A stretch of DNA of 64,000 nt from Pleomorphomonas carboxyditropha. GTDB taxonomy: Bacteria; Pseudomonadota; Alphaproteobacteria; Rhizobiales; Pleomorphomonadaceae. The translations under genes were made by a program, and so were the position numbers. The first letter of the stretch is position 1, and every line of letters begins with the position of its first letter. This document shows, piece after piece, positions 1-64,000 of the stretch. Under the pieces are notes generated by a model, which was not told the DNA's origin, searched no databases, and saw only the letters and a list, made by a program, of their open reading frames with translations. The stretch is taken from positions 62,001 to 126,000 of the forward strand of contig NZ_NQVN01000014.1 of NCBI RefSeq assembly GCF_002770725.1, written 5' to 3'.

Positions 1-2
1 AC

Positions 3-842
3 ACCGGCGGCCAGGCCTCGACCTCCTCGCTGATCGGCCAGGACTCCGACCTCGCCCGCTATGGCGCGGCGCATGCCGGCAAGACCGACAACCGCAAGGA
101 ACTCGGCCTGATCGCCGCCTTCCACCCGGCGGTGATGGTGGTGCAGACCGCCACCGCCATCCAGGGCCACTTCCTGAAGAACGTCCTCTCCGCCCTGTCG
201 CGGACGACGTCGCCGGCCATCATCGACGTCTACACGCCCTGCCAGGGCGAGCAGGGCATCGGTGACGACGTGTCGAGCGAGCATGCCCGCCTCGCCGTCG
301 AGAGCCGCACCAGCCCGGTCTACGTCCACAATCCGGACGGCGGCTCGGTGCTGAAGGAGCGCTTCTCGCTGGACGGCAACCCCGACGTCGAGCAGGACTG
401 GACGACCCTCGTCCTGACCTACAAGGACGCCGATGGCAACGAGCAGACCAAGGAAGTGCCGCTCACCCCGGCCCACTTCGCTCACCAGGAAGGCCGCTTC
501 AAGAAGCAGTTCACCGGCAAGCCGCTTGCCGATGACGTCAACAACGCCGTGTCGATCGACGAGTTCATCGACCTCAGCGAAGAGGACCGGGTCGGCAAGA
601 TCCCGTTCATCTGGGAAGTCAAGAAGGGCAAGCTGATCCGCTTCCCGGTGCCGGCCCAGATCGTTCGCCTGGTCGAGGAGCGCCGCCGCTTCTGGCGCAC
701 GCTGCAGAACCTCGCCGGCATCGACGCCGCCAAGCTCGACGAAGCCCATCAGGCCGAACTCGACGCCCTGCAGAGCCGCTACGACGAGGCTCTGGCGGAG
801 ATCGATACGCTGAAGGGCGCTACGACCAGCGCCGCCGAGTAA
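3..842 (+). CDS. Pyruvate:ferredoxin (flavodoxin) oxidoreductase, C-terminal part
   Basis: This is the 3' end of a large gene whose start lies before the window; the reading frame is open from base 3. The first visible residues, TGGQAST, match the thiamine-diphosphate domain of 2-oxoacid:ferredoxin oxidoreductases of the fused NifJ type. They are followed by the conserved stretches GLIAAFHP and YTPCQGEQGI. The enzyme oxidatively decarboxylates pyruvate to acetyl-CoA and reduces ferredoxin or flavodoxin, in the cytoplasm. The last 40 residues or so look like a charged coiled coil. A strong intrinsic terminator follows the stop codon. In alphaproteobacteria such an enzyme usually serves anaerobic metabolism or supplies electrons to nitrogenase. 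Which role applies cannot be told here because the upstream genes are missing. A related 2-oxoacid oxidoreductase with another substrate is possible. Confidence 0.85.
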   Translation, partial: TGGQASTSSLIGQDSDLARYGAAHAGKTDNRKELGLIAAFHPAVMVVQTATAIQGHFLKNVLSALSRTTSPAIIDVYTPCQGEQGIGDDVSSEHARLAVESRTSPVYVHNPDGGSVLKERFSLDGNPDVEQDWTTLVLTYKDADGNEQTKEVPLTPAHFAHQEGRFKKQFTGKPLADDVNNAVSIDEFIDLSEEDRVGKIPFIWEVKKGKLIRFPVPAQIVRLVEERRRFWRTLQNLAGIDAAKLDEAHQAELDALQSRYDEALAEIDTLKGATTSAAE

Positions 843-865
843 TCGGCCTCAATACCAAGATGATC

Positions 866-899
866 GGGCCGCCGGGAAACCGGCGGCCCTTTTGTTTTT
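866..899 (+). terminator. Intrinsic terminator after the oxidoreductase gene
   Basis: A perfect 10-bp stem (GGGCCGCCGG with CCGGCGGCCC) closes on a four-base loop and is followed by a T-rich tract, TTTTGTTTTT. It lies 23 bp after the stop codon. Confidence 0.9.
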
Positions 900-939
900 G
901 CACGCCGTCGGAATGGCAAGCTCCGGCGGAAAGCCTGCG

Positions 940-1863
940 TCAAGCCGGCAGGCCGCGGTGCAGACTGCGGTAGCGGGCGGGCGACTGGCCGAGAATGCGG
1001 CGGAAGGTGGCGGCGAAGGCGCTGTCGGAGGCATAGCCGAGGGACTGGGCGATGCGCGGCAAGGGCTCGTCGCCACGCCGAAGCCGGGCAGCCGCGAGCC
1101 GCATGCGCCATGCCGCGAGATAGTCGATCGGCGGGGCGCCGACAGTGGCGCGGAACCGCTCGGCGAAGGCCGAGCGCGATTGGCCGGCGATGCGGGCGAG
1201 TTCGTCCACCGTCCAGCGGCGGGCCGGCTCGGCATGGATGGCGCGCAGCGCCGGGGCGAGACGCCGGTCGCCGAGCCCTGCGAGCCAGCCCGGATGATGC
1301 GCCGTTCCGCGGGCGAGATAGGCACGCAGCACGTGGATGAAGATCAGGCGCAGAAGGTCGTTGCAGGCGATGCGCGACCCTGGCGCTCCGCCGTTCCATT
1401 CGGCATCGAGCTGCTCCAGCAGCCAGGCGATGGGACCGGCTTCCTCGCGGCGGATGACGACGATCGGCGGCAGGGCATCGGTCAGCAACGCGCCGTCCAC
1501 CGTATCGAGGTTGACGCTGCCGCCGAGGAGGACGAAATCCCGACCGTCGCCGACCGCGACGTCGAGGCTGCCGCCGGCGAAAACGTCTCGCGCCGGGATC
1601 GGCCGTAGCTTCGGATCGCTGCAAAGCGTGAAGGCCTTGCCGCTGACCACCAGGCAATCTCCCTCCCCGACCCGCAGCGGCGCCTCGCCGTCCTGAATCA
1701 GCCAGGCGCCGCCATGGCGGATCGCGTTGAACTTGACGTAGGACGGCGGCGGGAAGGCGACCGACCAGGGGCCGCCGGCGGCGAAACGGACCGAGAAGAG
1801 GGCGTGCGCGTCGATGGCGCTCAGCACGTCAGACAGCGCATCCTGCGTATTCTGGACGATCAC
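940..1863 (-). CDS. AraC-family transcriptional regulator
   Basis: The protein has an N-terminal cupin-like sensor domain of the AraC_binding_6 type (roughly residues 5-180) and a C-terminal double helix-turn-helix DNA-binding domain (about 205-305). The second helix-turn-helix carries IAQSLGYASDSAFAATF followed by the family hallmark GQSPARYR. It is divergent from a short-chain dehydrogenase gene that it probably controls. An ATG at 1944 would also be in frame, but it would leave only 11 bp before the divergent gene. The GTG at 1863 starts just before QNTQDALSDVLS, where this family normally begins, so I prefer it. The inducing ligand is not evident. The role as regulator of the neighbour is inferred from gene arrangement only. 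Confidence 0.85.
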   Translation of the reverse strand: MIVQNTQDALSDVLSAIDAHALFSVRFAAGGPWSVAFPPPSYVKFNAIRHGGAWLIQDGEAPLRVGEGDCLVVSGKAFTLCSDPKLRPIPARDVFAGGSLDVAVGDGRDFVLLGGSVNLDTVDGALLTDALPPIVVIRREEAGPIAWLLEQLDAEWNGGAPGSRIACNDLLRLIFIHVLRAYLARGTAHHPGWLAGLGDRRLAPALRAIHAEPARRWTVDELARIAGQSRSAFAERFRATVGAPPIDYLAAWRMRLAAARLRRGDEPLPRIAQSLGYASDSAFAATFRRILGQSPARYRSLHRGLPA

Positions 1864-1955
1864 GACGAAAACCCGGAGTTTCGAAGCTGGGAACGCCGAG
1901 AACCTAACCGATATGAAGCGCGGACACCAGCACGAGAGAACCAAGGAGTGACGAC

Positions 1956-2927
1956 ATGTCCGAACAGAAACCCATCGGGTCCCGCTTCAACGGCGCGAGC
2001 ACGGCGCAGGAGGTGGTGGCGGGAATCGACCTTTCCGGCAGATCGGCCATCGTGACCGGCGGCTATTCCGGCCTCGGCCTCGAGACGACGCGGGCGCTTG
2101 CCGGCGCCGGCGCCGCGGTCATCGTGCCGGCGCGCGACCGGGCCAAGGCGGAGCGCATGCTGGCCGGCATCGACAATGTGCGCATCGAGGCGATGGACCT
2201 GACGGACCCGGCCTCGATCGCCGCCTTCGCGGAACGGATCGTCGCCTCGGGCGCGCTGGTCTCCATCCTCGTCAACAGCGCCGGCATCATGGCGACGCCG
2301 CTCGCGCGCGACGCCGACGGCCACGAGAGCCAGTTTTCGACCAACCATCTCGGTCATTTCCGGCTGGTGGCGAGCCTCTGGCCGGCGCTCGTCAAGGCGG
2401 ACGGGGCACGCGTCGTGTCGGTTTCCTCGCGCGGGCACCAGATCGGGCCGGTCGATTTCGACGACCATGACTTCCGCGCCCGTGCCTATGACAAATGGCA
2501 GGCTTACGGCCAATCCAAGACGGCGAACGCCCTGTTCGCGCTCGGGCTCGACCGGCGGGGAGCGGCGTACGGCGTGCGCGCCTTCTCGCTGCATCCAGGC
2601 GTGATCCTGACCGACCTGGCCCGCCACCTGAGCGAGGCGGAGATCAATTCCTTCGACGTCTACGACGAGAACGGCAACCGCCGCGTCGATCCGTCGCGGG
2701 ACCTCAAGAGCCCGGAGCAGGGAGCGGCGACCAGCGCCTGGGCGGCGACGAGCCGGCAACTCGACGGCCTCGGCGGCGTCTATTGCGAGGACTGCGAGGT
2801 GGCCCTGTCGCAGAACGAGGCGGAAGGCAACAAGGGAGTGGCGGCTTGGGCCATGGACCCGGACGCGGCCGAACGTCTCTGGATGCTTTCGGAGCGGTTG
2901 ACCGGGCTGTCGCTGCGGCGGGCCTGA
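1956..2927 (+). CDS. Short-chain dehydrogenase/reductase (SDR) family oxidoreductase
   Basis: A Rossmann-fold NAD(P)-dependent oxidoreductase of 323 residues. The cofactor motif TGGYSGLG is near residue 35, the NSAG motif near 108, and the catalytic YGQSK (Tyr-x-x-x-Lys) near 188. The length and C-terminal segment resemble the retinol-dehydrogenase/WW-domain-oxidoreductase-like branch of SDRs, whose bacterial substrates are mostly unknown. The ATG is preceded by AAGGAG at a normal distance. The gene stands alone, divergent from the AraC regulator at 940-1863, so induction by an aldehyde, ketone or xenobiotic through that regulator is plausible but not shown. Confidence 0.88.
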   Translation: MSEQKPIGSRFNGASTAQEVVAGIDLSGRSAIVTGGYSGLGLETTRALAGAGAAVIVPARDRAKAERMLAGIDNVRIEAMDLTDPASIAAFAERIVASGALVSILVNSAGIMATPLARDADGHESQFSTNHLGHFRLVASLWPALVKADGARVVSVSSRGHQIGPVDFDDHDFRARAYDKWQAYGQSKTANALFALGLDRRGAAYGVRAFSLHPGVILTDLARHLSEAEINSFDVYDENGNRRVDPSRDLKSPEQGAATSAWAATSRQLDGLGGVYCEDCEVALSQNEAEGNKGVAAWAMDPDAAERLWMLSERLTGLSLRRA

Positions 2928-2998
2928 GTGCCGGCCGGGGCGGCGATTTCACGCGAGGCGCGGGCTTCATGCCCGCGTCTCGCGGAATGACAGCCTCT

Positions 2999-4966
2999 TC
3001 ACCAGAGGCGGATGCGGCTCGCGCCGGCGGCGAGCGTGGCCAGCGGCCCGACCGGATAGGTCCGGCCGATCTCCTTGCGATGACCGAGCAGGTCGCAGTG
3101 CAGCGTCAGCGGCGAACCGTCCGGCTCCTCGAAGTCCGCATCCGGGAAGCGGACGCGCGGCAAGTCGTCCTGGGTGACCACGGACAGAACGCCGGCGCCG
3201 AGGGCGTCGGGAATATCGGCGTCGAGGTAGACTTGGTCGCCCTCGTCGACGACGCTAAACGAGACGGGAGCCTCGACGGCGAGGGGGTCGCGCTCGAGCT
3301 CGAAGGCCCGCGCCCCCGCCGCATAGGCGTTGTGATGGATGTAGGCGGGCTGTTTGACGCCGTGGAACCGCTGGTGGTCGCCCAGGCGCTGGTTGATCCG
3401 CTTGAGGTAGTCGGCGAAGGTGGCGGGCAAGCCGTCGTAACCGCACGTGCCGTAGGTGGCCAGGGCGTGCCCCTCGCTGCCGGGCTTGAAGGCGCGGTCG
3501 GCGTCGCCGCCGAGGAACAGATTGCCGATGTAGCGGTCGTCGCCGCCGTAGATCACGGCATAGCCGGCGACCTCGGTGCTGTGCGGGCGATGGTAGGGCG
3601 TGGCGCGGTCCAGGACGGGCTCGAGGCGCAGCGCGCCGCAGATGAAATTGTTGACGAAGGCCCCGCCCTGGCTGAAGATTTCCAGCGCCACCGGCGAGGC
3701 GAGGATATTGTGGTCGACCACATAGGGGCCGTGACTGACCTCGACGAACAGGTCGCGGGTGTTGGCATAGTAGAGATTTCGCGACACGCGCGTGCCCTGG
3801 GTCTGCCAGTCGAGCCAGGTGCCGAGCGTGCAGTGGTGGATCCGGTTGTGCAGGATCCGGACGTCGATGGCGGCGTGGAGCTTGATGCCGCCGATCTCGT
3901 AACCGTAGAACTCGCGCTTGGTGCCGATGTGGTGGATGTGATTGTCCTCGATCGTCGAGAAGATCGCGCCCAGGTGGCCGACGACGCCGTTCTGGCCGCA
4001 GTCGAAGATCGTGTTGCGACGCACGATGTGCGAGCCGATATGCTCGCGATCCCAGCCGATCTGCCGGGCGGCGAAGACCGACTCCAACTGATACTGGTAG
4101 CCCGGCTTGTCGCCGCGTGAGGTGGAATAGTTGTTGCCGGTCGACGCTTCCTTGCCGAGCGACACCGCCGAACACTTGGCGTCGTGGATGACGTTGTCCT
4201 CGATGATCCAGCCCTTCGCCCAGTTGGGGCCGATCAGTCCGGGCTGGTCGGCGGTCGGCGGCGCCCACGGCGTGGCGGCATGCGCCAGCTCGAAGCCGCG
4301 AACGGTGATGTAGTCGAGGTGATGCTCGACGGGGTAGAAGACCGAGCGGCGCACGTTGATCTCGACCAGCTCGGCATTCGGGTCCGCACCCTGGAAATTG
4401 GCCCAGATGGTCGTCGCATCCGCGCCGACCTCGGCGTACCAGACGGAACGCGTCCGGTCGGGATCCTCGATCGGCTCGGCGGTGCCGGTCCAGCCGTCCA
4501 CCTCCTCGCGGCGCGTCGGCGGCTCAAGCACGGCGGCAAGGTCCGGCGCCTCGTAGAAGCCGCGTCCGTCGAGATAGACCTCGCCGAGGTGCTTGGGCAG
4601 GCCGTTTGCGGCCGGCACGAGCCAGTCGCCACCGACCTCCTCCGCGAACGGATTGAACCCGCCGAACAGGGCGTTGGGGACGACCGCCCGCCAGACGTCG
4701 CCCTCCTCGCGAGTCCAGTCGGCGATGCGCTCGGAGCCCTTGATCACCACCCGCTCGCCCCTGGCCGCCTCGTAGGTGATGCGCCGGCGGTCGCTCAGCC
4801 CGCCGCGCGCCGGCTTGACCCACTCGCGGTATTCGCCTTCGTGAACGACAATGGTATCGCCCGGCTGCGCCAGCGCCGCGGCGCGGTTGATGGTGCGCAA
4901 CGGCGTGCCGGCCGAACCGTCGGCGGCGTCCGAGCCGGTGATGGCGACGTGATAGACGTGTGTCAT
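2999..4966 (-). CDS. GH120-type beta-xylosidase (parallel beta-helix glycosidase)
   Basis: A 655-residue protein without signal peptide that closely resembles, from memory, the GH120 beta-xylosidase XylC of Thermoanaerobacterium along its whole length. Shared stretches include VHEGEYREWVKP (42-53), EINVRRS (202-208) and ATPWAPPTADQPGLIGPNW (231-249). The body is a right-handed parallel beta-helix. The XylC nucleophile Asp382 and acid/base Glu405 correspond to Asp386 in WLDWQTQGTRVS and Glu409 in FVEVSHGP, with the same 23-residue spacing. The expected role is release of xylose from xylo-oligosaccharides in the cytoplasm. The gene is divergent from a LacI regulator at 5204, with palindromic operator candidates in the AT-rich spacer. 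No xylose-pathway gene or sugar transporter is adjacent. Generic annotation would call it a parallel beta-helix repeat protein. Confidence 0.8.
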   Translation of the reverse strand: MTHVYHVAITGSDAADGSAGTPLRTINRAAALAQPGDTIVVHEGEYREWVKPARGGLSDRRRITYEAARGERVVIKGSERIADWTREEGDVWRAVVPNALFGGFNPFAEEVGGDWLVPAANGLPKHLGEVYLDGRGFYEAPDLAAVLEPPTRREEVDGWTGTAEPIEDPDRTRSVWYAEVGADATTIWANFQGADPNAELVEINVRRSVFYPVEHHLDYITVRGFELAHAATPWAPPTADQPGLIGPNWAKGWIIEDNVIHDAKCSAVSLGKEASTGNNYSTSRGDKPGYQYQLESVFAARQIGWDREHIGSHIVRRNTIFDCGQNGVVGHLGAIFSTIEDNHIHHIGTKREFYGYEIGGIKLHAAIDVRILHNRIHHCTLGTWLDWQTQGTRVSRNLYYANTRDLFVEVSHGPYVVDHNILASPVALEIFSQGGAFVNNFICGALRLEPVLDRATPYHRPHSTEVAGYAVIYGGDDRYIGNLFLGGDADRAFKPGSEGHALATYGTCGYDGLPATFADYLKRINQRLGDHQRFHGVKQPAYIHHNAYAAGARAFELERDPLAVEAPVSFSVVDEGDQVYLDADIPDALGAGVLSVVTQDDLPRVRFPDADFEEPDGSPLTLHCDLLGHRKEIGRTYPVGPLATLAAGASRIRLW

Positions 4967-5044
4967 CGTTGCAGATCCTCCGTTCGCGGCTATGCCGGCC
5001 GCAGTCCATCCCAGCGGGCCGCTCGCCCCGCCTCGGCCGATGCA

Positions 5045-5073
5045 TTTTCCTATGGATAGGAAAAAGTTTCCTA
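5045..5073. promoter_or_regulatory. Candidate LacI-family operator (overlapping palindromes)
   Basis: A 20-bp inverted repeat with 9-base arms (TTTTCCTAT, then GG, then ATAGGAAAA) spans 5045-5064. A third copy of the half site TTTCCTA lies at 5067-5073, so the half site occurs three times in alternating orientation (5046, 5057, 5067). It sits in an AT-rich stretch between the divergent beta-xylosidase and LacI genes, about 80 bp before the xylosidase start. It lacks the central CG of most LacI operators, so the assignment is an inference from symmetry and position. Confidence 0.6.
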
Positions 5074-5157
5074 TTTTTTTCGTTACTATACGCAGGCTAT
5101 ATATGGATTATTTCGCGAGTCAATCAGAAGAACGATAGTTTTATAATTCTTATTTCC

Positions 5158-5168
5158 GAAAAAGTTTC
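5158..5168. promoter_or_regulatory. Second candidate operator element
   Basis: The 11-base string GAAAAAGTTTC is an exact copy of the one at 5060-5070 and is itself a GAAA-N3-TTTC palindrome. The two copies are 98 bp apart. This one lies 35 bp before the LacI start codon, a position suited to autoregulation. Confidence 0.4.
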
Positions 5169-5203
5169 TGATATTTGAGACCACACTGCAAAGGAGCCGT
5201 TTC

Positions 5204-6241
5204 ATGGATGCGGATATGGAGCGGCCGACGCTCGACGAGGTGGCCCGGCTGGCCGGGGTGTCCAAGGCGACCGCATCCAAGGTTCTCAACCATCGCCGCT
5301 ATGTTTCCGAGGACACCCGGCGGCGCGTCGAGGAGGCGATCGGCCGGCTCGGCTACGTGCCGACCACGGGACCGCGAGACGCGGCATCCCTGCGGGCGGT
5401 CAACGTCGTGTTCGATACGCTGGCCAACGTCTATTCGGCGCAGGTTCTGAGCGGCATCGTCGGCGCCGCGCGTGCCCAGGATGTGGAAGTGCTGGTCGAT
5501 GCGCTCGACCCGGCGGCCGGCGACGCCGGCGGGCCGCTGTCGGCGAGCTGGATCAGGCGCCTGGCGACGCACGGCCGGGCCGGCGTCATCGTGGTGACGG
5601 CCGAGCTCACCGCCGGGCAGCGCGCGCAGATGCGCGCGGCCGGGCTGAGCGTCGTGGTGATCGATCCCCTCAATCCCCTCGACGACGAGGTCGTCTCCGT
5701 CGGATCGACCAACTTCGCCGGCGGCCTGCAGGCGACCAGGCACCTGCTCGATCTCGGCCACCGCCGGATCGCCTATGCCGGAGGCGTGTCCGTCTCGGCG
5801 CCGTCCCGCGAGCGGCTGCAGGGCTACCTCAGCGCGCTGTCCGACGCGGGCGTGGCGGCGGACCCCGGGCTCGTTCTCGAGCAGGGCTTCTCCTTCCGCG
5901 CCGGACGGGAGATGGCCGCCACGCTGTTCGCCAGGGAACGGCCACCGACGGCGATCTTCGCCGGCAGCGACGCGAGCGCGCTGGGTGTCCTGGAAGCGGC
6001 GCGTCGTCAGGGCCTTCGGATTCCCGACGATCTGTCCGTCGTCGGCTTCGACGACACCTATTCGGCCTTCACGACCGCGCCGCCGCTGACGACGGTACGC
6101 CAGCCCATCGAGGACATGGGGCGCGTGGCCCTGAGAACGCTCCTGCAGCAGGCGCGCGGCGAACGCCCGGACTCGCACCACATCCAGCTCGCCACGCAGC
6201 TCGTCGTCCGGGAATCGACGACGGCGCCGAGGCCGGAATAG
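5204..6241 (+). CDS. LacI-family transcriptional regulator
   Basis: A typical LacI/GalR repressor of 345 residues. The N-terminal helix-turn-helix reads TLDEVARLAGVSKATASKVLN, with a hinge helix at about 50-60. A periplasmic-binding-protein-like sugar domain follows, with conserved pieces FAGSDASALGVLEA and IPDDLSVVGFDD. The ATG is preceded by AAAGGAG. It is divergent from the GH120 beta-xylosidase, so xylose or a xylo-oligosaccharide is the likely inducer. This is inferred from the neighbour, since the binding pocket cannot be read from sequence by eye. A hairpin terminator follows the gene. Confidence 0.92.
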   Translation: MDADMERPTLDEVARLAGVSKATASKVLNHRRYVSEDTRRRVEEAIGRLGYVPTTGPRDAASLRAVNVVFDTLANVYSAQVLSGIVGAARAQDVEVLVDALDPAAGDAGGPLSASWIRRLATHGRAGVIVVTAELTAGQRAQMRAAGLSVVVIDPLNPLDDEVVSVGSTNFAGGLQATRHLLDLGHRRIAYAGGVSVSAPSRERLQGYLSALSDAGVAADPGLVLEQGFSFRAGREMAATLFARERPPTAIFAGSDASALGVLEAARRQGLRIPDDLSVVGFDDTYSAFTTAPPLTTVRQPIEDMGRVALRTLLQQARGERPDSHHIQLATQLVVRESTTAPRPE

Positions 6242-6268
6242 GTTATCCGGCGCGGCAAACGGAAAAGA

Positions 6269-6296
6269 AAAGGCGCCCGCGAAGGACGCCTTTCTT
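6269..6296. terminator. Intrinsic terminator between convergent genes
   Basis: Seven-base arms AAAGGCG and CGCCTTT flank an 11-base loop, with A-rich sequence on the left and TTTCTT on the right. It could therefore stop transcription from both the LacI gene and the fpr gene. Confidence 0.7.
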
Positions 6297-6323
6297 GATC
6301 GGGCCTGTCGTCCGAACAGGAGC

Positions 6324-7154
6324 CTAGCCGACGAAGGCGCGCTCGACGACGAAAGTGTTGGGAGCGTTGTTGGCGCCTTCGACGAGGCCGAACCGCTCGA
6401 GCCGGTCCTTGGTGTCCTTGATCATCGCCATCGAGCCGCAGATCATCGCCCGGTCGACGGACGGATCGAAGGGCGGAACGCCGAGATCGACAAACAGCTT
6501 GCCGGAATCGATGAGATCGGTGATGCGGCCCTGGCGCGGATGCGGCTCGCGCGTCGCCGAATCGTAGAGGCGGAGCTTGCCGGCGGCGAGTTCGCCGAGG
6601 AATTCGTGATTGACCACGTCGTCGTAGAGCTCGCGGGCATAGGCGAGCTCGGCCACCTCGCGGCAGGTCTGGACGAGGATCACCTCTTCGAACTTCTCGT
6701 AGACCTCGGGATCGCGGATAAGGCTGGCGAAGGGGGCGACGCCGGTGCCGGTCGACAACAAATAGAGGCGCTTGCCGGGCAGCAGCGCGTCGATCACCAG
6801 CGTTCCCGTCGGCTTCTTGCGCATCAGGATGGTGTCGCCGACCTTGACCTTCTGCAGGTATTCGGTGAGCGGGCCGCCCGGCACCTTGATGGAGAAGAAC
6901 TCGAGCTCGTCGTCCCAGGCGGGGCTCGCCACGGAATAGGCGCGGAATACCGGTCGTTCGGCATTGGGCAGGCCGATCATCACGAATTCGCCGGAGCGGA
7001 AGCGGAAACTGGCCGGGCGCGTGGTGCGGAAGCGGAACAGCCGGTCGGTGTAGTGGCGGACCTCGGTTACCGTCTCGGCATAGACGTTGTCGGGGATCGG
7101 GAAGGCCTGGGCGCCTTCGGCGCCGGTCGCGACGTTCGAGGTATAGGCGTTCAA
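6324..7154 (-). CDS. fpr: Ferredoxin--NADP(+) reductase
   Basis: A 276-residue FAD-dependent reductase of the bacterial Fpr subclass. The FAD-binding motif RAYSVASP lies near residue 65, the NADP-binding segment LLSTGTGVAPFASLIRDP near 125, and the C-terminal region contains MICGSMAMI and ends VVERAFVG, as is usual for alphaproteobacterial Fpr. It moves electrons between NADPH and ferredoxin or flavodoxin, in the oxidative stress response or to feed reductive enzymes. I chose the TTG at 7154 because GGAGGA lies 8 bases upstream and the family begins there. An in-frame ATG at 7217 lacks such a site. It may connect functionally with the pyruvate:ferredoxin oxidoreductase at the window edge, but the genes are not in one operon. 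Confidence 0.92.
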   Translation of the reverse strand: MNAYTSNVATGAEGAQAFPIPDNVYAETVTEVRHYTDRLFRFRTTRPASFRFRSGEFVMIGLPNAERPVFRAYSVASPAWDDELEFFSIKVPGGPLTEYLQKVKVGDTILMRKKPTGTLVIDALLPGKRLYLLSTGTGVAPFASLIRDPEVYEKFEEVILVQTCREVAELAYARELYDDVVNHEFLGELAAGKLRLYDSATREPHPRQGRITDLIDSGKLFVDLGVPPFDPSVDRAMICGSMAMIKDTKDRLERFGLVEGANNAPNTFVVERAFVG

Positions 7155-7396
7155 GATCGGCTTCCTCCGCCAGTGCACATCCGGCCGCGACCGACACGGA
7201 TCCGCGTCGGCGGGCACACGGCCGCGTGCGGGGTGATAGCACCCGCTCCTTCCCTAGATGAAGCAAATGAGTTGCAAATTCCAGTCATTCCAGGGAAAAA
7301 ACCGCCGGAAAAGCTGCATGGCAGGATTGCGCGGCGAGCGGCCGGAACCGGAAAAGCGACGTGCGGGCAACGCGGGCCCTTAGCTTTGCGTTCCGC

Positions 7397-7699
7397 TCAG
7401 CGGAGGGCGGTGGCACCGGCCCGGGATGGCCGGGCCGACTTGGCGCCGGCCTTTTGCGGCTCGGCGACCGGGCGCGACAGGCCGGCCCGCACCGTCAAGG
7501 CGGCGAAGGCGGCGAGCTCGAAGGCGGTGACGGCGAGGACGACCGAAAGGGCGATCTGCCAGCCGGGCAAGGCCAGTGCAATTGCGCCGACGCCGGCAGC
7601 GCAGGCCACGATCGCCGCCAGAAGGATGAGCGGGACCAGGCGCAGCCGCACGCCGGCGACGAACCCCGTGAGACCCGACATCGCGACAATGAACAGCAT
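7397..7699 (-). CDS. Small hypothetical membrane protein
   Basis: A protein of about 100 residues that I do not recognise. It has two or three hydrophobic segments (roughly 1-22, 28-50 and 55-75) and a basic, Ala/Pro-rich tail of about 25 residues predicted to be cytoplasmic. An ATG at 7705 is also in frame, but GGAG lies only one base before it and seven bases before the ATG at 7699, so I prefer the latter. It lies 104 bp downstream of hisA on the same strand, in the place where hisF is found in many relatives. It bears no resemblance to HisF. Confidence 0.6.
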   Translation of the reverse strand: MLFIVAMSGLTGFVAGVRLRLVPLILLAAIVACAAGVGAIALALPGWQIALSVVLAVTAFELAAFAALTVRAGLSRPVAEPQKAGAKSARPSRAGATALR

Positions 7700-7803
7700 G
7701 GCCATACTCCGGACAAATCCTGATATCCAGACTATGGCAGGCCGCGCTTAGGACCCGCTTACAAAAATAGCTCAATTTTGATTGAATTCGCCGCGAGTCC
7801 CGA

Positions 7804-8565
7804 TCACGAAACCGGGCCTGCCGGAGCGGGTCGAACCGCGGCCAGGCGGGCAAGGGCGGCGCGCGGGTCGAGGCGGCCGTCATAGAGCGCCCGGCCGGAG
7901 ATGGCGCCGTCGAGCACCGCCGCCTCCGGCTGGCAGAGCGCCTCGATATCGTCCATCGAGGCGAGGCCACCGGAGGCGATCACCGGGATCGATACGGCAC
8001 GGGCAAGCGCCAGCGTCGCCGGAAGGTTGAGCCCCTTCAGCACGCCGTCGCGATCGATGTCGGTATAGACGATGGCGGCGACGCCGGCATCCTCGAAGCG
8101 GCCGGCCAGCTCGACGGCGGTCAGCTCGGCGCTTTCCGCCCAGCCCTCGACGGCCACCTTGCCGCCGCGGGCGTCGATGCCGACCACGATGCGGCCGGGA
8201 AAGGCCTTTGCCGCCGCTTTCACCAGCTCCGGATCGCGCAGGGCCACCGTGCCGAGGATGACGCGGGAAATACCCTTGCCGAGCCAGGCTTCGATGGCCG
8301 CCATGTCGCGGATGCCGCCGCCGAGCTGGACGCGCATGCCCGGCGCCACGGCCGCGACGATGGCGTCGACCGCCGCGCCGTTGACCGAACGGCCGGCGAA
8401 GGCGCCGTTGAGGTCGACGACGTGCAGCCAGTCAAAGCCGATGTCCCGGAAGGCGCGGGCCTGCGCGGCCGGATCGGCGTTGTAGACGGTGGCGGCATTC
8501 ATGTCGCCGAGCTTCAGCCGAACGCAGGCGCCGTCCTTGAGATCGATGGCGGGGTAGAGAATCAC
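7804..8565 (-). CDS. hisA: 1-(5-phosphoribosyl)-5-[(5-phosphoribosylamino)methylideneamino]imidazole-4-carboxamide isomerase
   Basis: HisA, a (beta/alpha)8-barrel enzyme of 253 residues, catalyses the fourth step of histidine biosynthesis, the Amadori rearrangement of ProFAR to PRFAR. The start [16 protein letters not shown] contains the catalytic Asp of the first strand. The phosphate-binding motifs LGGGIRD and VIASGG and the catalytic-strand segment YTDIDRDG are intact. The GTG start at 8565 overlaps the hisH stop by four bases (GTGA), pointing to translational coupling. HisA and HisH normally accompany HisF in this operon. Here hisF does not follow. Confidence 0.95.
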
Positions 8566-9209
8566 GGGCGCCACCTCAGGAAGTTGGCAATGAGCCCGAG
8601 GCCGAGCGTCTGGCTCTTCTCGGGGTGGAACTGGGTGCCGGCGATGTTGTCGCGGCCGATCATGGCGGTGACCGGACCGCCGTAGTCGGCGACGGCGATC
8701 AGCGCGCCGGTCTCGCGCAGCGTCATGTGGTAGCTGTGGACGAAATAGGCGTGGAGGCCGTTGTCGCCGGTGGCCAGCCCTTGCAGCAGCGCATGGGGCC
8801 GGACGAGGTCGATGGTGTTCCAGCCCATGTGCGGCACCTTGAGGGCGGGATCCCCGGGCTTGATGGGCTCGACGTCGCCATCGATCCAGCCGAGGCCGTC
8901 GGTCACCGTCTTCTCGAGGCCGCGCCGCGCCATCAGTTGCATGCCGACGCAGATGCCGAGGAAGGGGCGCCCCTTGTCGATGACCGTCTCGGTCAGCGCC
9001 TCGATCATGCCGGGAACGGCGGCAAGGCCGGCCTTGCAGTCGGCAAAGGCGCCGACGCCCGGCAGCACGACGCGGTCGGCGGCGCGCACGGCATCCGGAT
9101 CGGCGGTCACCAGGATGGCATCGCCACCGCTGTCGCGGGCGGCCCGCTCGAAGGCCTTGGCCGCCGACCGCAAATTGCCGGAGCCATAATCGATGATGGC
9201 GACGGTCAT
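8562..9209 (-). CDS. hisH: Imidazole glycerol phosphate synthase, glutamine amidotransferase subunit
   Basis: HisH, 215 residues, is a class I glutamine amidotransferase. It supplies ammonia to HisF for the ring-closing step that yields imidazole glycerol phosphate and AICAR. The first strand [11 protein letters not shown], the nucleophile Cys in GICVGMQLM and the His/Glu pair in QFHPEKSQ are all present, so the enzyme should be active. It overlaps the DUF2628 gene upstream by ATGA and the hisA gene downstream by GTGA. Its obligate partner HisF is not encoded nearby and must be elsewhere in the genome. Confidence 0.96.
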
Positions 9210-9679
9210 GGCCGGGCTCCGCTTTCCGGGAAGAGGCCGAGGACGCCCGGCGGGACGCTTCTGGCGGGATGAACGACCGGCGGCGCCGACGGCGAGGCCG
9301 GGCGGGGCTGGGCGAGCCAGCTATCGAAGAAGCGCCGCTCGGCCGCCTCATGGCTTTGGGCTTCGACGACGCCGCTTTCCCGGAAGCCGCGTAGCGCCAA
9401 TGTCAGGCGGCGGATATCGTTGGCGACGATGCCGGTGGCCAGCGCCAGGATCAGCTCGAAACCGCCGCCGGTCACCGAGCCGAGCCAGCGCTCCGAGACG
9501 GCGATCAGCGCGGCGATCACCAGCCAGCCGACAAGGCCCAACCATTCGCGATGCCAGAGGAACCACAGCGGCCCGAGCAGGAAGGCCCAGAAAGCGAAAC
9601 CGTCGCGCACGAAGACCGCGCGGTCGGCCGCGACTTGCGGCGGGGCGTCGCCAAGCAGATGAACGCTGAAGATGGCCAT
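9206..9679 (-). CDS. DUF2628 family membrane protein
   Basis: A 157-residue protein with a hydrophobic core. [18 protein letters not shown] (near 30-47) is the family signature, followed by membrane segments at about 48-66 and 72-90. A proline-rich C-terminal tail follows. Its function is unknown. In many rhizobia a DUF2628 gene sits exactly here, between hisB and hisH, which supports a real and conserved gene. It is joined to hisH by a four-base ATGA overlap and lies 11 bp after hisB. Nothing in the sequence links it to histidine synthesis itself. Confidence 0.85.
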
Positions 9680-9690
9680 TCATGCCTCCG

Positions 9691-10284
9691 TCAGGCTTCG
9701 AGAACACCCTTGGTCGACGGCACGCGGCCGCCCTGGGCCGGATCGACGGCAACGGCGAAACGCAGGGCGCGGGCCAGCGCCTTAAAGCAGCTCTCGGCGA
9801 TATGGTGATCGTTCGATCCGTAGAAGGTCTCGACGTGCAGCGTCAGGCCGGCCTGCATGGCGAAGGCGCGAAACCATTCCTCGACGAGCTGGGTATCGAA
9901 GCTGCCGATCTTCGGCGCGTGGAAGCTGGTGCGAAAGACCAGACAGGGCCGGCCGGAGATGTCGACGACGACGCGGGACAGCGCCTCGTCGAGCGGCAAG
10001 GTCACGTCGGCATAGCGGGTGATGCCGGCCTTGTCGCCGAGCGCCTTGCGAAAGCACTGGCCGAGCGCGATGCCGACGTCCTCGACGGTGTGGTGGTCGT
10101 CGATATGGAGGTCGCCCTTCGCCTTGACCTCGAGATCGATCAGGCCATGGCGGGCGATCTGCGTCAGCATGTGGTCGAAGAAGCCGACACCGGTGGAGAT
10201 GTCGGCCTCGCCGCGACCGTCGAGGTCGAGGCGGACGGAGATCTCGGTTTCGCGGGTCGAGCGGCTGAGGCTGGCCGTGCGCAT
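9691..10284 (-). CDS. hisB: Imidazoleglycerol-phosphate dehydratase
   Basis: HisB of the monofunctional type, 197 residues, dehydrates imidazole glycerol phosphate to imidazole acetol phosphate in histidine synthesis. The metal-binding motifs of the family are intact: [14 protein letters not shown] near 33, [11 protein letters not shown] near 62, and [17 protein letters not shown] near 160. It appears to be the first gene of the operon hisB-DUF2628-hisH-hisA on the minus strand. It is divergent from an efflux transporter across about 267 bp. Confidence 0.97.
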
Positions 10285-10551
10285 GGCTCGCTGTCACTCC
10301 TGCGGCGGGAATAACCGGCTTCTATCAGGGGGAGGGGGAAATGGAAACGGGAAATGCCGCCGGCCGGACCGCGGCCGCCAAGCAAAGCCGGCTTGCCTTC
10401 ACCGAACTTTGAACGTTTCAAGCCGCATCCGGCCTGTTCTTTTCGTCTCCGATGCCGCATGACGGGCTCCGACGCCACCGCGCCGCACCTCCCCGAACCG
10501 CAGATATCCGTGCCCGGTGGTTTCCGTTCCTGCCCTCCGCCTATCCCGCCG

Positions 10552-11976
10552 ATGACCGACACGCCCGTCCTTCCCGCCGCCGTCCTCACCCGCTATTCGC
10601 CCGCCGTCGCGCTGACCATGGCGGCGATCGGCTTTATGCAGATCCTCGACAGCGCCATCATCAACACGTCGCTGCCGACCATGGCGCGCGCTTTCGGCGT
10701 CGCGCCGATCGACCTGTCGCTGGCCGTCACCGCCTATGTGCTGGCGGCCGCCGCCGCTTCGCCGCTGGCCAACTGGCTGTCGGACCGGTTCGGCGCCCGC
10801 GACGTGCTGGTGGCGGCGCTCGCCGCCTTCACGCTGTCGTCGGTGTGGTGCGCGCTTTGCCAGACGCTGCCGGAACTGATCGTAGCCCGGGTGGTGCAGG
10901 GGGTCGGCGGCGCCCTGCTGCTGCCGGTCGGCACCGCCGTGGTGATGCGCCGGGCCGCCAGGGCGGATTTCGTGCGAGCCACGGCGCTGATGGTCTGGCC
11001 GGCGCTGATGGCGCCGATCGTCGGACCGGTGCTGGGCGGCTTCATCACCGAACATCTCAGTTGGCGCTGGAACTTCTGGCTCAACCTGCCGCTCGGCATC
11101 TGCGGCCTGCTGGCCATCCTCAAGCTGGTGCCGAACGAACGCGGCGACGACGTGCGGCGGCTCGACGTCGTCGGCTTCCTGCTGTGCGCCGCCAGCCTGA
11201 CGGCGCTGCTCGCCGGTTTCCAGCGCTCCGCCGAAGCCGGCGGCGAACGCATCGTCGCGCTGGCGATGATCGGCCTCGGCGGCCTTCTCGGCGTCGCCGC
11301 CGTCCGTCATCTGAGGCGGCATCCCGAGCCGCTGCTGTCGCTCGCCGCGCTGTCGCGGCCCAGCCTCGGCTACGCCTTTCATCCGGGCGGCCTCTACCGC
11401 GTGCTGTTCTCGGCGGCGCCTTTCCTGCTGCCGCTGTGGTTCCAGCTCGGCTTCGGCCTGTCGCCGGCGGCGGCCGGCCTGTGGGTGCTCGTCTACTTCG
11501 TCGGCAATCTCGGCATCAAGTTCATCACCACACCGCTGATGCGGCGGTTCGGCTTCCGCAGCGTGCTGGTCGGCGATGGCGTGCTGGTGGCGCTGTCGAT
11601 GGTGGCCTGCGCCCTGGTCGGCTCGCTCGACCGGCCTTTCGTGGTGGTGGTGATCCTGCTGTTCGCCGGCAGCGTCCGCTCGGTGCAACTGACCACCCTG
11701 ACGACGCTGGCCTTCGCCGACGTGCCGGGCGCCGAGCGCGGCAACGCCTCCAACCTGATCGCCATGATGCAGCAGGCGACCCAGGCCGCCGGCGTGGCCG
11801 TCGCCGCCTTCAGCCTGTCGGCGCTGCAAATCGCCATGGGTCGCGACGACATCGGCCTTCCCGAGCTGCAGGGCACGTTCTGGATCATGGCGGTGCTGGC
11901 GCTGGCCGGCGCCATCGCAGCGCTCCGCGTGCCCGATGCCTTCGGCCGCGAGGTCAGCGGAGCCGGCGGCCGCTAA
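10552..11976 (+). CDS. MFS transporter, DHA2 (multidrug efflux) family
   Basis: An integral membrane drug/proton antiporter of 474 residues with 13-14 predicted membrane helices. Family signals are LDSAIINTSLPTMA in helix 1, LSDRFGARDVL (motif A) in the first cytoplasmic loop, ARVVQGVGGALLLPVG (motif B) and PIVGPVLGG (motif C). It resembles the MdtD/EmrB group. Substrates cannot be deduced. I chose the ATG at 10552, which gives the usual N-terminus. An earlier ATG at 10459 is in frame but would add a proline-rich leader unlike the family, and neither start has a strong ribosome-binding site. No membrane-fusion partner gene is adjacent. Confidence 0.88.
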   Translation: MTDTPVLPAAVLTRYSPAVALTMAAIGFMQILDSAIINTSLPTMARAFGVAPIDLSLAVTAYVLAAAAASPLANWLSDRFGARDVLVAALAAFTLSSVWCALCQTLPELIVARVVQGVGGALLLPVGTAVVMRRAARADFVRATALMVWPALMAPIVGPVLGGFITEHLSWRWNFWLNLPLGICGLLAILKLVPNERGDDVRRLDVVGFLLCAASLTALLAGFQRSAEAGGERIVALAMIGLGGLLGVAAVRHLRRHPEPLLSLAALSRPSLGYAFHPGGLYRVLFSAAPFLLPLWFQLGFGLSPAAAGLWVLVYFVGNLGIKFITTPLMRRFGFRSVLVGDGVLVALSMVACALVGSLDRPFVVVVILLFAGSVRSVQLTTLTTLAFADVPGAERGNASNLIAMMQQATQAAGVAVAAFSLSALQIAMGRDDIGLPELQGTFWIMAVLALAGAIAALRVPDAFGREVSGAGGR

Positions 11977-11982
11977 CCTCTT

Positions 11983-12999
11983 CTACGGCGGCAGGCGATC
12001 GATAGCCCATCTTGCCGCCTCGGCCACGACCGGATCGGGATCGTCGAGCAGCGGCGTCAGCGCCGGGGCCAACGCCGGATCGCCGGAATTACCGATGGCG
12101 ATCGCCACGTTGCGGACAAAGCGATTCCGGCCGATGCGCTTCACCGGCGATCCGGAAAACAGCGCCCGGAAGGCGGCATCGTCCAATGCCGCGAGCGCTG
12201 TGAGCGACGGCGCCGTCAGCTCGGGCCGCGGCCTCAGCTTCATCTCGGCCGCTTCGCTCGCGAACTTGTTCCAGGGACAGACGGCAAGACAGTCGTCGCA
12301 GCCGTAGATGCGATTGCCGATCAGCGGCCTCAGGTCCTCGGGAATGGGACCGGCGTGCTCGATGGTGAGATAGGAGATGCAAAGCCGCGCGTCGATCTGG
12401 TAGGGCGCCGGCAGGGCGCCGGTCGGGCAGGCGTCGAGGCAGCGGCGGCAGGCACCGCAACGGTCGTTGGCCGGCTCGTCCGGCGGCAGGTCGGCGGCCG
12501 ACAGGATGACGCCGAGCAGCAGCCAGGAGCCGAAGTCGCGCGAGACGAGGTTGGTGTGCTTGCCCTGCCAGCCGACGCCGGCCAGCGCGGCAAGCGGCTT
12601 TTCCATCAGCGGGGCGGTATCGACGAACACCTTGACGTCGGCGCCGGTGTCGCGGGCGATCAGGCCGGCCACCTCCTTGAGGCGGCCCTTCAGCACGTCG
12701 TGATAGTCGCGGTGGCGGGCGTAGACGGAAATGTTGCCGACGGCGGGCCTTGCGAGATTGGCGAGCGGGTCGCTGTCCGGGCCGTAGTTCATGGCCAGCA
12801 CCACGGCCGACCGCGCCTCCGGCCACAGCACGCGCGGGTCGGCGCGCCGTTCGAGCGTCTCCTCCATCCAGGCCATCGAGCCGTGGCGGCCGAGATCGAC
12901 GAAGGTGCGCAACCGGCGCGCGGCCTCACCGAGCCGATCGACCGGCGCGACGCCGATCGCCGAGAAACCGAGATCGCGGGCGCGGGCCCGCCAGTTCAA
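11983..12999 (-). CDS. queG: Epoxyqueuosine reductase
   Basis: QueG, 338 residues, performs the last step of queuosine tRNA modification, reducing epoxyqueuosine to queuosine with a cobalamin and two [4Fe-4S] clusters. The cluster motifs are [15 protein letters not shown] and [11 protein letters not shown]. The C-terminus carries a HEAT-like segment, as in family members. The stop codon lies 6 bp from that of the convergent transporter gene. fzlA lies 21 bp upstream on the same strand, and the two are probably co-transcribed. Confidence 0.95.
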
Positions 13000-13020
13000 A
13001 ACGCTCTCCCCAAGGCCGGC

Positions 13021-13713
13021 TCAGAAGTCGAGATCAGTGTAGATCGGCGCTGCCGGCAGGCCGGCCAAGCGGTCGGCAAGCAAGGTGCGGAAGGTCGGGC
13101 GCGACTTGATCCTGGCATACCAATATTTGGCATTGAGATCCTCGTCCCAAGGCACGTCGCCGACATAGTCGACCACCGACAGCTCGGCGGCGGCGGCGAG
13201 GTCGGCGAAGGTGAGCTGCTCGCCGGACAGCCAGTTGCGCGAGCCAGACAGCCAGCCGATGTAGTGAAGATGATGCTTGATGTTGACGCGGGCAACCCGC
13301 AGCACCTGATTGTCGGGCGAGCCGCCGCCCAGCTCGCGCGGCAGCTCCAGCTTCATGATCTTCTCGTGCTGGAAATACTGCACCGCCTCGTCGTGCGTCT
13401 TGTGCAGGAACCAGTCGACGAGGCGGCGCATCTCGGCGCGCGCTTCCGGATGGTTGGGCATCAGGCGCCGGTCGCCGAGCGCGTAGCCGCGCGTCTCGTC
13501 GACATATTCCATGATCGGGCCGGCGCCGACGATCGGCGGGCCGTCGTTCTCGACGAGGACGGGCACGCTGCCGGCCGGATTGAGCTCAAGGAATTCCGGC
13601 CGCCGTTCCCAGGTCTTCTCGACGACGAGCTCCACCTTGGCGTCATGCTCGGCCAGCATCAGCCGGACGAAGCGCGACGTGGTGGAAAATGGATGATGAT
13701 AAAGCTTGAGCAT
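13021..13713 (-). CDS. fzlA: FzlA-like FtsZ-binding glutathione S-transferase family protein
   Basis: A 230-residue protein with an N-terminal thioredoxin-like GST domain (LELNPAGSVPVLVE near 45) and an all-helical C-terminal domain. The C-terminal half (IGWLSGSRNWLSGEQ, GDVPWDEDLN, YARIKSRP, final DLDF) matches, from memory, FzlA of Caulobacter. FzlA binds FtsZ filaments and controls constriction through the divisome rather than acting as an enzyme. The conserved C-terminal tail is intact. Linkage with queG and proximity to uppP, a cell-wall lipid-carrier gene, fit an envelope or division role. A plain GST would be the conservative call. Confidence 0.75.
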   Translation of the reverse strand: MLKLYHHPFSTTSRFVRLMLAEHDAKVELVVEKTWERRPEFLELNPAGSVPVLVENDGPPIVGAGPIMEYVDETRGYALGDRRLMPNHPEARAEMRRLVDWFLHKTHDEAVQYFQHEKIMKLELPRELGGGSPDNQVLRVARVNIKHHLHYIGWLSGSRNWLSGEQLTFADLAAAAELSVVDYVGDVPWDEDLNAKYWYARIKSRPTFRTLLADRLAGLPAAPIYTDLDF

Positions 13714-13919
13714 CGTGAACCCGGATCGCCGGCTTGGCCGACGTCAAGACAAGAGGGTGGTGATGGATCGCCAGGAATGTCCAGCGCCGCCCCGCGCCCG
13801 TCCGATTCGCAACGGCGGCGGAGCCGCGAGGCTGGCCTATAGAGCCGACGCCATGTATGAACAACCGGTTACCAGTTTACCCCTTTCGCTTCACCCATTT
13901 TTACCGAAAGCATCGCGAC

Positions 13920-14729
13920 ATGGATCTGACGGGCCTCATTCAAGCGCTTCTCCTTGGCATTATCGAAGGTATCACCGAGTTCCTGCCGATTTCCAGCACT
14001 GGCCATCTCATCATCGCCGAACAGTGGCTCGGCGCGCGGTCCGACATGTTCAACATCGTCATCCAGGCCGGCGCCATACTGGCGGTGACGGTGATCTACT
14101 GGCAGCGGCTCGTCGGGTTCCTGACCGGCTGGCGCGATCCGGAGACGCGGCTTTACATCGGCAAGCTGGTCGTCGCCTTCCTCGTCACGTCCGTGCTCGG
14201 CCTTATTGCCAAGAAACTCGGCTTCAAGTTGCCGGAAACCGTGGTGCCGATCGCCTGGGCCCTGGTGATCGGCGGCTTCTGGATGATTCTCGCCGAATAT
14301 TTCGCCGCCAAACGACCGGAAAGCAGCCATATCAGCTGGACGGTTGCGGTGATGGTCGGCATAGCGCAGGTGGTGGCGGGCGTGTTCCCCGGAACGTCGC
14401 GCTCGGCCTCGACCATCTTCGTGGCCATGCTGCTCGGCACCGGCAACCGGGCGGCGGCCACCGAGTTCGCCTTCCTGGTGGGCATTCCCACCATGTACGC
14501 GGCGAGCGCCTTCGAGATCGTCGCCACGCTGAGGGACGGCGCCGCGGCAGCCGGCGAGGACTGGCTGGCCCTCACCGTCGCCTTCATCGCTTCGGCGATC
14601 ACCGCCTTCGTCTCGGTCAAATGGCTGCTGGGTTACATCCAGACCAACCGCTTCACCGCCTTCGCCGTCTACCGCGTGCTGTTCGGCGGGCTGCTGTTCG
14701 CCCTGATCCTGACCGGCTGGGTCCACTGA
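13920..14729 (+). CDS. uppP: Undecaprenyl-diphosphatase
   Basis: UppP (BacA), 269 residues, is a polytopic membrane enzyme that recycles undecaprenyl diphosphate to the monophosphate carrier for peptidoglycan and polysaccharide synthesis. The two active-site motifs are intact: EGITEFLPISSTGHL near residue 17 and PGTSRSASTI near 158. About eight membrane helices are evident. The ATG at 13920 gives the usual start MDLTGLIQALLLG. A longer frame from 13857 would add 21 untypical residues. The gene is alone on this strand. Confidence 0.95.
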   Translation: MDLTGLIQALLLGIIEGITEFLPISSTGHLIIAEQWLGARSDMFNIVIQAGAILAVTVIYWQRLVGFLTGWRDPETRLYIGKLVVAFLVTSVLGLIAKKLGFKLPETVVPIAWALVIGGFWMILAEYFAAKRPESSHISWTVAVMVGIAQVVAGVFPGTSRSASTIFVAMLLGTGNRAAATEFAFLVGIPTMYAASAFEIVATLRDGAAAAGEDWLALTVAFIASAITAFVSVKWLLGYIQTNRFTAFAVYRVLFGGLLFALILTGWVH

Positions 14730-14739
14730 CCCACCGGCT

Positions 14740-15720
14740 TCAGGCCGTCGCGCCGTCCCGGTCGTATTGGCCATGCGGACGGAAGCGGACGGCATATTCG
14801 GGCAACACGACGCCGAGCGACGTCGGCGCGATGCCTAGGGCTTCGAACGTGCGGCCCTCGCCGATGGCGGCGGCCGAAACCACGCTTCCCGCCTTCAGCA
14901 GCTCGACCTGGTCCGGCGTCAGGGGCGCGCCGGGCAACCAGGCGGTCAGCCGCGCGACAAGCGCGGCGAGACCGAAGGGAACCGTCAGAAGGCGCCGGCG
15001 GCGGCCGGTCTCGGCGAGCAAGCGCTCGATGACGGCGCGGAAGGTCAGAACTTCCGGCCCGCCCAGCTCGTAGACGCGACCGCCCGTGATGCGGCCCTCG
15101 ACGGCGCGGGCAATCGCCTCGGCGACATCGCTGACGAATACCGGCTGCAGGAGCGTCAAGCCGCCGCCGATCAGCGGCAGCACCGGGCTCCGCGCGGCAA
15201 GCTCGCCGAACAGGTTGATGAAATGGTCCTCGGGACCGAACACCACGGACGGCCTCAGCACCACCGCGTCCGGCACGACGTCGAGCACGGCCGCCTCGCC
15301 GGCCGCCTTGGTGCGGGCATAGACCGAGCCGGAGGCGGCGTCGGCGCCGATGGCCGAGACATGCACGAGGCGGGAGATGCCGGCGGCGGCGGTCGCCTCG
15401 GCGACGGCGCGGGCCCCGAAGGCCTGCACGGCGGCGTGGGTCTGACGGCCGGAAGCGGAGAGGATGCCGACGAGATTGACGACGGCGTCGGCGCCGCTCA
15501 CCGCCCGGTCCACCGAGGCGCGGTAGCGCAGGTTGGCCTGCATCGGCATGATCTGGCCGACGCCGCCGAGCGGCTGCAGGTGGGTGGCGAGATCGGGCCG
15601 GCGGCAGGCGGCGCGGATGCGCCAGCCGCGCCTGGCCAGCGCCCGCACGACGTGGCGGCCGAGGAAGCCGGAGGCGCCGAAGATGGTGACGATCGGCTGT
15701 TCTTCACGAACGAGGGGCAT
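14740..15720 (-). CDS. NAD(P)-binding protein of the complex I NDUFA9 subunit family
   Basis: An atypical SDR/epimerase-like protein of 326 residues. The nucleotide-binding motif is TIFGASGFLGRHVVRALARRG. There is an NLVGIL segment, and YARTKAAGE keeps a Tyr-x-x-x-Lys. Bacterial members are annotated as NDUFA9-like after the accessory subunit of mitochondrial complex I. Their substrate is unknown, and they may hold a structural NADPH or act in quinone-related metabolism. The ATG at 15720 follows GAAGGG at a suitable distance. It faces uppP with 10 bp between the stop codons. Confidence 0.85.
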   Translation of the reverse strand: MPLVREEQPIVTIFGASGFLGRHVVRALARRGWRIRAACRRPDLATHLQPLGGVGQIMPMQANLRYRASVDRAVSGADAVVNLVGILSASGRQTHAAVQAFGARAVAEATAAAGISRLVHVSAIGADAASGSVYARTKAAGEAAVLDVVPDAVVLRPSVVFGPEDHFINLFGELAARSPVLPLIGGGLTLLQPVFVSDVAEAIARAVEGRITGGRVYELGGPEVLTFRAVIERLLAETGRRRRLLTVPFGLAALVARLTAWLPGAPLTPDQVELLKAGSVVSAAAIGEGRTFEALGIAPTSLGVVLPEYAVRFRPHGQYDRDGATA

Positions 15721-15946
15721 GACGATCCCTTCCTGCGCATGTTGCGGCGAACAATCCCGGCCGCCGCCCGTTGCCAACGGTGGGCCGAACCAGCAAAACC
15801 AAGTTATTACGGCAGGATGCCGCGCCCTGTACAGACCGGACAGCGTAGCATTCCGTAGCCGGCGGCAATTTGTCGGAGAGAACGGAAATGGCGGTTGACA
15901 ACGCCGCGCCGACCCCGTATTCACCCCGCCAGCCGACGACCCCTGT

Positions 15947-16031
15947 GCCCAGGTGGCGGAATTGGTAGACGCGCACGGTTCAGGTCCGTGTGCCGCGAGG
16001 CGTGAAGGTTCGAGTCCTTTCCTGGGCACCA
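15947..16031 (+). tRNA. tRNA-Leu (anticodon CAG)
   Basis: An 85-nt tRNA with acceptor arms GCCCAGG and CCTGGGC, discriminator A and encoded CCA. The anticodon stem CACGG/CCGTG presents CAG at 15981-15983, and the T arm contains GGTTCGAGTCC. The long variable arm is the class II form expected for leucine. A 22-bp perfect palindrome begins two bases after the CCA. Confidence 0.97.
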
Positions 16032-16032
16032 T

Positions 16033-16054
16033 CGTCGATCTCCGGAGATCGACG
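16033..16054. repeat. Perfect 22-bp palindrome after tRNA-Leu
   Basis: The arms CGTCGATCTCC and GGAGATCGACG meet with no spacer. In the tRNA precursor this would form a hairpin just beyond the CCA end, which could influence 3' processing. As DNA it could be a binding or recombination site. Confidence 0.7.
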
Positions 16055-16092
16055 GGCTGTCCGTTTCACGTGATCGATGTTCGTTGAATAGC

Positions 16093-16116
16093 CTGCCCCC
16101 CGGGGCGGGTTTTTTG
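16093..16116 (+). terminator. Intrinsic terminator of the tRNA-Leu transcript
   Basis: An 8-bp stem (CCTGCCCC with GGGGCGGG, one G-U pair) has a two-base gap and is followed by six T residues. It lies 62 bp beyond the tRNA. Confidence 0.85.
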
Positions 16117-16280
16117 ATATCTGCGCTCATCGCGGGGCAGCCTTGCGCCGGATCGTTTTAGAACCGTTCCATGCTTGTCGGAAATCGTCAACGCGCCTAA
16201 TCCCTTGCGGGTAAACGAAGACACGCGCCGACGCGGCCTGGAGCCGCGACGAGAGCCCGCCACCCCGAGGAATACCTGCA

Positions 16281-17468
16281 ATGATCGCCCAGCGCATTAC
16301 CGACGACATCCTTTCGTTTCGTGCCATCGATTGGGATCGCAAGCTGTTCGACGAATTGGTACCGCTGCCCGAGGGGACGACCTACAATTCCTATCTTGTC
16401 CGCGGCCGGGACAAGACCGCACTGATCGATACCGTCTATCCGCCCAAGGCCGAGGAACTGATCGCCGCGTTGAAGGCAGCCGGCATCGACCGGCTCGACT
16501 ACATCGTCGCCAACCACGCCGAGCAGGATCACTCCGGCTCGATCCCGGCGCTGCTCGCCCTGTTTCCCGAAGCGAAGGTGGTGACGAATGCCAAGTGCAA
16601 GCGCTTCATCCTCGACACGCTGCCGGTCGATCGCGACGCCTTCGTCACCATACGCGACGGCGACAGCCTGGATCTCGGCGGCAAGACGCTTTCCTTCCAT
16701 CTGACGCCCTGGGTGCACTGGCCGGACACCATGGTTACCTTTGCGGTCGAGGACCGAATCGCCTTCACCTGCGACTTTCTCGGCGCCCATCTCGCCACCA
16801 CCGGGCTGTTCGCCCGCGACGAAGCGCAGGTCGCCATCTCCGCCAAGCGCTACTACGCCGAGATCATGATGCCCTATCGCGGCTTCTCGGCCGAAGCGCT
16901 CCAAAAGGTCGAGGCGTTCGATCCGCTGTTCGTGGCGCCGAGCCACGGCCCGGTGCACGACCGTCCGGCCTTGATCTTCGACCTCTATCGCGGCTGGACG
17001 TCCGACGAGGTCAGGCCGCTGGTGGTCATCCCCTATGTGTCGATGTACGAGAGCACGGCGAAGATGGTCGCCCTCCTGGTCGACCGCCTCACCGAGCGCG
17101 GCGTCGCCGCCCAGCCGGTCAACGTGGTGGACCTCGACAGCGGCGCGCTCGCCATGAGCATCGTCGACGCCTCGACCATCGTCTTCGCCTCCCCGACGGT
17201 GCTGTCCGGCCCGCATCCGAGCCTTGCCGCCGCGGCGATCCTGATCAACGCCCTGGCACCCAAGACGCGCAAGGTGGCGGTGATGGGCTCCTTCGGCTGG
17301 GAGGGCAGCCTGCCCGACCAGGTGATCGCCCTGCTGCCGCGCCTCAAGGCCGAGGTCCTGGAGCCGGTCATGACCAAGGGCCTGCCGCGCGAGGAGACGA
17401 TCGAGGACATCGCCCGCCTCGCCGACGACATCGCCGGCCTCAGGATCACCGACGCGGCGGCGGCCTGA
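16281..17468 (+). CDS. Flavodiiron protein (FprA-family A-type flavoprotein)
   Basis: A 395-residue protein with an N-terminal metallo-beta-lactamase-like diiron domain. The HxExDH motif is HAEQDH at 79-84, and further ligands are expected in HWPDTM, CDFLGAH and APSHGPVH. The C-terminal flavodoxin domain runs from about 250, with the FMN loop in VSMYESTAKM. Such proteins reduce oxygen to water or nitric oxide to nitrous oxide in the cytoplasm and protect anaerobic or oxygen-sensitive metabolism. Electrons come from a rubredoxin or ferredoxin/NAD(P)H reductase. No rubredoxin domain is fused and none is adjacent. The gene is preceded by GGAATACCTGCA rather than a strong ribosome-binding site, but the start fits the family. 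A terminator hairpin follows. Confidence 0.92.
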   Translation: MIAQRITDDILSFRAIDWDRKLFDELVPLPEGTTYNSYLVRGRDKTALIDTVYPPKAEELIAALKAAGIDRLDYIVANHAEQDHSGSIPALLALFPEAKVVTNAKCKRFILDTLPVDRDAFVTIRDGDSLDLGGKTLSFHLTPWVHWPDTMVTFAVEDRIAFTCDFLGAHLATTGLFARDEAQVAISAKRYYAEIMMPYRGFSAEALQKVEAFDPLFVAPSHGPVHDRPALIFDLYRGWTSDEVRPLVVIPYVSMYESTAKMVALLVDRLTERGVAAQPVNVVDLDSGALAMSIVDASTIVFASPTVLSGPHPSLAAAAILINALAPKTRKVAVMGSFGWEGSLPDQVIALLPRLKAEVLEPVMTKGLPREETIEDIARLADDIAGLRITDAAAA

Positions 17469-17551
17469 TCTCCCGGACGTCGGACGGCGGCGGCATAATT
17501 TTCTTGCGCTCGGCCGTTCGGCGTCCGCATATACGGCGGATCGTTTCCCGG

Positions 17552-17580
17552 GACCGGCGGCCATGCCGCCGGTCGCTTTT
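17552..17580 (+). terminator. Intrinsic terminator after the flavodiiron gene
   Basis: A perfect 10-bp stem (GACCGGCGGC with GCCGCCGGTC) on a CAT loop is followed by GCTTTT. Confidence 0.75.
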
Positions 17581-17647
17581 CATGCATCCGTCCGTTCGGA
17601 AGGCCGACGGCTTTTCAGGCGGATGTGCCAGCTTGCAGAGTTCCGCC

Positions 17648-18262
17648 ATGACCATCCGCCTCCATACCGGCGACCTTCCCGACCTCGACGCCTACGGCGA
17701 GGTCATTGCCATCGATACCGAAACCCTCGGCCTCAATCCGCATCGCGACCGGCTCTGCGTCGTGCAGCTGTCGCCGGGCGACGGCTCGGCCGACGTCGTG
17801 CAGATCGCCAAGGGCCAGACCGCGGCGCCCAATCTCGTCCGGCTGCTCACCGATCCCAGGCGGATCAAGGTGTTCCACTTCGCCCGCTTCGACATCGCCA
17901 TCCTGAAGCAGACCTTCGGCATAACCGTCACACCCTTGTTCTGCACCAAGATCGCCTCGCGGCTCACCCGCACCTACACCGACCGGCACGGCCTGAAGGA
18001 CGTCACCAAGGAGCTCCTCGGCATCGATATCTCCAAGGCGCAGCAGTCGTCGGACTGGGGCGCGGCGATGCTCAGCCAGGCGCAGCTCGAATACGCCGCC
18101 TCCGACGTGCTCAACCTGCACGCCCTGCGCCAGCGGCTCTTGGCCATGCTGGAGCGCGAAGGGCGCCTGGAAATGGCCGAGGCCTGCTTCCGCTTCCTGC
18201 CGACCCGCGCCGATCTCGACCTCGCCGGCTGGGGCGAAGAGGACATCTTCGCGCATAGCTGA
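17648..18262 (+). CDS. rnd: Ribonuclease D, short form
   Basis: A 204-residue 3'-5' exoribonuclease with the DEDDy catalytic set: Asp and Glu in AIDTETLGL near 20, Asp in FARFDIAIL near 80, and the final Tyr and Asp in EYAASDVLNLHALR near 150. It lacks the HRDC domains of the longer E. coli RNase D, as many alphaproteobacterial copies do. The likely role is trimming of tRNA and other stable RNA 3' ends. It lies upstream of lptC, an arrangement common in rhizobia, with a 229-bp gap. Confidence 0.92.
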   Translation: MTIRLHTGDLPDLDAYGEVIAIDTETLGLNPHRDRLCVVQLSPGDGSADVVQIAKGQTAAPNLVRLLTDPRRIKVFHFARFDIAILKQTFGITVTPLFCTKIASRLTRTYTDRHGLKDVTKELLGIDISKAQQSSDWGAAMLSQAQLEYAASDVLNLHALRQRLLAMLEREGRLEMAEACFRFLPTRADLDLAGWGEEDIFAHS

Positions 18263-18491
18263 CGGCTCGGCGCCGCCGGCAATCGCAGCAAAAGACAAGA
18301 AGCGCAATCGTTTCGAGCGATTGCTTGAATGTGATCGCAGCCCCCTCGCGGCGCGGCAAACGTTGGTTTATCTTTTGTGTCTAGAATTCGCCGGATAGAA
18401 TAGGAAACCGGCCCTTGCCCGCGGGATAGCGACCGGCGGGCGTCACTTGAGGCTGAAGACGGAGGTCCCGTCCGCAAAACGGGCATGAAGG

Positions 18492-19229
18492 ATGACAGGC
18501 ATCGCGGCGAACGGCGCTTTTGGTGGCGGCGGCATGGAACCGTTTGACGGATCCGCCGTGCGCGCGACGCTGTTTGCAACGGCGGCACGGGAGAGCCGGC
18601 GGGTCCGCCGTCTGCGCATTTTGCTGCCGACGCTCGGCGCGCTGCTTTTCGCGGTGGTGATCGGCGCGACGGTCATCACGCGCATCTCCATCAGCCTCAG
18701 CATCGGCGACCTGAAGATCACCACCGACGGCCTCGCCATGGACGCGCCGCATCTGTCGGGCAGCGACGGCAAGGGGCGCACCTACACGGTGAGCGCCGAA
18801 AGCGCCGTGCAGGACCTGAGGGATACCCGGATAATCCGCCTCAAGAACATCGAGGCGAATGTCATCCAGACCGATGGCAGTCGCGCCAAGCTGCTCGCCG
18901 ATACCGGCGTCTACGATTCCGCGGCGCAGACGCTGGTGCTCAAGGAAAACATCCGGCTGAGCAATTCCGACGGGTCGGGCGGCGCGCTGAGCCGCGCCGA
19001 GATCAACCTCGGCACCGGCTCGCTGACGTCGGACAGCCCCGTCGCGTTTTCATCCCGCCTCGGCGAAATCAATGCCGAGAAGATGGGCGTCGAGAAGAAG
19101 GCGGGAACGGTGACCTTCTCCGGCGGCGTCCGCATGACCGTCGATCCGACCGCCCGCCCGGGCAAGGCGGCCGACGGTCAGCCGGAGCAATCCGACCGAA
19201 AAGAAGACACTCCCAGTTCGTCCCCTTGA
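18492..19229 (+). CDS. lptC: LPS export ABC transporter periplasmic protein LptC
   Basis: LptC, 245 residues, has a single N-terminal membrane anchor at about 44-66 (ILLPTLGALLFAVVIGATVI) followed by a periplasmic beta-jellyroll domain. It passes lipopolysaccharide from the LptBFG extractor to LptA. The periplasmic part has the family pattern of repeated short strands around SAVQD, LLADTGVYD and LSNSDG, plus a charged C-terminal tail. An in-frame ATG at 18534 is an alternative start with the anchor unaffected. It begins the conserved lptC-lptA-lptB-rpoN run. Confidence 0.9.
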   Translation: MTGIAANGAFGGGGMEPFDGSAVRATLFATAARESRRVRRLRILLPTLGALLFAVVIGATVITRISISLSIGDLKITTDGLAMDAPHLSGSDGKGRTYTVSAESAVQDLRDTRIIRLKNIEANVIQTDGSRAKLLADTGVYDSAAQTLVLKENIRLSNSDGSGGALSRAEINLGTGSLTSDSPVAFSSRLGEINAEKMGVEKKAGTVTFSGGVRMTVDPTARPGKAADGQPEQSDRKEDTPSSSP

Positions 19230-19307
19230 TGACACTCGAATGGTTCGGGGAGCTTCGGCCCGAGCCAGACAGTTCCAGCCGCCTCGACGAGGCAGAAGGC
19301 AACGAAG

Positions 19308-19868
19308 ATGACGGTCCGCATGCCTCGCTCCAGCCTCCTCCGCCGGGCCGCCATGGCCAGCCTGCTGCTCGCCCTGGCCCTTGCGCCGGCCTCCGCCGCC
19401 GAGCAAACGGCCAAGCTGCCGCCGACGACCTATCAGGGTCTCGGCATGTCCTCCGACCAGCCGATCCAATTCGAATCGGAGCAGCTCGAGGTGCACGACC
19501 AGGACAAGACGGCGGTGTTCACCGGCCACGTCATCGTCCGCCAGGGGACGACCGTGCTGAAGACCGACCGCCTCACGGTGTTCTACCAGGGTTCGCCGAC
19601 CGGCGAGGGACCGCAACAGGTCAGCCGCCTCGAGGCGAAGGGCAACGTGCTCGTCACGTCGCCCAACCAGACGGCGAGCGGCGACGCCGGCACCTTCGAC
19701 ACCGCCGCCAACACGATCCTGCTCACCGACAACGTTGTGCTCACTCAGGGCGACAATGTCATTCGCGGCTCGAAGCTGCTGATCGACATCAACACCAGCC
19801 AGGCCAAGATGCTCGGCGGCCGGGTGCAGATGCTGATCGCGCCGAAGTCGCTCGACGCCAAGGGCTGA
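19308..19868 (+). CDS. lptA: Lipopolysaccharide transport periplasmic protein LptA (OstA)
   Basis: LptA, 186 residues, begins with a cleavable signal peptide (RRAAMASLLLALALAPASA, cut near residue 31). An OstA-like beta-jellyroll follows, containing IQFESEQLEVHDQDKTAVFTG and ASGDAGTFD. It forms the periplasmic bridge that carries lipopolysaccharide to the outer membrane LptDE complex. It lies between lptC and lptB and is probably in one operon with them. Confidence 0.92.
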   Translation: MTVRMPRSSLLRRAAMASLLLALALAPASAAEQTAKLPPTTYQGLGMSSDQPIQFESEQLEVHDQDKTAVFTGHVIVRQGTTVLKTDRLTVFYQGSPTGEGPQQVSRLEAKGNVLVTSPNQTASGDAGTFDTAANTILLTDNVVLTQGDNVIRGSKLLIDINTSQAKMLGGRVQMLIAPKSLDAKG

Positions 19869-19896
19869 CGCCCCCTTTCCGCCGGATACCAGAGCC

Positions 19897-20673
19897 TTGC
19901 TGAAGCATTTCGCCCAATCCGAGAGCCTGCCTCTTCCCGAGGCGGCCGATACGTCCGACCTCGCCGTTTTCAACCTCGTCAAGACCTTCGGCCAGCGGCC
20001 GGTGGTGCGCGGCGTTTCCATGCAGGTGCGGCGCGGCGAGGCCGTCGGCCTCCTGGGTCCCAACGGCGCCGGCAAGACCACGCTGTTCTACATGATCACC
20101 GGCCTGATCCCGGCCAACGGCGGCAGCATCTTCCTCGATGGCCACGACATCACCGGCTATCCGATGTTCCGCCGAGCCCGGCTCGGCATCGGCTACCTGC
20201 CGCAGGAAGCCTCGATCTTCCGCGGCCTGACGGTCGAGAACAACATCCGCGCCGTGCTCGAACTGGTCGAGCCGAACCGCGACGCCCGCGAGGCCGAGCT
20301 CGACGCGCTGCTCGACGAGTTCCACCTCGCCCACCTGCGCCGCCAGCCGGCCATCGCCCTGTCCGGCGGCGAGCGGCGGCGCGCCGAGATCGCCCGGGCG
20401 CTGGCCAGCCGGCCGGTGTTCATGCTGCTCGACGAGCCTTTCGCCGGCGTCGATCCGATCGCCGTCGGCGACATCCAGGCGCTGGTGCGCCATCTCACCG
20501 GCCGCGGCATCGGCGTGCTGATCACCGACCACAACGTGCGCGAGACGCTCGGCCTGATCGATCGCGCCTATATCCTGCATTCCGGCATGCTGCTGGTGGA
20601 AGGTACGCCCGACGACATCATCTCCGATGCCGACGCGCGCCGCGTTTACCTCGGCGAGCAATTTACCCTTTGA
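19897..20673 (+). CDS. lptB: LPS export ABC transporter ATP-binding protein LptB
   Basis: LptB, 258 residues, is the cytoplasmic ATPase that powers lipopolysaccharide extraction from the inner membrane with LptF and LptG. Walker A GPNGAGKTT is near 57, the Q-loop region follows in GYLPQEAS, the signature LSGGERRRAEIARAL is near 150, Walker B is FMLLDEPFAGVDP, and the switch His lies in ITDHNVRETL. The only start giving a plausible N-terminus is the TTG at 19897, 28 bp after lptA, with a weak ribosome-binding site. Translational coupling to lptA is likely. Confidence 0.93.
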   Translation: MLKHFAQSESLPLPEAADTSDLAVFNLVKTFGQRPVVRGVSMQVRRGEAVGLLGPNGAGKTTLFYMITGLIPANGGSIFLDGHDITGYPMFRRARLGIGYLPQEASIFRGLTVENNIRAVLELVEPNRDAREAELDALLDEFHLAHLRRQPAIALSGGERRRAEIARALASRPVFMLLDEPFAGVDPIAVGDIQALVRHLTGRGIGVLITDHNVRETLGLIDRAYILHSGMLLVEGTPDDIISDADARRVYLGEQFTL

Positions 20674-20777
20674 TGCCGCCCCCTGCCTAGGTTATGAAGC
20701 AAGAAGCGGACCACCTTCGGCCGCCTTATTGACATTCATGGCTGCCGCTTCGATGCGGGGCGGACGGGGGTTGCTCG

Positions 20778-22298
20778 ATGGCGCTGTCGGCGCGGCTCGA
20801 ACTCAGGCAAAGCCAGTCGCTGGTGATGACGCCGCAGCTGATGCAGGCCATCAAGCTGCTTCAGCTCTCCAACATGGATCTGGTCACCTACATCGAGCAG
20901 GAACTCGAACGCAATCCGCTGCTCGAGCGCGCCGACGACGGCGAGGGGGAAGGGCCGGCCATCGAACCGGCGGCCGACGGCGACCTGCCGGCACGGGCCG
21001 ACGCGCCGGACTGGTTCGAGACCGAGGGCGCGCCCAGTTCCGAGCGGGTGGCCAGCGTGCTCGATACCGATATCGGCAACGTCTATCCGGACGACACCGG
21101 CCAGCCGGAGCGGCCGGCGCTCGACGTCGGAGCGCTCGCCGGCGGCGACTGGTCGTCGATCGGCCGGGGCGGCGCGGGCGAGGACTACAGCCTGGAGAGC
21201 TTCGTCGCCGGCGAGGTCAGCCTTGCCGACCACCTCGCCGAGCAGCTGGCCGTTTCCGTCGCCGATCCGGCCTTGCGCCTGATCGGCCACGACCTCATCG
21301 ACCAGGTGGACGAGGCGGGCTATCTCAGGGCCGATCTCGCGGCCACCGCCGAGCGGCTGGGCGCTTCCCTTTCCGATGTCGAGAAGGTGCTCGGCGTGCT
21401 GCAGACCTTCGAGCCGACCGGCATCTGCGCCCGTAACCTCGCCGAATGCCTGGCGTTGCAGCTTGCCGAGAAGGACCGGCTCGATCCGGCGATGCGGATG
21501 CTGGTCGACCATCTCGATCTTCTTGCCCGGCGCGATCTTCCGGCTCTCAAGCGCCTCTGCGGCGTCGACGACGAGGATCTCGGCGACATGATCAAGGAGA
21601 TCCTGGCGCTCGATCCCAAGCCGGGCCACGCCTTCGGCTCGACGCAGGTGCAGACGGTGGTGCCCGACGTGATGGTGCAGCCCGCCGCCGACGGCGGCTG
21701 GACGGTGGAGCTCAACACCGACACGCTGCCGAAGGTGCTGGTCAACCAGACCTACTACGCGGAGGTGTCGAAGACCGCCCGCGACGAGGAGAAGAGCTAT
21801 CTCGGAGAATGCTTCCAGTCGGCCAACTGGCTGACCAAGAGCCTCGACCAGCGGGCCAAGACCATCCTGAAGGTGGCGACCGAAATCGTCCGCCAGCAGG
21901 ACGGCTTCCTGACCTACGGCGTCGCCCACCTGAGGCCGCTCAATCTCCGGATGATCGCCGACGCCATCGGCATGCACGAATCGACGGTGTCGCGGGTCAC
22001 GTCCAACAAGTACATGGCGACGACGCGCGGCATCTTCGAGCTCAAGTATTTCTTCACCTCGTCGATCGCTTCGTCGGAGGGCGGCGACGCCCACTCGGCC
22101 GAGGCGGTCCGCCACCGCATCCGGCAACTGATCGACGGAGAAACCGCCGACGACGTGCTTTCGGACGACACGCTCGTCAAGATGCTGCGCGACGACGGCA
22201 TCGATATCGCCCGCCGCACGGTGGCCAAGTATCGGGAAGCACTGCGCATTCCCTCGTCGGTGCAGCGCCGGCGCCTAAAGCAGCTTGCCGGTGCGTAA
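20778..22298 (+). CDS. rpoN: RNA polymerase sigma-54 factor
   Basis: RpoN, 506 residues. Region I is Gln/Leu-rich (LRQSQSLVMTPQLMQAIKLLQLS), the acidic region II lies around 55-110, and the core-binding domain is followed by the helix-turn-helix and the RpoN box ARRTVAKYREAL near the C-terminus. It directs transcription from -24/-12 promoters with enhancer-binding ATPases, typically nitrogen assimilation, nitrogen fixation and dicarboxylate transport. Its place after lptB and before hpf and ptsN is conserved across proteobacteria, and PtsN commonly links nitrogen and carbon state to this regulon. Confidence 0.97.
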   Translation: MALSARLELRQSQSLVMTPQLMQAIKLLQLSNMDLVTYIEQELERNPLLERADDGEGEGPAIEPAADGDLPARADAPDWFETEGAPSSERVASVLDTDIGNVYPDDTGQPERPALDVGALAGGDWSSIGRGGAGEDYSLESFVAGEVSLADHLAEQLAVSVADPALRLIGHDLIDQVDEAGYLRADLAATAERLGASLSDVEKVLGVLQTFEPTGICARNLAECLALQLAEKDRLDPAMRMLVDHLDLLARRDLPALKRLCGVDDEDLGDMIKEILALDPKPGHAFGSTQVQTVVPDVMVQPAADGGWTVELNTDTLPKVLVNQTYYAEVSKTARDEEKSYLGECFQSANWLTKSLDQRAKTILKVATEIVRQQDGFLTYGVAHLRPLNLRMIADAIGMHESTVSRVTSNKYMATTRGIFELKYFFTSSIASSEGGDAHSAEAVRHRIRQLIDGETADDVLSDDTLVKMLRDDGIDIARRTVAKYREALRIPSSVQRRRLKQLAGA

Positions 22299-22646
22299 AA
22301 TCACTGTAACCTTTCCTCAACCGGGGCTCATCCGGAAGGCGGATTGATATCGCTTCCGGTCAACGCCACATCTCGAGCAGGCGGGTGCGTCGCCCGGCAA
22401 CGCCAGCTCAGGGGAGGATCCTTCCGCTTTTCCGCTTCACGATCCGATCGGCGCAGCCCCAGTCGACACTGACGGGGCGAGGGGTGAGGCGACACACCAT
22501 CCACCGGCGAGACGGAAAGCCGCGCCCCCGCTCGCCGCTGCCGGCCAGAGGCCCGCTCCAGGCGGCTGGCCGGAAACGCGGGCACCGGGCGGAGTTTTCC
22601 ACCGGCGCCCCGATCGGTTCAAAAGGCGCGAGAAACGAGGACTCTG
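22299..22646. other. Intergenic region between rpoN and hpf
   Basis: No gene is visible. At 22330-22357 the arms CCGGAAG and CTTCCGG form a hairpin without a T tract. The rest is GC-rich and unremarkable. It presumably holds the hpf promoter. Confidence 0.5.
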
Positions 22647-23252
22647 ATGCCGCTTCGCATTACCGGAAAGAACGTCGACATCGGCCAGGCGCTTCGCGAA
22701 CACATCACCACCCGCACCGCCGAGGAACTCGGCAAATATTACGACGAGGCCTTCACCGGCCATGTCGTGGTGCAGAAGGAGGGCAAGGCCTATATTGTCG
22801 ACTGCTCGATCCAGCTCGCTTCCGGCACGACGCTGCAATCGCGGGGCGAGGATTTCGAGGCCTATCCGGCAGCCGAAAAGGCGATAGAGCGAATCGGAAA
22901 ACGGATGCGGCGCCACAAGCGCAAGCTGAAGAACTTCAAGGGCGGCGAATCGGCGGCCGGCGACCAGACGCCGGGCGGGCCGTCCTGGAGCGACATCAAT
23001 GCCCAGGCGACGGTATTCGCAGCCTTCGACGACGAGGAGCTCGGCGAGGACTTCGCCCCGGCCGTCGTGGCGGAAACCACCCAGAAAATCCGCACCATGA
23101 GCGTCGGGTCGGCGGTCAGCGAGCTCGACTTCACCGGCGCGCCGCTGGTGATGTTCCGCAATGCCGGCAACGGCGGCGTCAACGTCGTCTACCGGCGCAA
23201 TGACGGAAATATCGGCTGGATAGACCCCTCGCTCACCGAAATCGCCGGCTGA
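22647..23252 (+). CDS. hpf: Ribosome hibernation promoting factor, long form
   Basis: A 201-residue long-form HPF. The N-terminal RaiA/YfiA-like ribosome-binding domain (1-105) begins LRITGKNVDIGQALREHI and has a basic segment RIGKRMRRHKRKLKNFK. The C-terminal dimerisation domain (about 145-201) contains IRTMSVGSAVSELDF and ends VVYRRNDGNIGWIDPS. It dimerises 70S ribosomes into inactive 100S particles in stationary phase or stress. It lies in the rpoN-hpf-ptsN arrangement. Confidence 0.95.
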   Translation: MPLRITGKNVDIGQALREHITTRTAEELGKYYDEAFTGHVVVQKEGKAYIVDCSIQLASGTTLQSRGEDFEAYPAAEKAIERIGKRMRRHKRKLKNFKGGESAAGDQTPGGPSWSDINAQATVFAAFDDEELGEDFAPAVVAETTQKIRTMSVGSAVSELDFTGAPLVMFRNAGNGGVNVVYRRNDGNIGWIDPSLTEIAG

Positions 23253-23342
23253 GGGAACCATCCCATCTGTCTTTTCGTCATCTAGACCTATATGAAGGCG
23301 GGGGTCGGGCTACCGGCCCTCCGCCAAACCTGGAACAAGACA

Positions 23343-23807
23343 ATGGATCTGAGCGACCTCCTGGTGATCGACGCAATCCTGCCGCGGCTCAAGTCCGCCA
23401 ACAAGAAGCAGGCATTGCAGGAGATGGCCGCCAAGGCCGCGGCTCTCACCGGACGCGACGAACGCGACATCTTCGAGACGCTGATGCAGCGCGAGAAGCT
23501 CGGTTCGACCGGCGTGGGCCACGGTGTCGCCATCCCGCACGGCAAGCTGGCCGGTCTCGACCGGCTGGTCGGCGTCTTCGCGCTCCTGGAACGACCGATC
23601 GATTTCGATTCGCTCGACGGCGAGCCTGTCGACGTGATGTTCCTGTTGCTGGCGCCGGAAAGCGCCGGCGCCGATCACCTGAAGGCGCTGGCCCGCATCG
23701 CCCGCGTCCTGCGCGACGACGAGACGGCGGCCAAGCTCAGGGCAGCCGACGACGCGGCGGCGATGTACGCGCTGCTCACCGAGAACGTCCGCTCCGACGC
23801 CGCCTGA
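23343..23807 (+). CDS. ptsN: PTS IIA-like nitrogen regulatory protein PtsN (EIIA-Ntr)
   Basis: EIIA-Ntr, 154 residues, is the terminal phospho-acceptor of the nitrogen phosphotransferase chain (PtsP, Npr, PtsN). The phosphorylated His is in VAIPHGKL near residue 66, with the second active-site His in the same fold. It regulates potassium transport, PHB and nitrogen-related functions by protein contacts, not sugar uptake. The ATG at 23343 gives the usual family start, while a longer frame from 23292 does not match it. A terminator hairpin begins inside the stop codon. Confidence 0.95.
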   Translation: MDLSDLLVIDAILPRLKSANKKQALQEMAAKAAALTGRDERDIFETLMQREKLGSTGVGHGVAIPHGKLAGLDRLVGVFALLERPIDFDSLDGEPVDVMFLLLAPESAGADHLKALARIARVLRDDETAAKLRAADDAAAMYALLTENVRSDAA

Positions 23808-23834
23808 AGCCGCAGAGCGGCTTCAGACTTTTTT
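23806..23834 (+). terminator. Intrinsic terminator overlapping the ptsN stop codon
   Basis: Perfect 8-bp arms GAAGCCGC and GCGGCTTC on an AGA loop are followed by AGAC and six T residues. The left arm uses the last two bases of the TGA stop. Confidence 0.8.
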
Positions 23835-23837
23835 CCC

Positions 23838-23964
23838 GCCTCAGGCGCCGGCGGGCCTCCGGCCCTTAGGCTTCCGCTCCGCTTTCCGTCTTTCGGGGCT
23901 TCGTCCCGAAAGACCCGCTCCGCGCGGCGCCAGTCGGCGCCGGAAGCCGCCCCGGGGCGGCTTC
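23838..23964 (+). repeat. Copy A of a hairpin-rich intergenic repeat (about 126 bp)
   Basis: A full-length copy of a repeat seen again at 32688, 53118, 54398 and 54534. It opens with GCCTCAG and a CGCCGGCG palindrome, then GGCCTCCGGCC. The core is a perfect 10-bp-stem hairpin at 23888-23914 (GTCTTTCGGG, loop GCTTCGT, CCCGAAAGAC), followed by CGCGCGGCGCC and GGCGCCGGAAGCCGC, and it closes with a GAAGCCGCCCC/GGGGCGGCTTC hairpin. It contains no coding potential of its own and lies between ptsN and mmcB. Confidence 0.85.
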
Positions 23965-24072
23965 AAGTTATCCTGTCACGGTTGCCAATGCCGGCATTGC
24001 TCGTTAGCCGCACCTAGGTATGGGGACGGTTGATTTTCCGAAACAAATCATGAACAATGGCGGCGGAGACAG

Positions 24073-24576
24073 ATGATGCCCGTGCCGACCGCCGCCTTTT
24101 CCTCACCGATCGCCAACTTGGTCAACGATGGCCGCCAGTCGGAAAACGCCCGTCTCGTGCAACGAGGCGTCGGCCGGCTGCTGGCAGGCCACGGCTTCTC
24201 GGTCCTCTACGAGCTGCCGCTCGCTTCCGGCCGGCGGGCCGACATCGCCGCTCTCGGCGGCAATGGCGATATCTTCATCGTCGAGATCAAATCGTCGGTC
24301 GAAGATTTCCGCACCGACCGCAAGTGGCCCGACTACCGGTTCCATTGCGACCAGTTGTTCTTCGCCACGCATGCCGGCGTGCCCGCCGAGATCTTTCCCG
24401 AAGATGCCGGCCTGATCGTCGCCGACGGCTATGGCGGCGCCGTTCTCAGGGATGCTCCCAGCCATCGGCTGGCCGCGGCGACGCGCCGGGCGATGACGTT
24501 GCGCTTCGCCCAGGTGGCCGCAAGACGCATCCAGCAACTGATCGATCCCCAGTTGCCCGACATGGGAGCTTTCTGA
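24073..24576 (+). CDS. mmcB: MmcB family DNA repair protein
   Basis: A 167-residue protein of the alphaproteobacterial MmcB (DUF1052) family. It has a restriction-endonuclease-like core: Asp in SGRRADIAAL near 50, then IFIVEIKSSVEDFRTDRKWPDY near 65-87, fitting a D-(E-x-K) nuclease site. In Caulobacter the family is associated with survival of mitomycin C damage and is controlled by LexA. I looked for a GTTC-N7-GTTC alphaproteobacterial SOS box upstream and did not see one. A GGAG site precedes the ATG; MM at the start leaves a one-codon ambiguity. Confidence 0.88.
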   Translation: MMPVPTAAFSSPIANLVNDGRQSENARLVQRGVGRLLAGHGFSVLYELPLASGRRADIAALGGNGDIFIVEIKSSVEDFRTDRKWPDYRFHCDQLFFATHAGVPAEIFPEDAGLIVADGYGGAVLRDAPSHRLAAATRRAMTLRFAQVAARRIQQLIDPQLPDMGAF

Positions 24577-24762
24577 ACGCCTCGTTCGAAAGGCGGACAG
24601 ACGGAAGTCTATGCCGAAAAGGCCACTTTTACCGCTCCGTCGCGACTAAGAGCGGGGGTGTCGCCGCTTGCCGCCGCAGGGGCGGGCGCTATCCTTTCCA
24701 TGACTACAACGAAGCGGCCAAGGAAACCGGCAGGGGGCGATATTGACCGCTTGGAGGACGGC

Positions 24763-26163
24763 GTGCCCTATTATCACAGCTATTCCGGATCCGGGTCCGC
24801 CAGACAGCCGCCGCCCGATCGTCGGCCGCCGCCGGCGGCGTCGGGCCTCTCTGCCGAACTCTACGCGCGCGTCGCGCGCCGCTATTGCCATCCGGCGTTC
24901 AATCTCGGCACCACCTTCGTGTCGGGGGTGCGCGGGCCGGTCTTCGAACGGGTGGTGCACGCCACGCCCTTCTGGAGGCTGACCACCTTCGATCGCGTGC
25001 CGCCAACCCCCGACGCCGATGTCCCTTCCGTGCTGGTGCTTCCGCCCTATGCGGGGCATTGCCCGACGCTTGTCCGCGATACCGTGGCCGCCTTCCTCCC
25101 CGGCCATGCCGTGCATGTCGCCGGCTGGGCCGACGCCCGGGATGTGCCGCTCGCGGCCGGCGCCTTCGGGCTCGGCGAGGCGATCGAAGCGGTCGCCGAC
25201 ATGGTGACCGAGATCGGCGGCGCCGTGCATGTGGTCGCGGTCATGGAGGCGGGCGTCATAGGCATCGCCGCCGCCGCCCTGCTGGGCAGACGCGGCCAGC
25301 CGCCCGCCACGCTGACGCTGATCGGCGGCCCGGTCGACTGCCGCGCCGACCACGCGGGGCTGGCTACCGGCGCCGCCACGCGCGGGCTCGACTGGTTCAT
25401 GCGGGCGGTGATCGCGCCGGTGCCGCCGCCCTTCGAGGGGGTCTACCGCGAGGTATTTCCCGGCTTCTTCACCCTCACCGGGCTCCTGACACGCGGTTTC
25501 GATCGTTCGATCGCCGACCCGAAGGAGCTTTTTGTCGGTCTCGTCGCCGGCGACGGCGACAGCGCCGGCGGCCATCGGGAATTCTTCGACGAGTTCCTGG
25601 CGGTGATGGACGTGCCGGCGGAATTCATGCTGCAATGGATCGAGGCGGTGCTGATCGACCGCCCCTTTGCCGCCGAGCCCGGCCAGACGATCCTTTCACA
25701 GGCGACGCCGCCGCTCGCCGGTACCCCGCTGATGACGGTGGAGGCGGAGATCGATGCGTTCGGCGGCGGCGGCCAGACCCATGCCGCCCACATGATGACC
25801 GGGGCGCCGTCGGCAGGCTGCCGCCATACGGAAGATCGAGCCGGCCGTTTCGCCCTGTTCAACGGCGCCCGCTGGCGCGCCTCGGTGTTTCCGCGCGTCG
25901 CCGACTTCATCGCCAACCATGCCGGACCGCCGAAGCCGTCACGCCCTGCCCCAACCGAGGATCTCCTGACGCTTTCGGGCCTCACCCCGGCATTCGTCGC
26001 CCGGCTCAATCGCGAGGGCCTCTATTTCATGCATCAACTCGCCAGGCTCGACGAAGCGGCCGCCGGCCACCTCGACCGACGGCTGGGCACCGAGACCCAT
26101 CCGCTGGCCGCCCAGCTCGGCCGCGAGGCGCGCCGCCGGCTGGCCGAGGCCGGACGGTCTTGA
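24763..26163 (+). CDS. PHA depolymerase-like protein lacking catalytic Cys and His, with HhH-like C-terminus
   Basis: A 466-residue protein that follows intracellular polyhydroxyalkanoate depolymerase (PhaZ) from LVLPPYAGH (91) through WADARDVPL (122), LTLIGGPVDCRAD (184) and FNGARWRASVFPRVADFI (366). In PhaZ the nucleophile is Cys in VCQP and the base is His in GHYG. Here these positions read VMEA (Met161) and GRFA (Arg362), while the acid Asp331 in EIDAFGGGGQ is retained. Hydrolysis by the usual mechanism is therefore unlikely. After residue 400 there is an extra segment, LLTLSGLTPAFVARLNREGL, resembling a helix-hairpin-helix. I chose the GTG at 24763 because GGAGGAC lies just upstream and YYHSY is where the family begins; ATG 24700 is an alternative. 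It may be a non-catalytic granule protein, but this is inference. Confidence 0.75.
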   Translation: MPYYHSYSGSGSARQPPPDRRPPPAASGLSAELYARVARRYCHPAFNLGTTFVSGVRGPVFERVVHATPFWRLTTFDRVPPTPDADVPSVLVLPPYAGHCPTLVRDTVAAFLPGHAVHVAGWADARDVPLAAGAFGLGEAIEAVADMVTEIGGAVHVVAVMEAGVIGIAAAALLGRRGQPPATLTLIGGPVDCRADHAGLATGAATRGLDWFMRAVIAPVPPPFEGVYREVFPGFFTLTGLLTRGFDRSIADPKELFVGLVAGDGDSAGGHREFFDEFLAVMDVPAEFMLQWIEAVLIDRPFAAEPGQTILSQATPPLAGTPLMTVEAEIDAFGGGGQTHAAHMMTGAPSAGCRHTEDRAGRFALFNGARWRASVFPRVADFIANHAGPPKPSRPAPTEDLLTLSGLTPAFVARLNREGLYFMHQLARLDEAAAGHLDRRLGTETHPLAAQLGREARRRLAEAGRS

Positions 26164-26253
26164 ACGGCAATGCCGGCAAGGCCATATAGTGCGTTGATCA
26201 CCGGGTGCCTCAGGGGCCCGGTCAAGGTCGCTTCCTTGCGAGGACTTTGAAAG

Positions 26254-26682
26254 ATGACGAGATTGGCAGGCTTCTCGAGCCCGTTCCTTCTGGGCTTCGA
26301 CGAGATCGAGCGTGCGCTGGACCGGGTGTCGAAGGCGGCGAACGACGGTTATCCTCCCTACAACATCGAACGTATCGAGCGTGACTCCCCGGAAGGGGAC
26401 GTGCTGCGCATCACCCTGGCCGTTGCCGGTTTCACGCGCGAGCAGCTCGACGTCTCCGTCGAGGAGAACCAGTTGGTGATCCGCGGTCGGCAGGCGGACG
26501 ACAAATCGCGCCTCTACCTTCACCGCGGCATCGCGGCGCGGCAATTCCAGCGCACGTTCGTGTTGGCCGAGGGCATCGAGATCCTCGGTGCCGACCTTCG
26601 CAATGGCCTGCTGTCGATCGACCTGGTGCGTCCGCCGCTCGAGCGGGTGGTCCGCCGGATCGAGATCAACGCCGAGGACTGA
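26254..26682 (+). CDS. Hsp20/alpha-crystallin family small heat-shock protein
   Basis: A 142-residue IbpA-like chaperone. The N-terminal segment ends in GYPPYNIERI, typical of alpha- and gammaproteobacterial class A small heat-shock proteins. The alpha-crystallin domain follows (about 45-125), with RGIAARQFQRTFVLAEGIE and the terminal NGLLSIDLVRP. It holds unfolding proteins for refolding by DnaK/ClpB. The partner DUF1150 gene follows 120 bp downstream, an arrangement frequent in rhizobia. Confidence 0.93.
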   Translation: MTRLAGFSSPFLLGFDEIERALDRVSKAANDGYPPYNIERIERDSPEGDVLRITLAVAGFTREQLDVSVEENQLVIRGRQADDKSRLYLHRGIAARQFQRTFVLAEGIEILGADLRNGLLSIDLVRPPLERVVRRIEINAED

Positions 26683-26802
26683 CGATAAACGCGCCGGTCA
26701 CCTTTTCCCGATAGACTGAGTTTCAGACCCGCCTGCCGTCGCCGGTGGTCGGTGTCTTCCCCCTGTCCGGCCAAGGCCGGCGCGGGGGAAAGGAGTGATG
26801 CG

Positions 26803-27078
26803 ATGGCCTCTTTCACCAAGAACACTTCCGCCGACGACCGGAAGATCATGCCCGACGCCGCCTTCCGGCAGCTCGGCGATGGCAGGGTCGCCTATCTGCG
26901 CCGCGTCTCCTCTGACGACGTGATAGCCGCCCATCCCGGCTATCTCGACCTCAGGCCCGGCATGAAGCTGTGGGCGCTGCATTCGGCCGATGGCCAGCCG
27001 ATCATGCTGACCGACAGCCGTGAGGCGGCGATCGCCAACGCCGCCGAGGCCGATCTGACGCCGATGATGGTGCACTGA
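26803..27078 (+). CDS. DUF1150 family protein
   Basis: A 91-residue protein of the DUF1150 family. Recognisable parts are DGRVAYLRRVSSDDV and WALHSADGQPIMLTDSREAAIANA. The function is unknown. It is commonly found beside the Hsp20 gene in alphaproteobacteria, as here, which hints at a stress-related role. The ATG at 26803 follows AAAGGAG; an upstream in-frame start at 26752 is less likely. Its stop is one base from that of the convergent gene at 27080. Confidence 0.85.
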   Translation: MASFTKNTSADDRKIMPDAAFRQLGDGRVAYLRRVSSDDVIAAHPGYLDLRPGMKLWALHSADGQPIMLTDSREAAIANAAEADLTPMMVH

Positions 27079-27079
27079 T

Positions 27080-28126
27080 CTAGATCGAACCCTTGGCGAG
27101 GGCGGCGAAGCCCTCGTCGGTCGGAAAACGCGCGGCTGCCTCCGCCGCGATGCGCCGCGCTTCGGCAACCTCCCCCATGTCGTTCAACAGCCGGATGCGG
27201 CGGCGCGGCACGTCCTTGAGATAGCGCTTGGCAAGGCCCGACAGGACGCGGTCGGCGGCGATCGCCGCGTCGAGCCCGGCGAGCAGCGCCGCCGCCCGGC
27301 CGATAGTGCCCGCGCGTTCGGCGGCTTCCGCCGCCAGCAGCGTCAGGCCGGGATTGACCTCCGGCAAAAGCCCCAGCAGAGCATCCGGGTCGATGGTGGC
27401 GCCGGCGTCGAAGGCGACGCGGGCGGCGGCAAGGCGCGCGTGGGCCGGCCAATCGACCGGGCGCACCAGAAGGCCGCGTGCCGCCGCCTCGGCGGCGATG
27501 TCGCGGCGGAAGGTGGCGACCACCTTGCGGATGATGTTGAGGCTGTAGAGGTGGTCGTGCACCTCATGGCTCGAGCGGAGCGGCACCAGCTCCACCGCCT
27601 CGGCGAGCGGCCGGGCGGCAAGGCGGGCGCCGACGCCGGCGTCATAGGGATCATAAAGGGGAACGATCACCCGAGCCTTGCCCCGGCGCGGCGTCGCGAA
27701 GAGCCGCCCGAGATCGGCTTCGTCCGGCCTTGCGACCAGGCCTGTCGCCGCCGACTGGCTGCCCGGCTCGCCGATCCGGAAGTCCGGCGCGAAGGCGTAA
27801 AGCTCGGCCTTCGGATGCCGGACCGCCGTAGCGGCGGCGGCGAAGGCCCCCATCGAACTGCCATAGAAGACAAGGCGGGCCGCCCCGGCCGCCGAAGCCA
27901 CTTCGCCGATCAGCGCGTCGATCGCCGCCTCGCGCCCGCGATACCAGCCGTTGACCGGCTCGTTGACAAGCAGCAGGCTGTGGGTGGTGCCGGCGAACAG
28001 GCGTTCGAGACCGAACTTTCCGGCCGGCACCCTTACCTGACTGAAGACGACCACCAGCGTATCGCTCGCCAGCCGGAAACGATGGGCGAGACCATCCGCC
28101 GTCACCTCGGTCAAGGAAGCTGTCAT
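27080..28126 (-). CDS. Alpha/beta-hydrolase-fold protein of unknown function
   Basis: A protein of about 348 residues with a clear nucleophile elbow, FYGSSMGAFAAAATA, near residue 95, an acidic candidate in VPLYDPYDAG, and a His in SSHEVHDHLYS, in the order of a Ser-Asp-His triad. The last 120 residues are Ala-rich helices resembling TPR-like repeats. I do not recognise a named family. It is convergent with the DUF1150 gene, with one base between them. In-frame ATGs at 28150 and 28126 are both possible, and neither has a good ribosome-binding site. A role as an esterase or acyltransferase is possible but unsupported by context. Confidence 0.65.
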   Translation of the reverse strand: MTASLTEVTADGLAHRFRLASDTLVVVFSQVRVPAGKFGLERLFAGTTHSLLLVNEPVNGWYRGREAAIDALIGEVASAAGAARLVFYGSSMGAFAAAATAVRHPKAELYAFAPDFRIGEPGSQSAATGLVARPDEADLGRLFATPRRGKARVIVPLYDPYDAGVGARLAARPLAEAVELVPLRSSHEVHDHLYSLNIIRKVVATFRRDIAAEAAARGLLVRPVDWPAHARLAAARVAFDAGATIDPDALLGLLPEVNPGLTLLAAEAAERAGTIGRAAALLAGLDAAIAADRVLSGLAKRYLKDVPRRRIRLLNDMGEVAEARRIAAEAAARFPTDEGFAALAKGSI

Positions 28127-28198
28127 TTTCGGAAAGCCGCCGGTTGCCATGGCCGCGCCACTGCCGCACACCCGTTGGCGATGGTGGAGAGACGGGAC

Positions 28199-29200
28199 AT
28201 GGCTGATTCGTTACCTCAGAGAGAGTACGCCGAAGGTCGTCCGCAGCGCCTGCCGCTGATCGACGCCGTTCGCGGCCTGCTGCTCCTCGCCATGGCCTCC
28301 TATCATTTTTCCTGGGACCTCGCCAACGTGCGGCTGGTCAGCTGGGGCGTCGCCGTCGATCCGGCCTGGCGCGCCTATGCGGCGGCGATCGCCGGCGGCT
28401 TCCTGCTGATGTCCGGCCTTTCCTTCCGCCTCGCCGAACGGGGCGGGTTCGATCCGCTGCGCTACGGCGTCCGCCTTGTTCGCCTGGCGCTCGCCGCGGC
28501 AGCCGTATCGATCGGCACCTATCTCGTCTTCCCCGATGCCTGGGTGTTCTTCGGCATCCTGCACATGATGCTGCTGGCCAGCCTTCTGGCACCGCTGCTC
28601 GTCCGCCTGCCGGACGTCCTGCTGGTCCTTCTCGCCGCGGCGGCGCTGACTTTGCCGCATGTCTGGCGGTCGCCCGCCTTCGACGGCATCGGCTGGGGCT
28701 TCCTTGGCCTCGCCGAGACGCCACCGGTCTCCAACGACCTAGTGCCGCTGTTTCCATGGATCGCGCCCTACATCGTCGGCCTCGTCGCCGGCGGCCCGCT
28801 GGCGCGCCGGGAAACAGGATGGGGCGGGGCGAGGCCGTTGCCGCGCGGCTCGCGCTGGCTCGCCTGGCTCGGCCGCCATTCGCTCGCCTTCTATCTGCTG
28901 CACCAGCCGATCCTCTATGGCCTTGCCGTCGGCCTCGCCGCGCTGATTCCGGTCGATCCGGCGGTGCAGCGGGCGAGCTTCGTCGCCGACTGCCGCGCCG
29001 AATACGAACGCCATGGCGCCACGCCCGAGATGTCGGACCGCTTCTGCGGTTGCGTCGCCACATCGGTCGACGACACCGGCATCTGGGCGAGCCGCGACAG
29101 CGATCCCGCCTTCGAGCCCCTGCTCGCGACCGCCGTCCAGGCCTGCCAGGTGCCGCCGGCCGGCGATCTTTCCGATCCGGCCCCGGACAGCGACGACTGA
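28199..29200 (+). CDS. DUF1624 / heparan-alpha-glucosaminide N-acetyltransferase-like membrane protein
   Basis: A 333-residue polytopic protein of the DUF1624 (HGSNAT catalytic-like) family. LPLIDAVRGLLLLAMASYHFSWDL at the N-terminus carries the conserved Asp, Arg and His. About seven membrane helices follow, ending with WLGRHSLAFYLLHQPILYGL. Related enzymes move acetyl groups across membranes onto sugars; the bacterial substrate is unknown. Beyond residue 260 there is an 80-residue hydrophilic tail with four Cys (DCRAEYE, FCGC, ACQ), which is unusual and probably lies on the periplasmic side. The ATG at 28199 follows GGAGAGACGGGAC. Confidence 0.8.
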   Translation: MADSLPQREYAEGRPQRLPLIDAVRGLLLLAMASYHFSWDLANVRLVSWGVAVDPAWRAYAAAIAGGFLLMSGLSFRLAERGGFDPLRYGVRLVRLALAAAAVSIGTYLVFPDAWVFFGILHMMLLASLLAPLLVRLPDVLLVLLAAAALTLPHVWRSPAFDGIGWGFLGLAETPPVSNDLVPLFPWIAPYIVGLVAGGPLARRETGWGGARPLPRGSRWLAWLGRHSLAFYLLHQPILYGLAVGLAALIPVDPAVQRASFVADCRAEYERHGATPEMSDRFCGCVATSVDDTGIWASRDSDPAFEPLLATAVQACQVPPAGDLSDPAPDSDD

Positions 29201-29205
29201 CCCTA

Positions 29206-29237
29206 CAAAAAAAGCCGGCAGACAGAGCCGCCGGCTT
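29206..29237 (-). terminator. Intrinsic terminator of the fabA-fabB-fabI operon
   Basis: Eight-base arms AAGCCGGC and GCCGGCTT flank a 10-base loop. On the minus strand they are followed by seven T residues, 25 bp after the fabI stop codon. Confidence 0.85.
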
Positions 29238-29261
29238 CGATCGTCCGAACCGATGCCGCGT

Positions 29262-30092
29262 TCAGCCGGCCGGCATTTCCTCGGACTCGCGGCGATCCTG
29301 CTCCTTCAGCTCGTCGATGCGCGGCATCGACATGATCGAATAGCCGGAATCGACGAAATGGATCTCGCCGGTGACGCCCGACGACAGGTCCGACAGCAGA
29401 TAGAGGGCCGAGCGGCCGACCTCGTCGATCGTGACGGTGCGCTTCAGCGGCGCGTTCTTCTTCTGGTAATTGAACATCAGCCGGGCGTCGGTGACGCCGG
29501 AGCCGGCCAGCGTCCGCACCGGGCCGGCCGAGATGGCATTAATGCGGATGCCGTCGCTGCCGAAGTCGGCGGCGAGATAGCGCACCGAACTCTCGAGCGC
29601 CGCCTTGGCAACGCCCATGACGTTGTAGTTGGGCATGACGCGCGTCGAGCCGCCGTAGGTCAGGGTGAGCAGCGTGCCGCCGCCGGTCATCAGCGCAGCG
29701 GCCTTGCGCGCCACCTCGGTGAAGGAGAATACCGAAATGACCATGGTGCGCGAGAAGTTGGCGCGCGTGGTGTCGGCGTAGCGGCCCCTGAGCTCGTTCT
29801 TGTCGGAAAAGCCGATGGCATGCACCAGGAAATCGAGCCGCCCCCACTCGGCCTTCAGGGCATCGAACACGGCATCGACCGACGCTTCGTCCTCGACGTC
29901 GCAAGGCAGAAGCAGCTTCGCCCCGACTTCTTCGGCCAGCGGCCTGACGCGCCGGCCGAAGGCCTCGCCCTGATAGGTGAAGGCCAGTTCGGCACCGGCG
30001 GCGGAAAGAGCTTTGGCGATACCCCAGGCGATGGAATGGTCGTTGGCGACGCCCATAATGAGGCCGCGCTTGCCGGCCATAAGTCCATTCAT
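29262..30092 (-). CDS. fabI: Enoyl-[acyl-carrier-protein] reductase (NADH)
   Basis: FabI, 276 residues, reduces trans-2-enoyl-ACP to acyl-ACP in the last step of each fatty-acid elongation round. It is an atypical SDR: the cofactor motif is GVANDHSIAWGIA, the catalytic Tyr and Lys lie in MPNYNVMGVAKAALE, and the C-terminal region ends with EIHFVDSGYSIM. It is the last gene of fabA-fabB-fabI, 52 bp after fabB. This enzyme class is the target of triclosan. The start ATG at 30092 gives the normal short N-terminus. Confidence 0.96.
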   Translation of the reverse strand: MNGLMAGKRGLIMGVANDHSIAWGIAKALSAAGAELAFTYQGEAFGRRVRPLAEEVGAKLLLPCDVEDEASVDAVFDALKAEWGRLDFLVHAIGFSDKNELRGRYADTTRANFSRTMVISVFSFTEVARKAAALMTGGGTLLTLTYGGSTRVMPNYNVMGVAKAALESSVRYLAADFGSDGIRINAISAGPVRTLAGSGVTDARLMFNYQKKNAPLKRTVTIDEVGRSALYLLSDLSSGVTGEIHFVDSGYSIMSMPRIDELKEQDRRESEEMPAG

Positions 30093-30144
30093 AATCTGAC
30101 GTCCCGAGAGGAAGAAACCGCCCGGTCGGAGCCGGGCGGGTGGA

Positions 30145-31365
30145 TCAGGCGGCGTAGCGCTGGAAAACCAGCGTGGCGTTGGTGCCGCCGAAGCCGAAGC
30201 TGTTGGAGAGAACCGTGTCGATCCTGGCGTCGTCGATGCGGTCGCGCACGATCGGCATGTCGGCAAAGGCCGGGTCCAGCTCCTCGATATGCGCGCTCTT
30301 GACGATGAAACGGTTGTTCATCATCAAGAGCGAATAGATCGCCTCCTGGACGCCGGTGGCGCCGAGCGAGTGGCCGGTCAAGGATTTGGTGGCCGAGATC
30401 GGCGGGATGCGGTCGCCGAACACGGCGCGGATCGCCTCGATCTCCTTGTCGTCGCCGACCGGGGTGGCGGTGGCGTGCGGGTTGATATAGTCGACCGGCG
30501 CCTTCACCGTGGCGAGCGCCTGGCGCATGCAGCGGATGGCGCCCTCGCCCGACGGGGCGACCATGTCGTAGCCGTCGGAGGTGGCGCCGTAGCCGACGAT
30601 CTCGCCGTAGATCCTGGCGCCGCGCGCCTTGGCATGCTCCAGCTCCTCGAGGACGAGCACCCCGGCGCCGCCGGCGATGACGAAGCCGTCGCGGTTCTTG
30701 TCGTAGGCGCGCGAGGCGGTGGCCGGCGTGTCGTTATACTTGGACGCCATGGCGCCCATGGCGTCGAACAGCACGGAAAGCGTCCAGTCGAGCTCCTCGC
30801 AGCCGCCGGCGAACATCATGTCCTGCTTGCCGTACTGGATCATCTCGTAGGCGTTGCCGATGCAGTGGTTCGACGTGGCGCAGGCCGAGGAGATCGAATA
30901 GTTGACGCCCTTGACCTTGAACCAGGTGGCGAGCGTGGCCGAGGCGGTGGAACTCATCGCCTTGGGAACCGCGAAGGGGCCGACCTTCTTGGACGAGCCG
31001 CTGTCGATGGTCTTCAGCGCCGATTCGACGATGGCGCGGGTCGAAGCGCCGCCCGAACCCATGATGATGCCGGTGCGCTCGTTGCTGATGTCGTCGGCCT
31101 CGAGGCCGGCGTCGAGAATCGCCTGATCCATGGCCACGTGGTTCCAGGCGGTGCCGCCGCCGTGGAAGCGCATCGCCCGCCGGTCGACCACCGTCGAGGG
31201 GTCGAGGGTCGGCGCGCCGTGAACCTGGCAGCGGAAGCCGTGCTCGGCAAAGGTCGGGGCAAAAGTAATGCCGGAGCGGGCGTCATGCAGCGACGCCAGC
31301 ACCTCCTGCGTATTGTTGCCGATCGAGGACACGATGCCCATGCCGGTGACGACGACGCGTCTCAT
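30145..31365 (-). CDS. fabB: Beta-ketoacyl-ACP synthase I
   Basis: FabB, 406 residues, condenses malonyl-ACP with growing acyl chains, including the cis-3-decenoyl-ACP made by FabA, and so commits carbon to unsaturated fatty acids. The active site Cys is in [12 protein letters not shown] near 165, with His in [11 protein letters not shown] near 300 and GHSLGATG near 333. The C-terminus [14 protein letters not shown] is typical. It lies between fabA and fabI and is transcribed with them. Confidence 0.96.
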
Positions 31366-31426
31366 GGCTGTCTTTCCTTGGGTTTCTGGCCTTGGTTTCC
31401 GGCCTCGTTTGTGGGGCGAGCGGCGC

Positions 31427-31936
31427 TCAAGTGGCCTGGAACAGGCCGACGCGAAGATCCGTCGCCTTGTAAATGGTCTCGCCGTCGGCCTTTAGCCAGC
31501 CGTCGCCGATGCCGAGCACCAGCTTGCCGCGCAGCACGCGCTTGAGGTCAACGCCATACTCGACCAGCTTGACGGCGGGGGTGACCATGCCGCTGAACTT
31601 CACCTCGCCGACCGACAGCGCCCGTCCCTTGCCCGGCGAACCCGACCAGCCGAGGAAGAAGCCGAGCATCTGCCAGAGAGCGTCGAGGCCCAGGCAGCCG
31701 GGCATCACCGGATCGCCCTTGAAATGGCAGGGAAAAAACCACAGGTCGGGCCGGATCGCCAGCGTGGCGCGGATGAGGCCCTTGCCAAATTCGCCGCCAA
31801 CCTCGGCAATCTCGGCGATGCGATCGAACATCAGCATCGGTGGCATCGGCAGCTGGGCATTGCCGGGCCCGAACAACTCCCCGCGTCCGCAGGAAAGGAG
31901 ATCCTCATACTCGTAGCTGTTCTTGCGAAAACTCAT
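31427..31936 (-). CDS. fabA: 3-hydroxydecanoyl-ACP dehydratase/isomerase
   Basis: FabA, 169 residues, is the hot-dog-fold enzyme that dehydrates 3-hydroxydecanoyl-ACP and isomerises the double bond to start unsaturated fatty-acid synthesis. The catalytic His is in [22 protein letters not shown], with the Asp in GCLGLDALW, as expected. It is the first gene of the fabA-fabB-fabI operon and is divergent from irr across 237 bp, a conserved arrangement in rhizobia. Confidence 0.97.
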
Positions 31937-32173
31937 GCTGCTGTCCGTACCTTGTCCCTTCGGGCGCGCTCAAGGCAGCGCCAATCGCCGTCCGTCAGGA
32001 CGGTGTTCACGTGATGGGTCGATGTCTAACACAGGCAAGCCGTCCTCGAAAGCCTTGCCGCAAAGGCGGCGCCGGCCTTTTTGGCGCGTTCTTGCAGTCT
32101 GCACCCACTTTGCTAATATGTCGCAATCGAAAAAGCCGTCCGGTTCCCCCCGGCCACCCAGGATAACGAGACC

Positions 32174-32671
32174 ATGGACCGCCCGCTCCCTCTCAGCCCG
32201 TCGATCGCTCCGACGGACATGGTACGCCGTACCGGCGCCCAGCCGGCGCCTGTCGCGTCCATGATCGGCAAGATTCCCGTGCGGACCCGTCTCAGGGACG
32301 CCGGCCTCAGGCCCACCCGCCAGCGCGTAGCGCTCGCCGAGATCCTGTTCTCGCACGGCCATCGCCATCTCTCCGCCGAGGACCTGCACGCCGAGGCGCT
32401 GACCGCCAAGGTGCCGGTGTCGCTCGCCACCGTCTACAACACGCTGAACCAGTTCACCGAAGCCGGCCTGTTGCGCGAGGTGGCGGTCGAAGGCACGCGT
32501 ACCTATTTCGACACCAATACCGACGATCATCACCATTTCTACGTCGAGGACGAAAACCGGGTGTTCGACATTCCCGGCCCGCACGTCGAGATCGGCAACC
32601 TGCCGCCGGCGCCGGCCGGCATGGAGATCGTCCGCGTCGACGTGGTCGTCCGCCTGCGCACCAAGCGCTGA
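32174..32671 (+). CDS. irr: Iron response regulator Irr (Fur family)
   Basis: Irr, 165 residues, is a Fur-family regulator that controls haem synthesis and iron-related genes according to haem status. The winged helix contains RPTRQRVALAEILF and SLATVYNTLNQFTEAGLLRE. The haem-binding histidine run is DDHHHFYVED near 117. The N-terminal haem regulatory Cys-Pro motif of Bradyrhizobium Irr is absent, as in many other rhizobial Irr proteins. Divergence from fabA is conserved in the order. I did not find a convincing ICE palindrome in the intergenic region. ATGs at 32219 and 32261 are alternative starts. Confidence 0.9.
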   Translation: MDRPLPLSPSIAPTDMVRRTGAQPAPVASMIGKIPVRTRLRDAGLRPTRQRVALAEILFSHGHRHLSAEDLHAEALTAKVPVSLATVYNTLNQFTEAGLLREVAVEGTRTYFDTNTDDHHHFYVEDENRVFDIPGPHVEIGNLPPAPAGMEIVRVDVVVRLRTKR

Positions 32672-32687
32672 GGGGGTTTTTTATTTA

Positions 32688-32800
32688 GCCTCAGTCGCCG
32701 GCGGGCCTCCGGCTCTTGGCTTTCGCTCCGCTTTCCATCTTTCGGGGCTTCGCCACGAAAGACTCGCTTCGCGCGGCGCCGCTTGGCGCCGGAAGTGGTT
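32688..32800 (+). repeat. Copy B1 of the intergenic repeat (diverged)
   Basis: It begins GCCTCAGTCGCCGGCGGGCC and keeps the order of elements seen in copy A, but the central hairpin is damaged (ATCTTTCGGG against CACGAAAGAC). The copy breaks off after GGCGCCGGAAG, without the terminal hairpin. It lies between the convergent irr and GntR genes. Confidence 0.8.
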
Positions 32801-32809
32801 TTTACTTCG

Positions 32810-32885
32810 GCCTCAGTGGCCGGCGAGCCTTCGGTTCTTGGCTTTCGCGCTCCTCGCGGGCGCCGCAAGCCGCTCCGCGGCTTCG
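32810..32885 (+). repeat. Copy B2 of the intergenic repeat (internally deleted)
   Basis: A second, shorter copy directly after B1. It starts at GCCTCAGTGGCCGGCG, keeps the TTGGCTTTCGC segment, lacks the central hairpin and ends in a GCCGCTCCGCGGC hairpin corresponding to the tail. Confidence 0.7.
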
Positions 32886-32891
32886 GGCTTG

Positions 32892-33677
32892 TTACTCTCC
32901 CGACAGCTCGGCCACCACCTCGTAGCCGTCGCCGCGGCAGAAGGCGCGGCTGATCTCGACGGCGCGACCGCCGGCCGTGTAGCTCACCCGTTCGATGCGC
33001 ATGGCCGGCGTTCCCTCCGGCAGCTCCAGAAGACCGGCCTCGACCGCGCCGAGCGCCACCGCCCGGAAGCGCTCGACGCCGCGCGTTGCCGGCAGCCCGG
33101 CCGCGGCCAGGGCCGCTGACGGCGACACTATGGCCGCGTCGGCATCGATCGCGGCGGCCGGCAGCGTGGTCAGCTCCAGTATGCGTGGACGATCCCCCAC
33201 GCAATGCAGGCGATAGAGCCGCAGCACCCGCTCGCCGGGGCCCAGGCCGAGCGTCATCGCTTCCGGCGCCGACGGCGGTCCGGTCAGCCGGTCGACGAGG
33301 CGGGTCTCCACCGGCTCGCCCTTTTCAGCCAGTTCGTCGGCGTGCGACCGCAACATGGTTCGCCGCGGGCCGGCCGATCCGGACGGCCGGTTCTCGTCCC
33401 GATGGGCAGGCCCCGCTCCGGCCACGGTGGAGCCACCGCCCGGCCGGGTGGTGACGCGGCCTTCGGCGATCAGCGGCGCCAGCGCCTGCCTTACCGTGAT
33501 GCGCGAGATGGAAAGACCGGCGGCGATCGCCCGTTCCGAAGGCAGCGGCGCACCGGCGGCGAGCCGTCCGTCGGCGATGGCGGTCCTGAGCGCGGCTTCG
33601 AGACGCCGGCAGAGCGGCGCGTCCACGCCCCGCTCCCGCCAATCCTGGCCGACCACCCGGGTGAAGGGCTCCATCAT
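32892..33677 (-). CDS. GntR-family (HutC/UTRA) transcriptional regulator
   Basis: A 261-residue repressor. The N-terminal winged helix carries LPSERAIAAGLSISRITVRQALAPLIAEGRV (about 45-75), and a UTRA ligand domain follows from about 105 to 255. The UTRA domain of this group senses small sugars or sugar phosphates such as glucosamine-6-phosphate. It overlaps the upstream kinase gene by four bases (ATGA) and so is translated with it. The likely ligand is the product of that kinase. Candidate operator repeats (five GAGTCCGG copies) lie upstream of the kinase. Confidence 0.88.
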   Translation of the reverse strand: MMEPFTRVVGQDWRERGVDAPLCRRLEAALRTAIADGRLAAGAPLPSERAIAAGLSISRITVRQALAPLIAEGRVTTRPGGGSTVAGAGPAHRDENRPSGSAGPRRTMLRSHADELAEKGEPVETRLVDRLTGPPSAPEAMTLGLGPGERVLRLYRLHCVGDRPRILELTTLPAAAIDADAAIVSPSAALAAAGLPATRGVERFRAVALGAVEAGLLELPEGTPAMRIERVSYTAGGRAVEISRAFCRGDGYEVVAELSGE

Positions 33678-34543
33678 CGGCCGACGTCCTTGCTTGCAAG
33701 GCCGAGCGCGCCATCGAGGGCGTCGCCGAGGGGATCGGCGAGAAAGCCAGAAAAGCGGGGCGCCAGCCGCGGCCGATAGCTCGCCGCGAGGCCGCCCATC
33801 AAGGCAACCCGCTCCATTCCCCCGGCGACAAGACGGCCGATCAGCGCCTCGATCTCGGCCGTGGCGGCCGCGACGATCGCGCCGGCCACCGGGTCGCCGG
33901 CTTCAGCATAGTGGAAAACGAGCGGCGCCAGCGCCGCCCAGTCGGCCGGCCGGGCCGTCTTGCCGAAGGCCGACAGCGTCGCCGCCGAACCGCCGAGCCG
34001 GTCGAAGACGGCGGCGGTCATCGGCGAAGAGCCCGCGAGACCCTCGTGCGCTTCGAGCGCCCGGCGCGCCGCCCGGCAACCGATCACCGCGCCCGAGCCA
34101 CCGTCGGAAAGGGACGGTCCCCAGCCTCCGAAGCGCAGGCGGCGCTCGCCGAGCCGGCCGTAGCCCTGGCTGCCGGTGCCGACGATCAGGATGCCGCCGT
34201 CGCCGCCGGCAAAGGCGCCCTCGAGAGCGATCTCCGCATCGGTGACTACCCGCAGGCTGCGGAAGCCGAAAGACGCGGCGGCAAGCCGCGTCGCCACTTC
34301 AGGATTGCCTGCGCCGGCAGCGCCGATCACCGCCACGACGTCGGCCCGGTCGTGCCCGGACAGGCCGGCGGCGGACAATGCCATGCTCGCCACGGCCTCG
34401 AGCGCGGCGACGGCTCCCGGCAGGTCGTTGCCGGCATTGGCCGGACCGCCGACGCCCTCGCCGAGCCGGCGGCCGGCGCGATCGGCGAGACGGGCGCGGG
34501 CGCTGCTGCCACCCCCGTCCATGCCGAGAAGAAACCGTCCCAT
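33674..34543 (-). CDS. BadF/BadG-type ATPase, probable N-acetylglucosamine-type sugar kinase
   Basis: A 289-residue ASKHA-fold kinase. It opens LLGMDGGGSSARARLAD, the phosphate-1 motif of the BadF/BadG/BcrA family that includes N-acetylglucosamine kinase. It also has IVGTGSQGYGR (phosphate 2) and SDGGSGAVIGCRA, followed by an adenosine segment VALMGGLAASY. Such kinases phosphorylate N-acetylglucosamine or related amino sugars at the 6-hydroxyl. The partner GntR regulator overlaps its 3' end by four bases. No amino-sugar transporter or deacetylase is adjacent, so the substrate stays uncertain. The ATG at 34543 is chosen because the family motif begins there. Confidence 0.82.
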   Translation of the reverse strand: MGRFLLGMDGGGSSARARLADRAGRRLGEGVGGPANAGNDLPGAVAALEAVASMALSAAGLSGHDRADVVAVIGAAGAGNPEVATRLAAASFGFRSLRVVTDAEIALEGAFAGGDGGILIVGTGSQGYGRLGERRLRFGGWGPSLSDGGSGAVIGCRAARRALEAHEGLAGSSPMTAAVFDRLGGSAATLSAFGKTARPADWAALAPLVFHYAEAGDPVAGAIVAAATAEIEALIGRLVAGGMERVALMGGLAASYRPRLAPRFSGFLADPLGDALDGALGLASKDVGR

Positions 34544-34719
34544 GGTGTTAGCCACTGCCTCGCCCAAGGCGCTCTCACGCCTGAATGTGAGCAAAGCGCG
34601 CCGCCGGCTTCCTGGCAACCGGCATCGCGCCGGTATCAACGACTATCTCGGCGGGCCGCCCGGACGAACCGAAATTTCCAGGGGTTTACTGGAGGTTCAG
34701 GCCGGTCCGGCCGGGCTCT

Positions 34720-34808
34720 GAGTCCGGATCGCGAGTCCGGAAGAGAGTCCGAAACGGAGTCCGGACGGAAGCCCGCATTGGTGATTGGGCTCGGCAACGG
34801 GAGTCCGG
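34720..34808. promoter_or_regulatory. Cluster of GAGTCCGG direct repeats upstream of the kinase-gntR operon
   Basis: The octamer GAGTCCGG occurs at 34720, 34733, 34757 and 34801, with a one-base variant, GAGTCCGA, at 34745. The first four are spaced 13, 12 and 12 bp apart and the last is 44 bp further on. The cluster lies in the noncoding gap between gabD and the kinase gene, 177-265 bp before the kinase start. It looks like an array of regulator sites, though no dyad is obvious within each unit. Confidence 0.5.
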
Positions 34809-34830
34809 ATGGCGACTGTCCGTTGGCGGC

Positions 34831-36285
34831 TCAGCGGTCGAGACCGGCGATCAGCAAGTATTTCTTCTCGACATATTCGTCGATGCCGTGATGTGAGCCC
34901 TCGCGACCGTTGCCGCTTTCCTTGACGCCGCCGAACGGCACCAGTTCGGAGGAGATGGCGCCGGAATTGATGCCGACCATGCCGGCCTGGAGCCCTTCGG
35001 CGACGCGGAAGATGCGGCCGACGTCCTGGGCGTAAAAATAGGAGGCGAGGCCGAACTCGGTGTCGTTGGCGAGCCGAATCGCTTCATCCTCGGTCTCGAA
35101 GCGGAATACCGGAGCGAGCGGCCCGAAGGTTTCCTCGCGGGCGACGGCCATGTCGGCGGTGACGCCGGTCAGCACCGTCGGTTCGAAGAAGCTGCCGCCA
35201 AGCGGCGACCGGGCGCCGCCGGTCACCACCTTCGCGCCCCTGGCGAGCGCGTCGGCGACGTGCGCTTCGACCTTCTCCACCGCCTTGGGGTTGACAAGCG
35301 GGCCTTGCGTCACGCCCTCCGAGCGACCGTCGCCGAGCTTCAGCGCCCTCACCGCCGCCGTGAGCTTTTCCACGAAGGCGTCGTGAATGCCGGCCTGGGC
35401 GTAGATGCGGTTGGCGCAGACGCAGGTCTGGCCCATGTTGCGGAATTTCGAAGCCATCGCCCCTTCGACGGCGGCGTCGAGGTCGGCGTCGTCGAAGACG
35501 ATGAACGGCGCGTTGCCACCGAGTTCGGTATAGACCTTCTTCACCGTGCCGGCGCACTGGACGATCAGCTTCTTGCCGACGTCGGTCGAGCCGGTGAAGG
35601 AGACGACCCGCACCGCCGGATGGCCGGTCAGCACCTCGCCGATCACCGACGACTTGCCGGTGACGACGTTGAGGACGCCGTTCGGCAGACCGGCGCGCAC
35701 CGCCAGACGGGCGAGCGCCAGCGCGGTGAGCGGCGTTTCCGAAGCGGGCTTCACCACCGCCGTGCAGCCGGCGGCAAGGGCCGGCGCCACCTTGCGGGTG
35801 ATCATCGCGGCCGGGAAATTCCATGGCGTGATGGCGGCGACCACACCGGACGCCTCGCGGATCACCAGCACGCGGGCGCCGTCCCTCGGCGAGGGCAGCG
35901 TCTCGCCGGCGATGCGCTTGGCCTCCTCGGCGTAGAATTCGACGTAGCCGGCGGCGTAGTCGATCTCGCCCGCCGCCTCGGCGAGCGGCTTGCCCTGCTC
36001 GGCGGTCATGATGAGGGCGAGATCATCCCGATTTTCGATCATCAGTTCGTACCAGCGGCGCAGCAGGCGCGACCGCTCCTTGGCGAGCAGCCGCTTCCAG
36101 GCCGGCAGGGCGCGCTCGGCCGCCTCGACGGCCCGCGTCGTATCGTCCGTGCCCGCCAGCGGCACACGGCCGACGATGGCGCCGGTCGATGGATCGGTGA
36201 CGTCGAGGGCGGGCGTGCCGACGAATTCGCCGTCGATCAGGCAGGCCTCCACGAGAAGCGACGGGTCCTTGAGCTTGAGCGTCAT
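34831..36285 (-). CDS. gabD: NAD(P)-dependent succinate-semialdehyde dehydrogenase
   Basis: A 484-residue aldehyde dehydrogenase of the GabD group. The segment ITPWNFPAAMITRKVAPALAAGCT is typical of succinate-semialdehyde dehydrogenase. The general-base Glu is in TELGGNAPFIVF, and the nucleophile Cys in GQTCVCANRIY, with the second Cys two residues away as in redox-switched GabD enzymes. It oxidises succinate semialdehyde to succinate in 4-aminobutyrate breakdown. No aminotransferase gene (gabT) is next to it. The ATG at 36285 follows AAAGG. Confidence 0.9.
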   Translation of the reverse strand: MTLKLKDPSLLVEACLIDGEFVGTPALDVTDPSTGAIVGRVPLAGTDDTTRAVEAAERALPAWKRLLAKERSRLLRRWYELMIENRDDLALIMTAEQGKPLAEAAGEIDYAAGYVEFYAEEAKRIAGETLPSPRDGARVLVIREASGVVAAITPWNFPAAMITRKVAPALAAGCTAVVKPASETPLTALALARLAVRAGLPNGVLNVVTGKSSVIGEVLTGHPAVRVVSFTGSTDVGKKLIVQCAGTVKKVYTELGGNAPFIVFDDADLDAAVEGAMASKFRNMGQTCVCANRIYAQAGIHDAFVEKLTAAVRALKLGDGRSEGVTQGPLVNPKAVEKVEAHVADALARGAKVVTGGARSPLGGSFFEPTVLTGVTADMAVAREETFGPLAPVFRFETEDEAIRLANDTEFGLASYFYAQDVGRIFRVAEGLQAGMVGINSGAISSELVPFGGVKESGNGREGSHHGIDEYVEKKYLLIAGLDR

Positions 36286-36349
36286 GATAGCGGCCTTTCG
36301 TGCTGGACACCGTGGGGCCCGGTCATTGCCCGGCCCGGGGGGCGCGGTG

Positions 36350-37090
36350 TCAGGAAGCGACCCCGCCGGCAACGGCGGGCGAAAGATGAACAAGGGCGCC
36401 ATCGTCGTCGACGGCGCCGAGACGACCGAGCAGGCGTAACATATGGGGCGGCACCGGCGCCCGCGCCAGGATCGGCGGCTTCTTGCGGTAGAAGGGAAGC
36501 TCCAGCTCGCGGGCATGGAGATGCAGGTTGCGGTCGACGGCGCGCGCCGCGTCGCCGCCATAGACGCCGTCGCCGACGATGGGGCAGCCGAGATGCGCCA
36601 TGTGGACGCGCAACTGATGGGTGCGGCCGGTGCGCGGCATCAGGTCGACCACCGTCAGGCGATCTCCCCGCGCGACGACCCGGTAGTCGGTGACCGACGG
36701 CTGACCGGCGGGATCGACCTTCATCCACCAGGAGCGTTTCTCGTGAGCGACCTTGGCGAGGGCCACGTCGACGCGGCCCTCGTCCTCCGGCAGGCGGCCC
36801 AGGACCACGGCCAGGTAGGTCTTCCGCGCCTTCTGGCCGGCAAAGATCTCGCCGAGCTCCCGGATGGCGCGCCGGTGGCGGCCGAGCGCCAGGCAGCCGG
36901 ACGTATCCTTGTCGAGACGGTGGCCGAGCTGCGGCGGATTGGGCAGGCCGAACTGCAACGCCGGAAAATGCTGATCGAGCGTCTCGCCGCCGCCGAAGCC
37001 GGCATGCACGGGAATGCCGGCCGGCTTGTCGACGATGAGGAGGGAGCCGTCACGATAGAGAATGCGGGCGATCAACTCGTCGTCGGTCAT
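36350..37090 (-). CDS. RluA-family pseudouridine synthase
   Basis: A 246-residue RNA pseudouridine synthase without an S4 domain. The catalytic Asp is in HRLDKDTSGCL near 60, and the other family motifs are VDLMPRTGRTHQLRVHMAHLG and ILYRDGSLLIVDKPAGIPVH. It isomerises uridine in rRNA or tRNA; the target site cannot be deduced. The gene sits between gabD and a TadG-like gene, all on the minus strand. Confidence 0.92.
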   Translation of the reverse strand: MTDDELIARILYRDGSLLIVDKPAGIPVHAGFGGGETLDQHFPALQFGLPNPPQLGHRLDKDTSGCLALGRHRRAIRELGEIFAGQKARKTYLAVVLGRLPEDEGRVDVALAKVAHEKRSWWMKVDPAGQPSVTDYRVVARGDRLTVVDLMPRTGRTHQLRVHMAHLGCPIVGDGVYGGDAARAVDRNLHLHARELELPFYRKKPPILARAPVPPHMLRLLGRLGAVDDDGALVHLSPAVAGGVAS

Positions 37091-37162
37091 GACACGTCCC
37101 GGATTGGCGGCGCGACCCGCCGCTGCCGGTTTCTCATAGCCCGAAGGAAGGCCGAAGCGAAG

Positions 37163-38818
37163 TCATTTCGCCTCGCCGAGCAAGGTCGCCGTGTTGCAGG
37201 CGGCGCCGGCGGCCACCACGTCCATCTTGCCCGGCACGATGCCGAAAGTGGCAAATACGCTGGACAACACCGCGCCGATGGGCCTGATGCTGCCGGCGAT
37301 CAGCCGGGCGACCTCGTCACGAACCCCGCCTTCCGACATGACGTCCCGCGCCGCGCCTTCGAGCGACACCAGCACCTGCGTCTCGGCGGCCAGGCGTTCC
37401 AGCCGATTGCCGAAATCGATCGGCGTCCGAAGGCTGGCGACGGTATCGCCGCTGCCCGGCCGGAACACCAGCTCGACCGGCGGATCGTCGGCAAAGGACG
37501 ATCGCCCCTTGGCCCAGGCCGTCAGGCCGTCGGCGGCGAGCAGCCGAACGTAGTCCGAGGCGCCGGCCGGCGAGGCCGCCGTTTCGGCAGCCAACGCCAC
37601 GCTGGCGCGTACCGGCCGGCCGACGACGGTGATTTCCGGGCCCGACGCGTTGCAGGAGATACGCCGGATGCGGGCGTCACCCGAATTCAGCGTCACCTGA
37701 AGCGGCAGTTCGAGGACCTCGATACCGGGAATGGCCAGACCACTGATGGTGAAGCGCGCGTCGATACGAATGGCGGGAATGCCGACGAGGCCATCCTCGC
37801 CGCCGATCAGCACCGCCGCAGCGGTGCTCTCCGATTTCAGCGTCAGCGCGACGGCATCGATGCCGGTGACCGGCGACTTCAACTCGATGGCAGCGGCGCT
37901 CTGCGCCAGGCGGGCGCGCATCACCGCCTGGACGAACTCCAGCGGCCTGATCGGCGCGGCGAGCGTCAGATCGGCGGCCGATCCGCCAAGGCTGATCACG
38001 CCAGCCAGCGGCAGAGCCGTCTCCTCGGCTGCGCCGGCGCCGGCGAGCCGGTCGATGGCCGCCAGTACGCCGGCCGCCTCGCTCGAGCTTTTGGCGTCGT
38101 CGCGGTAAAGCGCGCCGAGCGCCGCCAGGAGTTCGCTCGGCTTGAAGGAGGCGCCGGCCACGGCGGCCACGCCTCCATCGGCCCTGCCGTCGCGAGTGGA
38201 AAGCGTGCGGCCGAGCTCCGCCACGAGATCGGCGACGCGGAATACCGCCCGGCCGAGCAGGGCCCGCTCGTCGGCGGTAAGCGCTCCGGCCGGGCCGAAC
38301 AGGCGGGCCTCGATGGCGGCCGGCACGGCCGGCAGTTCCGGTACGGCCGTCGTCCGTTCGGTGAGGGAAGCGACCCCGGCACGCGTCGCCATCGCCGAGG
38401 CGGTGACGGCGCGTTGGCCCAGGCCGATCGGCGTGCCAAGCAGGCTGCGGGCACTCGTCGAAACGACGGCGCGCGTTACCTCGCCCGGGCCGGCCGCAAA
38501 GGCAAGGCCGGACGGGCCTGACCGCGCGCTGCCCCGTTCGGTCGTGACAACGATGTCGGCGCCGGCCATCACCGCCTCGGCGGCGGCGATGGCGGCGGCA
38601 TCCGCGGCCTCCGGACTCTTTGCCGCCGCCAGCGCGGCGGCCGCGGCGGCGTCGGCCGCGAGGTGCCGGGTGGCCGACAGTCGCAGCCAGTCGGCGGTTG
38701 CGAGGAAGGACAGGGCGACGAGCAGGACACCACCGGCCACGAGGCCGATGACAACCGGCGTCGTCAGCGAGCGGAAGGTAGAAAAAACGGATCGGAACAA
38801 CAAATCGGCAGGGACCAA
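37163..38818 (-). CDS. TadG-like pilus/secretion-associated membrane protein
   Basis: A 551-residue protein with one N-terminal membrane helix (about 20-42), followed by SATRHLAADAAAAAALAAAKS. This pattern of a hydrophobic segment then an Ala-rich LQxAxDAAALAAA-like stretch is characteristic of TadE/TadG pseudopilin-like proteins. The remainder is predicted to lie outside the membrane and is Ala/Ser-rich without a recognised domain. Only two Cys residues appear to be present (ISCNAS near 400 and GAACNTAT near the end), possibly a disulphide. No other tad or flp genes are nearby, so the link to a pilus is inference. Confidence 0.6.
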   Translation of the reverse strand: MVPADLLFRSVFSTFRSLTTPVVIGLVAGGVLLVALSFLATADWLRLSATRHLAADAAAAAALAAAKSPEAADAAAIAAAEAVMAGADIVVTTERGSARSGPSGLAFAAGPGEVTRAVVSTSARSLLGTPIGLGQRAVTASAMATRAGVASLTERTTAVPELPAVPAAIEARLFGPAGALTADERALLGRAVFRVADLVAELGRTLSTRDGRADGGVAAVAGASFKPSELLAALGALYRDDAKSSSEAAGVLAAIDRLAGAGAAEETALPLAGVISLGGSAADLTLAAPIRPLEFVQAVMRARLAQSAAAIELKSPVTGIDAVALTLKSESTAAAVLIGGEDGLVGIPAIRIDARFTISGLAIPGIEVLELPLQVTLNSGDARIRRISCNASGPEITVVGRPVRASVALAAETAASPAGASDYVRLLAADGLTAWAKGRSSFADDPPVELVFRPGSGDTVASLRTPIDFGNRLERLAAETQVLVSLEGAARDVMSEGGVRDEVARLIAGSIRPIGAVLSSVFATFGIVPGKMDVVAAGAACNTATLLGEAK

Positions 38819-39086
38819 TGGCGGGCTTGCTTAACTATTGCGTGAATTCTCTTCCGAGCGGTTAACTTGCGAACGAAACCAGCGGCCATTTGGAGTTTCC
38901 TTCCCACGGTACCCTTGCGGACCTGACAAAACGTCGCCAACGGCCTATGGAAGACGGGGTGCCGACGGCACCCGCCAACAGGTCCCGAACGGCGCGCCCC
39001 GCAGTCAAAAGAGGACCGCCATCAATTTGTTGCCACGCACCCGTTCGATCCGGAAAGTCGGTGCTTTGGGTGCATCAGGAGGAATC

Positions 39087-39539
39087 ATGCTCAAGGCCAT
39101 CGATCCGCTGCTCAACCCCGATCTTCTCTATGTGCTGGCTTCCATGGGCCACGGCGATACGATCGCCATCGTCGACAGCAATTTCCCCATTCATTCGGTC
39201 GCCCAGGAAACCGTCTACGGCCATCCGCTGCGCCTCGACGGCGTGTCGGCCCCGCGCGCGGCACGGGCCGTGCTGTCAGTGCTGCCGCTCGACACCTTCA
39301 TCCCCACCGCCGCCTTCCGCATGGAAGTGGTCGGCGAGCCGGAAAAATGGACCGACGTGCAGCACGAATTCCAGAAGGAAGTCTTCGATGCCGAGGGCCC
39401 GGCCTTCAAGCTGGGCGGCATCGAGCGCTTCGCCTTCTACGAAGCGGCCAAGAAGTCGTTCGCCGTGCTGCAGACCGGCGAGGGGCGCCTTTACGGCTGC
39501 TTCCTGCTCACCAAGGGCGTCATCCCGCCGAAGGCCTGA
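39087..39539 (+). CDS. RbsD/FucU family sugar mutarotase
   Basis: A 150-residue protein matching the RbsD/FucU fold. It begins MLKAIDPLLNPDLLYVLASMGHGDTIAI, where the His of GHGD is the family catalytic residue, and has a C-terminal YGCFLLTKGVI. It interconverts sugar anomers (fucose in FucU, ribose in RbsD). The segment after GHGD is more like FucU than RbsD. AGGAGG lies just upstream of the ATG. Ribokinase follows 129 bp downstream, so the two probably act on the same pentose or deoxyhexose. Confidence 0.88.
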   Translation: MLKAIDPLLNPDLLYVLASMGHGDTIAIVDSNFPIHSVAQETVYGHPLRLDGVSAPRAARAVLSVLPLDTFIPTAAFRMEVVGEPEKWTDVQHEFQKEVFDAEGPAFKLGGIERFAFYEAAKKSFAVLQTGEGRLYGCFLLTKGVIPPKA

Positions 39540-39668
39540 TCGAAGGCGCCGAACACGAACCGCGGCGCTCTTCGGGCTTTTCCCGCCCTTCCGATACGGG
39601 CGGGACATGCCCGAGCGTCGCGGCGCCAGGGCGTCAGCATCCTCGTCCGCCGACAAGAGACAAACGAT

Positions 39669-40601
39669 ATGACCGACATTCAGAAATCCGGCGTCGCCAT
39701 CCTCGGCATCTTCGCCGTCGACGTGACCTTCCTCGCCCCGCGCCTGCCGGCCATCGGCGAAACGCTGGCCGGCTCCGGCTTCATCATGGGGCCGGGCGGC
39801 AAGGGCTCCAATCAGGCCGTCGCAGCGGCGCGGGCCGGCGGCGACGTCCGCTTCATCACCAAGATCGGCAAGGACGCCTTCGGCGACATCGGCCTCAAGA
39901 CCTGGCATGACGCCGGCGCCACCGCCCGCGTGCAGCGGATCGACAGCCACCCGACCGGCTCGGCCTTCATCTTCGTCAACGACGCCAACGGCCAGAACGC
40001 CATCATCGTCTATGCCGGCGCGTCCGGCACCCTGTCCCCGGCCGACCTCGACCTTGAACAGGAAACCATCGCCGCGTCGAAGGTGTTCGTGACGCAGCTC
40101 GAGCAGCCGGTCGACGCCGCCCTGCGCGGCCTGCAGATCGCCCGCGCCGCCGGCACGATCACCGTCTTCAACCCGGCGCCGGCCACCGCCTTCCCGGACG
40201 AGATCTACCGTCTCTCCGACTACATCGCTCCCAACGAGACGGAAGCGGCCATGCTGACCGGCATCGCGCCGGGAACGGTGGACGACGCCCGCAAGGCTGG
40301 CGACGCGCTGCTTGCCAAGGGCGCGAAGAACGCGCTGATCACGCTCGGCAGCAACGGCGTTCTCCTGCACAACGGCACGCAGTCGGTGCACCTGCCGGCG
40401 CGGGCGGCCGGCGAGGTGATCGACACGACGGGCGCCGGCGATGCCTTTCTCGGCGGCTTCTCGGCGGCGCTTGCCAAGGGGCTCGACCCGGTCGAGGCGG
40501 CGCGCTACGGCTCGGCGACGGCCGGCATTTCGGTGACGCGGCGCGGCGCCGCCGCCTCGATGCCGACGGCGGCCGAGATCGAGGCTTTCCTCCGGAGCTG
40601 A
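39669..40601 (+). CDS. rbsK: Ribokinase
   Basis: A PfkB-family sugar kinase of 310 residues. The first PfkB signature is GPGGKGSNQAVAAARAGG near 40 and the second is VIDTTGAGDAFLGGF near 255, with the catalytic Asp and anion hole intact. FNPAPAT and PNETEA are typical of ribokinase, which makes ribose-5-phosphate. It lies between the RbsD/FucU mutarotase and a GH3 glycosidase, all on the plus strand. No ABC sugar transporter is adjacent. Confidence 0.92.
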   Translation: MTDIQKSGVAILGIFAVDVTFLAPRLPAIGETLAGSGFIMGPGGKGSNQAVAAARAGGDVRFITKIGKDAFGDIGLKTWHDAGATARVQRIDSHPTGSAFIFVNDANGQNAIIVYAGASGTLSPADLDLEQETIAASKVFVTQLEQPVDAALRGLQIARAAGTITVFNPAPATAFPDEIYRLSDYIAPNETEAAMLTGIAPGTVDDARKAGDALLAKGAKNALITLGSNGVLLHNGTQSVHLPARAAGEVIDTTGAGDAFLGGFSAALAKGLDPVEAARYGSATAGISVTRRGAAASMPTAAEIEAFLRS

Positions 40602-40718
40602 CTTTCCGCACCACCATTGGTCGAGGCGACTATCGTCTCGCGCCACACGGCTCGCGACGCCGTGTGAGTCATGCTAAGAACAGCCCGATTGTATCGTTTC
40701 ATGCGACGGGAGGTTCAG

Positions 40719-43196
40719 ATGGCGAAACGGGATATCGAGGCGCTCCTCGATGCGATGACGCTGGAGGAGCAGGCATCCCTGCTGGCGGGCGCCGATTTCT
40801 GGACGACGGTGCCGATACCGCGGCTCGGCATCCCGTCGATCAAGGTGTCGGACGGGCCGAACGGCGCGCGCGGCGGCGGTTCGCTCGTCGGCGGCGTCAA
40901 GGCGGCGAGCTTCCCGGTCGGCATCGCCCTCGGCGCCAGCTGGAATCCGGCGCTGGTCGAGGAAATCGGCGGGGCGCTGGCCGAGGAGGCGCGCTCCAAA
41001 GGGGCTTCGGTGCTGCTCGCCCCCACCGTCAACATCCAGCGTTCCGCCGTCAACGGCCGCAATTTCGAGTGCTATTCGGAAGATCCTCACGTGACGGCGA
41101 CGCTGGCCGCCGCCTATGTGACCGGCCTGCAGAAAGGCGGTGTCGGCGCCACCGTCAAGCATTTCGTCGGCAACGAATCGGAAATCCAACGCACCACCAT
41201 GAGCTCGGACATCGACGACCGGGCGCTGCGCGAGATCTACCTGCCGCCCTTCGAGGCGGCGGTGAAGACGGCGGGCACCTTCGCGGTGATGAGCTCCTAC
41301 AATCGCCTGAACGGCACCTTCACCTCCGAGCACAAGGCGCTCCTCACCGACCTCCTCAAGGAGGAGTGGGGCTTTTCCGGCATCGTCATGTCCGACTGGT
41401 TCGGCTCGCATTCGACGGCGCCGACCATCGAGGCCGGCCTCGACCTCGAAATGCCCGGCCCGACGCGCGACCGCGGCGACAAGCTGGTGGCGGCGGTGCG
41501 GGCCGGCGAGGTCGAGGCGGAGACGGTGCGCGACGCCGCCCGGCGCCTGCTGACGCTGATCGAACGGGTCGGCGGCTTCGAGGCGCCGGACATTCCGGCC
41601 GAAGAGGCGATCGACAAGCCGGCGCACCGGGCGCTGATCCGCCGGGCCGGCGCGGAAGCCATCGTGCTTCTGAAGAACGACGGCATCCTGCCGCTCGATC
41701 TTGCCGGCAAGACCATCGCGGCCATCGGTCCCAATGCCGAGGCGGCGCAGATCATGGGCGGCGGCAGCGCCCAGCTCAACCCGCATTACGCCGTGTCTCC
41801 GGCCGACGGCCTCCGCGCCCTCACCTCGGAAAACCAGCTTCGGAGCGCCGCCGGCGTCACCGCCAACCGGCTGATGCCGCTGATCCCCGGACCGTTCGAG
41901 GTGGACGTCTACGGCCGGCCCGACCTCAGCGGTCCCGTCGTCGCGCACCAGAGCCACCCGCTCGGCGAGGTGATGTGGTTCAACGCCGTGGCGCCCGGCG
42001 TCGCCGACGCCGACTTCTCGCTCCGGGCGACCACCCGCTTCACGCCGTCGGAAACCGCCGAGCACGTGTTCGGCCTCGTCAGCATCGGGCCGAGCCGCCT
42101 TGTCGTCGACGGCCGGACGGTGGTCGACATCAGCGAGACCTGGGCGCCGGGCGACAATTATTTCGAATGCGGCAACCGCGAAGCGCGCGGAACCATCGCG
42201 CTGGAGGCCGGGCGGCCGGTCGACGTCGTCGTCGAGTATCGCTTCGTGCAGGCCATCGCCCTGAATCTCAAGGCCATCCGCGTCGGCGTCGCCGTGCCGC
42301 TCGGCGACAGGGCTTTCGCGGAAGCCGTCGAGCTTGCCCGCGCCTCGGACGTCGCCATCGTCCATGCCGGCCGCTCCGGCGAATGGGACACCGAGGGCAA
42401 CGATCTCCCGGGCATCGAGCTGCCCGGCCGGCAGGACGAACTGATTGCCGCCGTCGCCGCCGCCAACCCCAACACGGTCGTCGTGCTGCAAACCGGCGGC
42501 CCGGTGGCCATGCCCTGGCTCGACAAGGTCCGGGCGGTGATCGAGGCCTGGTACCCGGGACAGGAAGCGGGCAATGCCATCGCCGACGTGCTGACCGGCA
42601 CCGCCGAGCCGGGGGGACGCCTCGCCCAGACCTTCCCGCGGCGCATCGAGGATACGCCGGTCGAAACCGGCGACCCGCTGACCTATCCCGGCCGGGACGG
42701 CCATGTCGCCTATCGCGAAGGCGTGTTCGTCGGCTACCGGCACTACGAAAAGGCCGGCATCGAACCGCTGTTCCCGTTCGGCCACGGCCTCAGCTACACC
42801 ACCTTCGACTGGGGCGTGCCGACGGTGGACCGGCCGGCCTTCGATGGCGACGGTCTCGTCACCGTTCGCGTCCGGGTGACCAACAGCGGCCTACGGCCCG
42901 GCTCGGAGGTCGTCCAGCTCTACGTGGCGCCTCCGGCCTCGGGCGTCGATCGGCCGGTCCAGGAGCTCCGGGCCTTTGCCAAGCTCCATCTGGCGCCGGG
43001 CGAGAGCGCGGAAGCCACGATGACGCTTGCCGCCCGCGCCTTCTCCTATTTCGACGCAGCGCGCAACGCCTTCGTCGCCGAGAAGGGACGTTACCGGCTG
43101 ATAGCCGCCGCGTCGTCGGCAATGCCGCGCGGCAGCGTCGACATCGACCTCACGCGCGAGGTGGTCGAAGCGGTGCGCGCCCGCTTCGTCCGCTGA
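40719..43196 (+). CDS. GH3 beta-glucosidase with inserted PA14-like domain
   Basis: An 825-residue glycoside hydrolase family 3 enzyme without signal peptide, so probably cytoplasmic. The TIM-barrel domain has KHFVGNESE near 147 and the nucleophile Asp226 in GIVMSDWFGS. The alpha/beta sandwich begins near 325 and is interrupted at about 375-525 by a PA14-like carbohydrate-binding insertion (DVYGRPDLSG to YRFVQAIALNLKAIRV). The typical FPFGHGLSYTTF near 690 is followed by a fibronectin-III-like domain. It should release terminal beta-glucose or beta-xylose from oligosaccharides. The ATG at 40719 follows GGGAGG; the in-frame ATG at 40671 has no such site. Confidence 0.93.
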   Translation: MAKRDIEALLDAMTLEEQASLLAGADFWTTVPIPRLGIPSIKVSDGPNGARGGGSLVGGVKAASFPVGIALGASWNPALVEEIGGALAEEARSKGASVLLAPTVNIQRSAVNGRNFECYSEDPHVTATLAAAYVTGLQKGGVGATVKHFVGNESEIQRTTMSSDIDDRALREIYLPPFEAAVKTAGTFAVMSSYNRLNGTFTSEHKALLTDLLKEEWGFSGIVMSDWFGSHSTAPTIEAGLDLEMPGPTRDRGDKLVAAVRAGEVEAETVRDAARRLLTLIERVGGFEAPDIPAEEAIDKPAHRALIRRAGAEAIVLLKNDGILPLDLAGKTIAAIGPNAEAAQIMGGGSAQLNPHYAVSPADGLRALTSENQLRSAAGVTANRLMPLIPGPFEVDVYGRPDLSGPVVAHQSHPLGEVMWFNAVAPGVADADFSLRATTRFTPSETAEHVFGLVSIGPSRLVVDGRTVVDISETWAPGDNYFECGNREARGTIALEAGRPVDVVVEYRFVQAIALNLKAIRVGVAVPLGDRAFAEAVELARASDVAIVHAGRSGEWDTEGNDLPGIELPGRQDELIAAVAAANPNTVVVLQTGGPVAMPWLDKVRAVIEAWYPGQEAGNAIADVLTGTAEPGGRLAQTFPRRIEDTPVETGDPLTYPGRDGHVAYREGVFVGYRHYEKAGIEPLFPFGHGLSYTTFDWGVPTVDRPAFDGDGLVTVRVRVTNSGLRPGSEVVQLYVAPPASGVDRPVQELRAFAKLHLAPGESAEATMTLAARAFSYFDAARNAFVAEKGRYRLIAAASSAMPRGSVDIDLTREVVEAVRARFVR

Positions 43197-43212
43197 GGCC
43201 GGAAAAACCGGC

Positions 43213-43248
43213 AAAAGAAAACCCGGACGTGGCTTGGCCATGTCCGGG
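43213..43248 (-). terminator. Terminator-like hairpin oriented to the minus strand
   Basis: Arms CCCGGACGTGGC and GCCATGTCCGGG (one G-U pair) close on TTG. The T-rich tail (TTTTCTTTT) exists only on the minus strand, 17 bp after the GH3 stop. No minus-strand gene lies upstream of it until kdsA. Confidence 0.6.
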
Positions 43249-43638
43249 CTGGCAAGTCTGCAACCTTGCGGCTGCAGCGACCGAGAGGCGTGCTTTCGGA
43301 AAGTGAGCTGGGTTTCCGTCGGCTCGATGCTGACGTTATGCCCGGGTCCCCGACGGTGCGCCAGCGCCAATCGTCCCCTCGGCGCCAAGTCTTGACAAGT
43401 CGTGAACGAGACCCGCAGACCCTTGTAATTTCTGACGATGCCCCTCAGGAATCATCAATCTTACTGCGGCCAATTTGCCTAAATTCCAGCCTCAAGGCGG
43501 TGTCTTGGTTACCATTCTCCTTATATTTTCATTCAAATAGGATGTGGCCCGGTTCACACCGCGTTTCTCATGCTCATTTTCTGAAGTTTCATGTTTCCCG
43601 GATACGTTTTCGCCAGGAACTCTCCACGGGAAACTGTC
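43249..43638. other. Intergenic region before the HD-GYP regulator
   Basis: No protein gene is visible. The right half (about 43420-43620) is AT-rich for this genome and probably holds the promoter of the signalling pair. The minus-strand terminator at its left edge raises the possibility of a small antisense-oriented RNA here. Confidence 0.4.
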
Positions 43639-44688
43639 ATGAAACTCCTTCTGGTCGACGATAATCCGAGCAATCTCTTCATGCTCGGCAAGCTGGCGCA
43701 GAGTTCCGGCATCGCCGACGTGCAGTCGTTCCGTGACCCGCTGCAGGCGCTCGACGAAGCCCGCCGCACCCGCTTCGACCTGATCATCGTCGACTACATG
43801 ATGCCGGGGATGGATGGGCTGACCCTCATTCGCGAGGTGCGCAGCCTTCCCGACTATATCGACGTGCCGATCGTCATGGTCACCACCGTCGATCAACGGG
43901 AGATCTGCTACGCCGCGCTGGAGGCCGGCGCCACCGACTTCCTGACCAAGCCGGTCGATATGGCCGAGGCCAAGGCGCGGCTCCGCAACCTCGCCATGCT
44001 GCGCGAGATGCAGAACAAGCTCAGGGATCGCGCCGATTGGCTGCAAACCGAGGTGCAGAAGGCGACCCACGACCGGCTGGGCCTCGAAGAGGAAATCATC
44101 CTGCGCCTGGCGCGCGCCGTCGAGCGCCGCGATCCGTCGATCGGCAGCCATTTGGTCCGCGTCGCCCGCACCGCCCGCGAGATCGCCGAGGAGCTCGGAC
44201 AGGCCGAGCCCTATTGCCAGGATCTCTACATCGCCTCGCTGATGCATGACATCGGCAAGCTCGGCCTGTCCGACGACCTGCTTTACAAGGCCGGGCCCTA
44301 TACGGCCGAGGAACGCCGCCGGATGCAGGCGCATACGCTGATCGGCGGCGAGATCCTCGAGGGATCGCGGTCGCGCGTCATCCGCCTCGCCGCCGAGATC
44401 GCCGAGACGCACCACGAATTCTGGAACGGCACCGGCTATCCGCGCGGCCTCAAGGAGGCGACGATTCCGCTCGCCGGGCGCATCGTCTCGGTCGCCGACG
44501 TGTTCGATGCGCTGACCTCGGAGCGGCCCTACAAAGCCGCCTGGACCGCCGAAGAGGCCGCTCGCTACATTGCCGACAACGCCGGCCGGCAATTCGATCC
44601 GGAGGTCGCCCGGGCGTTCTCGCTCCGCTACTTCCGCATCCTGAAGATCAGGGAGCAGGCCGGAACACCCATCGGCTTTGCCGCCTGA
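43639..44688 (+). CDS. Response regulator with HD-GYP domain (RpfG-like cyclic-di-GMP phosphodiesterase)
   Basis: A 349-residue two-domain protein. The receiver domain (1-120) has its phospho-acceptor Asp52 in [12 protein letters not shown] and Lys in LTKPVD. An HD-GYP domain follows (about 145-335) with HD at 203-204 in [11 protein letters not shown] at 258-259 in [16 protein letters not shown], and an intact GYP at 266-268. It should degrade cyclic di-GMP when phosphorylated. The hybrid histidine kinase 35 bp downstream is the probable partner. An in-frame start at 43591 would add 16 untypical residues, so I use the ATG at 43639. Confidence 0.93.
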
Positions 44689-44723
44689 TACGCCCTCGCC
44701 GACTTGCCGGACCGGACCCCGCC

Positions 44724-47276
44724 GTGACCATCACCACCCCCCTTTCGAACGGATACGGCACGGGAATGCGCGCCGGCAAGACCATGGGACAAGATCGCCC
44801 GCTCAGGGGCACGCTGCTCTATGTCGTCGTCGGCTTCCTGTTTCTCGTCGCCGCCGTCGCGGTCTTCACCATCCTGATCCGCCAGCAGGCGGATACCGCG
44901 GATCTTGACGAGACGCGCACGCTTGCCGCCGCCTATCGGCTCGACAGGGCGGCGGAGAAGCTGCTGCGATCGGTCGAGACCGCCCGACGGCTCCCCTCGG
45001 AAGCCGCCGGACAGACCGTCGCCGCCCGTTTCGTCCTGTTCGACGCCACCGCGCGCGACCTTGCCGCGACGGCGCCGAGCAGCCCCGACCTCGGGACCGT
45101 CATGCGGACGGTTGCCGAAGCGCGGCCGATCGTCGACCGTCTGCCGGACGCGCCGGAAATCGACAGGCAAGCCCTCGACGCCCTCGGAAGCCACCTGGGC
45201 GATCTGCCCGTCGTCACCTCGAGGCTCGCCACCCTCGCCGAGGCGACGGAGGCGGCGGCGCGTTCCGACGCGCGCATGCTGCGCGAGAAGCTCTATCGCG
45301 TGCTCGCCGTGCTGGTCGGCGCCCTGACGCTCTCCATGGGCATCTTCATCGTCAGCCTGATCCGGCAGATCCGGGAAATCTGGAGTTCGCGCGTGCGCCT
45401 CGAAGCCATGGCCGTCGAGCTCAAGGAGGCGGTGGCGGCGGCGGAATCGGCCAATCAGGCGAAATCGGCTTTCCTCGCCACCATGAGCCACGAGATTCGC
45501 ACGCCGATCAACGGCGTACTCGGCATGGCCCATCTCCTCAAGGATACGTCGCTCGACGCCGAGCAGCGCGGCTTCGCCAGCAATATCGAGACCTGCGGCC
45601 GCAGCCTGATTGCCCTGGTCAACGACATCCTCGACTTCTCCAAGCTGGAGGCCGGCTCCTTCGACGTCGATCGCGTGGCGTTCGACCCGGTGGCCACCGC
45701 CGAGGCGGCGATCTCCATGGTGGAAGCCTCGGTGCGCGAGAAGGGTCTCGTCGCCGTGCTGGCGCCGGAAATCGCCATGAGCGCCCGCTATTCGGGCGAT
45801 CCGACGCGCGTCCGCCAGGTGCTGATCAATTTCCTCTCCAATGCCGTCAAGTTCACCGAGAGCGGCCTGATCGCCGTGCGCATCCGCGAGGCGGGCGGCG
45901 GCGACCGGCCGGTTCTGCGATTCGAGGTGGAAGACACCGGCACCGGCATTTCCGAGGAAGGCCAGAAGCGGCTGTTCAAGGAATTCTCGCAAGTCGACGC
46001 CTCGATCACCCGCCGCTTCGGCGGCACCGGCCTGGGGCTCGCCATCAGCCGGCGCATCGTCGAGGGGCTGGGCGGGACCATCGGCGTCACCAGCCGCGAG
46101 GGGCGCGGTTCGCTGTTTTTCTTCGAATTGCCGCTGGAGCGAGCCGCCGCCGCCGATCTCGATCCCGCCCCGCTCCACGGCGCCCGCGTCTCGGTGACCG
46201 GCCGCTTCCCCGCCGAGACGGCGGCGATTGCCGCGACCTTCGCCTATTTCGGCGCCGGGGTTGCCGGAACCAGGGACGAGGCCGACATCGCCGTTACCGT
46301 CGCGATGCTGCCCCCCGACCATCAGCGGGCGCGGCTCGACATCATCTTTTCGCAGGCGGCACCGCGCGCCGCCGGCAGGATCGCCCGCCCCGCCAATACC
46401 CTGACGCCCGCCATCGTCGCCGCCTCGATCGCCGGCAGCCTCCAAAGCGAGGACAAGCCCCGTCCATCCGGCGAAGAGACCTCGGTGCCGAAGGGATTGA
46501 AGGTGCTGGTGGTCGAGGACAACCGCATCAACCAGCAAGTGGCGCTCCGCCTGCTCGCCCGCCTCGGCATCGAGGCGGCGCTGGCCGAGAACGGCGCCGA
46601 GGCGCTGGCCATGGTCAATGCCCGCGACTTCGACGTCGTGTTCATGGACATGCAGATGCCGGTGATGGACGGCCTCGAGGCGACGCGCGCCATCCGCCGG
46701 TCGAGCGGACCCGGCCGCAACGTGCCGATCGTCGCCATGACCGCCAATGCCTTTGCCGCCGATCGCGAGGCCTGCCGCAAGGCCGGCATGAACGCCTTCC
46801 TGCCCAAGCCCGTCGAACGGGACGACCTCCTGTCGATTCTCGCCGACCTGCCCAGGGGCAGGGTGCCGGCAACGCGGCCTGCTCCCGCCGGTGACGCGGC
46901 GCACGGCGAACCGGTCAATCGTCGACGGATCGACGCGCTGCTGCGCGAGCTCGGCCCGGAAGATACGGCCTTCCTGATGGACTCGTTCGCCACCGACGTG
47001 GCGAGCCTGCTCGCCGACCTGTCGGCGGCGCTCGAGCGCGGCGACGCCGAGGTCGCCAAGCGCACCCTGCATACGCTGAAGGGCGCATCGGCCAACGTCG
47101 GCTTCGACGATCTATCGCATCAGGCGGCGGCGCTGATGGCGGCGCTGCCCGACCCGGACGTCGGCGCACTCGGCAAGCTGATGATGACCATCGCCGGCGC
47201 CGGCAGCGTCGTCGCCGGCCTCAAGGCCGAATTCGCGGCGACTGCCGAGGCCAGCCGGGCGCCGGCTGCTCAATAG
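44724..47276 (+). CDS. Hybrid sensor histidine kinase with receiver and Hpt domains
   Basis: An 850-residue membrane kinase. Two membrane helices (about 31-52 and 191-213) enclose a periplasmic helical sensor region with no recognised ligand domain. Next come the dimerisation domain with phospho-acceptor His256 in [12 protein letters not shown] and an ATPase domain with NAVKFT, DTGTGI and GTGLGLAI boxes. A receiver domain from about 590 carries Asp in [13 protein letters not shown], and a C-terminal Hpt domain has [11 protein letters not shown] near 775. This is the BarA/RpfC layout, which fits the HD-GYP regulator encoded just upstream as its output. Its last seven bases overlap the end of kdsA on the other strand. 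Confidence 0.93.
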
Positions 47277-48127
47277 GCGTCGGTAAGCGCCCGGCCCTTG
47301 CTGACGGCGTCGAGCGCCTTGAGATCGGCGAGAAGCGGCGCGATCCAGGGGAGCGGCAGCATGTTCGGCCCGTCCGACGGCGCCCGGTCGGGGTCGTCGT
47401 GCGCCTCGATGAACACGGCCGCGCAGCCGACCGCCATCGCCGCCCGGGCGAGAGCCGGCGCAAAGACGCGCTTTCCACCCGACGACGAGCCGCGGCCACC
47501 GGGCTCCTGCACCGAATGCGTGGCGTCGAACACCACCGGGTAGCCGGTCTCGGCCATGGTCGGCAGGCCGCGAAAATCGGTGATCAGCGCGCCGTAGCCG
47601 AAGGAGGTGCCGCGGTCTGTCAGGAGGATGCGCCCGTTGCCGGTCGACGCCACCTTGTCGGCGACGTTCTGCATGTCCCAGGGGGCGAGGAACTGCCCCT
47701 TCTTGACGTTGACGGCCTTGCCGGTCTCGCCGGCGGCGATCAATAGGTCGGTCTGGCGGCAGAGGAAGGCGGGGATCTGCAGGATGTCGACCACTTCGCC
47801 CGCCCGGCGCGCCTGTTCGATGTCGTGGACATCGGTCAGCACGGGGCAGCCCAGGCGATCGCGGACCTCGGCCAGAATCGCAAGGCCCGCCTCGATGCCG
47901 ACGCCGCGCGTGCCCTTGAGCGAGGTGCGGTTGGCCTTGTCGTAGGAGGCCTTGAAGACAAAGGGTACGCCGGCCGCCCCGGCGGTTTCCGCCAGGAAGG
48001 TGGCGATCTTCAGCGCGTGCTCGCGGCTTTCGATCTGGCAAGGCCCGGCGATCAGCACGAAGGGGGCGGTATTGTCGAAGGTGACGGAGCCGACGGTAAC
48101 GGCTTTCTGCGGCGTGGCGACGGCCAT
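47270..48127 (-). CDS. kdsA: 3-deoxy-8-phosphooctulonate synthase
   Basis: KdsA, 285 residues, condenses phosphoenolpyruvate and arabinose-5-phosphate to Kdo-8-phosphate, precursor of the Kdo sugars of lipopolysaccharide. Signature parts are [10 protein letters not shown] near 25, [12 protein letters not shown] near 58, and [19 protein letters not shown] and [11 protein letters not shown]. It ends in convergent overlap of seven bases with the hybrid kinase gene. galE lies 55 bp upstream on the same strand. Confidence 0.96.
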
Positions 48128-48182
48128 GGGCTAGACCTTTCGGAAGGGGATGCCCGGCCGAATCGGCCGGGCGCTCTGCTGT

Positions 48183-49175
48183 TCAGCGCTGGAAATTACG
48201 GCTGGCCAGCGACTTCTCCCAGGCCAGCGCGTGGCCGACGATGGTGTCGAGATCGTCGAGCTTCGGCTGCCAGCCGGTGATGGCGCGCAGGCGGCTCGAA
48301 TCGGCGACCAGCGACGGCGGGTCGCCGGCGCGGCGCGGCGCCATGCGGACCGGGAAATCGACGCCGGACACGCGCTTCACCGCGTCGATCACCTCGAGCA
48401 CCGAGAAGCCGTGGCCGTAGCCGGCGTTGGCGACGAAGGTGTCGCCGCCGGCCATCAGGTGCTTCAGCGCCAGCACGTGCGCCTCGATGAGATCGGAAAC
48501 GTGGATGTAGTCCCTGAGGCAGGTGCCGTCCGGGGTCGGGTAATCGGTGCCGAACACATCCATGCCGTCGCGCTGGCCGAGGGCGGCCTGGGCGGCGATC
48601 TTGATGAGATGGGTGGCCCGCTTGCTCGACTGGCCCGTGCGGCCCTTCGGATCGGCGCCGGCGACGTTGAAATAGCGCAGCGCCGCATAGCGGAAGCCGT
48701 AGGCATAGGCGCTGTCGCGCAGCATGATCTCGGTCATCCACTTGGACGAGCCGTAGGGCGACACCGGCCCGAGCGGCACCGTCTCGTCGATCAGGTCGAC
48801 GCCCGGTTCGCCGTAGACGGCGGCCGTCGAGGAGAACAGGAAGGCCTTGACCTTGCCGCGCACCGCCGCCGCGATCAGCGAGCGCGACTTCACCGTGTTG
48901 TTCTCGTAGTAGGAGAGCGGATCGGTGACCGAATCCGGCACCACGATCGAGCCGGCGAAATGGGCGATGGCGGTGATGCCGTGATCGGCGATCAGCTTGT
49001 CGACCAGTTCGCCGTCGCCGATGTCGCCGACGACCAGTGTCGCGGCGCCGGGAAGGACGGCGTCGTAGCCGGTCGAAAGGTTGTCGAGCACGACAACGCT
49101 CTCGCCGCGATCGACGAGGGCATGCACCATGTGGCTGCCGATATAACCGGCGCCACCGGTCACCAGAATGGACAT
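48183..49175 (-). CDS. galE: UDP-glucose 4-epimerase
   Basis: GalE, 330 residues, interconverts UDP-glucose and UDP-galactose for polysaccharide and LPS synthesis. It is an extended SDR: VTGGAGYIGSHM at the N-terminus binds NAD, Ser lies in LFSSTAAVYGEP, and the catalytic Tyr and Lys in SPYGSSKWMTE. RYFNVAGAD and CLRDYIHVSDL are family landmarks. GAGGAG precedes the ATG at 49175. Together with kdsA downstream it points to envelope polysaccharide synthesis. Confidence 0.95.
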   Translation of the reverse strand: MSILVTGGAGYIGSHMVHALVDRGESVVVLDNLSTGYDAVLPGAATLVVGDIGDGELVDKLIADHGITAIAHFAGSIVVPDSVTDPLSYYENNTVKSRSLIAAAVRGKVKAFLFSSTAAVYGEPGVDLIDETVPLGPVSPYGSSKWMTEIMLRDSAYAYGFRYAALRYFNVAGADPKGRTGQSSKRATHLIKIAAQAALGQRDGMDVFGTDYPTPDGTCLRDYIHVSDLIEAHVLALKHLMAGGDTFVANAGYGHGFSVLEVIDAVKRVSGVDFPVRMAPRRAGDPPSLVADSSRLRAITGWQPKLDDLDTIVGHALAWEKSLASRNFQR

Positions 49176-49545
49176 AGAAAACTCCTCGGATCCTGTCAGC
49201 GCCCGACCCGGACGCCGGGAACAAAAGCCGGCAGGCGATGCCGGCGTTGTTCCATGTCTTTGCAAGCATCCGCCGGGTCCGAAAAGTCTCGCAACCTTTC
49301 GGGCGGATGCTCCAGAAGCGAGACTTCTCTATCGCCCGTTTGGCGGCGCTTTTCCAGTGGGAGGATGCCGTGCGGCGCAATTGTCCGTCGGCAACCGCGG
49401 CACGAAATTCATGTGCACATTTTCAGCCGGCAGGGGAAATTAACGGCTCGTTAACTACTTTTTTCGCAGTTTCCTGCATATTTTTCAATGCCCGCGGCGA
49501 AGATGCGATTCGATAGCCGGGGCCGGAGGGGAAAGAGGATCGTTC
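49176..49545. other. Intergenic region between galE and the pseudo-receiver gene
   Basis: A divergent promoter region. Near galE the arms GCCGGCAGGC and GATGCCGGC form loose hairpins. The right half holds the CtrA-type box at 49440-49454 and an AT-rich stretch suited to a promoter of the plus-strand gene. Confidence 0.5.
49440..49454 (+). promoter_or_regulatory. CtrA-type binding site (TTAA-N7-TTAA)
   Basis: TTAA CGGCTCG TTAA, followed by C, matches the CtrA consensus TTAA-N7-TTAA exactly. It ends 91 bp before the start codon at 49546, a usual distance for CtrA control. A GcrA gene in the same window shows the organism has this cell-cycle circuit. Confidence 0.7.
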
Positions 49546-50607
49546 ATGGCTCGACTGTCGGGGCCGTTCATTCCAGCCATCGAAGACACCGCGGCGCGAC
49601 GCCTTCGCGTCGTCGGCGCCGCCGACGCGGCCATGGCACGGCCGACGATCACCGTTCTCCACGTTGGCGACACGCCGGAGGATACGTTCCTGATCGGCCG
49701 GCTCGTCGGCGCGCTGCCGAGCTTTTCCGCCACCTTCATCGCCGCCGGCACCCGCGAAGCGGCGCTGTCGGCGCTGTCGCGGCAACCCTGCGACGTCGTG
49801 CTGTGCGAATTCTGGATGGCCGGCCGGACCACCATGGCGCTGATCGATGAGATCAAGGCGGTTGCCGACGTGCCGGTGATCCTCATCTCGGCGCTCGACA
49901 ATGACGATATCGAACTGATCGGCCGCCGGGCCGGCACCGACGGCCTGCTCACCAAGAGCGACCTGGCGGTGGCGCCCCTCGACAGGGTGTTTTCCACGCT
50001 GTTGCAACGCCGCCCGGCGCCGCGCCACGATGCGGCGTCGATGCTCAGGGCGCTGATGGCCAATCTCTATGCCGCCGGCCTTGCGCTCCGTCCCGAGCGG
50101 GACGGCGAGCCCGCGGCGGATCGGAAGGCCGGGCGAGCGGCGCTCGTCCGCTCGATCGCCGATCTCGAAGCGGCGAGCCGGTTTGGCGCCAGCGTCCAGC
50201 GCTTCGACGCCATTCCCTTCTTCGTCGACGCCGTCAAGAAGCAGAACCTCAGGGCCGAGGCGAGGGGCGCCGTCAATTTCCTCGCCCCGTCGCTGCCGCT
50301 GCCCATCGAAACCAGCCCGACGCTCTACGCCGATCTCGTCGAGGGCTTTCTCGCCGAAGCGGGCGACGCCGCGGCGGCCGGCGGCGTGGCGACCGTGTCG
50401 CTCAGGGCGGCGTCCGGCCGGCTCGTCGCAACGGTCCGTCCGTTGGGGGGCGAGACAATTGCCGGCGATGGCGAGGCACGGGCGGCAGCGGCCGAACGGC
50501 GCCTGCTGATCGAGGGCCTGGCGCGGGCCTGCGGTGGCACGCTGGCCTTTTCCGCCGACGACGGCCATGTCCTGGCCGTGCCGCTGCGTCTCTCCCACCC
50601 GATCTGA
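49546..50607 (+). CDS. Pseudo-receiver protein with degenerate histidine-kinase-like C-terminus
   Basis: A 353-residue protein I cannot assign to a named family. Residues 34-150 look like a receiver domain: the acidic pair region TVLHVGDTPED, the switch Ser115 in VILISA and Lys137 in LLTKSD. The phospho-acceptor position in VVLCEFWMAG is Glu88 instead of Asp, which may mimic the phosphorylated state. Residues 165-350 resemble a dimerisation plus ATPase-like fold without the phospho-acceptor His and nucleotide boxes, somewhat like ChpT (AAGGVATVSLRAA, LARACGGTLAFSADD). A GGGAAAGAGG site precedes the ATG, and a CtrA box lies upstream. It may be a scaffold or regulator in cell-cycle phosphorelay signalling, but this is inference. 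Confidence 0.75.
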   Translation: MARLSGPFIPAIEDTAARRLRVVGAADAAMARPTITVLHVGDTPEDTFLIGRLVGALPSFSATFIAAGTREAALSALSRQPCDVVLCEFWMAGRTTMALIDEIKAVADVPVILISALDNDDIELIGRRAGTDGLLTKSDLAVAPLDRVFSTLLQRRPAPRHDAASMLRALMANLYAAGLALRPERDGEPAADRKAGRAALVRSIADLEAASRFGASVQRFDAIPFFVDAVKKQNLRAEARGAVNFLAPSLPLPIETSPTLYADLVEGFLAEAGDAAAAGGVATVSLRAASGRLVATVRPLGGETIAGDGEARAAAAERRLLIEGLARACGGTLAFSADDGHVLAVPLRLSHPI

Positions 50608-52372
<1,765 letters not shown>

Positions 52373-52405
52373 GGCCGGCGCCCGGGGGCGGCGGCTGCGC
52401 CGCCC

Positions 52406-52825
52406 TCAGGACGCCTCGGCGAGCTCGGTCGTGTCGACCTCGATGACCTCCAGGCGACGCGGCCGGCCGTCGCGGCCGGTCCAGTCGATGCTTTGGCCGG
52501 CGGAAAGGCCGATCAGGGCGGCGCCGACCGGCGTCAGCACGGAAATGCGCCCCTTCTCGATGTCCGCCTCGCCCGGATAGACCAGGCGGACGATGCGCGG
52601 CTCGGCGCCCTCCAGGCTGAAGCGGACGACGGCGCCCATGCGCACCGTGCCCGGCGGCAGGCGGTTGTCGGCGACGACGCGTGCCCGGTCGAGTTCCGCG
52701 GCCAGTTGCTCGGCAGCGGCAGGATCGCGCGCAGCGAGGGCATCGGCGAGATTGGCGAGACGCTCGTGGTCGGAGCGGGCGAGTGTGATGACGGGCGAAT
52801 GCCGCCGGCGGTTGGCGAGAGCCAT
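52406..52825 (-). CDS. rnk: Nucleoside diphosphate kinase regulator (Rnk/GreA-like)
   Basis: A 139-residue protein with a short N-terminal helical segment (SPVITLARSDHERLANL) and a C-terminal GreA/GreB-type FKBP-like domain (VRMGAVVRFSL to VLTPVGAALIGLSAGQSIDW). Rnk proteins bind RNA polymerase near the secondary channel but lack the long coiled coil needed for transcript cleavage, and they affect nucleotide and alginate metabolism. It is convergent with gdhA across 33 bp. Confidence 0.88.
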   Translation of the reverse strand: MALANRRRHSPVITLARSDHERLANLADALAARDPAAAEQLAAELDRARVVADNRLPPGTVRMGAVVRFSLEGAEPRIVRLVYPGEADIEKGRISVLTPVGAALIGLSAGQSIDWTGRDGRPRRLEVIEVDTTELAEAS

Positions 52826-53385
52826 GGTCGTATCCTTAAAATGGTAGTCGCCCGCCGTCTGGCGGGACGAATTTCCGGAAAGCTGGAAGGGATGTCGCGC
52901 GGCGCCGGTCGTCTCGAAAGATCCGGCGTTAGGGCCTCACGGCCAGCGCGCGACGAGGCGGAACCGTGAGATCAATATCCCGCGAGGGGATAGATCCTGC
53001 AAAGCACTCGGAGAAGGTTGAGGCGCGGTTCCATGATCGGAAAGATCGGCATTTGTTCCGCCAAAGTCAAGCCGAGGTTGTTTTCCGCCTCAGCCGCCGG
53101 TGGGTGGTTTCCTGCTCGCCTCAGGCGCCGGCGGGCCTTTGGCCCTTGCGTTTTGCAAATGAGATAAGATCAGCGCGTCACGGGGCGGGGCGCCTTCCGC
53201 CCCGTGTCCCATCCGAGAGACCGATCCGCTCCGATGCTAGGCAAGGGGCATATATAGGGCTCCGTCCGTACGGCGCCGATCAGTTACCGGCGTCGATGCC
53301 GGGCAGGCTGCTTTCCTCCGCCCAGGTTTTTTGCGCGGGCATCGCCTGGCGCCGGAAGCCGTCAGCGGCGGCCTCCTGTGGTCCC
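52826..53385. other. 560-bp intergenic region between rnk and recR
   Basis: No protein gene is convincing. It holds truncated pieces of the intergenic repeat at 53087-53150, a perfect 10-bp hairpin at 53179-53206 (CACGGGGCGG/CCGCCCCGTG), and a piece at 53348-53361 identical to the GGCGCCGGAAGCCG part of the repeat tail. The 200 bp between the two repeat pieces is unassigned and could hold a small RNA. Confidence 0.5.
53087..53150 (+). repeat. Copy C of the intergenic repeat (5' fragments)
   Basis: A short piece, GCCTCAGCCGCCGGTGGG, then a spacer GTGGTTTCCTGCTC, then GCCTCAGGCGCCGGCGGGCC TTTGGCCCTTGCG. This is the same partial-then-full arrangement as at 54369-54430, but the copy stops before the central hairpin. 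A tail-like piece appears at 53348. Confidence 0.75.
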
Positions 53386-53991
53386 TCAGAACGGCGTGCG
53401 CGAGCGGATGGCGGCGGTGAGCGTGCCCTCGTCGAGATAGTCGAGCTCGCCGCCCACCGGCACGCCATGGGCGAGACGGGTTACCTTGACGCCGAGCCCG
53501 TCGAGGCGGTCGGTGACGTAATGGGCGGTGGTCTGGCCGTCGACGGTGGCGTTGACGGCGAGGATAACCTCCTTGACCGCCGGGTCGGACGCCCGCTCGA
53601 CGAGGCCGGCAATGTCGAGATCGTCGGGCCCGATGCCGGAGAGCGGCGACAGCACGCCGCCGAGCACGTGATAGCGGGCATTGACGGCGCCGGCCCGCTC
53701 CAGCGCCCAGAGGTCGGCAACGTCTTCCACCACGACGATCACCGAGCCGTCGCGCGTCGGGTCGGTGCAGACGGCGCAGGGATCGGCGGTATCGACGTTG
53801 CCGCACACCGAACAGACGCGCACGCGGTCGTGAACCGTCCGCATGGCGTCGGTGAGCGGAGCCAGCAACTGATCCTTCTTTTTGACGAGCTGCAACGCCG
53901 CCCGGCGGGCCGAGCGCGGACCGAGGCCGGGCAAGCGGGCGAGAAGCTGGATCAGCCGCTCGATTTCCGGTCCTGTCACGCGACGGGCCAA
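53386..53991 (-). CDS. recR: Recombination mediator RecR
   Basis: RecR, 201 residues, works with RecF and RecO to load RecA at gapped DNA. A helix-hairpin-helix ([20 protein letters not shown]) is at the N-terminus. The zinc finger [16 protein letters not shown] lies near 60, followed by the Toprim domain with [13 protein letters not shown] and a C-terminal segment ending [15 protein letters not shown]. It forms the conserved dnaX-ybaB-recR string on the minus strand, 28 bp after ybaB. Confidence 0.97.
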
Positions 53992-54019
53992 GGTCGTCTC
54001 CGGAAGCGCTAAGAGGGGC

Positions 54020-54346
54020 TCAGAAGGGCAGCTTGAAGCCCGGCGGCAGCGGCAGGTTGCCGGTTACCGCCTGCATGCGCTCGGCGACCAGACCATCGAC
54101 ATGCGCCCGGGCGTCCGTGAAGGCGGCGACGATCAGATCCTCGACGATCTCGGCCTCCTCGGGCTTCAGGAGCGAGGGATCGATGCGAAGCGCCTTGATC
54201 TCGCCTTTGCCGGTAACGGTGACCGAGACGAGGCCGCCGCCGGACGTGCCGGTCGCTTCGATCCGGGCAATCTCTTCCTGCGCCTCGGCCATGCGAGCCT
54301 GAAGCGCCTGCGCTTCCTTCATCATCTTGCCGATGTCGCCGAACAT
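54020..54346 (-). CDS. YbaB/EbfC family nucleoid-associated protein
   Basis: A 108-residue DNA-binding protein. It begins [29 protein letters not shown] (helix), then has [19 protein letters not shown] (beta strands), and ends [12 protein letters not shown], typical for the family. It binds DNA as a tweezers-like dimer, and its place between dnaX and recR is widely conserved. Here the gap to dnaX is unusually large (347 bp) because two copies of an intergenic repeat lie in it. Confidence 0.95.
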
Positions 54347-54368
54347 GGATTTTCTCCTTTTATTTCTG

Positions 54369-54388
54369 GCCTCAGTCGCCGGCGGGTG
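54369..54388 (+). repeat. Partial 5' fragment of the intergenic repeat
   Basis: GCCTCAGTCGCCGGCGGG is the first 18 bases of the repeat, followed by GTGGTTTTTCTC and then the full copy D1. The same fragment-plus-spacer is seen at 53087. Confidence 0.7.
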
Positions 54389-54397
54389 GTTTTTCTC

Positions 54398-54523
54398 GCC
54401 TCAGGCGCCGGCGGGCCTGCCGGCCCTTGGCTTTACGCTCCGCTTTTCGTCTTTCGGGGCTTCGTCCCGAAAGACCCGCTCCGCGCGGCGCCGCTTGGCG
54501 CCGGAAGCCGCTTCACGCGGCTT
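54398..54523 (+). repeat. Copy D1 of the intergenic repeat
   Basis: A full-length copy, almost identical to D2 with one inserted base in the GGCCTGCCGGCC segment. Its central perfect hairpin is at 54449-54475. It ends GAAGCCGCTTCACGCGGCTT. Confidence 0.9.
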
Positions 54524-54533
54524 GTTGTTCTTT

Positions 54534-54659
54534 GCCTCAGTCGCCGGCGGGCCTCCGGCCCTTGGCTTTACGCTCCGCTTTTCGTCTTTCGGGGCTTCGT
54601 CCCGAAAGACCCGCTCCGCGCGGCGCCGCTTGGCGCCGGAAGCCGCTTCACGCGGCTTC
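54534..54659 (+). repeat. Copy D2 of the intergenic repeat
   Basis: A 126-bp copy in direct tandem with D1, separated by a 10-base spacer. Its central hairpin GTCTTTCGGG/CCCGAAAGAC is at 54584-54610, with a terminal GAAGCCGC/GCGGCTTC hairpin. It ends 34 bp from the dnaX stop codon. Confidence 0.9.
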
Positions 54660-54693
54660 ATCTCCGCTTCCGGCCTTCCTTGTCAACGGCGTC

Positions 54694-56490
54694 TCAATCG
54701 TCGAAGTCGCCGAGGCCGGGATCGGGCATCTCGTCGATGAAGCCCTCGGTCCAGTCGCCGGTGTCCTCGAAGGTGGGGCCGCCGGGCGCCGGACCGGCCG
54801 ACGGCGGCGCCTCCGGCTCGTCGGCGAACTTGACATCGACGATCTCGGCGCCGGGAAACAGGCGGAAGATGGCGGCGACCACCGGATCGGCGAGCGCGTC
54901 GTCGACGGCTTCGCGGCGGCGCGCCTCGCGTGTTTCGGCAATGGTCGGCCGGCCCTCTTCCCGCGAGATGGCGACGATCCAGCGGCGGCCGGTCCAGCCG
55001 GACAGCTTGCGGCCGATCTCGCCGGCAAGGCCGGGGTTGGCGCCCTCGACGGGAGAGAACTCGATGCGCCCGTCCTCGAAGCGCACGAGGCGGACGTGCC
55101 GCTCCAGCGCGAACTTGAGGCCGATGTCGCGGTTACTTTCGGCAAGCGCCACCACCGCCTCGAAACTGTCGAGGCGCGGGCCTGCCGCGGCCTCCGGCTC
55201 GGCGCGGCGAGCGGCGACGCCGGCAAAGCCGTTGGCGGCGCGGGCGCGCGGCCCGTCGCCCCCGCCCGAGGAGCCGCCGGCCGGCGGGGTCAGCCCCGGA
55301 AAGCTGCCGTCCTTCAGCATTCTGAGCGCCTCGTCGGGCGTCGGCAGATCGGCGGCATAGGCGAGGCGGACGAGCACCATCTCGGCGGCCGGCAACGGCC
55401 GTGGAGCGGTCTGCACCTCCTGGATGCCCTTGAGCAGCAACTGCCAGGTGCGGGAAAGCACGCGCACCGACAGTTTTTCGGCAAAGTCGCGGCCGCGCGT
55501 CCACTCGGCCTCGGTGAGCGACAGGTCGGCCGCCCCTTCCGGCAGGTGCTTGAGCCGCGTCACCAGGTGGACGAAGGCGGCGAGATCGGACAGCACGGCC
55601 GCCGGATCGGCACCGGTGTCATACTGGTCGGCAAGAATCGCCAGCGCACCGGCGACGTCGCCCTTCATCACCGCCTCGAACAGGTCGACGACGCGCACCC
55701 GGTCGGCGAGGCCGAGCATGCCGCGCACCGCATCGGCCGACACATGGCCGCCGCCATGGGCGATCGCCTGATCGAGGATGGTGAGGCTGTCGCGCACCGA
55801 GCCCTCGGCGGCGCGGGCGATCAAGGCCACCGCCTCGGGGTCGGCGGTGACCTTCTCGGCGGCGATAATGCGCTCGATATGGGCGGCGAGCTCGCCGGTC
55901 GGCACCCGGCGCAGGTCGAAGCGCTGGCAGCGCGACAGCACCGTGATCGGCACCTTGCGGATCTCGGTGGTGGCGAAGACGAACTTGACGTGCTCGGGCG
56001 GCTCTTCCAGCGTCTTCAGGAGCGCATTGAAGGCCTGCGTCGACAGCATGTGCACTTCGTCGATGATGTAGACCTTGTAGCGGGCCGACACCGGCTTGTA
56101 GCGGGCCGCCTCGATGATGTCGCGCACGTCGTCGACGCCGGTGTGCGAGGCGGCGTCCATCTCGATGACGTCGACGTGCCGGCCCTCCATGATGGTGCGG
56201 CAATGGGTGCCCTCGCGATCCATGTGCACGGTGGGACGGTCGATCTCGCCGGGAATCTCGTAGTTGAGGGCGCGGGCGAGAATGCGGGCGGTGGTGGTCT
56301 TGCCGACGCCGCGCACGCCGGTCAGCATCCACCCTTGCGCGATGCGGCCGGTGTCGAAGGCGTTCTCGAGCGTGCGCACCATGGCGCCATGGCCGATCAG
56401 GTCGGCGAAGCTCTGCGGACGATACTTGCGGGCTAGGACCCGATAGGGCGAGGCGGCCGTCTGATCGGCGGGCGTCAGAGTGTCCGGCAT
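54694..56490 (-). CDS. dnaX: DNA polymerase III subunit gamma/tau
   Basis: DnaX, 598 residues, is the clamp-loader ATPase of the replicase. Walker A is in GVRGVGKTTTARILARALNY near 53, Walker B in YIIDEVHMLS near 135, sensor 1 in FVFATTEIRKVP, and the Arg finger region in SRCQRFDLRR. The zinc-binding Cys of E. coli DnaX are reduced to a single GTHCRTIMEG, as in other rhizobia. The C-terminal tau domain from about 380 is present, with a Gly-rich linker (GGSSGGGDGP). It starts at the ATG at 56490, shortly after the SRP RNA gene on the same strand. Confidence 0.96.
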   Translation of the reverse strand: MPDTLTPADQTAASPYRVLARKYRPQSFADLIGHGAMVRTLENAFDTGRIAQGWMLTGVRGVGKTTTARILARALNYEIPGEIDRPTVHMDREGTHCRTIMEGRHVDVIEMDAASHTGVDDVRDIIEAARYKPVSARYKVYIIDEVHMLSTQAFNALLKTLEEPPEHVKFVFATTEIRKVPITVLSRCQRFDLRRVPTGELAAHIERIIAAEKVTADPEAVALIARAAEGSVRDSLTILDQAIAHGGGHVSADAVRGMLGLADRVRVVDLFEAVMKGDVAGALAILADQYDTGADPAAVLSDLAAFVHLVTRLKHLPEGAADLSLTEAEWTRGRDFAEKLSVRVLSRTWQLLLKGIQEVQTAPRPLPAAEMVLVRLAYAADLPTPDEALRMLKDGSFPGLTPPAGGSSGGGDGPRARAANGFAGVAARRAEPEAAAGPRLDSFEAVVALAESNRDIGLKFALERHVRLVRFEDGRIEFSPVEGANPGLAGEIGRKLSGWTGRRWIVAISREEGRPTIAETREARRREAVDDALADPVVAAIFRLFPGAEIVDVKFADEPEAPPSAGPAPGGPTFEDTGDWTEGFIDEMPDPGLGDFDD

Positions 56491-56513
56491 GCTCGCAACC
56501 TGAGAAATGGAGG

Positions 56514-56613
56514 GTGGGAGGCCGACGAGTGACCCGAGCCGAAGCTCGTTGGGGCTGCTTCCTTCCGGACCTGACCCGGTTGGCGAGTGGTTCGTCCACC
56601 GCCAACCTCCCGA
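56514..56613 (-). ncRNA. ffs: Signal recognition particle RNA, small bacterial type (4.5S)
   Basis: On the minus strand the conserved apical SRP core GTCAGGTCCGGAAGGAAGCAGC is readable at about 56550-56573. It is followed by a hairpin and closed by the outer arms GGGAGG (56611-56606) and CCTCCC (56521-56516). It binds Ffh and targets membrane proteins to the Sec translocon. Location just upstream of dnaX is common in alphaproteobacteria. The exact ends are approximate by a few bases. Confidence 0.95.
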
Positions 56614-56770
56614 GCCACATATCGCGGTGTTGCCGGCAAAATGCAAGAGGCGGTTTTTTTGGTACCGAGCGCGTCGGGAAGCTTTAGGAGATCGTATTGA
56701 CGTGAAACCATTGCCTTCGCGCCGCAATGATGGAAATTTCGAGAAGAAAACCAACGTGCGGGGACGTCCG

Positions 56771-58648
56771 ATGATTCGACCCATCATCCAGAGGCTTCCA
56801 GGCCGGCTCCTCATCGCCGCCTTCGTCACCCTGCTGCCGCTTGTGGCTGGCGCGCCAGCCAAAGCCGAGGAACCGGCGTGGCGGGCGGCGACCGCGCTCA
56901 ATGGCGAGCCGCGCTATGCGGCCGGATTTGCCCATTTCGACTACGTCAATCCCGACGCCCCCAAGGGCGGCGAGGCCCGCTTCGGCGCCGAGGGCAGCTT
57001 CGACAGCACCAACGTGTTTCTCGGCATCAAGGGAACGCCGGCCGCCGCCGTGGCGCCCGCCTACGAGACGCTGTTCACTCCCTCGCTCGACGAGCTCGAC
57101 ATCTCCGCTGCCTATCCGCTGCTGGCCGAGGCGATGCGCTATCCGAGCGACTTCGCCTGGGCCGAGTTCCGGCTCAATCCGGCCGCCCGCTGGCAGGACG
57201 GCGAACCGGTGACGGTGGACGACGTCGTCTGGTCCTTCGATACGCTGAAAGAAATCTATCCCACCTTCACCAGCTATTATGCCCATGTGATCAAGGCGGA
57301 GCCGGCCGGCGATCGCGTTGTCCGCTTTACCTTCGACGCGCCCGGCAACCGGGAGCTGCCGAGCATCCTCGGCCAGCTCTACGTGCTGCCGAAGCATTGG
57401 TGGCAGGGCAAGAACGCCTCGGGCAAGCCGCGCAACATCCGCGAGACGACGCTGGAAGCACCGCTCGGCTCCGGTCCCTACAAGGTGACGGCGGTCGATC
57501 CCGGCCGGCGGGTTACGCTCACGCGCGACCCCGATTACTGGGGCGACAAGCTGCCGGTGTCCATCGGCACCAACAATTTCGACCGGCTGACCTACGACTA
57601 CTATCTCGATCCCACCGTGATGATGGAGGCCTTCAAGGCCGACAAATACGATTTCCGGGCCGAGCGTTCGGCCAAGATGTGGGCGACCGGCTACGACTTC
57701 CCGGCCAGGAAGGAGGGCAAGGTGGTGACCATGACCTTCCCGCGCAACGCCTCCGGCGTCATGCAGGCCCTGGTGCCCAACCTCCGCCTGCCGAAATACC
57801 AGGACGCGCGTGTCCGGCGGGCGCTCAACCTCGCCTTCGACTACGAGACGCTGAAACGGACGGTGTTCTTCGATCTCTACGACCGCATCGACAGCTTTTT
57901 CTTCGGCACCGAGCTGGCCGCCAGGAATCTGCCGGGTCCGGATGAGCTCGCGCTGCTCGAGCCGCTGCGGGACAAGCTGCCGCCCGCCGTGTTCACCGCG
58001 CCCTATGCCAACCCGGTCGGCGGCAGGCCCGAGGCGGTGCGCGACAATCTCCGCCAGGCCGTCGCGCTGTTCGCCGAGGCCGGCTGGACCATCCAGGGCG
58101 GCAAGATGCGGAACGCCAGGGGAGAGCCTTTCCGCATCGAATACCTCACCTTCAGCCAGCTCGACGAGCGCTACATCGCCCCCTACGCCAAATCGCTCGG
58201 CCGCATCGGCATCGACTTCGACTATCGCCTCGTCGACGACGCGCAATACCAGAACCGCCTGCGCAGCTTCGATTTCGACATGACGGTCGATGTATGGGGC
58301 GAATCGCTGTCGCCGGGCAACGAGCAGCGCGAATACTGGGGATCGAAGGCCGCCGACCGGCCCGGCTCGCGCAACTCGGCCGGCATTAAGGATGCCGCCA
58401 TCGACGCCCTGATCGACAAGGTCGTCTATGCCGGCGACCGGGCGGCGCTCGTCACCGCGACGCGCGCGCTCGACCGGGCGCTCCTGGCCGGCAACTATCT
58501 CATTCCGCTGTTCTATTCGAAGGACAGCTTCTACGCCTACTGGAACCGCTTCGGCCATCCGGAGGCGCTGCCGAAATACTCCGTCGGCTTCCCCGACGTC
58601 TGGTGGTACGACGCGGCCGGCGCGGCGGCGGCCGGCCTTTCCCGCTGA
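56771..58648 (+). CDS. yejA: Extracellular solute-binding protein, family 5 (YejA-like peptide/microcin C transporter)
   Basis: A 625-residue periplasmic binding protein with a signal peptide (LLIAAFVTLLPLVAGAPAKA, cut near 36). YejA-group traits include HFDYVNPDAPKGGEARFGAEGSFDS near 60, WQDGEPVTVDDVVWSF near 145, SGPYKV and DVWGESLSPGNEQREYWGS. It captures oligopeptides or peptide-like compounds for the YejBEF transporter. It is first in the operon and divergent from the SRP RNA/dnaX unit. A longer frame from 56507 is spurious. Confidence 0.94.
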   Translation: MIRPIIQRLPGRLLIAAFVTLLPLVAGAPAKAEEPAWRAATALNGEPRYAAGFAHFDYVNPDAPKGGEARFGAEGSFDSTNVFLGIKGTPAAAVAPAYETLFTPSLDELDISAAYPLLAEAMRYPSDFAWAEFRLNPAARWQDGEPVTVDDVVWSFDTLKEIYPTFTSYYAHVIKAEPAGDRVVRFTFDAPGNRELPSILGQLYVLPKHWWQGKNASGKPRNIRETTLEAPLGSGPYKVTAVDPGRRVTLTRDPDYWGDKLPVSIGTNNFDRLTYDYYLDPTVMMEAFKADKYDFRAERSAKMWATGYDFPARKEGKVVTMTFPRNASGVMQALVPNLRLPKYQDARVRRALNLAFDYETLKRTVFFDLYDRIDSFFFGTELAARNLPGPDELALLEPLRDKLPPAVFTAPYANPVGGRPEAVRDNLRQAVALFAEAGWTIQGGKMRNARGEPFRIEYLTFSQLDERYIAPYAKSLGRIGIDFDYRLVDDAQYQNRLRSFDFDMTVDVWGESLSPGNEQREYWGSKAADRPGSRNSAGIKDAAIDALIDKVVYAGDRAALVTATRALDRALLAGNYLIPLFYSKDSFYAYWNRFGHPEALPKYSVGFPDVWWYDAAGAAAAGLSR

Positions 58649-58675
58649 CCGCGTCGAGACGAGGGTTTCCGGTTC

Positions 58676-59782
58676 ATGGCAGGCTACATCCTCCGCCGCC
58701 TCCTTCTGATGATCCCGACGCTGATCGGCATCATGGCCATCAATTTCGCCGTGGTGCAGTTCGCGCCCGGCGGACCGGTGGAGAAGGTGATCGCCAAGCT
58801 GCAGGGCACCGACATCGGCGCCACCGACCGCTTCACCGGCGCCGGCGCCGATCTCGGTGGGCAGGCGCCCGACCAGATGGCCGGCGAGGCCGTCACCTCC
58901 AAGTATCGCGGCGCCCAGGGGCTCGATCCCGAGTTCATCAAGAAGCTCGAGAAGGAATTCGGCTTCGACAAGCCGCCGCTCGAGCGCTTCGGCCTGATGC
59001 TGTGGAACTACGCCCGCTTCGACTTCGGAGAGAGCTATTTCCGCTCCATTTCGGTGATCGACCTGATCAAGGAAAAGCTGCCGGTCTCCATCTCGCTCGG
59101 CCTGTGGATGACGCTGCTCTCCTACGGCATCTCCATTCCGCTCGGCATCGCCAAGGCGGTGCGCGACGGTAGCCGCTTCGACGTCTGGACCTCGTTCGTC
59201 ATTGCCGTCGGCTATGCCGTGCCGAGCTTCCTGTTCGGCATCCTGTTGATCGTGCTGTTCGCCGGCGGCTCCTTCTGGTCGATCTTCCCGTTGCGCGGCC
59301 TCACCTCCGACGGCTGGGCGGCCATGGGCTGGCCCGAGCGCATCGCCGACTATTTCTGGCACATGGCGCTGCCGCTCGCCGCCATGGCGACGCACGCCTT
59401 CGCCACCACGACGCTGCTCGTCAAGAATTCCTTCCTCGACGAGATCCGCAAGCAGTATGTGCTGACCGCCCGCATGAAGGGGCTTTCCGAGCGCAAGGTG
59501 CTCTACGGCCACGTGTTCCGCAACGCCATGCTGATCGTCATCGCCGGCTTTCCCGGCGCCTTCATCGCCTCGTTCTTCGCCGGCTCGCTCTTGATCGAGA
59601 CCATCTTCTCGCTCGACGGTCTCGGGCTCTTGTCCTTCGAGTCGGTGATCAACCGCGACTATGCCGTGGTGTTTGCCACCCTCTATGTCTTCTCGCTGAT
59701 GGGCCTCGTCATCAACATCCTGTCCGACCTCACCTACATGTGGATCGATCCGCGCATCGACTTCGAGAGCCGGGAGGTGTGA
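58676..59782 (+). CDS. yejB: Peptide/microcin C ABC transporter permease YejB
   Basis: A 368-residue DppB-type permease with six membrane helices. It begins MAGYILRRLLLMIPTLIGIMAINF, a first-helix pattern of the family. It contains a long periplasmic loop near 35-125 and the ATPase-contact loop KNSFLDEIRKQYVLTARMKGLSERKVLYGHVFRNAM (EAA-like) near 255-290. It pairs with YejE. It starts 27 bp after yejA. Confidence 0.95.
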   Translation: MAGYILRRLLLMIPTLIGIMAINFAVVQFAPGGPVEKVIAKLQGTDIGATDRFTGAGADLGGQAPDQMAGEAVTSKYRGAQGLDPEFIKKLEKEFGFDKPPLERFGLMLWNYARFDFGESYFRSISVIDLIKEKLPVSISLGLWMTLLSYGISIPLGIAKAVRDGSRFDVWTSFVIAVGYAVPSFLFGILLIVLFAGGSFWSIFPLRGLTSDGWAAMGWPERIADYFWHMALPLAAMATHAFATTTLLVKNSFLDEIRKQYVLTARMKGLSERKVLYGHVFRNAMLIVIAGFPGAFIASFFAGSLLIETIFSLDGLGLLSFESVINRDYAVVFATLYVFSLMGLVINILSDLTYMWIDPRIDFESREV

Positions 59783-59787
59783 CGACC

Positions 59788-60909
59788 ATGGCCGCCCTTC
59801 CCGCCGCAAGACGCCCCTGGCTGTCGCCCGTCAACCGCCGCCGCTGGCAGAACTTCAAGGCCAACCGGCGCGGCTGGTGGTCGTTCTGGATCTTCCTGGT
59901 GCTGTTCGTGGCGACGCTGCTGTCCGACGTCATCGCCAACGACCGGCCATTGATCGTCTCCTACAAGGGCGAGATCCTGTTTCCGGTGCTGGTCGACTAC
60001 CCGGAGGAAAAGTTCGGCGGCTTCCTCGCCATCACCAACTACCGCGATCCCTACAATCGGGACGAGATCGAGAACAACGGCTGGATGATCTGGCCGCCGA
60101 TCCGCTATTCCTTCGATACGCCCAACACCGAGGCGCCGACGCCGGCGCCCTCGCCGCCCGCCTTCCTGCTGACGCCGGCCGAGCGCTGCGCCGCCTATGC
60201 CGACGGAGTGAACGACAAGGACTGCGTCTTCGGCAACATGAACTGGCTCGGCACCGACGACCAGGGCCGCGACGTCGTCGCCCGGGCGCTTTACGGCTTC
60301 CGCATCTCCGTGCTGTTCGGCCTGACGCTCGCCGTCGTCTCGTCGATCGTCGGCGTCGCCGTCGGCGCCGTGCAGGGCTACTACGGCGGCCTGACCGACC
60401 TGTTGATGCAGCGCTTCATCGAGATCTGGAACGCCGTGCCGACGCTCTATCTCCTGATCATCGTGTCGTCGGTGATCGCGCCTTCCTTCATGGTGCTGCT
60501 GTTCATCCTGCTCGCCTTCTCGTGGACGAACCTGGTCGGCGTGGTGCGCGCCGAATTCCTCAGGGCGCGCAACTTCGAATTCGTGCGGGCGGCGCGGGCG
60601 CTCGGCGTCGGCAACCTCACCATCATGCGCCGGCACCTCCTGCCCAACGCCATGGTGGCGACGCTGACGTTCCTGCCCTTCATCCTCAACGGCTCGATCA
60701 CCACGCTGACCTCGCTCGACTATCTCGGCTTCGGCCTGCCGGCCGGCTATCCGTCGCTCGGCGAATTGCTGAGGCAGGGCAAGACCAACGTCTTCGCGCC
60801 CTGGCTCGGCATTACCGGCTTTATGGTGGTCGCCGTCATGCTAAGCTTGCTGATCTTCATCGGCGAGGCGGTGCGCGACGCCTTCGACCCGCGCAAGACG
60901 TTCCAGTGA
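59788..60909 (+). CDS. yejE: Peptide/microcin C ABC transporter permease YejE
   Basis: A 373-residue DppC-type permease. The N-terminal cytoplasmic tail LSPVNRRRWQNFKANRRGWWSFWIF is typical of YejE. A periplasmic region of about 110 residues precedes NWLGTDDQGRDVVARALYGFRIS, and the EAA loop is EFVRAARALGVGNLTIMRRHLLPNAM. GGGAGG lies upstream of the ATG at 59788, five bases after yejB. In most genomes yejF follows directly. Here two small genes intervene. Confidence 0.95.
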   Translation: MAALPAARRPWLSPVNRRRWQNFKANRRGWWSFWIFLVLFVATLLSDVIANDRPLIVSYKGEILFPVLVDYPEEKFGGFLAITNYRDPYNRDEIENNGWMIWPPIRYSFDTPNTEAPTPAPSPPAFLLTPAERCAAYADGVNDKDCVFGNMNWLGTDDQGRDVVARALYGFRISVLFGLTLAVVSSIVGVAVGAVQGYYGGLTDLLMQRFIEIWNAVPTLYLLIIVSSVIAPSFMVLLFILLAFSWTNLVGVVRAEFLRARNFEFVRAARALGVGNLTIMRRHLLPNAMVATLTFLPFILNGSITTLTSLDYLGFGLPAGYPSLGELLRQGKTNVFAPWLGITGFMVVAVMLSLLIFIGEAVRDAFDPRKTFQ

Positions 60910-60919
60910 GGAGGCGAGC

Positions 60920-61135
60920 ATGAACAAAATCGTGCGCAGCCACTATCCGGTCGGCAAGCTGCCGGCCGATCTGCGCGAGGGGCTGCCACCCGACGCTACG
61001 GTATCCGTCAGGATCGACGTCGAGGATAGCAGCGACCGGCTGCCACTCAGCCGGCTCGCCGGCACGCTGCCCAATCTCCATGGCGAGGAGGGGGCGGTCA
61101 TCGCCCATTTCCGCTCGTTGCGCGAGGACGAATGA
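60920..61135 (+). CDS. Putative antitoxin of a type II toxin-antitoxin pair
   Basis: A 71-residue protein beginning MNKIVRSHYPVGKLPADLREGLP. It is not obviously of the AbrB, ribbon-helix-helix or Phd families. It is called an antitoxin because of its size, an acidic C-terminal part, and its four-base ATGA overlap with the PIN-domain gene that follows, the standard arrangement. GGAGG precedes its ATG, 10 bp after the yejE stop. It would bind and neutralise the toxin and probably autoregulate, but in this position transcription comes at least partly from the yej promoter. Confidence 0.7.
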   Translation: MNKIVRSHYPVGKLPADLREGLPPDATVSVRIDVEDSSDRLPLSRLAGTLPNLHGEEGAVIAHFRSLREDE

Positions 61136-61586
61136 GCGACCCCCTCGTCCCCAACGACTCGGTTTTCTTCGACAGCAACGCGCTGATCTTCGCCTTCGAG
61201 GCCGGCAGCCGCTGGTCAGCGGCGCTAGGCGCACTGTTGGCCAAGATAGAGGCAGGACGGATGCGCGGCGTCGTCTCGGAGCTCAGCCTTGCGGAAATTC
61301 TCGTCAAGCCGCTCGCCGAAGGCGCCCAGTCGCACGTCGAGCTCTACGAACGGCTGTTCGATTCCGACAGCCCGCTGGAGATCATTCCGGTCGACCGGCC
61401 GGTCATCCGGGAATCGGCGCAATTGCAGGCAACGACCGGGCTGAAGCTCGCCGACGCTCTCCTGGTGGCAAGTGCCGTCCGGGCCGGCTGCCGGCATTTC
61501 CTTTCGGCCGACGTGCGGCTCGGTCGCAAGCTCGGCGCCGACCTTGCCTGGCTGCATCCCGACGAACTCGGCGGAACGAACACCTG

Positions 61587-61587
<1 letters not shown>
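61132..61587 (+). CDS. PIN-domain toxin (VapC-like ribonuclease)
   Basis: A 151-residue PIN-domain protein. The acidic residues of the nuclease site are present: Asp14 in FFDSNALIFAFE, Glu in SELSLAEILVKP near 45, Asp in GLKLADALLVASA near 105, and Asp in HFLSADVRLG near 125. Such toxins cleave tRNA or rRNA when released from the antitoxin. It overlaps the antitoxin by ATGA and the yejF start by one base (TGATG), so it is physically and probably translationally embedded in the transporter operon. Confidence 0.88.
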
Positions 61588-63211
<1,624 letters not shown>

Positions 63212-63215
<4 letters not shown>

Positions 63216-63664
63216 GCGGGCTCGTCAGCCGCGCGAAAAAGCGTGCCGGCGTAGCCGCCGGCGGCAATGTCGCGGCAGAGCGGCTGCCATTCGCAGAGGG
63301 CGCAGGCGGGCTCGAAAGCGCCATCCCGGTAGGCGGCGCGCAGACGCGCCCTGATCATGCCATCGAGAACGAAACGGTCGCCCGTCCCGACCGGCCGGCC
63401 GAGCGCGGCGGCGACCAGGGCAAGCGCCCGTCGGTCGCGTTCGGGCACGGTCGCTTCATGGCAGTGGGGATGTTCCTCGACGCGGCAAAGGGGCGCGCAG
63501 ATGTCGTCGGGGCCGTCGACGATCTCCGCCGTTGCGCCAGAGACGAGCCGGCCGGCTGTCGCCGTCATGCCGGCCACGAATTCCGGCGAGTAGCCGAGCC
63601 CCTTGTAGGTGAGGAGGCAGAGGAGATGGTGTCCCCTCAGCCTCACCGTTTCGCTGTCGGTCAA
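63212..63664 (-). CDS. DUF1284 domain-containing protein
   Basis: A protein of about 150 residues. The family motif VRLRGHHLLCLLTYKGLGYSPEFV is at the N-terminus, and Cys/His residues in DDICAPLCRVEEHPHCHE and ACALCEWQPLCRDIA suggest metal or iron-sulphur binding. The function is unknown. The TTG at 63664 is chosen as start because its bases overlap the gcrA stop in a TTGA arrangement. A GTG a few codons inside is an alternative. Confidence 0.82.
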
Positions 63665-64000
63665 CCGGCCGCCTTGCGGTCGCGCTCGCGGCGGCGTTCG
63701 GCCGACGGCTGGTAGGCGATGCGGGCGTGGAAGGCGCAATAGGGAATGCCGACTTCCGACTTGCGGCCGCAGAAGAAGAAATCCGGCTTGCCGGGATCGC
63801 CGACCGGCCACTTGCAGGTGCTCTCCGTCAGGGAGAGGATGGTCACCTTCTCGAACACCGGCGGCTCGATCTCGGCGACGGTGGCCACGGCCAGCGCCTC
63901 TTCGGCCTGGGCGTCGGCCTTGAGGGCCGTGGCGCCGATGGTGATCGGCCGGGCCGGCGCTGCCGGACGGCTGGTCGACTGGGTCTGCGCCACCGGACGG
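63661..64000 (-). CDS. gcrA: GcrA cell cycle regulator, C-terminal part
   Basis: The C-terminal portion of GcrA, a sigma-70 cofactor that recognises methylated GANTC promoters and drives S-phase genes in alphaproteobacteria. Visible landmarks are LTESTCKWPVGDPGKPDFFFCGRKSE and GIPYCAFHARIAYQPS near the C-terminus, with conserved Cys and His. The N-terminal DNA-binding region (normally MSWTDERVE...) lies outside the window, so the Met encoded at 63993 is internal. It overlaps the downstream DUF1284 gene start by four bases. Confidence 0.93.
   Translation of the reverse strand, partial: RPVAQTQSTSRPAAPARPITIGATALKADAQAEEALAVATVAEIEPPVFEKVTILSLTESTCKWPVGDPGKPDFFFCGRKSEVGIPYCAFHARIAYQPSAERRRERDRKAAG

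Follow-up and report, generated by a model that had tools for sequence, protein, structure and literature searches.

A lineage-specific family of intergenic hairpin repeats in Pleomorphomonas with a predominant direction along the chromosome

Short hairpin repeats are widespread in bacteria, and little is understood of how they propagate, remain similar to one another and influence genes. Rhizobia carry the RIME or intergenic mosaic elements, mosaic palindromes of about 100 bp located between genes. REP/BIME elements are described as palindromic, extragenic, multicopy and clustered, and as associated with RAYT transposases (PMC2817692), with a REP length of 20 to 40 bp (PMC3733652). Among the Alphaproteobacteria, Br-REP1 of Bradyrhizobium is presented as an intergenic element with three palindromes or stem-loops, found in 3'-UTRs, with a core at ca. 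200 sites and an abundance that differs strongly among related species (PMC5082802), and Bru-RS of Brucella as a 103-to-105-bp intergenic stem-loop family with tens of copies (PMC2267715). The BRE of betaproteobacteria are reported as usually intergenic elements of ca. 90 bp, some complete and some partial, with a maximum of 29 copies in one genome (PMC3110155).

The repeat described here comes from Pleomorphomonas, an alphaproteobacterial genus of the order Hyphomicrobiales. The window, i.e., the whole stretch of DNA analyzed, comprises 64,000 nucleotides (contig C5:62001-126000) of a 5.88-Mb draft genome, referred to below as the source genome. The printed core of Br-REP1, CCGGAATCTCGAGATTCCGG, had no match in the window at up to three mismatches, ruling out identity with that element. 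Among the top-ranked open-licence papers of our literature searches, none was found to describe this repeat or any chromosome-wide co-oriented intergenic repeat.

Copies in the window and structure of the unit

The copies and coordinates of the original prediction were right, as indicated by repeat grouping and by motif counts far above those in shuffled sequences. The features of the window are as follows:

23838..23964, + strand: full-length unit between a ptsN-like gene and mmcB (repeat grouping, covariance model)
32688..32796, + strand: unit without the terminal hairpin (aligned copies, covariance model)
32810..32884, + strand: short-form unit, in tandem, between fur-like and gntR-like genes (covariance model)
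53087..53117, + strand: head-only mini unit (repeat grouping, head motif)
53118..53155, + strand: truncated unit (5' part) between an rnk/GreA-like gene and recR
54369..54397, + strand: head-only mini unit of 29 nt (GCCTCAGTCGCCGGCGGG plus T-rich sequence) at the start of the dnaX-ybaB array (repeat grouping, head motif)
54398..54523, + strand: full-length unit (BLAST, repeat grouping, covariance model)
54524..54533, + strand: T-rich spacer (gttgttcttt) of the next unit, with a terminator-like score together with the preceding hairpin
54534..54659, + strand: full-length reference unit (BLAST, fold, covariance model)
54543..54566, + strand: hairpin 1 of the reference unit (single-sequence fold, covariation)
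54584..54610, + strand: hairpin 2, central, exchangeable and missing in the short form (fold, aligned copies, covariation)
54621..54638, + strand: hairpin 3, a GGCGCC pair (fold, covariation)
54639..54659, + strand: hairpin 4, GAAGCCGC/GCGGCTTC (fold, covariation)

One 113-nt repeat family grouped the starts 23838, 32687, 54399 and 54534; with the 23838 copy as reference, the identities of the last three are 72, 81 and 92%. The head motif matched nine times in the window at up to three mismatches (0.37 expected in shuffles); eight of these matches, every one on the + strand, mark heads of the family, and the one at 5516 looks like chance. For the central hairpin, there were four matches against 0.00 expected. 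All copies had been predicted to share the same parts, which is too strong: at 32688 the central stem is imperfect, and four copies (53087, 53118, 54369 and 32810) have only the head, are truncated or represent the short form. Besides its two full units, the array includes the head-only unit at 54369-54397. The array lies antisense between dnaX and ybaB, and a hairpin followed by a T-run (23806-23834) precedes the unit at 23838. Genes were called with a simple codon-usage caller, and their families were assigned separately.

The repeat unit of ca. 126 bp begins with a T-rich tract, followed by GCCTCAG, hairpin 1 (GCCGGCGGGCC...), the exchangeable hairpin 2 and hairpins 3 and 4. Besides this long form there are a short one of ca. 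86 bp, without the central hairpin, and minis that are head-only or head-plus-tail; units also occur in tandem. In the source genome, the 14 nt upstream of units are 52% T, compared to 19% further up, and at least six T's are found in this tract at 23 of 28 sites. At one shared locus (1.316 Mb in G012, the complete genome described below; L201:2456-2560) the conserved T-tract and GCCTCAG are followed by another hairpin, CCGCTGGTCGG...CCGACCAACGG, which may point to a wider superfamily that has the head alone in common.

The fold of the reference unit had a z-score of -4.06. In 42 long copies from the source and related genomes, 94.2% of the pair cells were standard pairs, and 15 of 37 pairs had changed on both sides, compared to 4.1 in shuffles, most of this covariation being concentrated in the central hairpin (8 of its 12 pairs). 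These counts refer to the hairpins of the single-sequence fold, with weak multiloop pairs dropped and an unfitted alignment; the consensus of RNAalifold itself, in which pairing was long-range and the covariation term small, was set aside in favor of this structure. G-U cells outnumbered A-C cells (118 versus 28) because of three G-U-rich pairs, without which the two are about equal (24 versus 27), so that covariation singles out neither strand as RNA. The covariation thus does not establish the structural RNA of the original prediction.

We consider it quite unlikely that the units are one-sense structured RNAs, a family of sRNAs acting in trans or in cis and transcribed from the element strand. 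The fold score, the covarying pairs and the three G-U-rich pairs in the sense reading would suit such RNAs, but the balance in the remaining cells is that of a palindrome kept in DNA or on both strands, the units at one locus vary between species, and a search for sigma-70-type promoters found no such site in 54340-54700. No Rfam family reached the gathering score anywhere in the window, and the array, compared at E values up to 1, gave one chance-level match below the cutoff. A known RNA family was ruled out on these grounds, in agreement with the initial impression that the repeat has no familiar name.

Copy number, range and gene context

The source genome contains at least 42 covariance-model matches (E value of 0.001; 150 of 12161 first-look candidates scored) and, with 40 of 102 candidates scored, at least 64 BLAST matches, of which many cover part-units; these matches occupy ca. 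30 places. The hundreds per genome that had been extrapolated were not borne out. The model, which here too scored part of the first-look candidates, matched at least 19 times in G012, at least 18 in G002 and 11 to 28 times (lower bounds) in five further members of the genus. With a stricter filter, it detected the family in 13 of 14 Pleomorphomonas genomes (the source included) and in 0 of 46 outside the genus. Two members were poor in the repeat, with no model match in G006 and three in G007. BLAST matched all 14 genomes of the genus (G006 once and G007 twice), none of six from other genera of the same family and one of 20 from other families (G025, E value of 7.8e-4), a match that the model did not repeat. 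Among the genomes searched, the family is limited to the genus. Exact matches to a 35-position pattern fell in 12 stretches, 11 from Pleomorphomonas and one from an unclassified proteobacterial MAG. Plasmids and phages gave no family match and viral contigs no exact pattern match, ruling out plasmid, phage or viral cargo.

None of the listed sites lies inside a gene predicted by the codon-usage caller. In the source genome, 36 site rows (a few of them weak or palindrome-mirrored matches) were divided, at up to 60 bp, into 10 that abut a same-strand stop codon, 12 that abut an opposite-strand stop and 14 that abut neither; the 18 rows of G012 were divided into 5, 7 and 6, respectively. Stops are abutted on both gene strands, and gene direction therefore does not set the direction of the element. 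Gene calls, covariation and the model bear out the view of an intergenic, REP-like structured repeat that encodes no protein.

These positions also bear on whether the units could be intrinsic terminators copied around the genome. Many sites follow stop codons, in arrays hairpin 4 is followed by a T-rich tract, and the array in the window has five terminator-like matches, all on the + strand, compared to 1.5 in shuffles. But single units carry their T-tract in front and none behind, and about half of the abutting genes are on the opposite strand (12 of 22 in the source genome and 7 of 12 in G012), where no T-run follows the hairpins. This makes a terminator family an improbable explanation.

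Shared loci, mobility and direction on the chromosome

Sites of G000, G004, G009, G003 and G013 were placed by flanking alignment on G012, which is complete in one contig of 5.476 Mb. Only profile matches with an E value of 0.001 or better entered the mapping, and placement required at least 80% identity and at least 1500 nt aligned, within 3 kb, a rule tightened after the first mapping had been seen. In total, 41 of 57 sites were placed; the 16 unplaced ones include the window copies 23838 and 32688. With a selection of species covered at any one locus, a hand count found 18 of the 24 placed loci to be shared by at least two species, and four loci occur in four species each, always in one direction. 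The flanks of G000 and G012 are 83.5 to 91% identical.

The individual copies keep no memory of their locus. In a comparison of 73 units from four genomes, in which pairs are not independent, the median identity of long units was 0.825 at the same locus across species and 0.811 at different loci (P = 0.11), and for short units the values were 0.882 and 0.881 (P = 0.42). Tandem neighbors were more alike (0.968 for long and 0.925 for short units). This comparison replaces an earlier one of best ortholog against best paralog, dropped because taking the best of many paralogs inflates the value. At one address, the number of units, the sequence of the central hairpin or the long or short form may change from one species to another (for example, at 2.69, 1.10 and 5.0 Mb). 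The absent locus memory can also reasonably be explained by rapid divergence up to a plateau set by structural limits; identity between units of different loci is barely higher within genomes than between them (0.826 versus 0.811 for long units and 0.885 versus 0.881 for short ones).

The original prediction had also suggested a non-autonomous mobile element, a view not borne out by the shared loci, by flanking duplications no commoner than expected or by the source genome, which has no Y1 transposase. At least 9 nt are shared by the flanks of 2 of 28 sites in the source genome, compared to 1.48 in shuffled pairings, which speaks against a general target duplication. A search for Y1 (RAYT-type, PF01797) transposases found none in the source genome and matches in 5 of 14 control genomes and in 3 of the 14 genomes of the genus; the REP-associated tyrosine transposase proposed as a check is missing from the source, and a RAYT-driven REP was ruled out.

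The strongest form of the mobile reading is a MITE- or REPIN-like element moved in trans by an unknown transposase, target-specific and fixed in orientation, so that the same sites were hit independently. We regard this as possible but rather doubtful. It would agree with a dispersed multicopy family, with the apparent differences in presence at some loci across species and with the absent locus memory, which fits repeated insertion. At one site, C74:143136 of G000 (also in G004), a sequence resembling ATCCTTWACGCCCCCTTAAACCGCC is present on either side of the unit, whereas G012 has one copy and no unit; this could be an insertion or a deletion. The two flanking copies are near-identical and ca. 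26 bp long, and the stretches concerned are L141 (near 9938-10058), L235 and L102 (near 5434). The flanking sequence contains TTAA-N7-TTAA or a one-base variant, which we take to be CtrA-box-like. Against mobility, apart from the missing duplications and the scarcity of the transposase, the unit ends are not the terminal inverted repeats of a MITE (GCCTCAG and GCGGCTTC are not complementary, as judged by eye in aligned copies), plasmids, phages and viral contigs yielded no matches, and the four loci found in four species each keep one direction.

The same orientation noted in the window extends far beyond it, with exceptions. In G012, all 30 BLAST matches listed (40 of 49 candidates scored), all 19 model matches and all 29 matches of a profile scan of both strands in 93 stretches (1.86 Mb in all, including 13 picked for their known copies) were on the + strand. 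A pattern scan gave 10 of 11 on + at up to two mismatches; at three mismatches it was near its backwards control (30 and 24 versus 20 and 17), and one family-like minus match appeared at 1122429. Within an array, the tandem units all point the same way, as observed in the window and for the listed arrays of G000, G012 and G002.

Across species, 35 of the 41 placed sites were forward. Together with the sites of G012 itself, 22 of 26 locus rows were forward (P = 5e-4). Three of these rows belong to a locus at 5.422 Mb, reversed in G000 and G003 and read in part as forward in G012; when this locus is entered a single time, as reversed, there are 21 forward and 3 reversed loci (P = 3e-4). A fourth reversed locus is probably C7:84891 of G009, which the rule did not place and whose neighboring stretch aligns in reverse near 0.62 to 0.63 Mb, giving 21 of 25 forward (P = 9e-4). 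Each of the three placed reversed loci has a forward locus nearby, at 17, 3 and 6 kb, closer than the spacing among forward loci themselves (one-sided P = 0.006 for these three, post hoc); for the probable fourth the distance is 68 kb, and with it P = 0.04. The first, looser mapping (24 forward, 5 reversed and 1 mixed of 30 loci) was replaced by the strict rule; its reversed rows at 1.192, 4.448 and 4.457 Mb were matches of only 68 to 71% identity, and its forward row at 0.371 Mb was a single 955-nt match.

The co-orientation is predominant on both replichores. Between 0.52 and 3.62 Mb of G012, 49 of 50 stretches have a positive GC skew, and outside this interval 34 of 43 have a negative one; the + copies are spread across both arms, so that direction does not switch with the replichore. 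An orientation imposed by replication, through insertion into the lagging-strand template, is for this reason very improbable: forward rows amount to 10 of 12 in the right arm and 12 of 14 in the left (Fisher P = 1.0). It would account for the agreement in direction of neighboring sites on draft contigs (50 of 58 pairs in seven genomes), pairs that are not independent because loci are common to several species.

The 18 sites of G012 crowd on the origin side (Kolmogorov-Smirnov P = 0.0014), which may be caused by the placement of core genes. On the terminus side, none of them lies in 1.16 to 2.6 Mb or 2.7 to 4.2 Mb.

A second repeat, a palindromic unit of ca. 150 bp (CTGCCCGAGGTCCTACGC ... GCGTAGGACCTCGGGCAG) with the leader YCGGCACGRCGAYCYATATA, was observed directly 3' of some family units:

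L123:10090-10314: second repeat beside a family unit
L126:10050-10259: second repeat beside a family unit
L132:8613-8841: second repeat beside a family unit
L135:10138-10357: second repeat beside a family unit
L143:7098-7302: second repeat beside a family unit

Its palindromic part is present elsewhere too. This asymmetric repeat was dropped as an orientation control because all seven genome pattern matches to its leader adjoin family units or part-units, on their 3' side and in the same direction.

Interpretation and comparison with known systems

We lean toward reading the family as a lineage-specific, REP-like 3'-flank hairpin repeat of Pleomorphomonas that occupies a few dozen old loci, often directly after a stop codon, and is homogenized between loci. 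Because hairpins form on both strands and units abut stops on both, we infer that in transcripts from either strand they might act like the 3'-UTR hairpins of REP/BIME elements, blocking 3' exonucleases and damping read-through. What counts against such a 3'-flank role is that 14 of 36 site rows in the source genome and 6 of 18 in G012 abut no stop. In addition, the array gave terminator-like matches for the + strand alone, although the opposite strand carries many of the adjacent genes.

Units would multiply by tandem duplication and deletion and could be exchanged between loci by recombination or gene conversion. Least certain is the step by which distant inverted copies would be lost, leaving one direction: recombination between such far-apart copies would invert the chromosome, and they might be purged for that reason. 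This idea was formed post hoc on the three reversed loci, and the probable fourth weakens it. Repeats this short are expected to recombine rarely, which counts against purging.

A more general rule can be proposed only tentatively, as something we find rather unlikely: that the repeat keeps its chromosomal addresses over species-level time, loses the sequence identity of each copy and points one way irrespective of replication, either through purging of inverted copies by constant recombination or through a laying-down process that reads the whole chromosome one way. To our knowledge, no described repeat follows a one-way, address-keeping, identity-losing rule. The interest of the family lies in this combination of fixed addresses, sequence turnover and a direction unexplained by replication, with the usual partner transposase missing in most genomes. 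If purging were the cause of the direction, such repeats would serve as a natural gauge both of ectopic recombination and of the selection acting on chromosome structure, and the one-way rule would be a visible footprint of inversion load.

The likeness to RIME is drawn from descriptions alone. The same is true of BRE, which belong to another bacterial class and for which the account cited describes no orientation rule (PMC3110155), and of Bru-RS, also an alphaproteobacterial intergenic stem-loop repeat and alike in kind (PMC2267715). Br-REP1 is another alphaproteobacterial intergenic hairpin repeat, with a shorter core and a different sequence, and the features given for it in the text cited do not include chromosome-wide orientation or loss of locus memory (PMC5082802). 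With REP/BIME elements associated with RAYT, the Pleomorphomonas repeat shares being palindromic, extragenic and multicopy (PMC2817692), but its unit is ca. 126 bp long rather than 20 to 40 bp (PMC3733652) and has no GTAG-type head. In addition, the units of its arrays point in one direction, whereas those of REP/BIME alternate, and its source genome has no Y1 transposase (PMC2817692). REP/BIME elements usually, though not strictly, exceed 100 copies per genome, compared to about 40 here (at least 42 by the model and at least 64 by BLAST). Given these differences in transposase, alternation and copy number, we do not class the repeat as REP/BIME, although it may work like one. The family itself is unnamed, but its kind is already known from alphaproteobacterial hairpin repeats such as Br-REP1 and Bru-RS.
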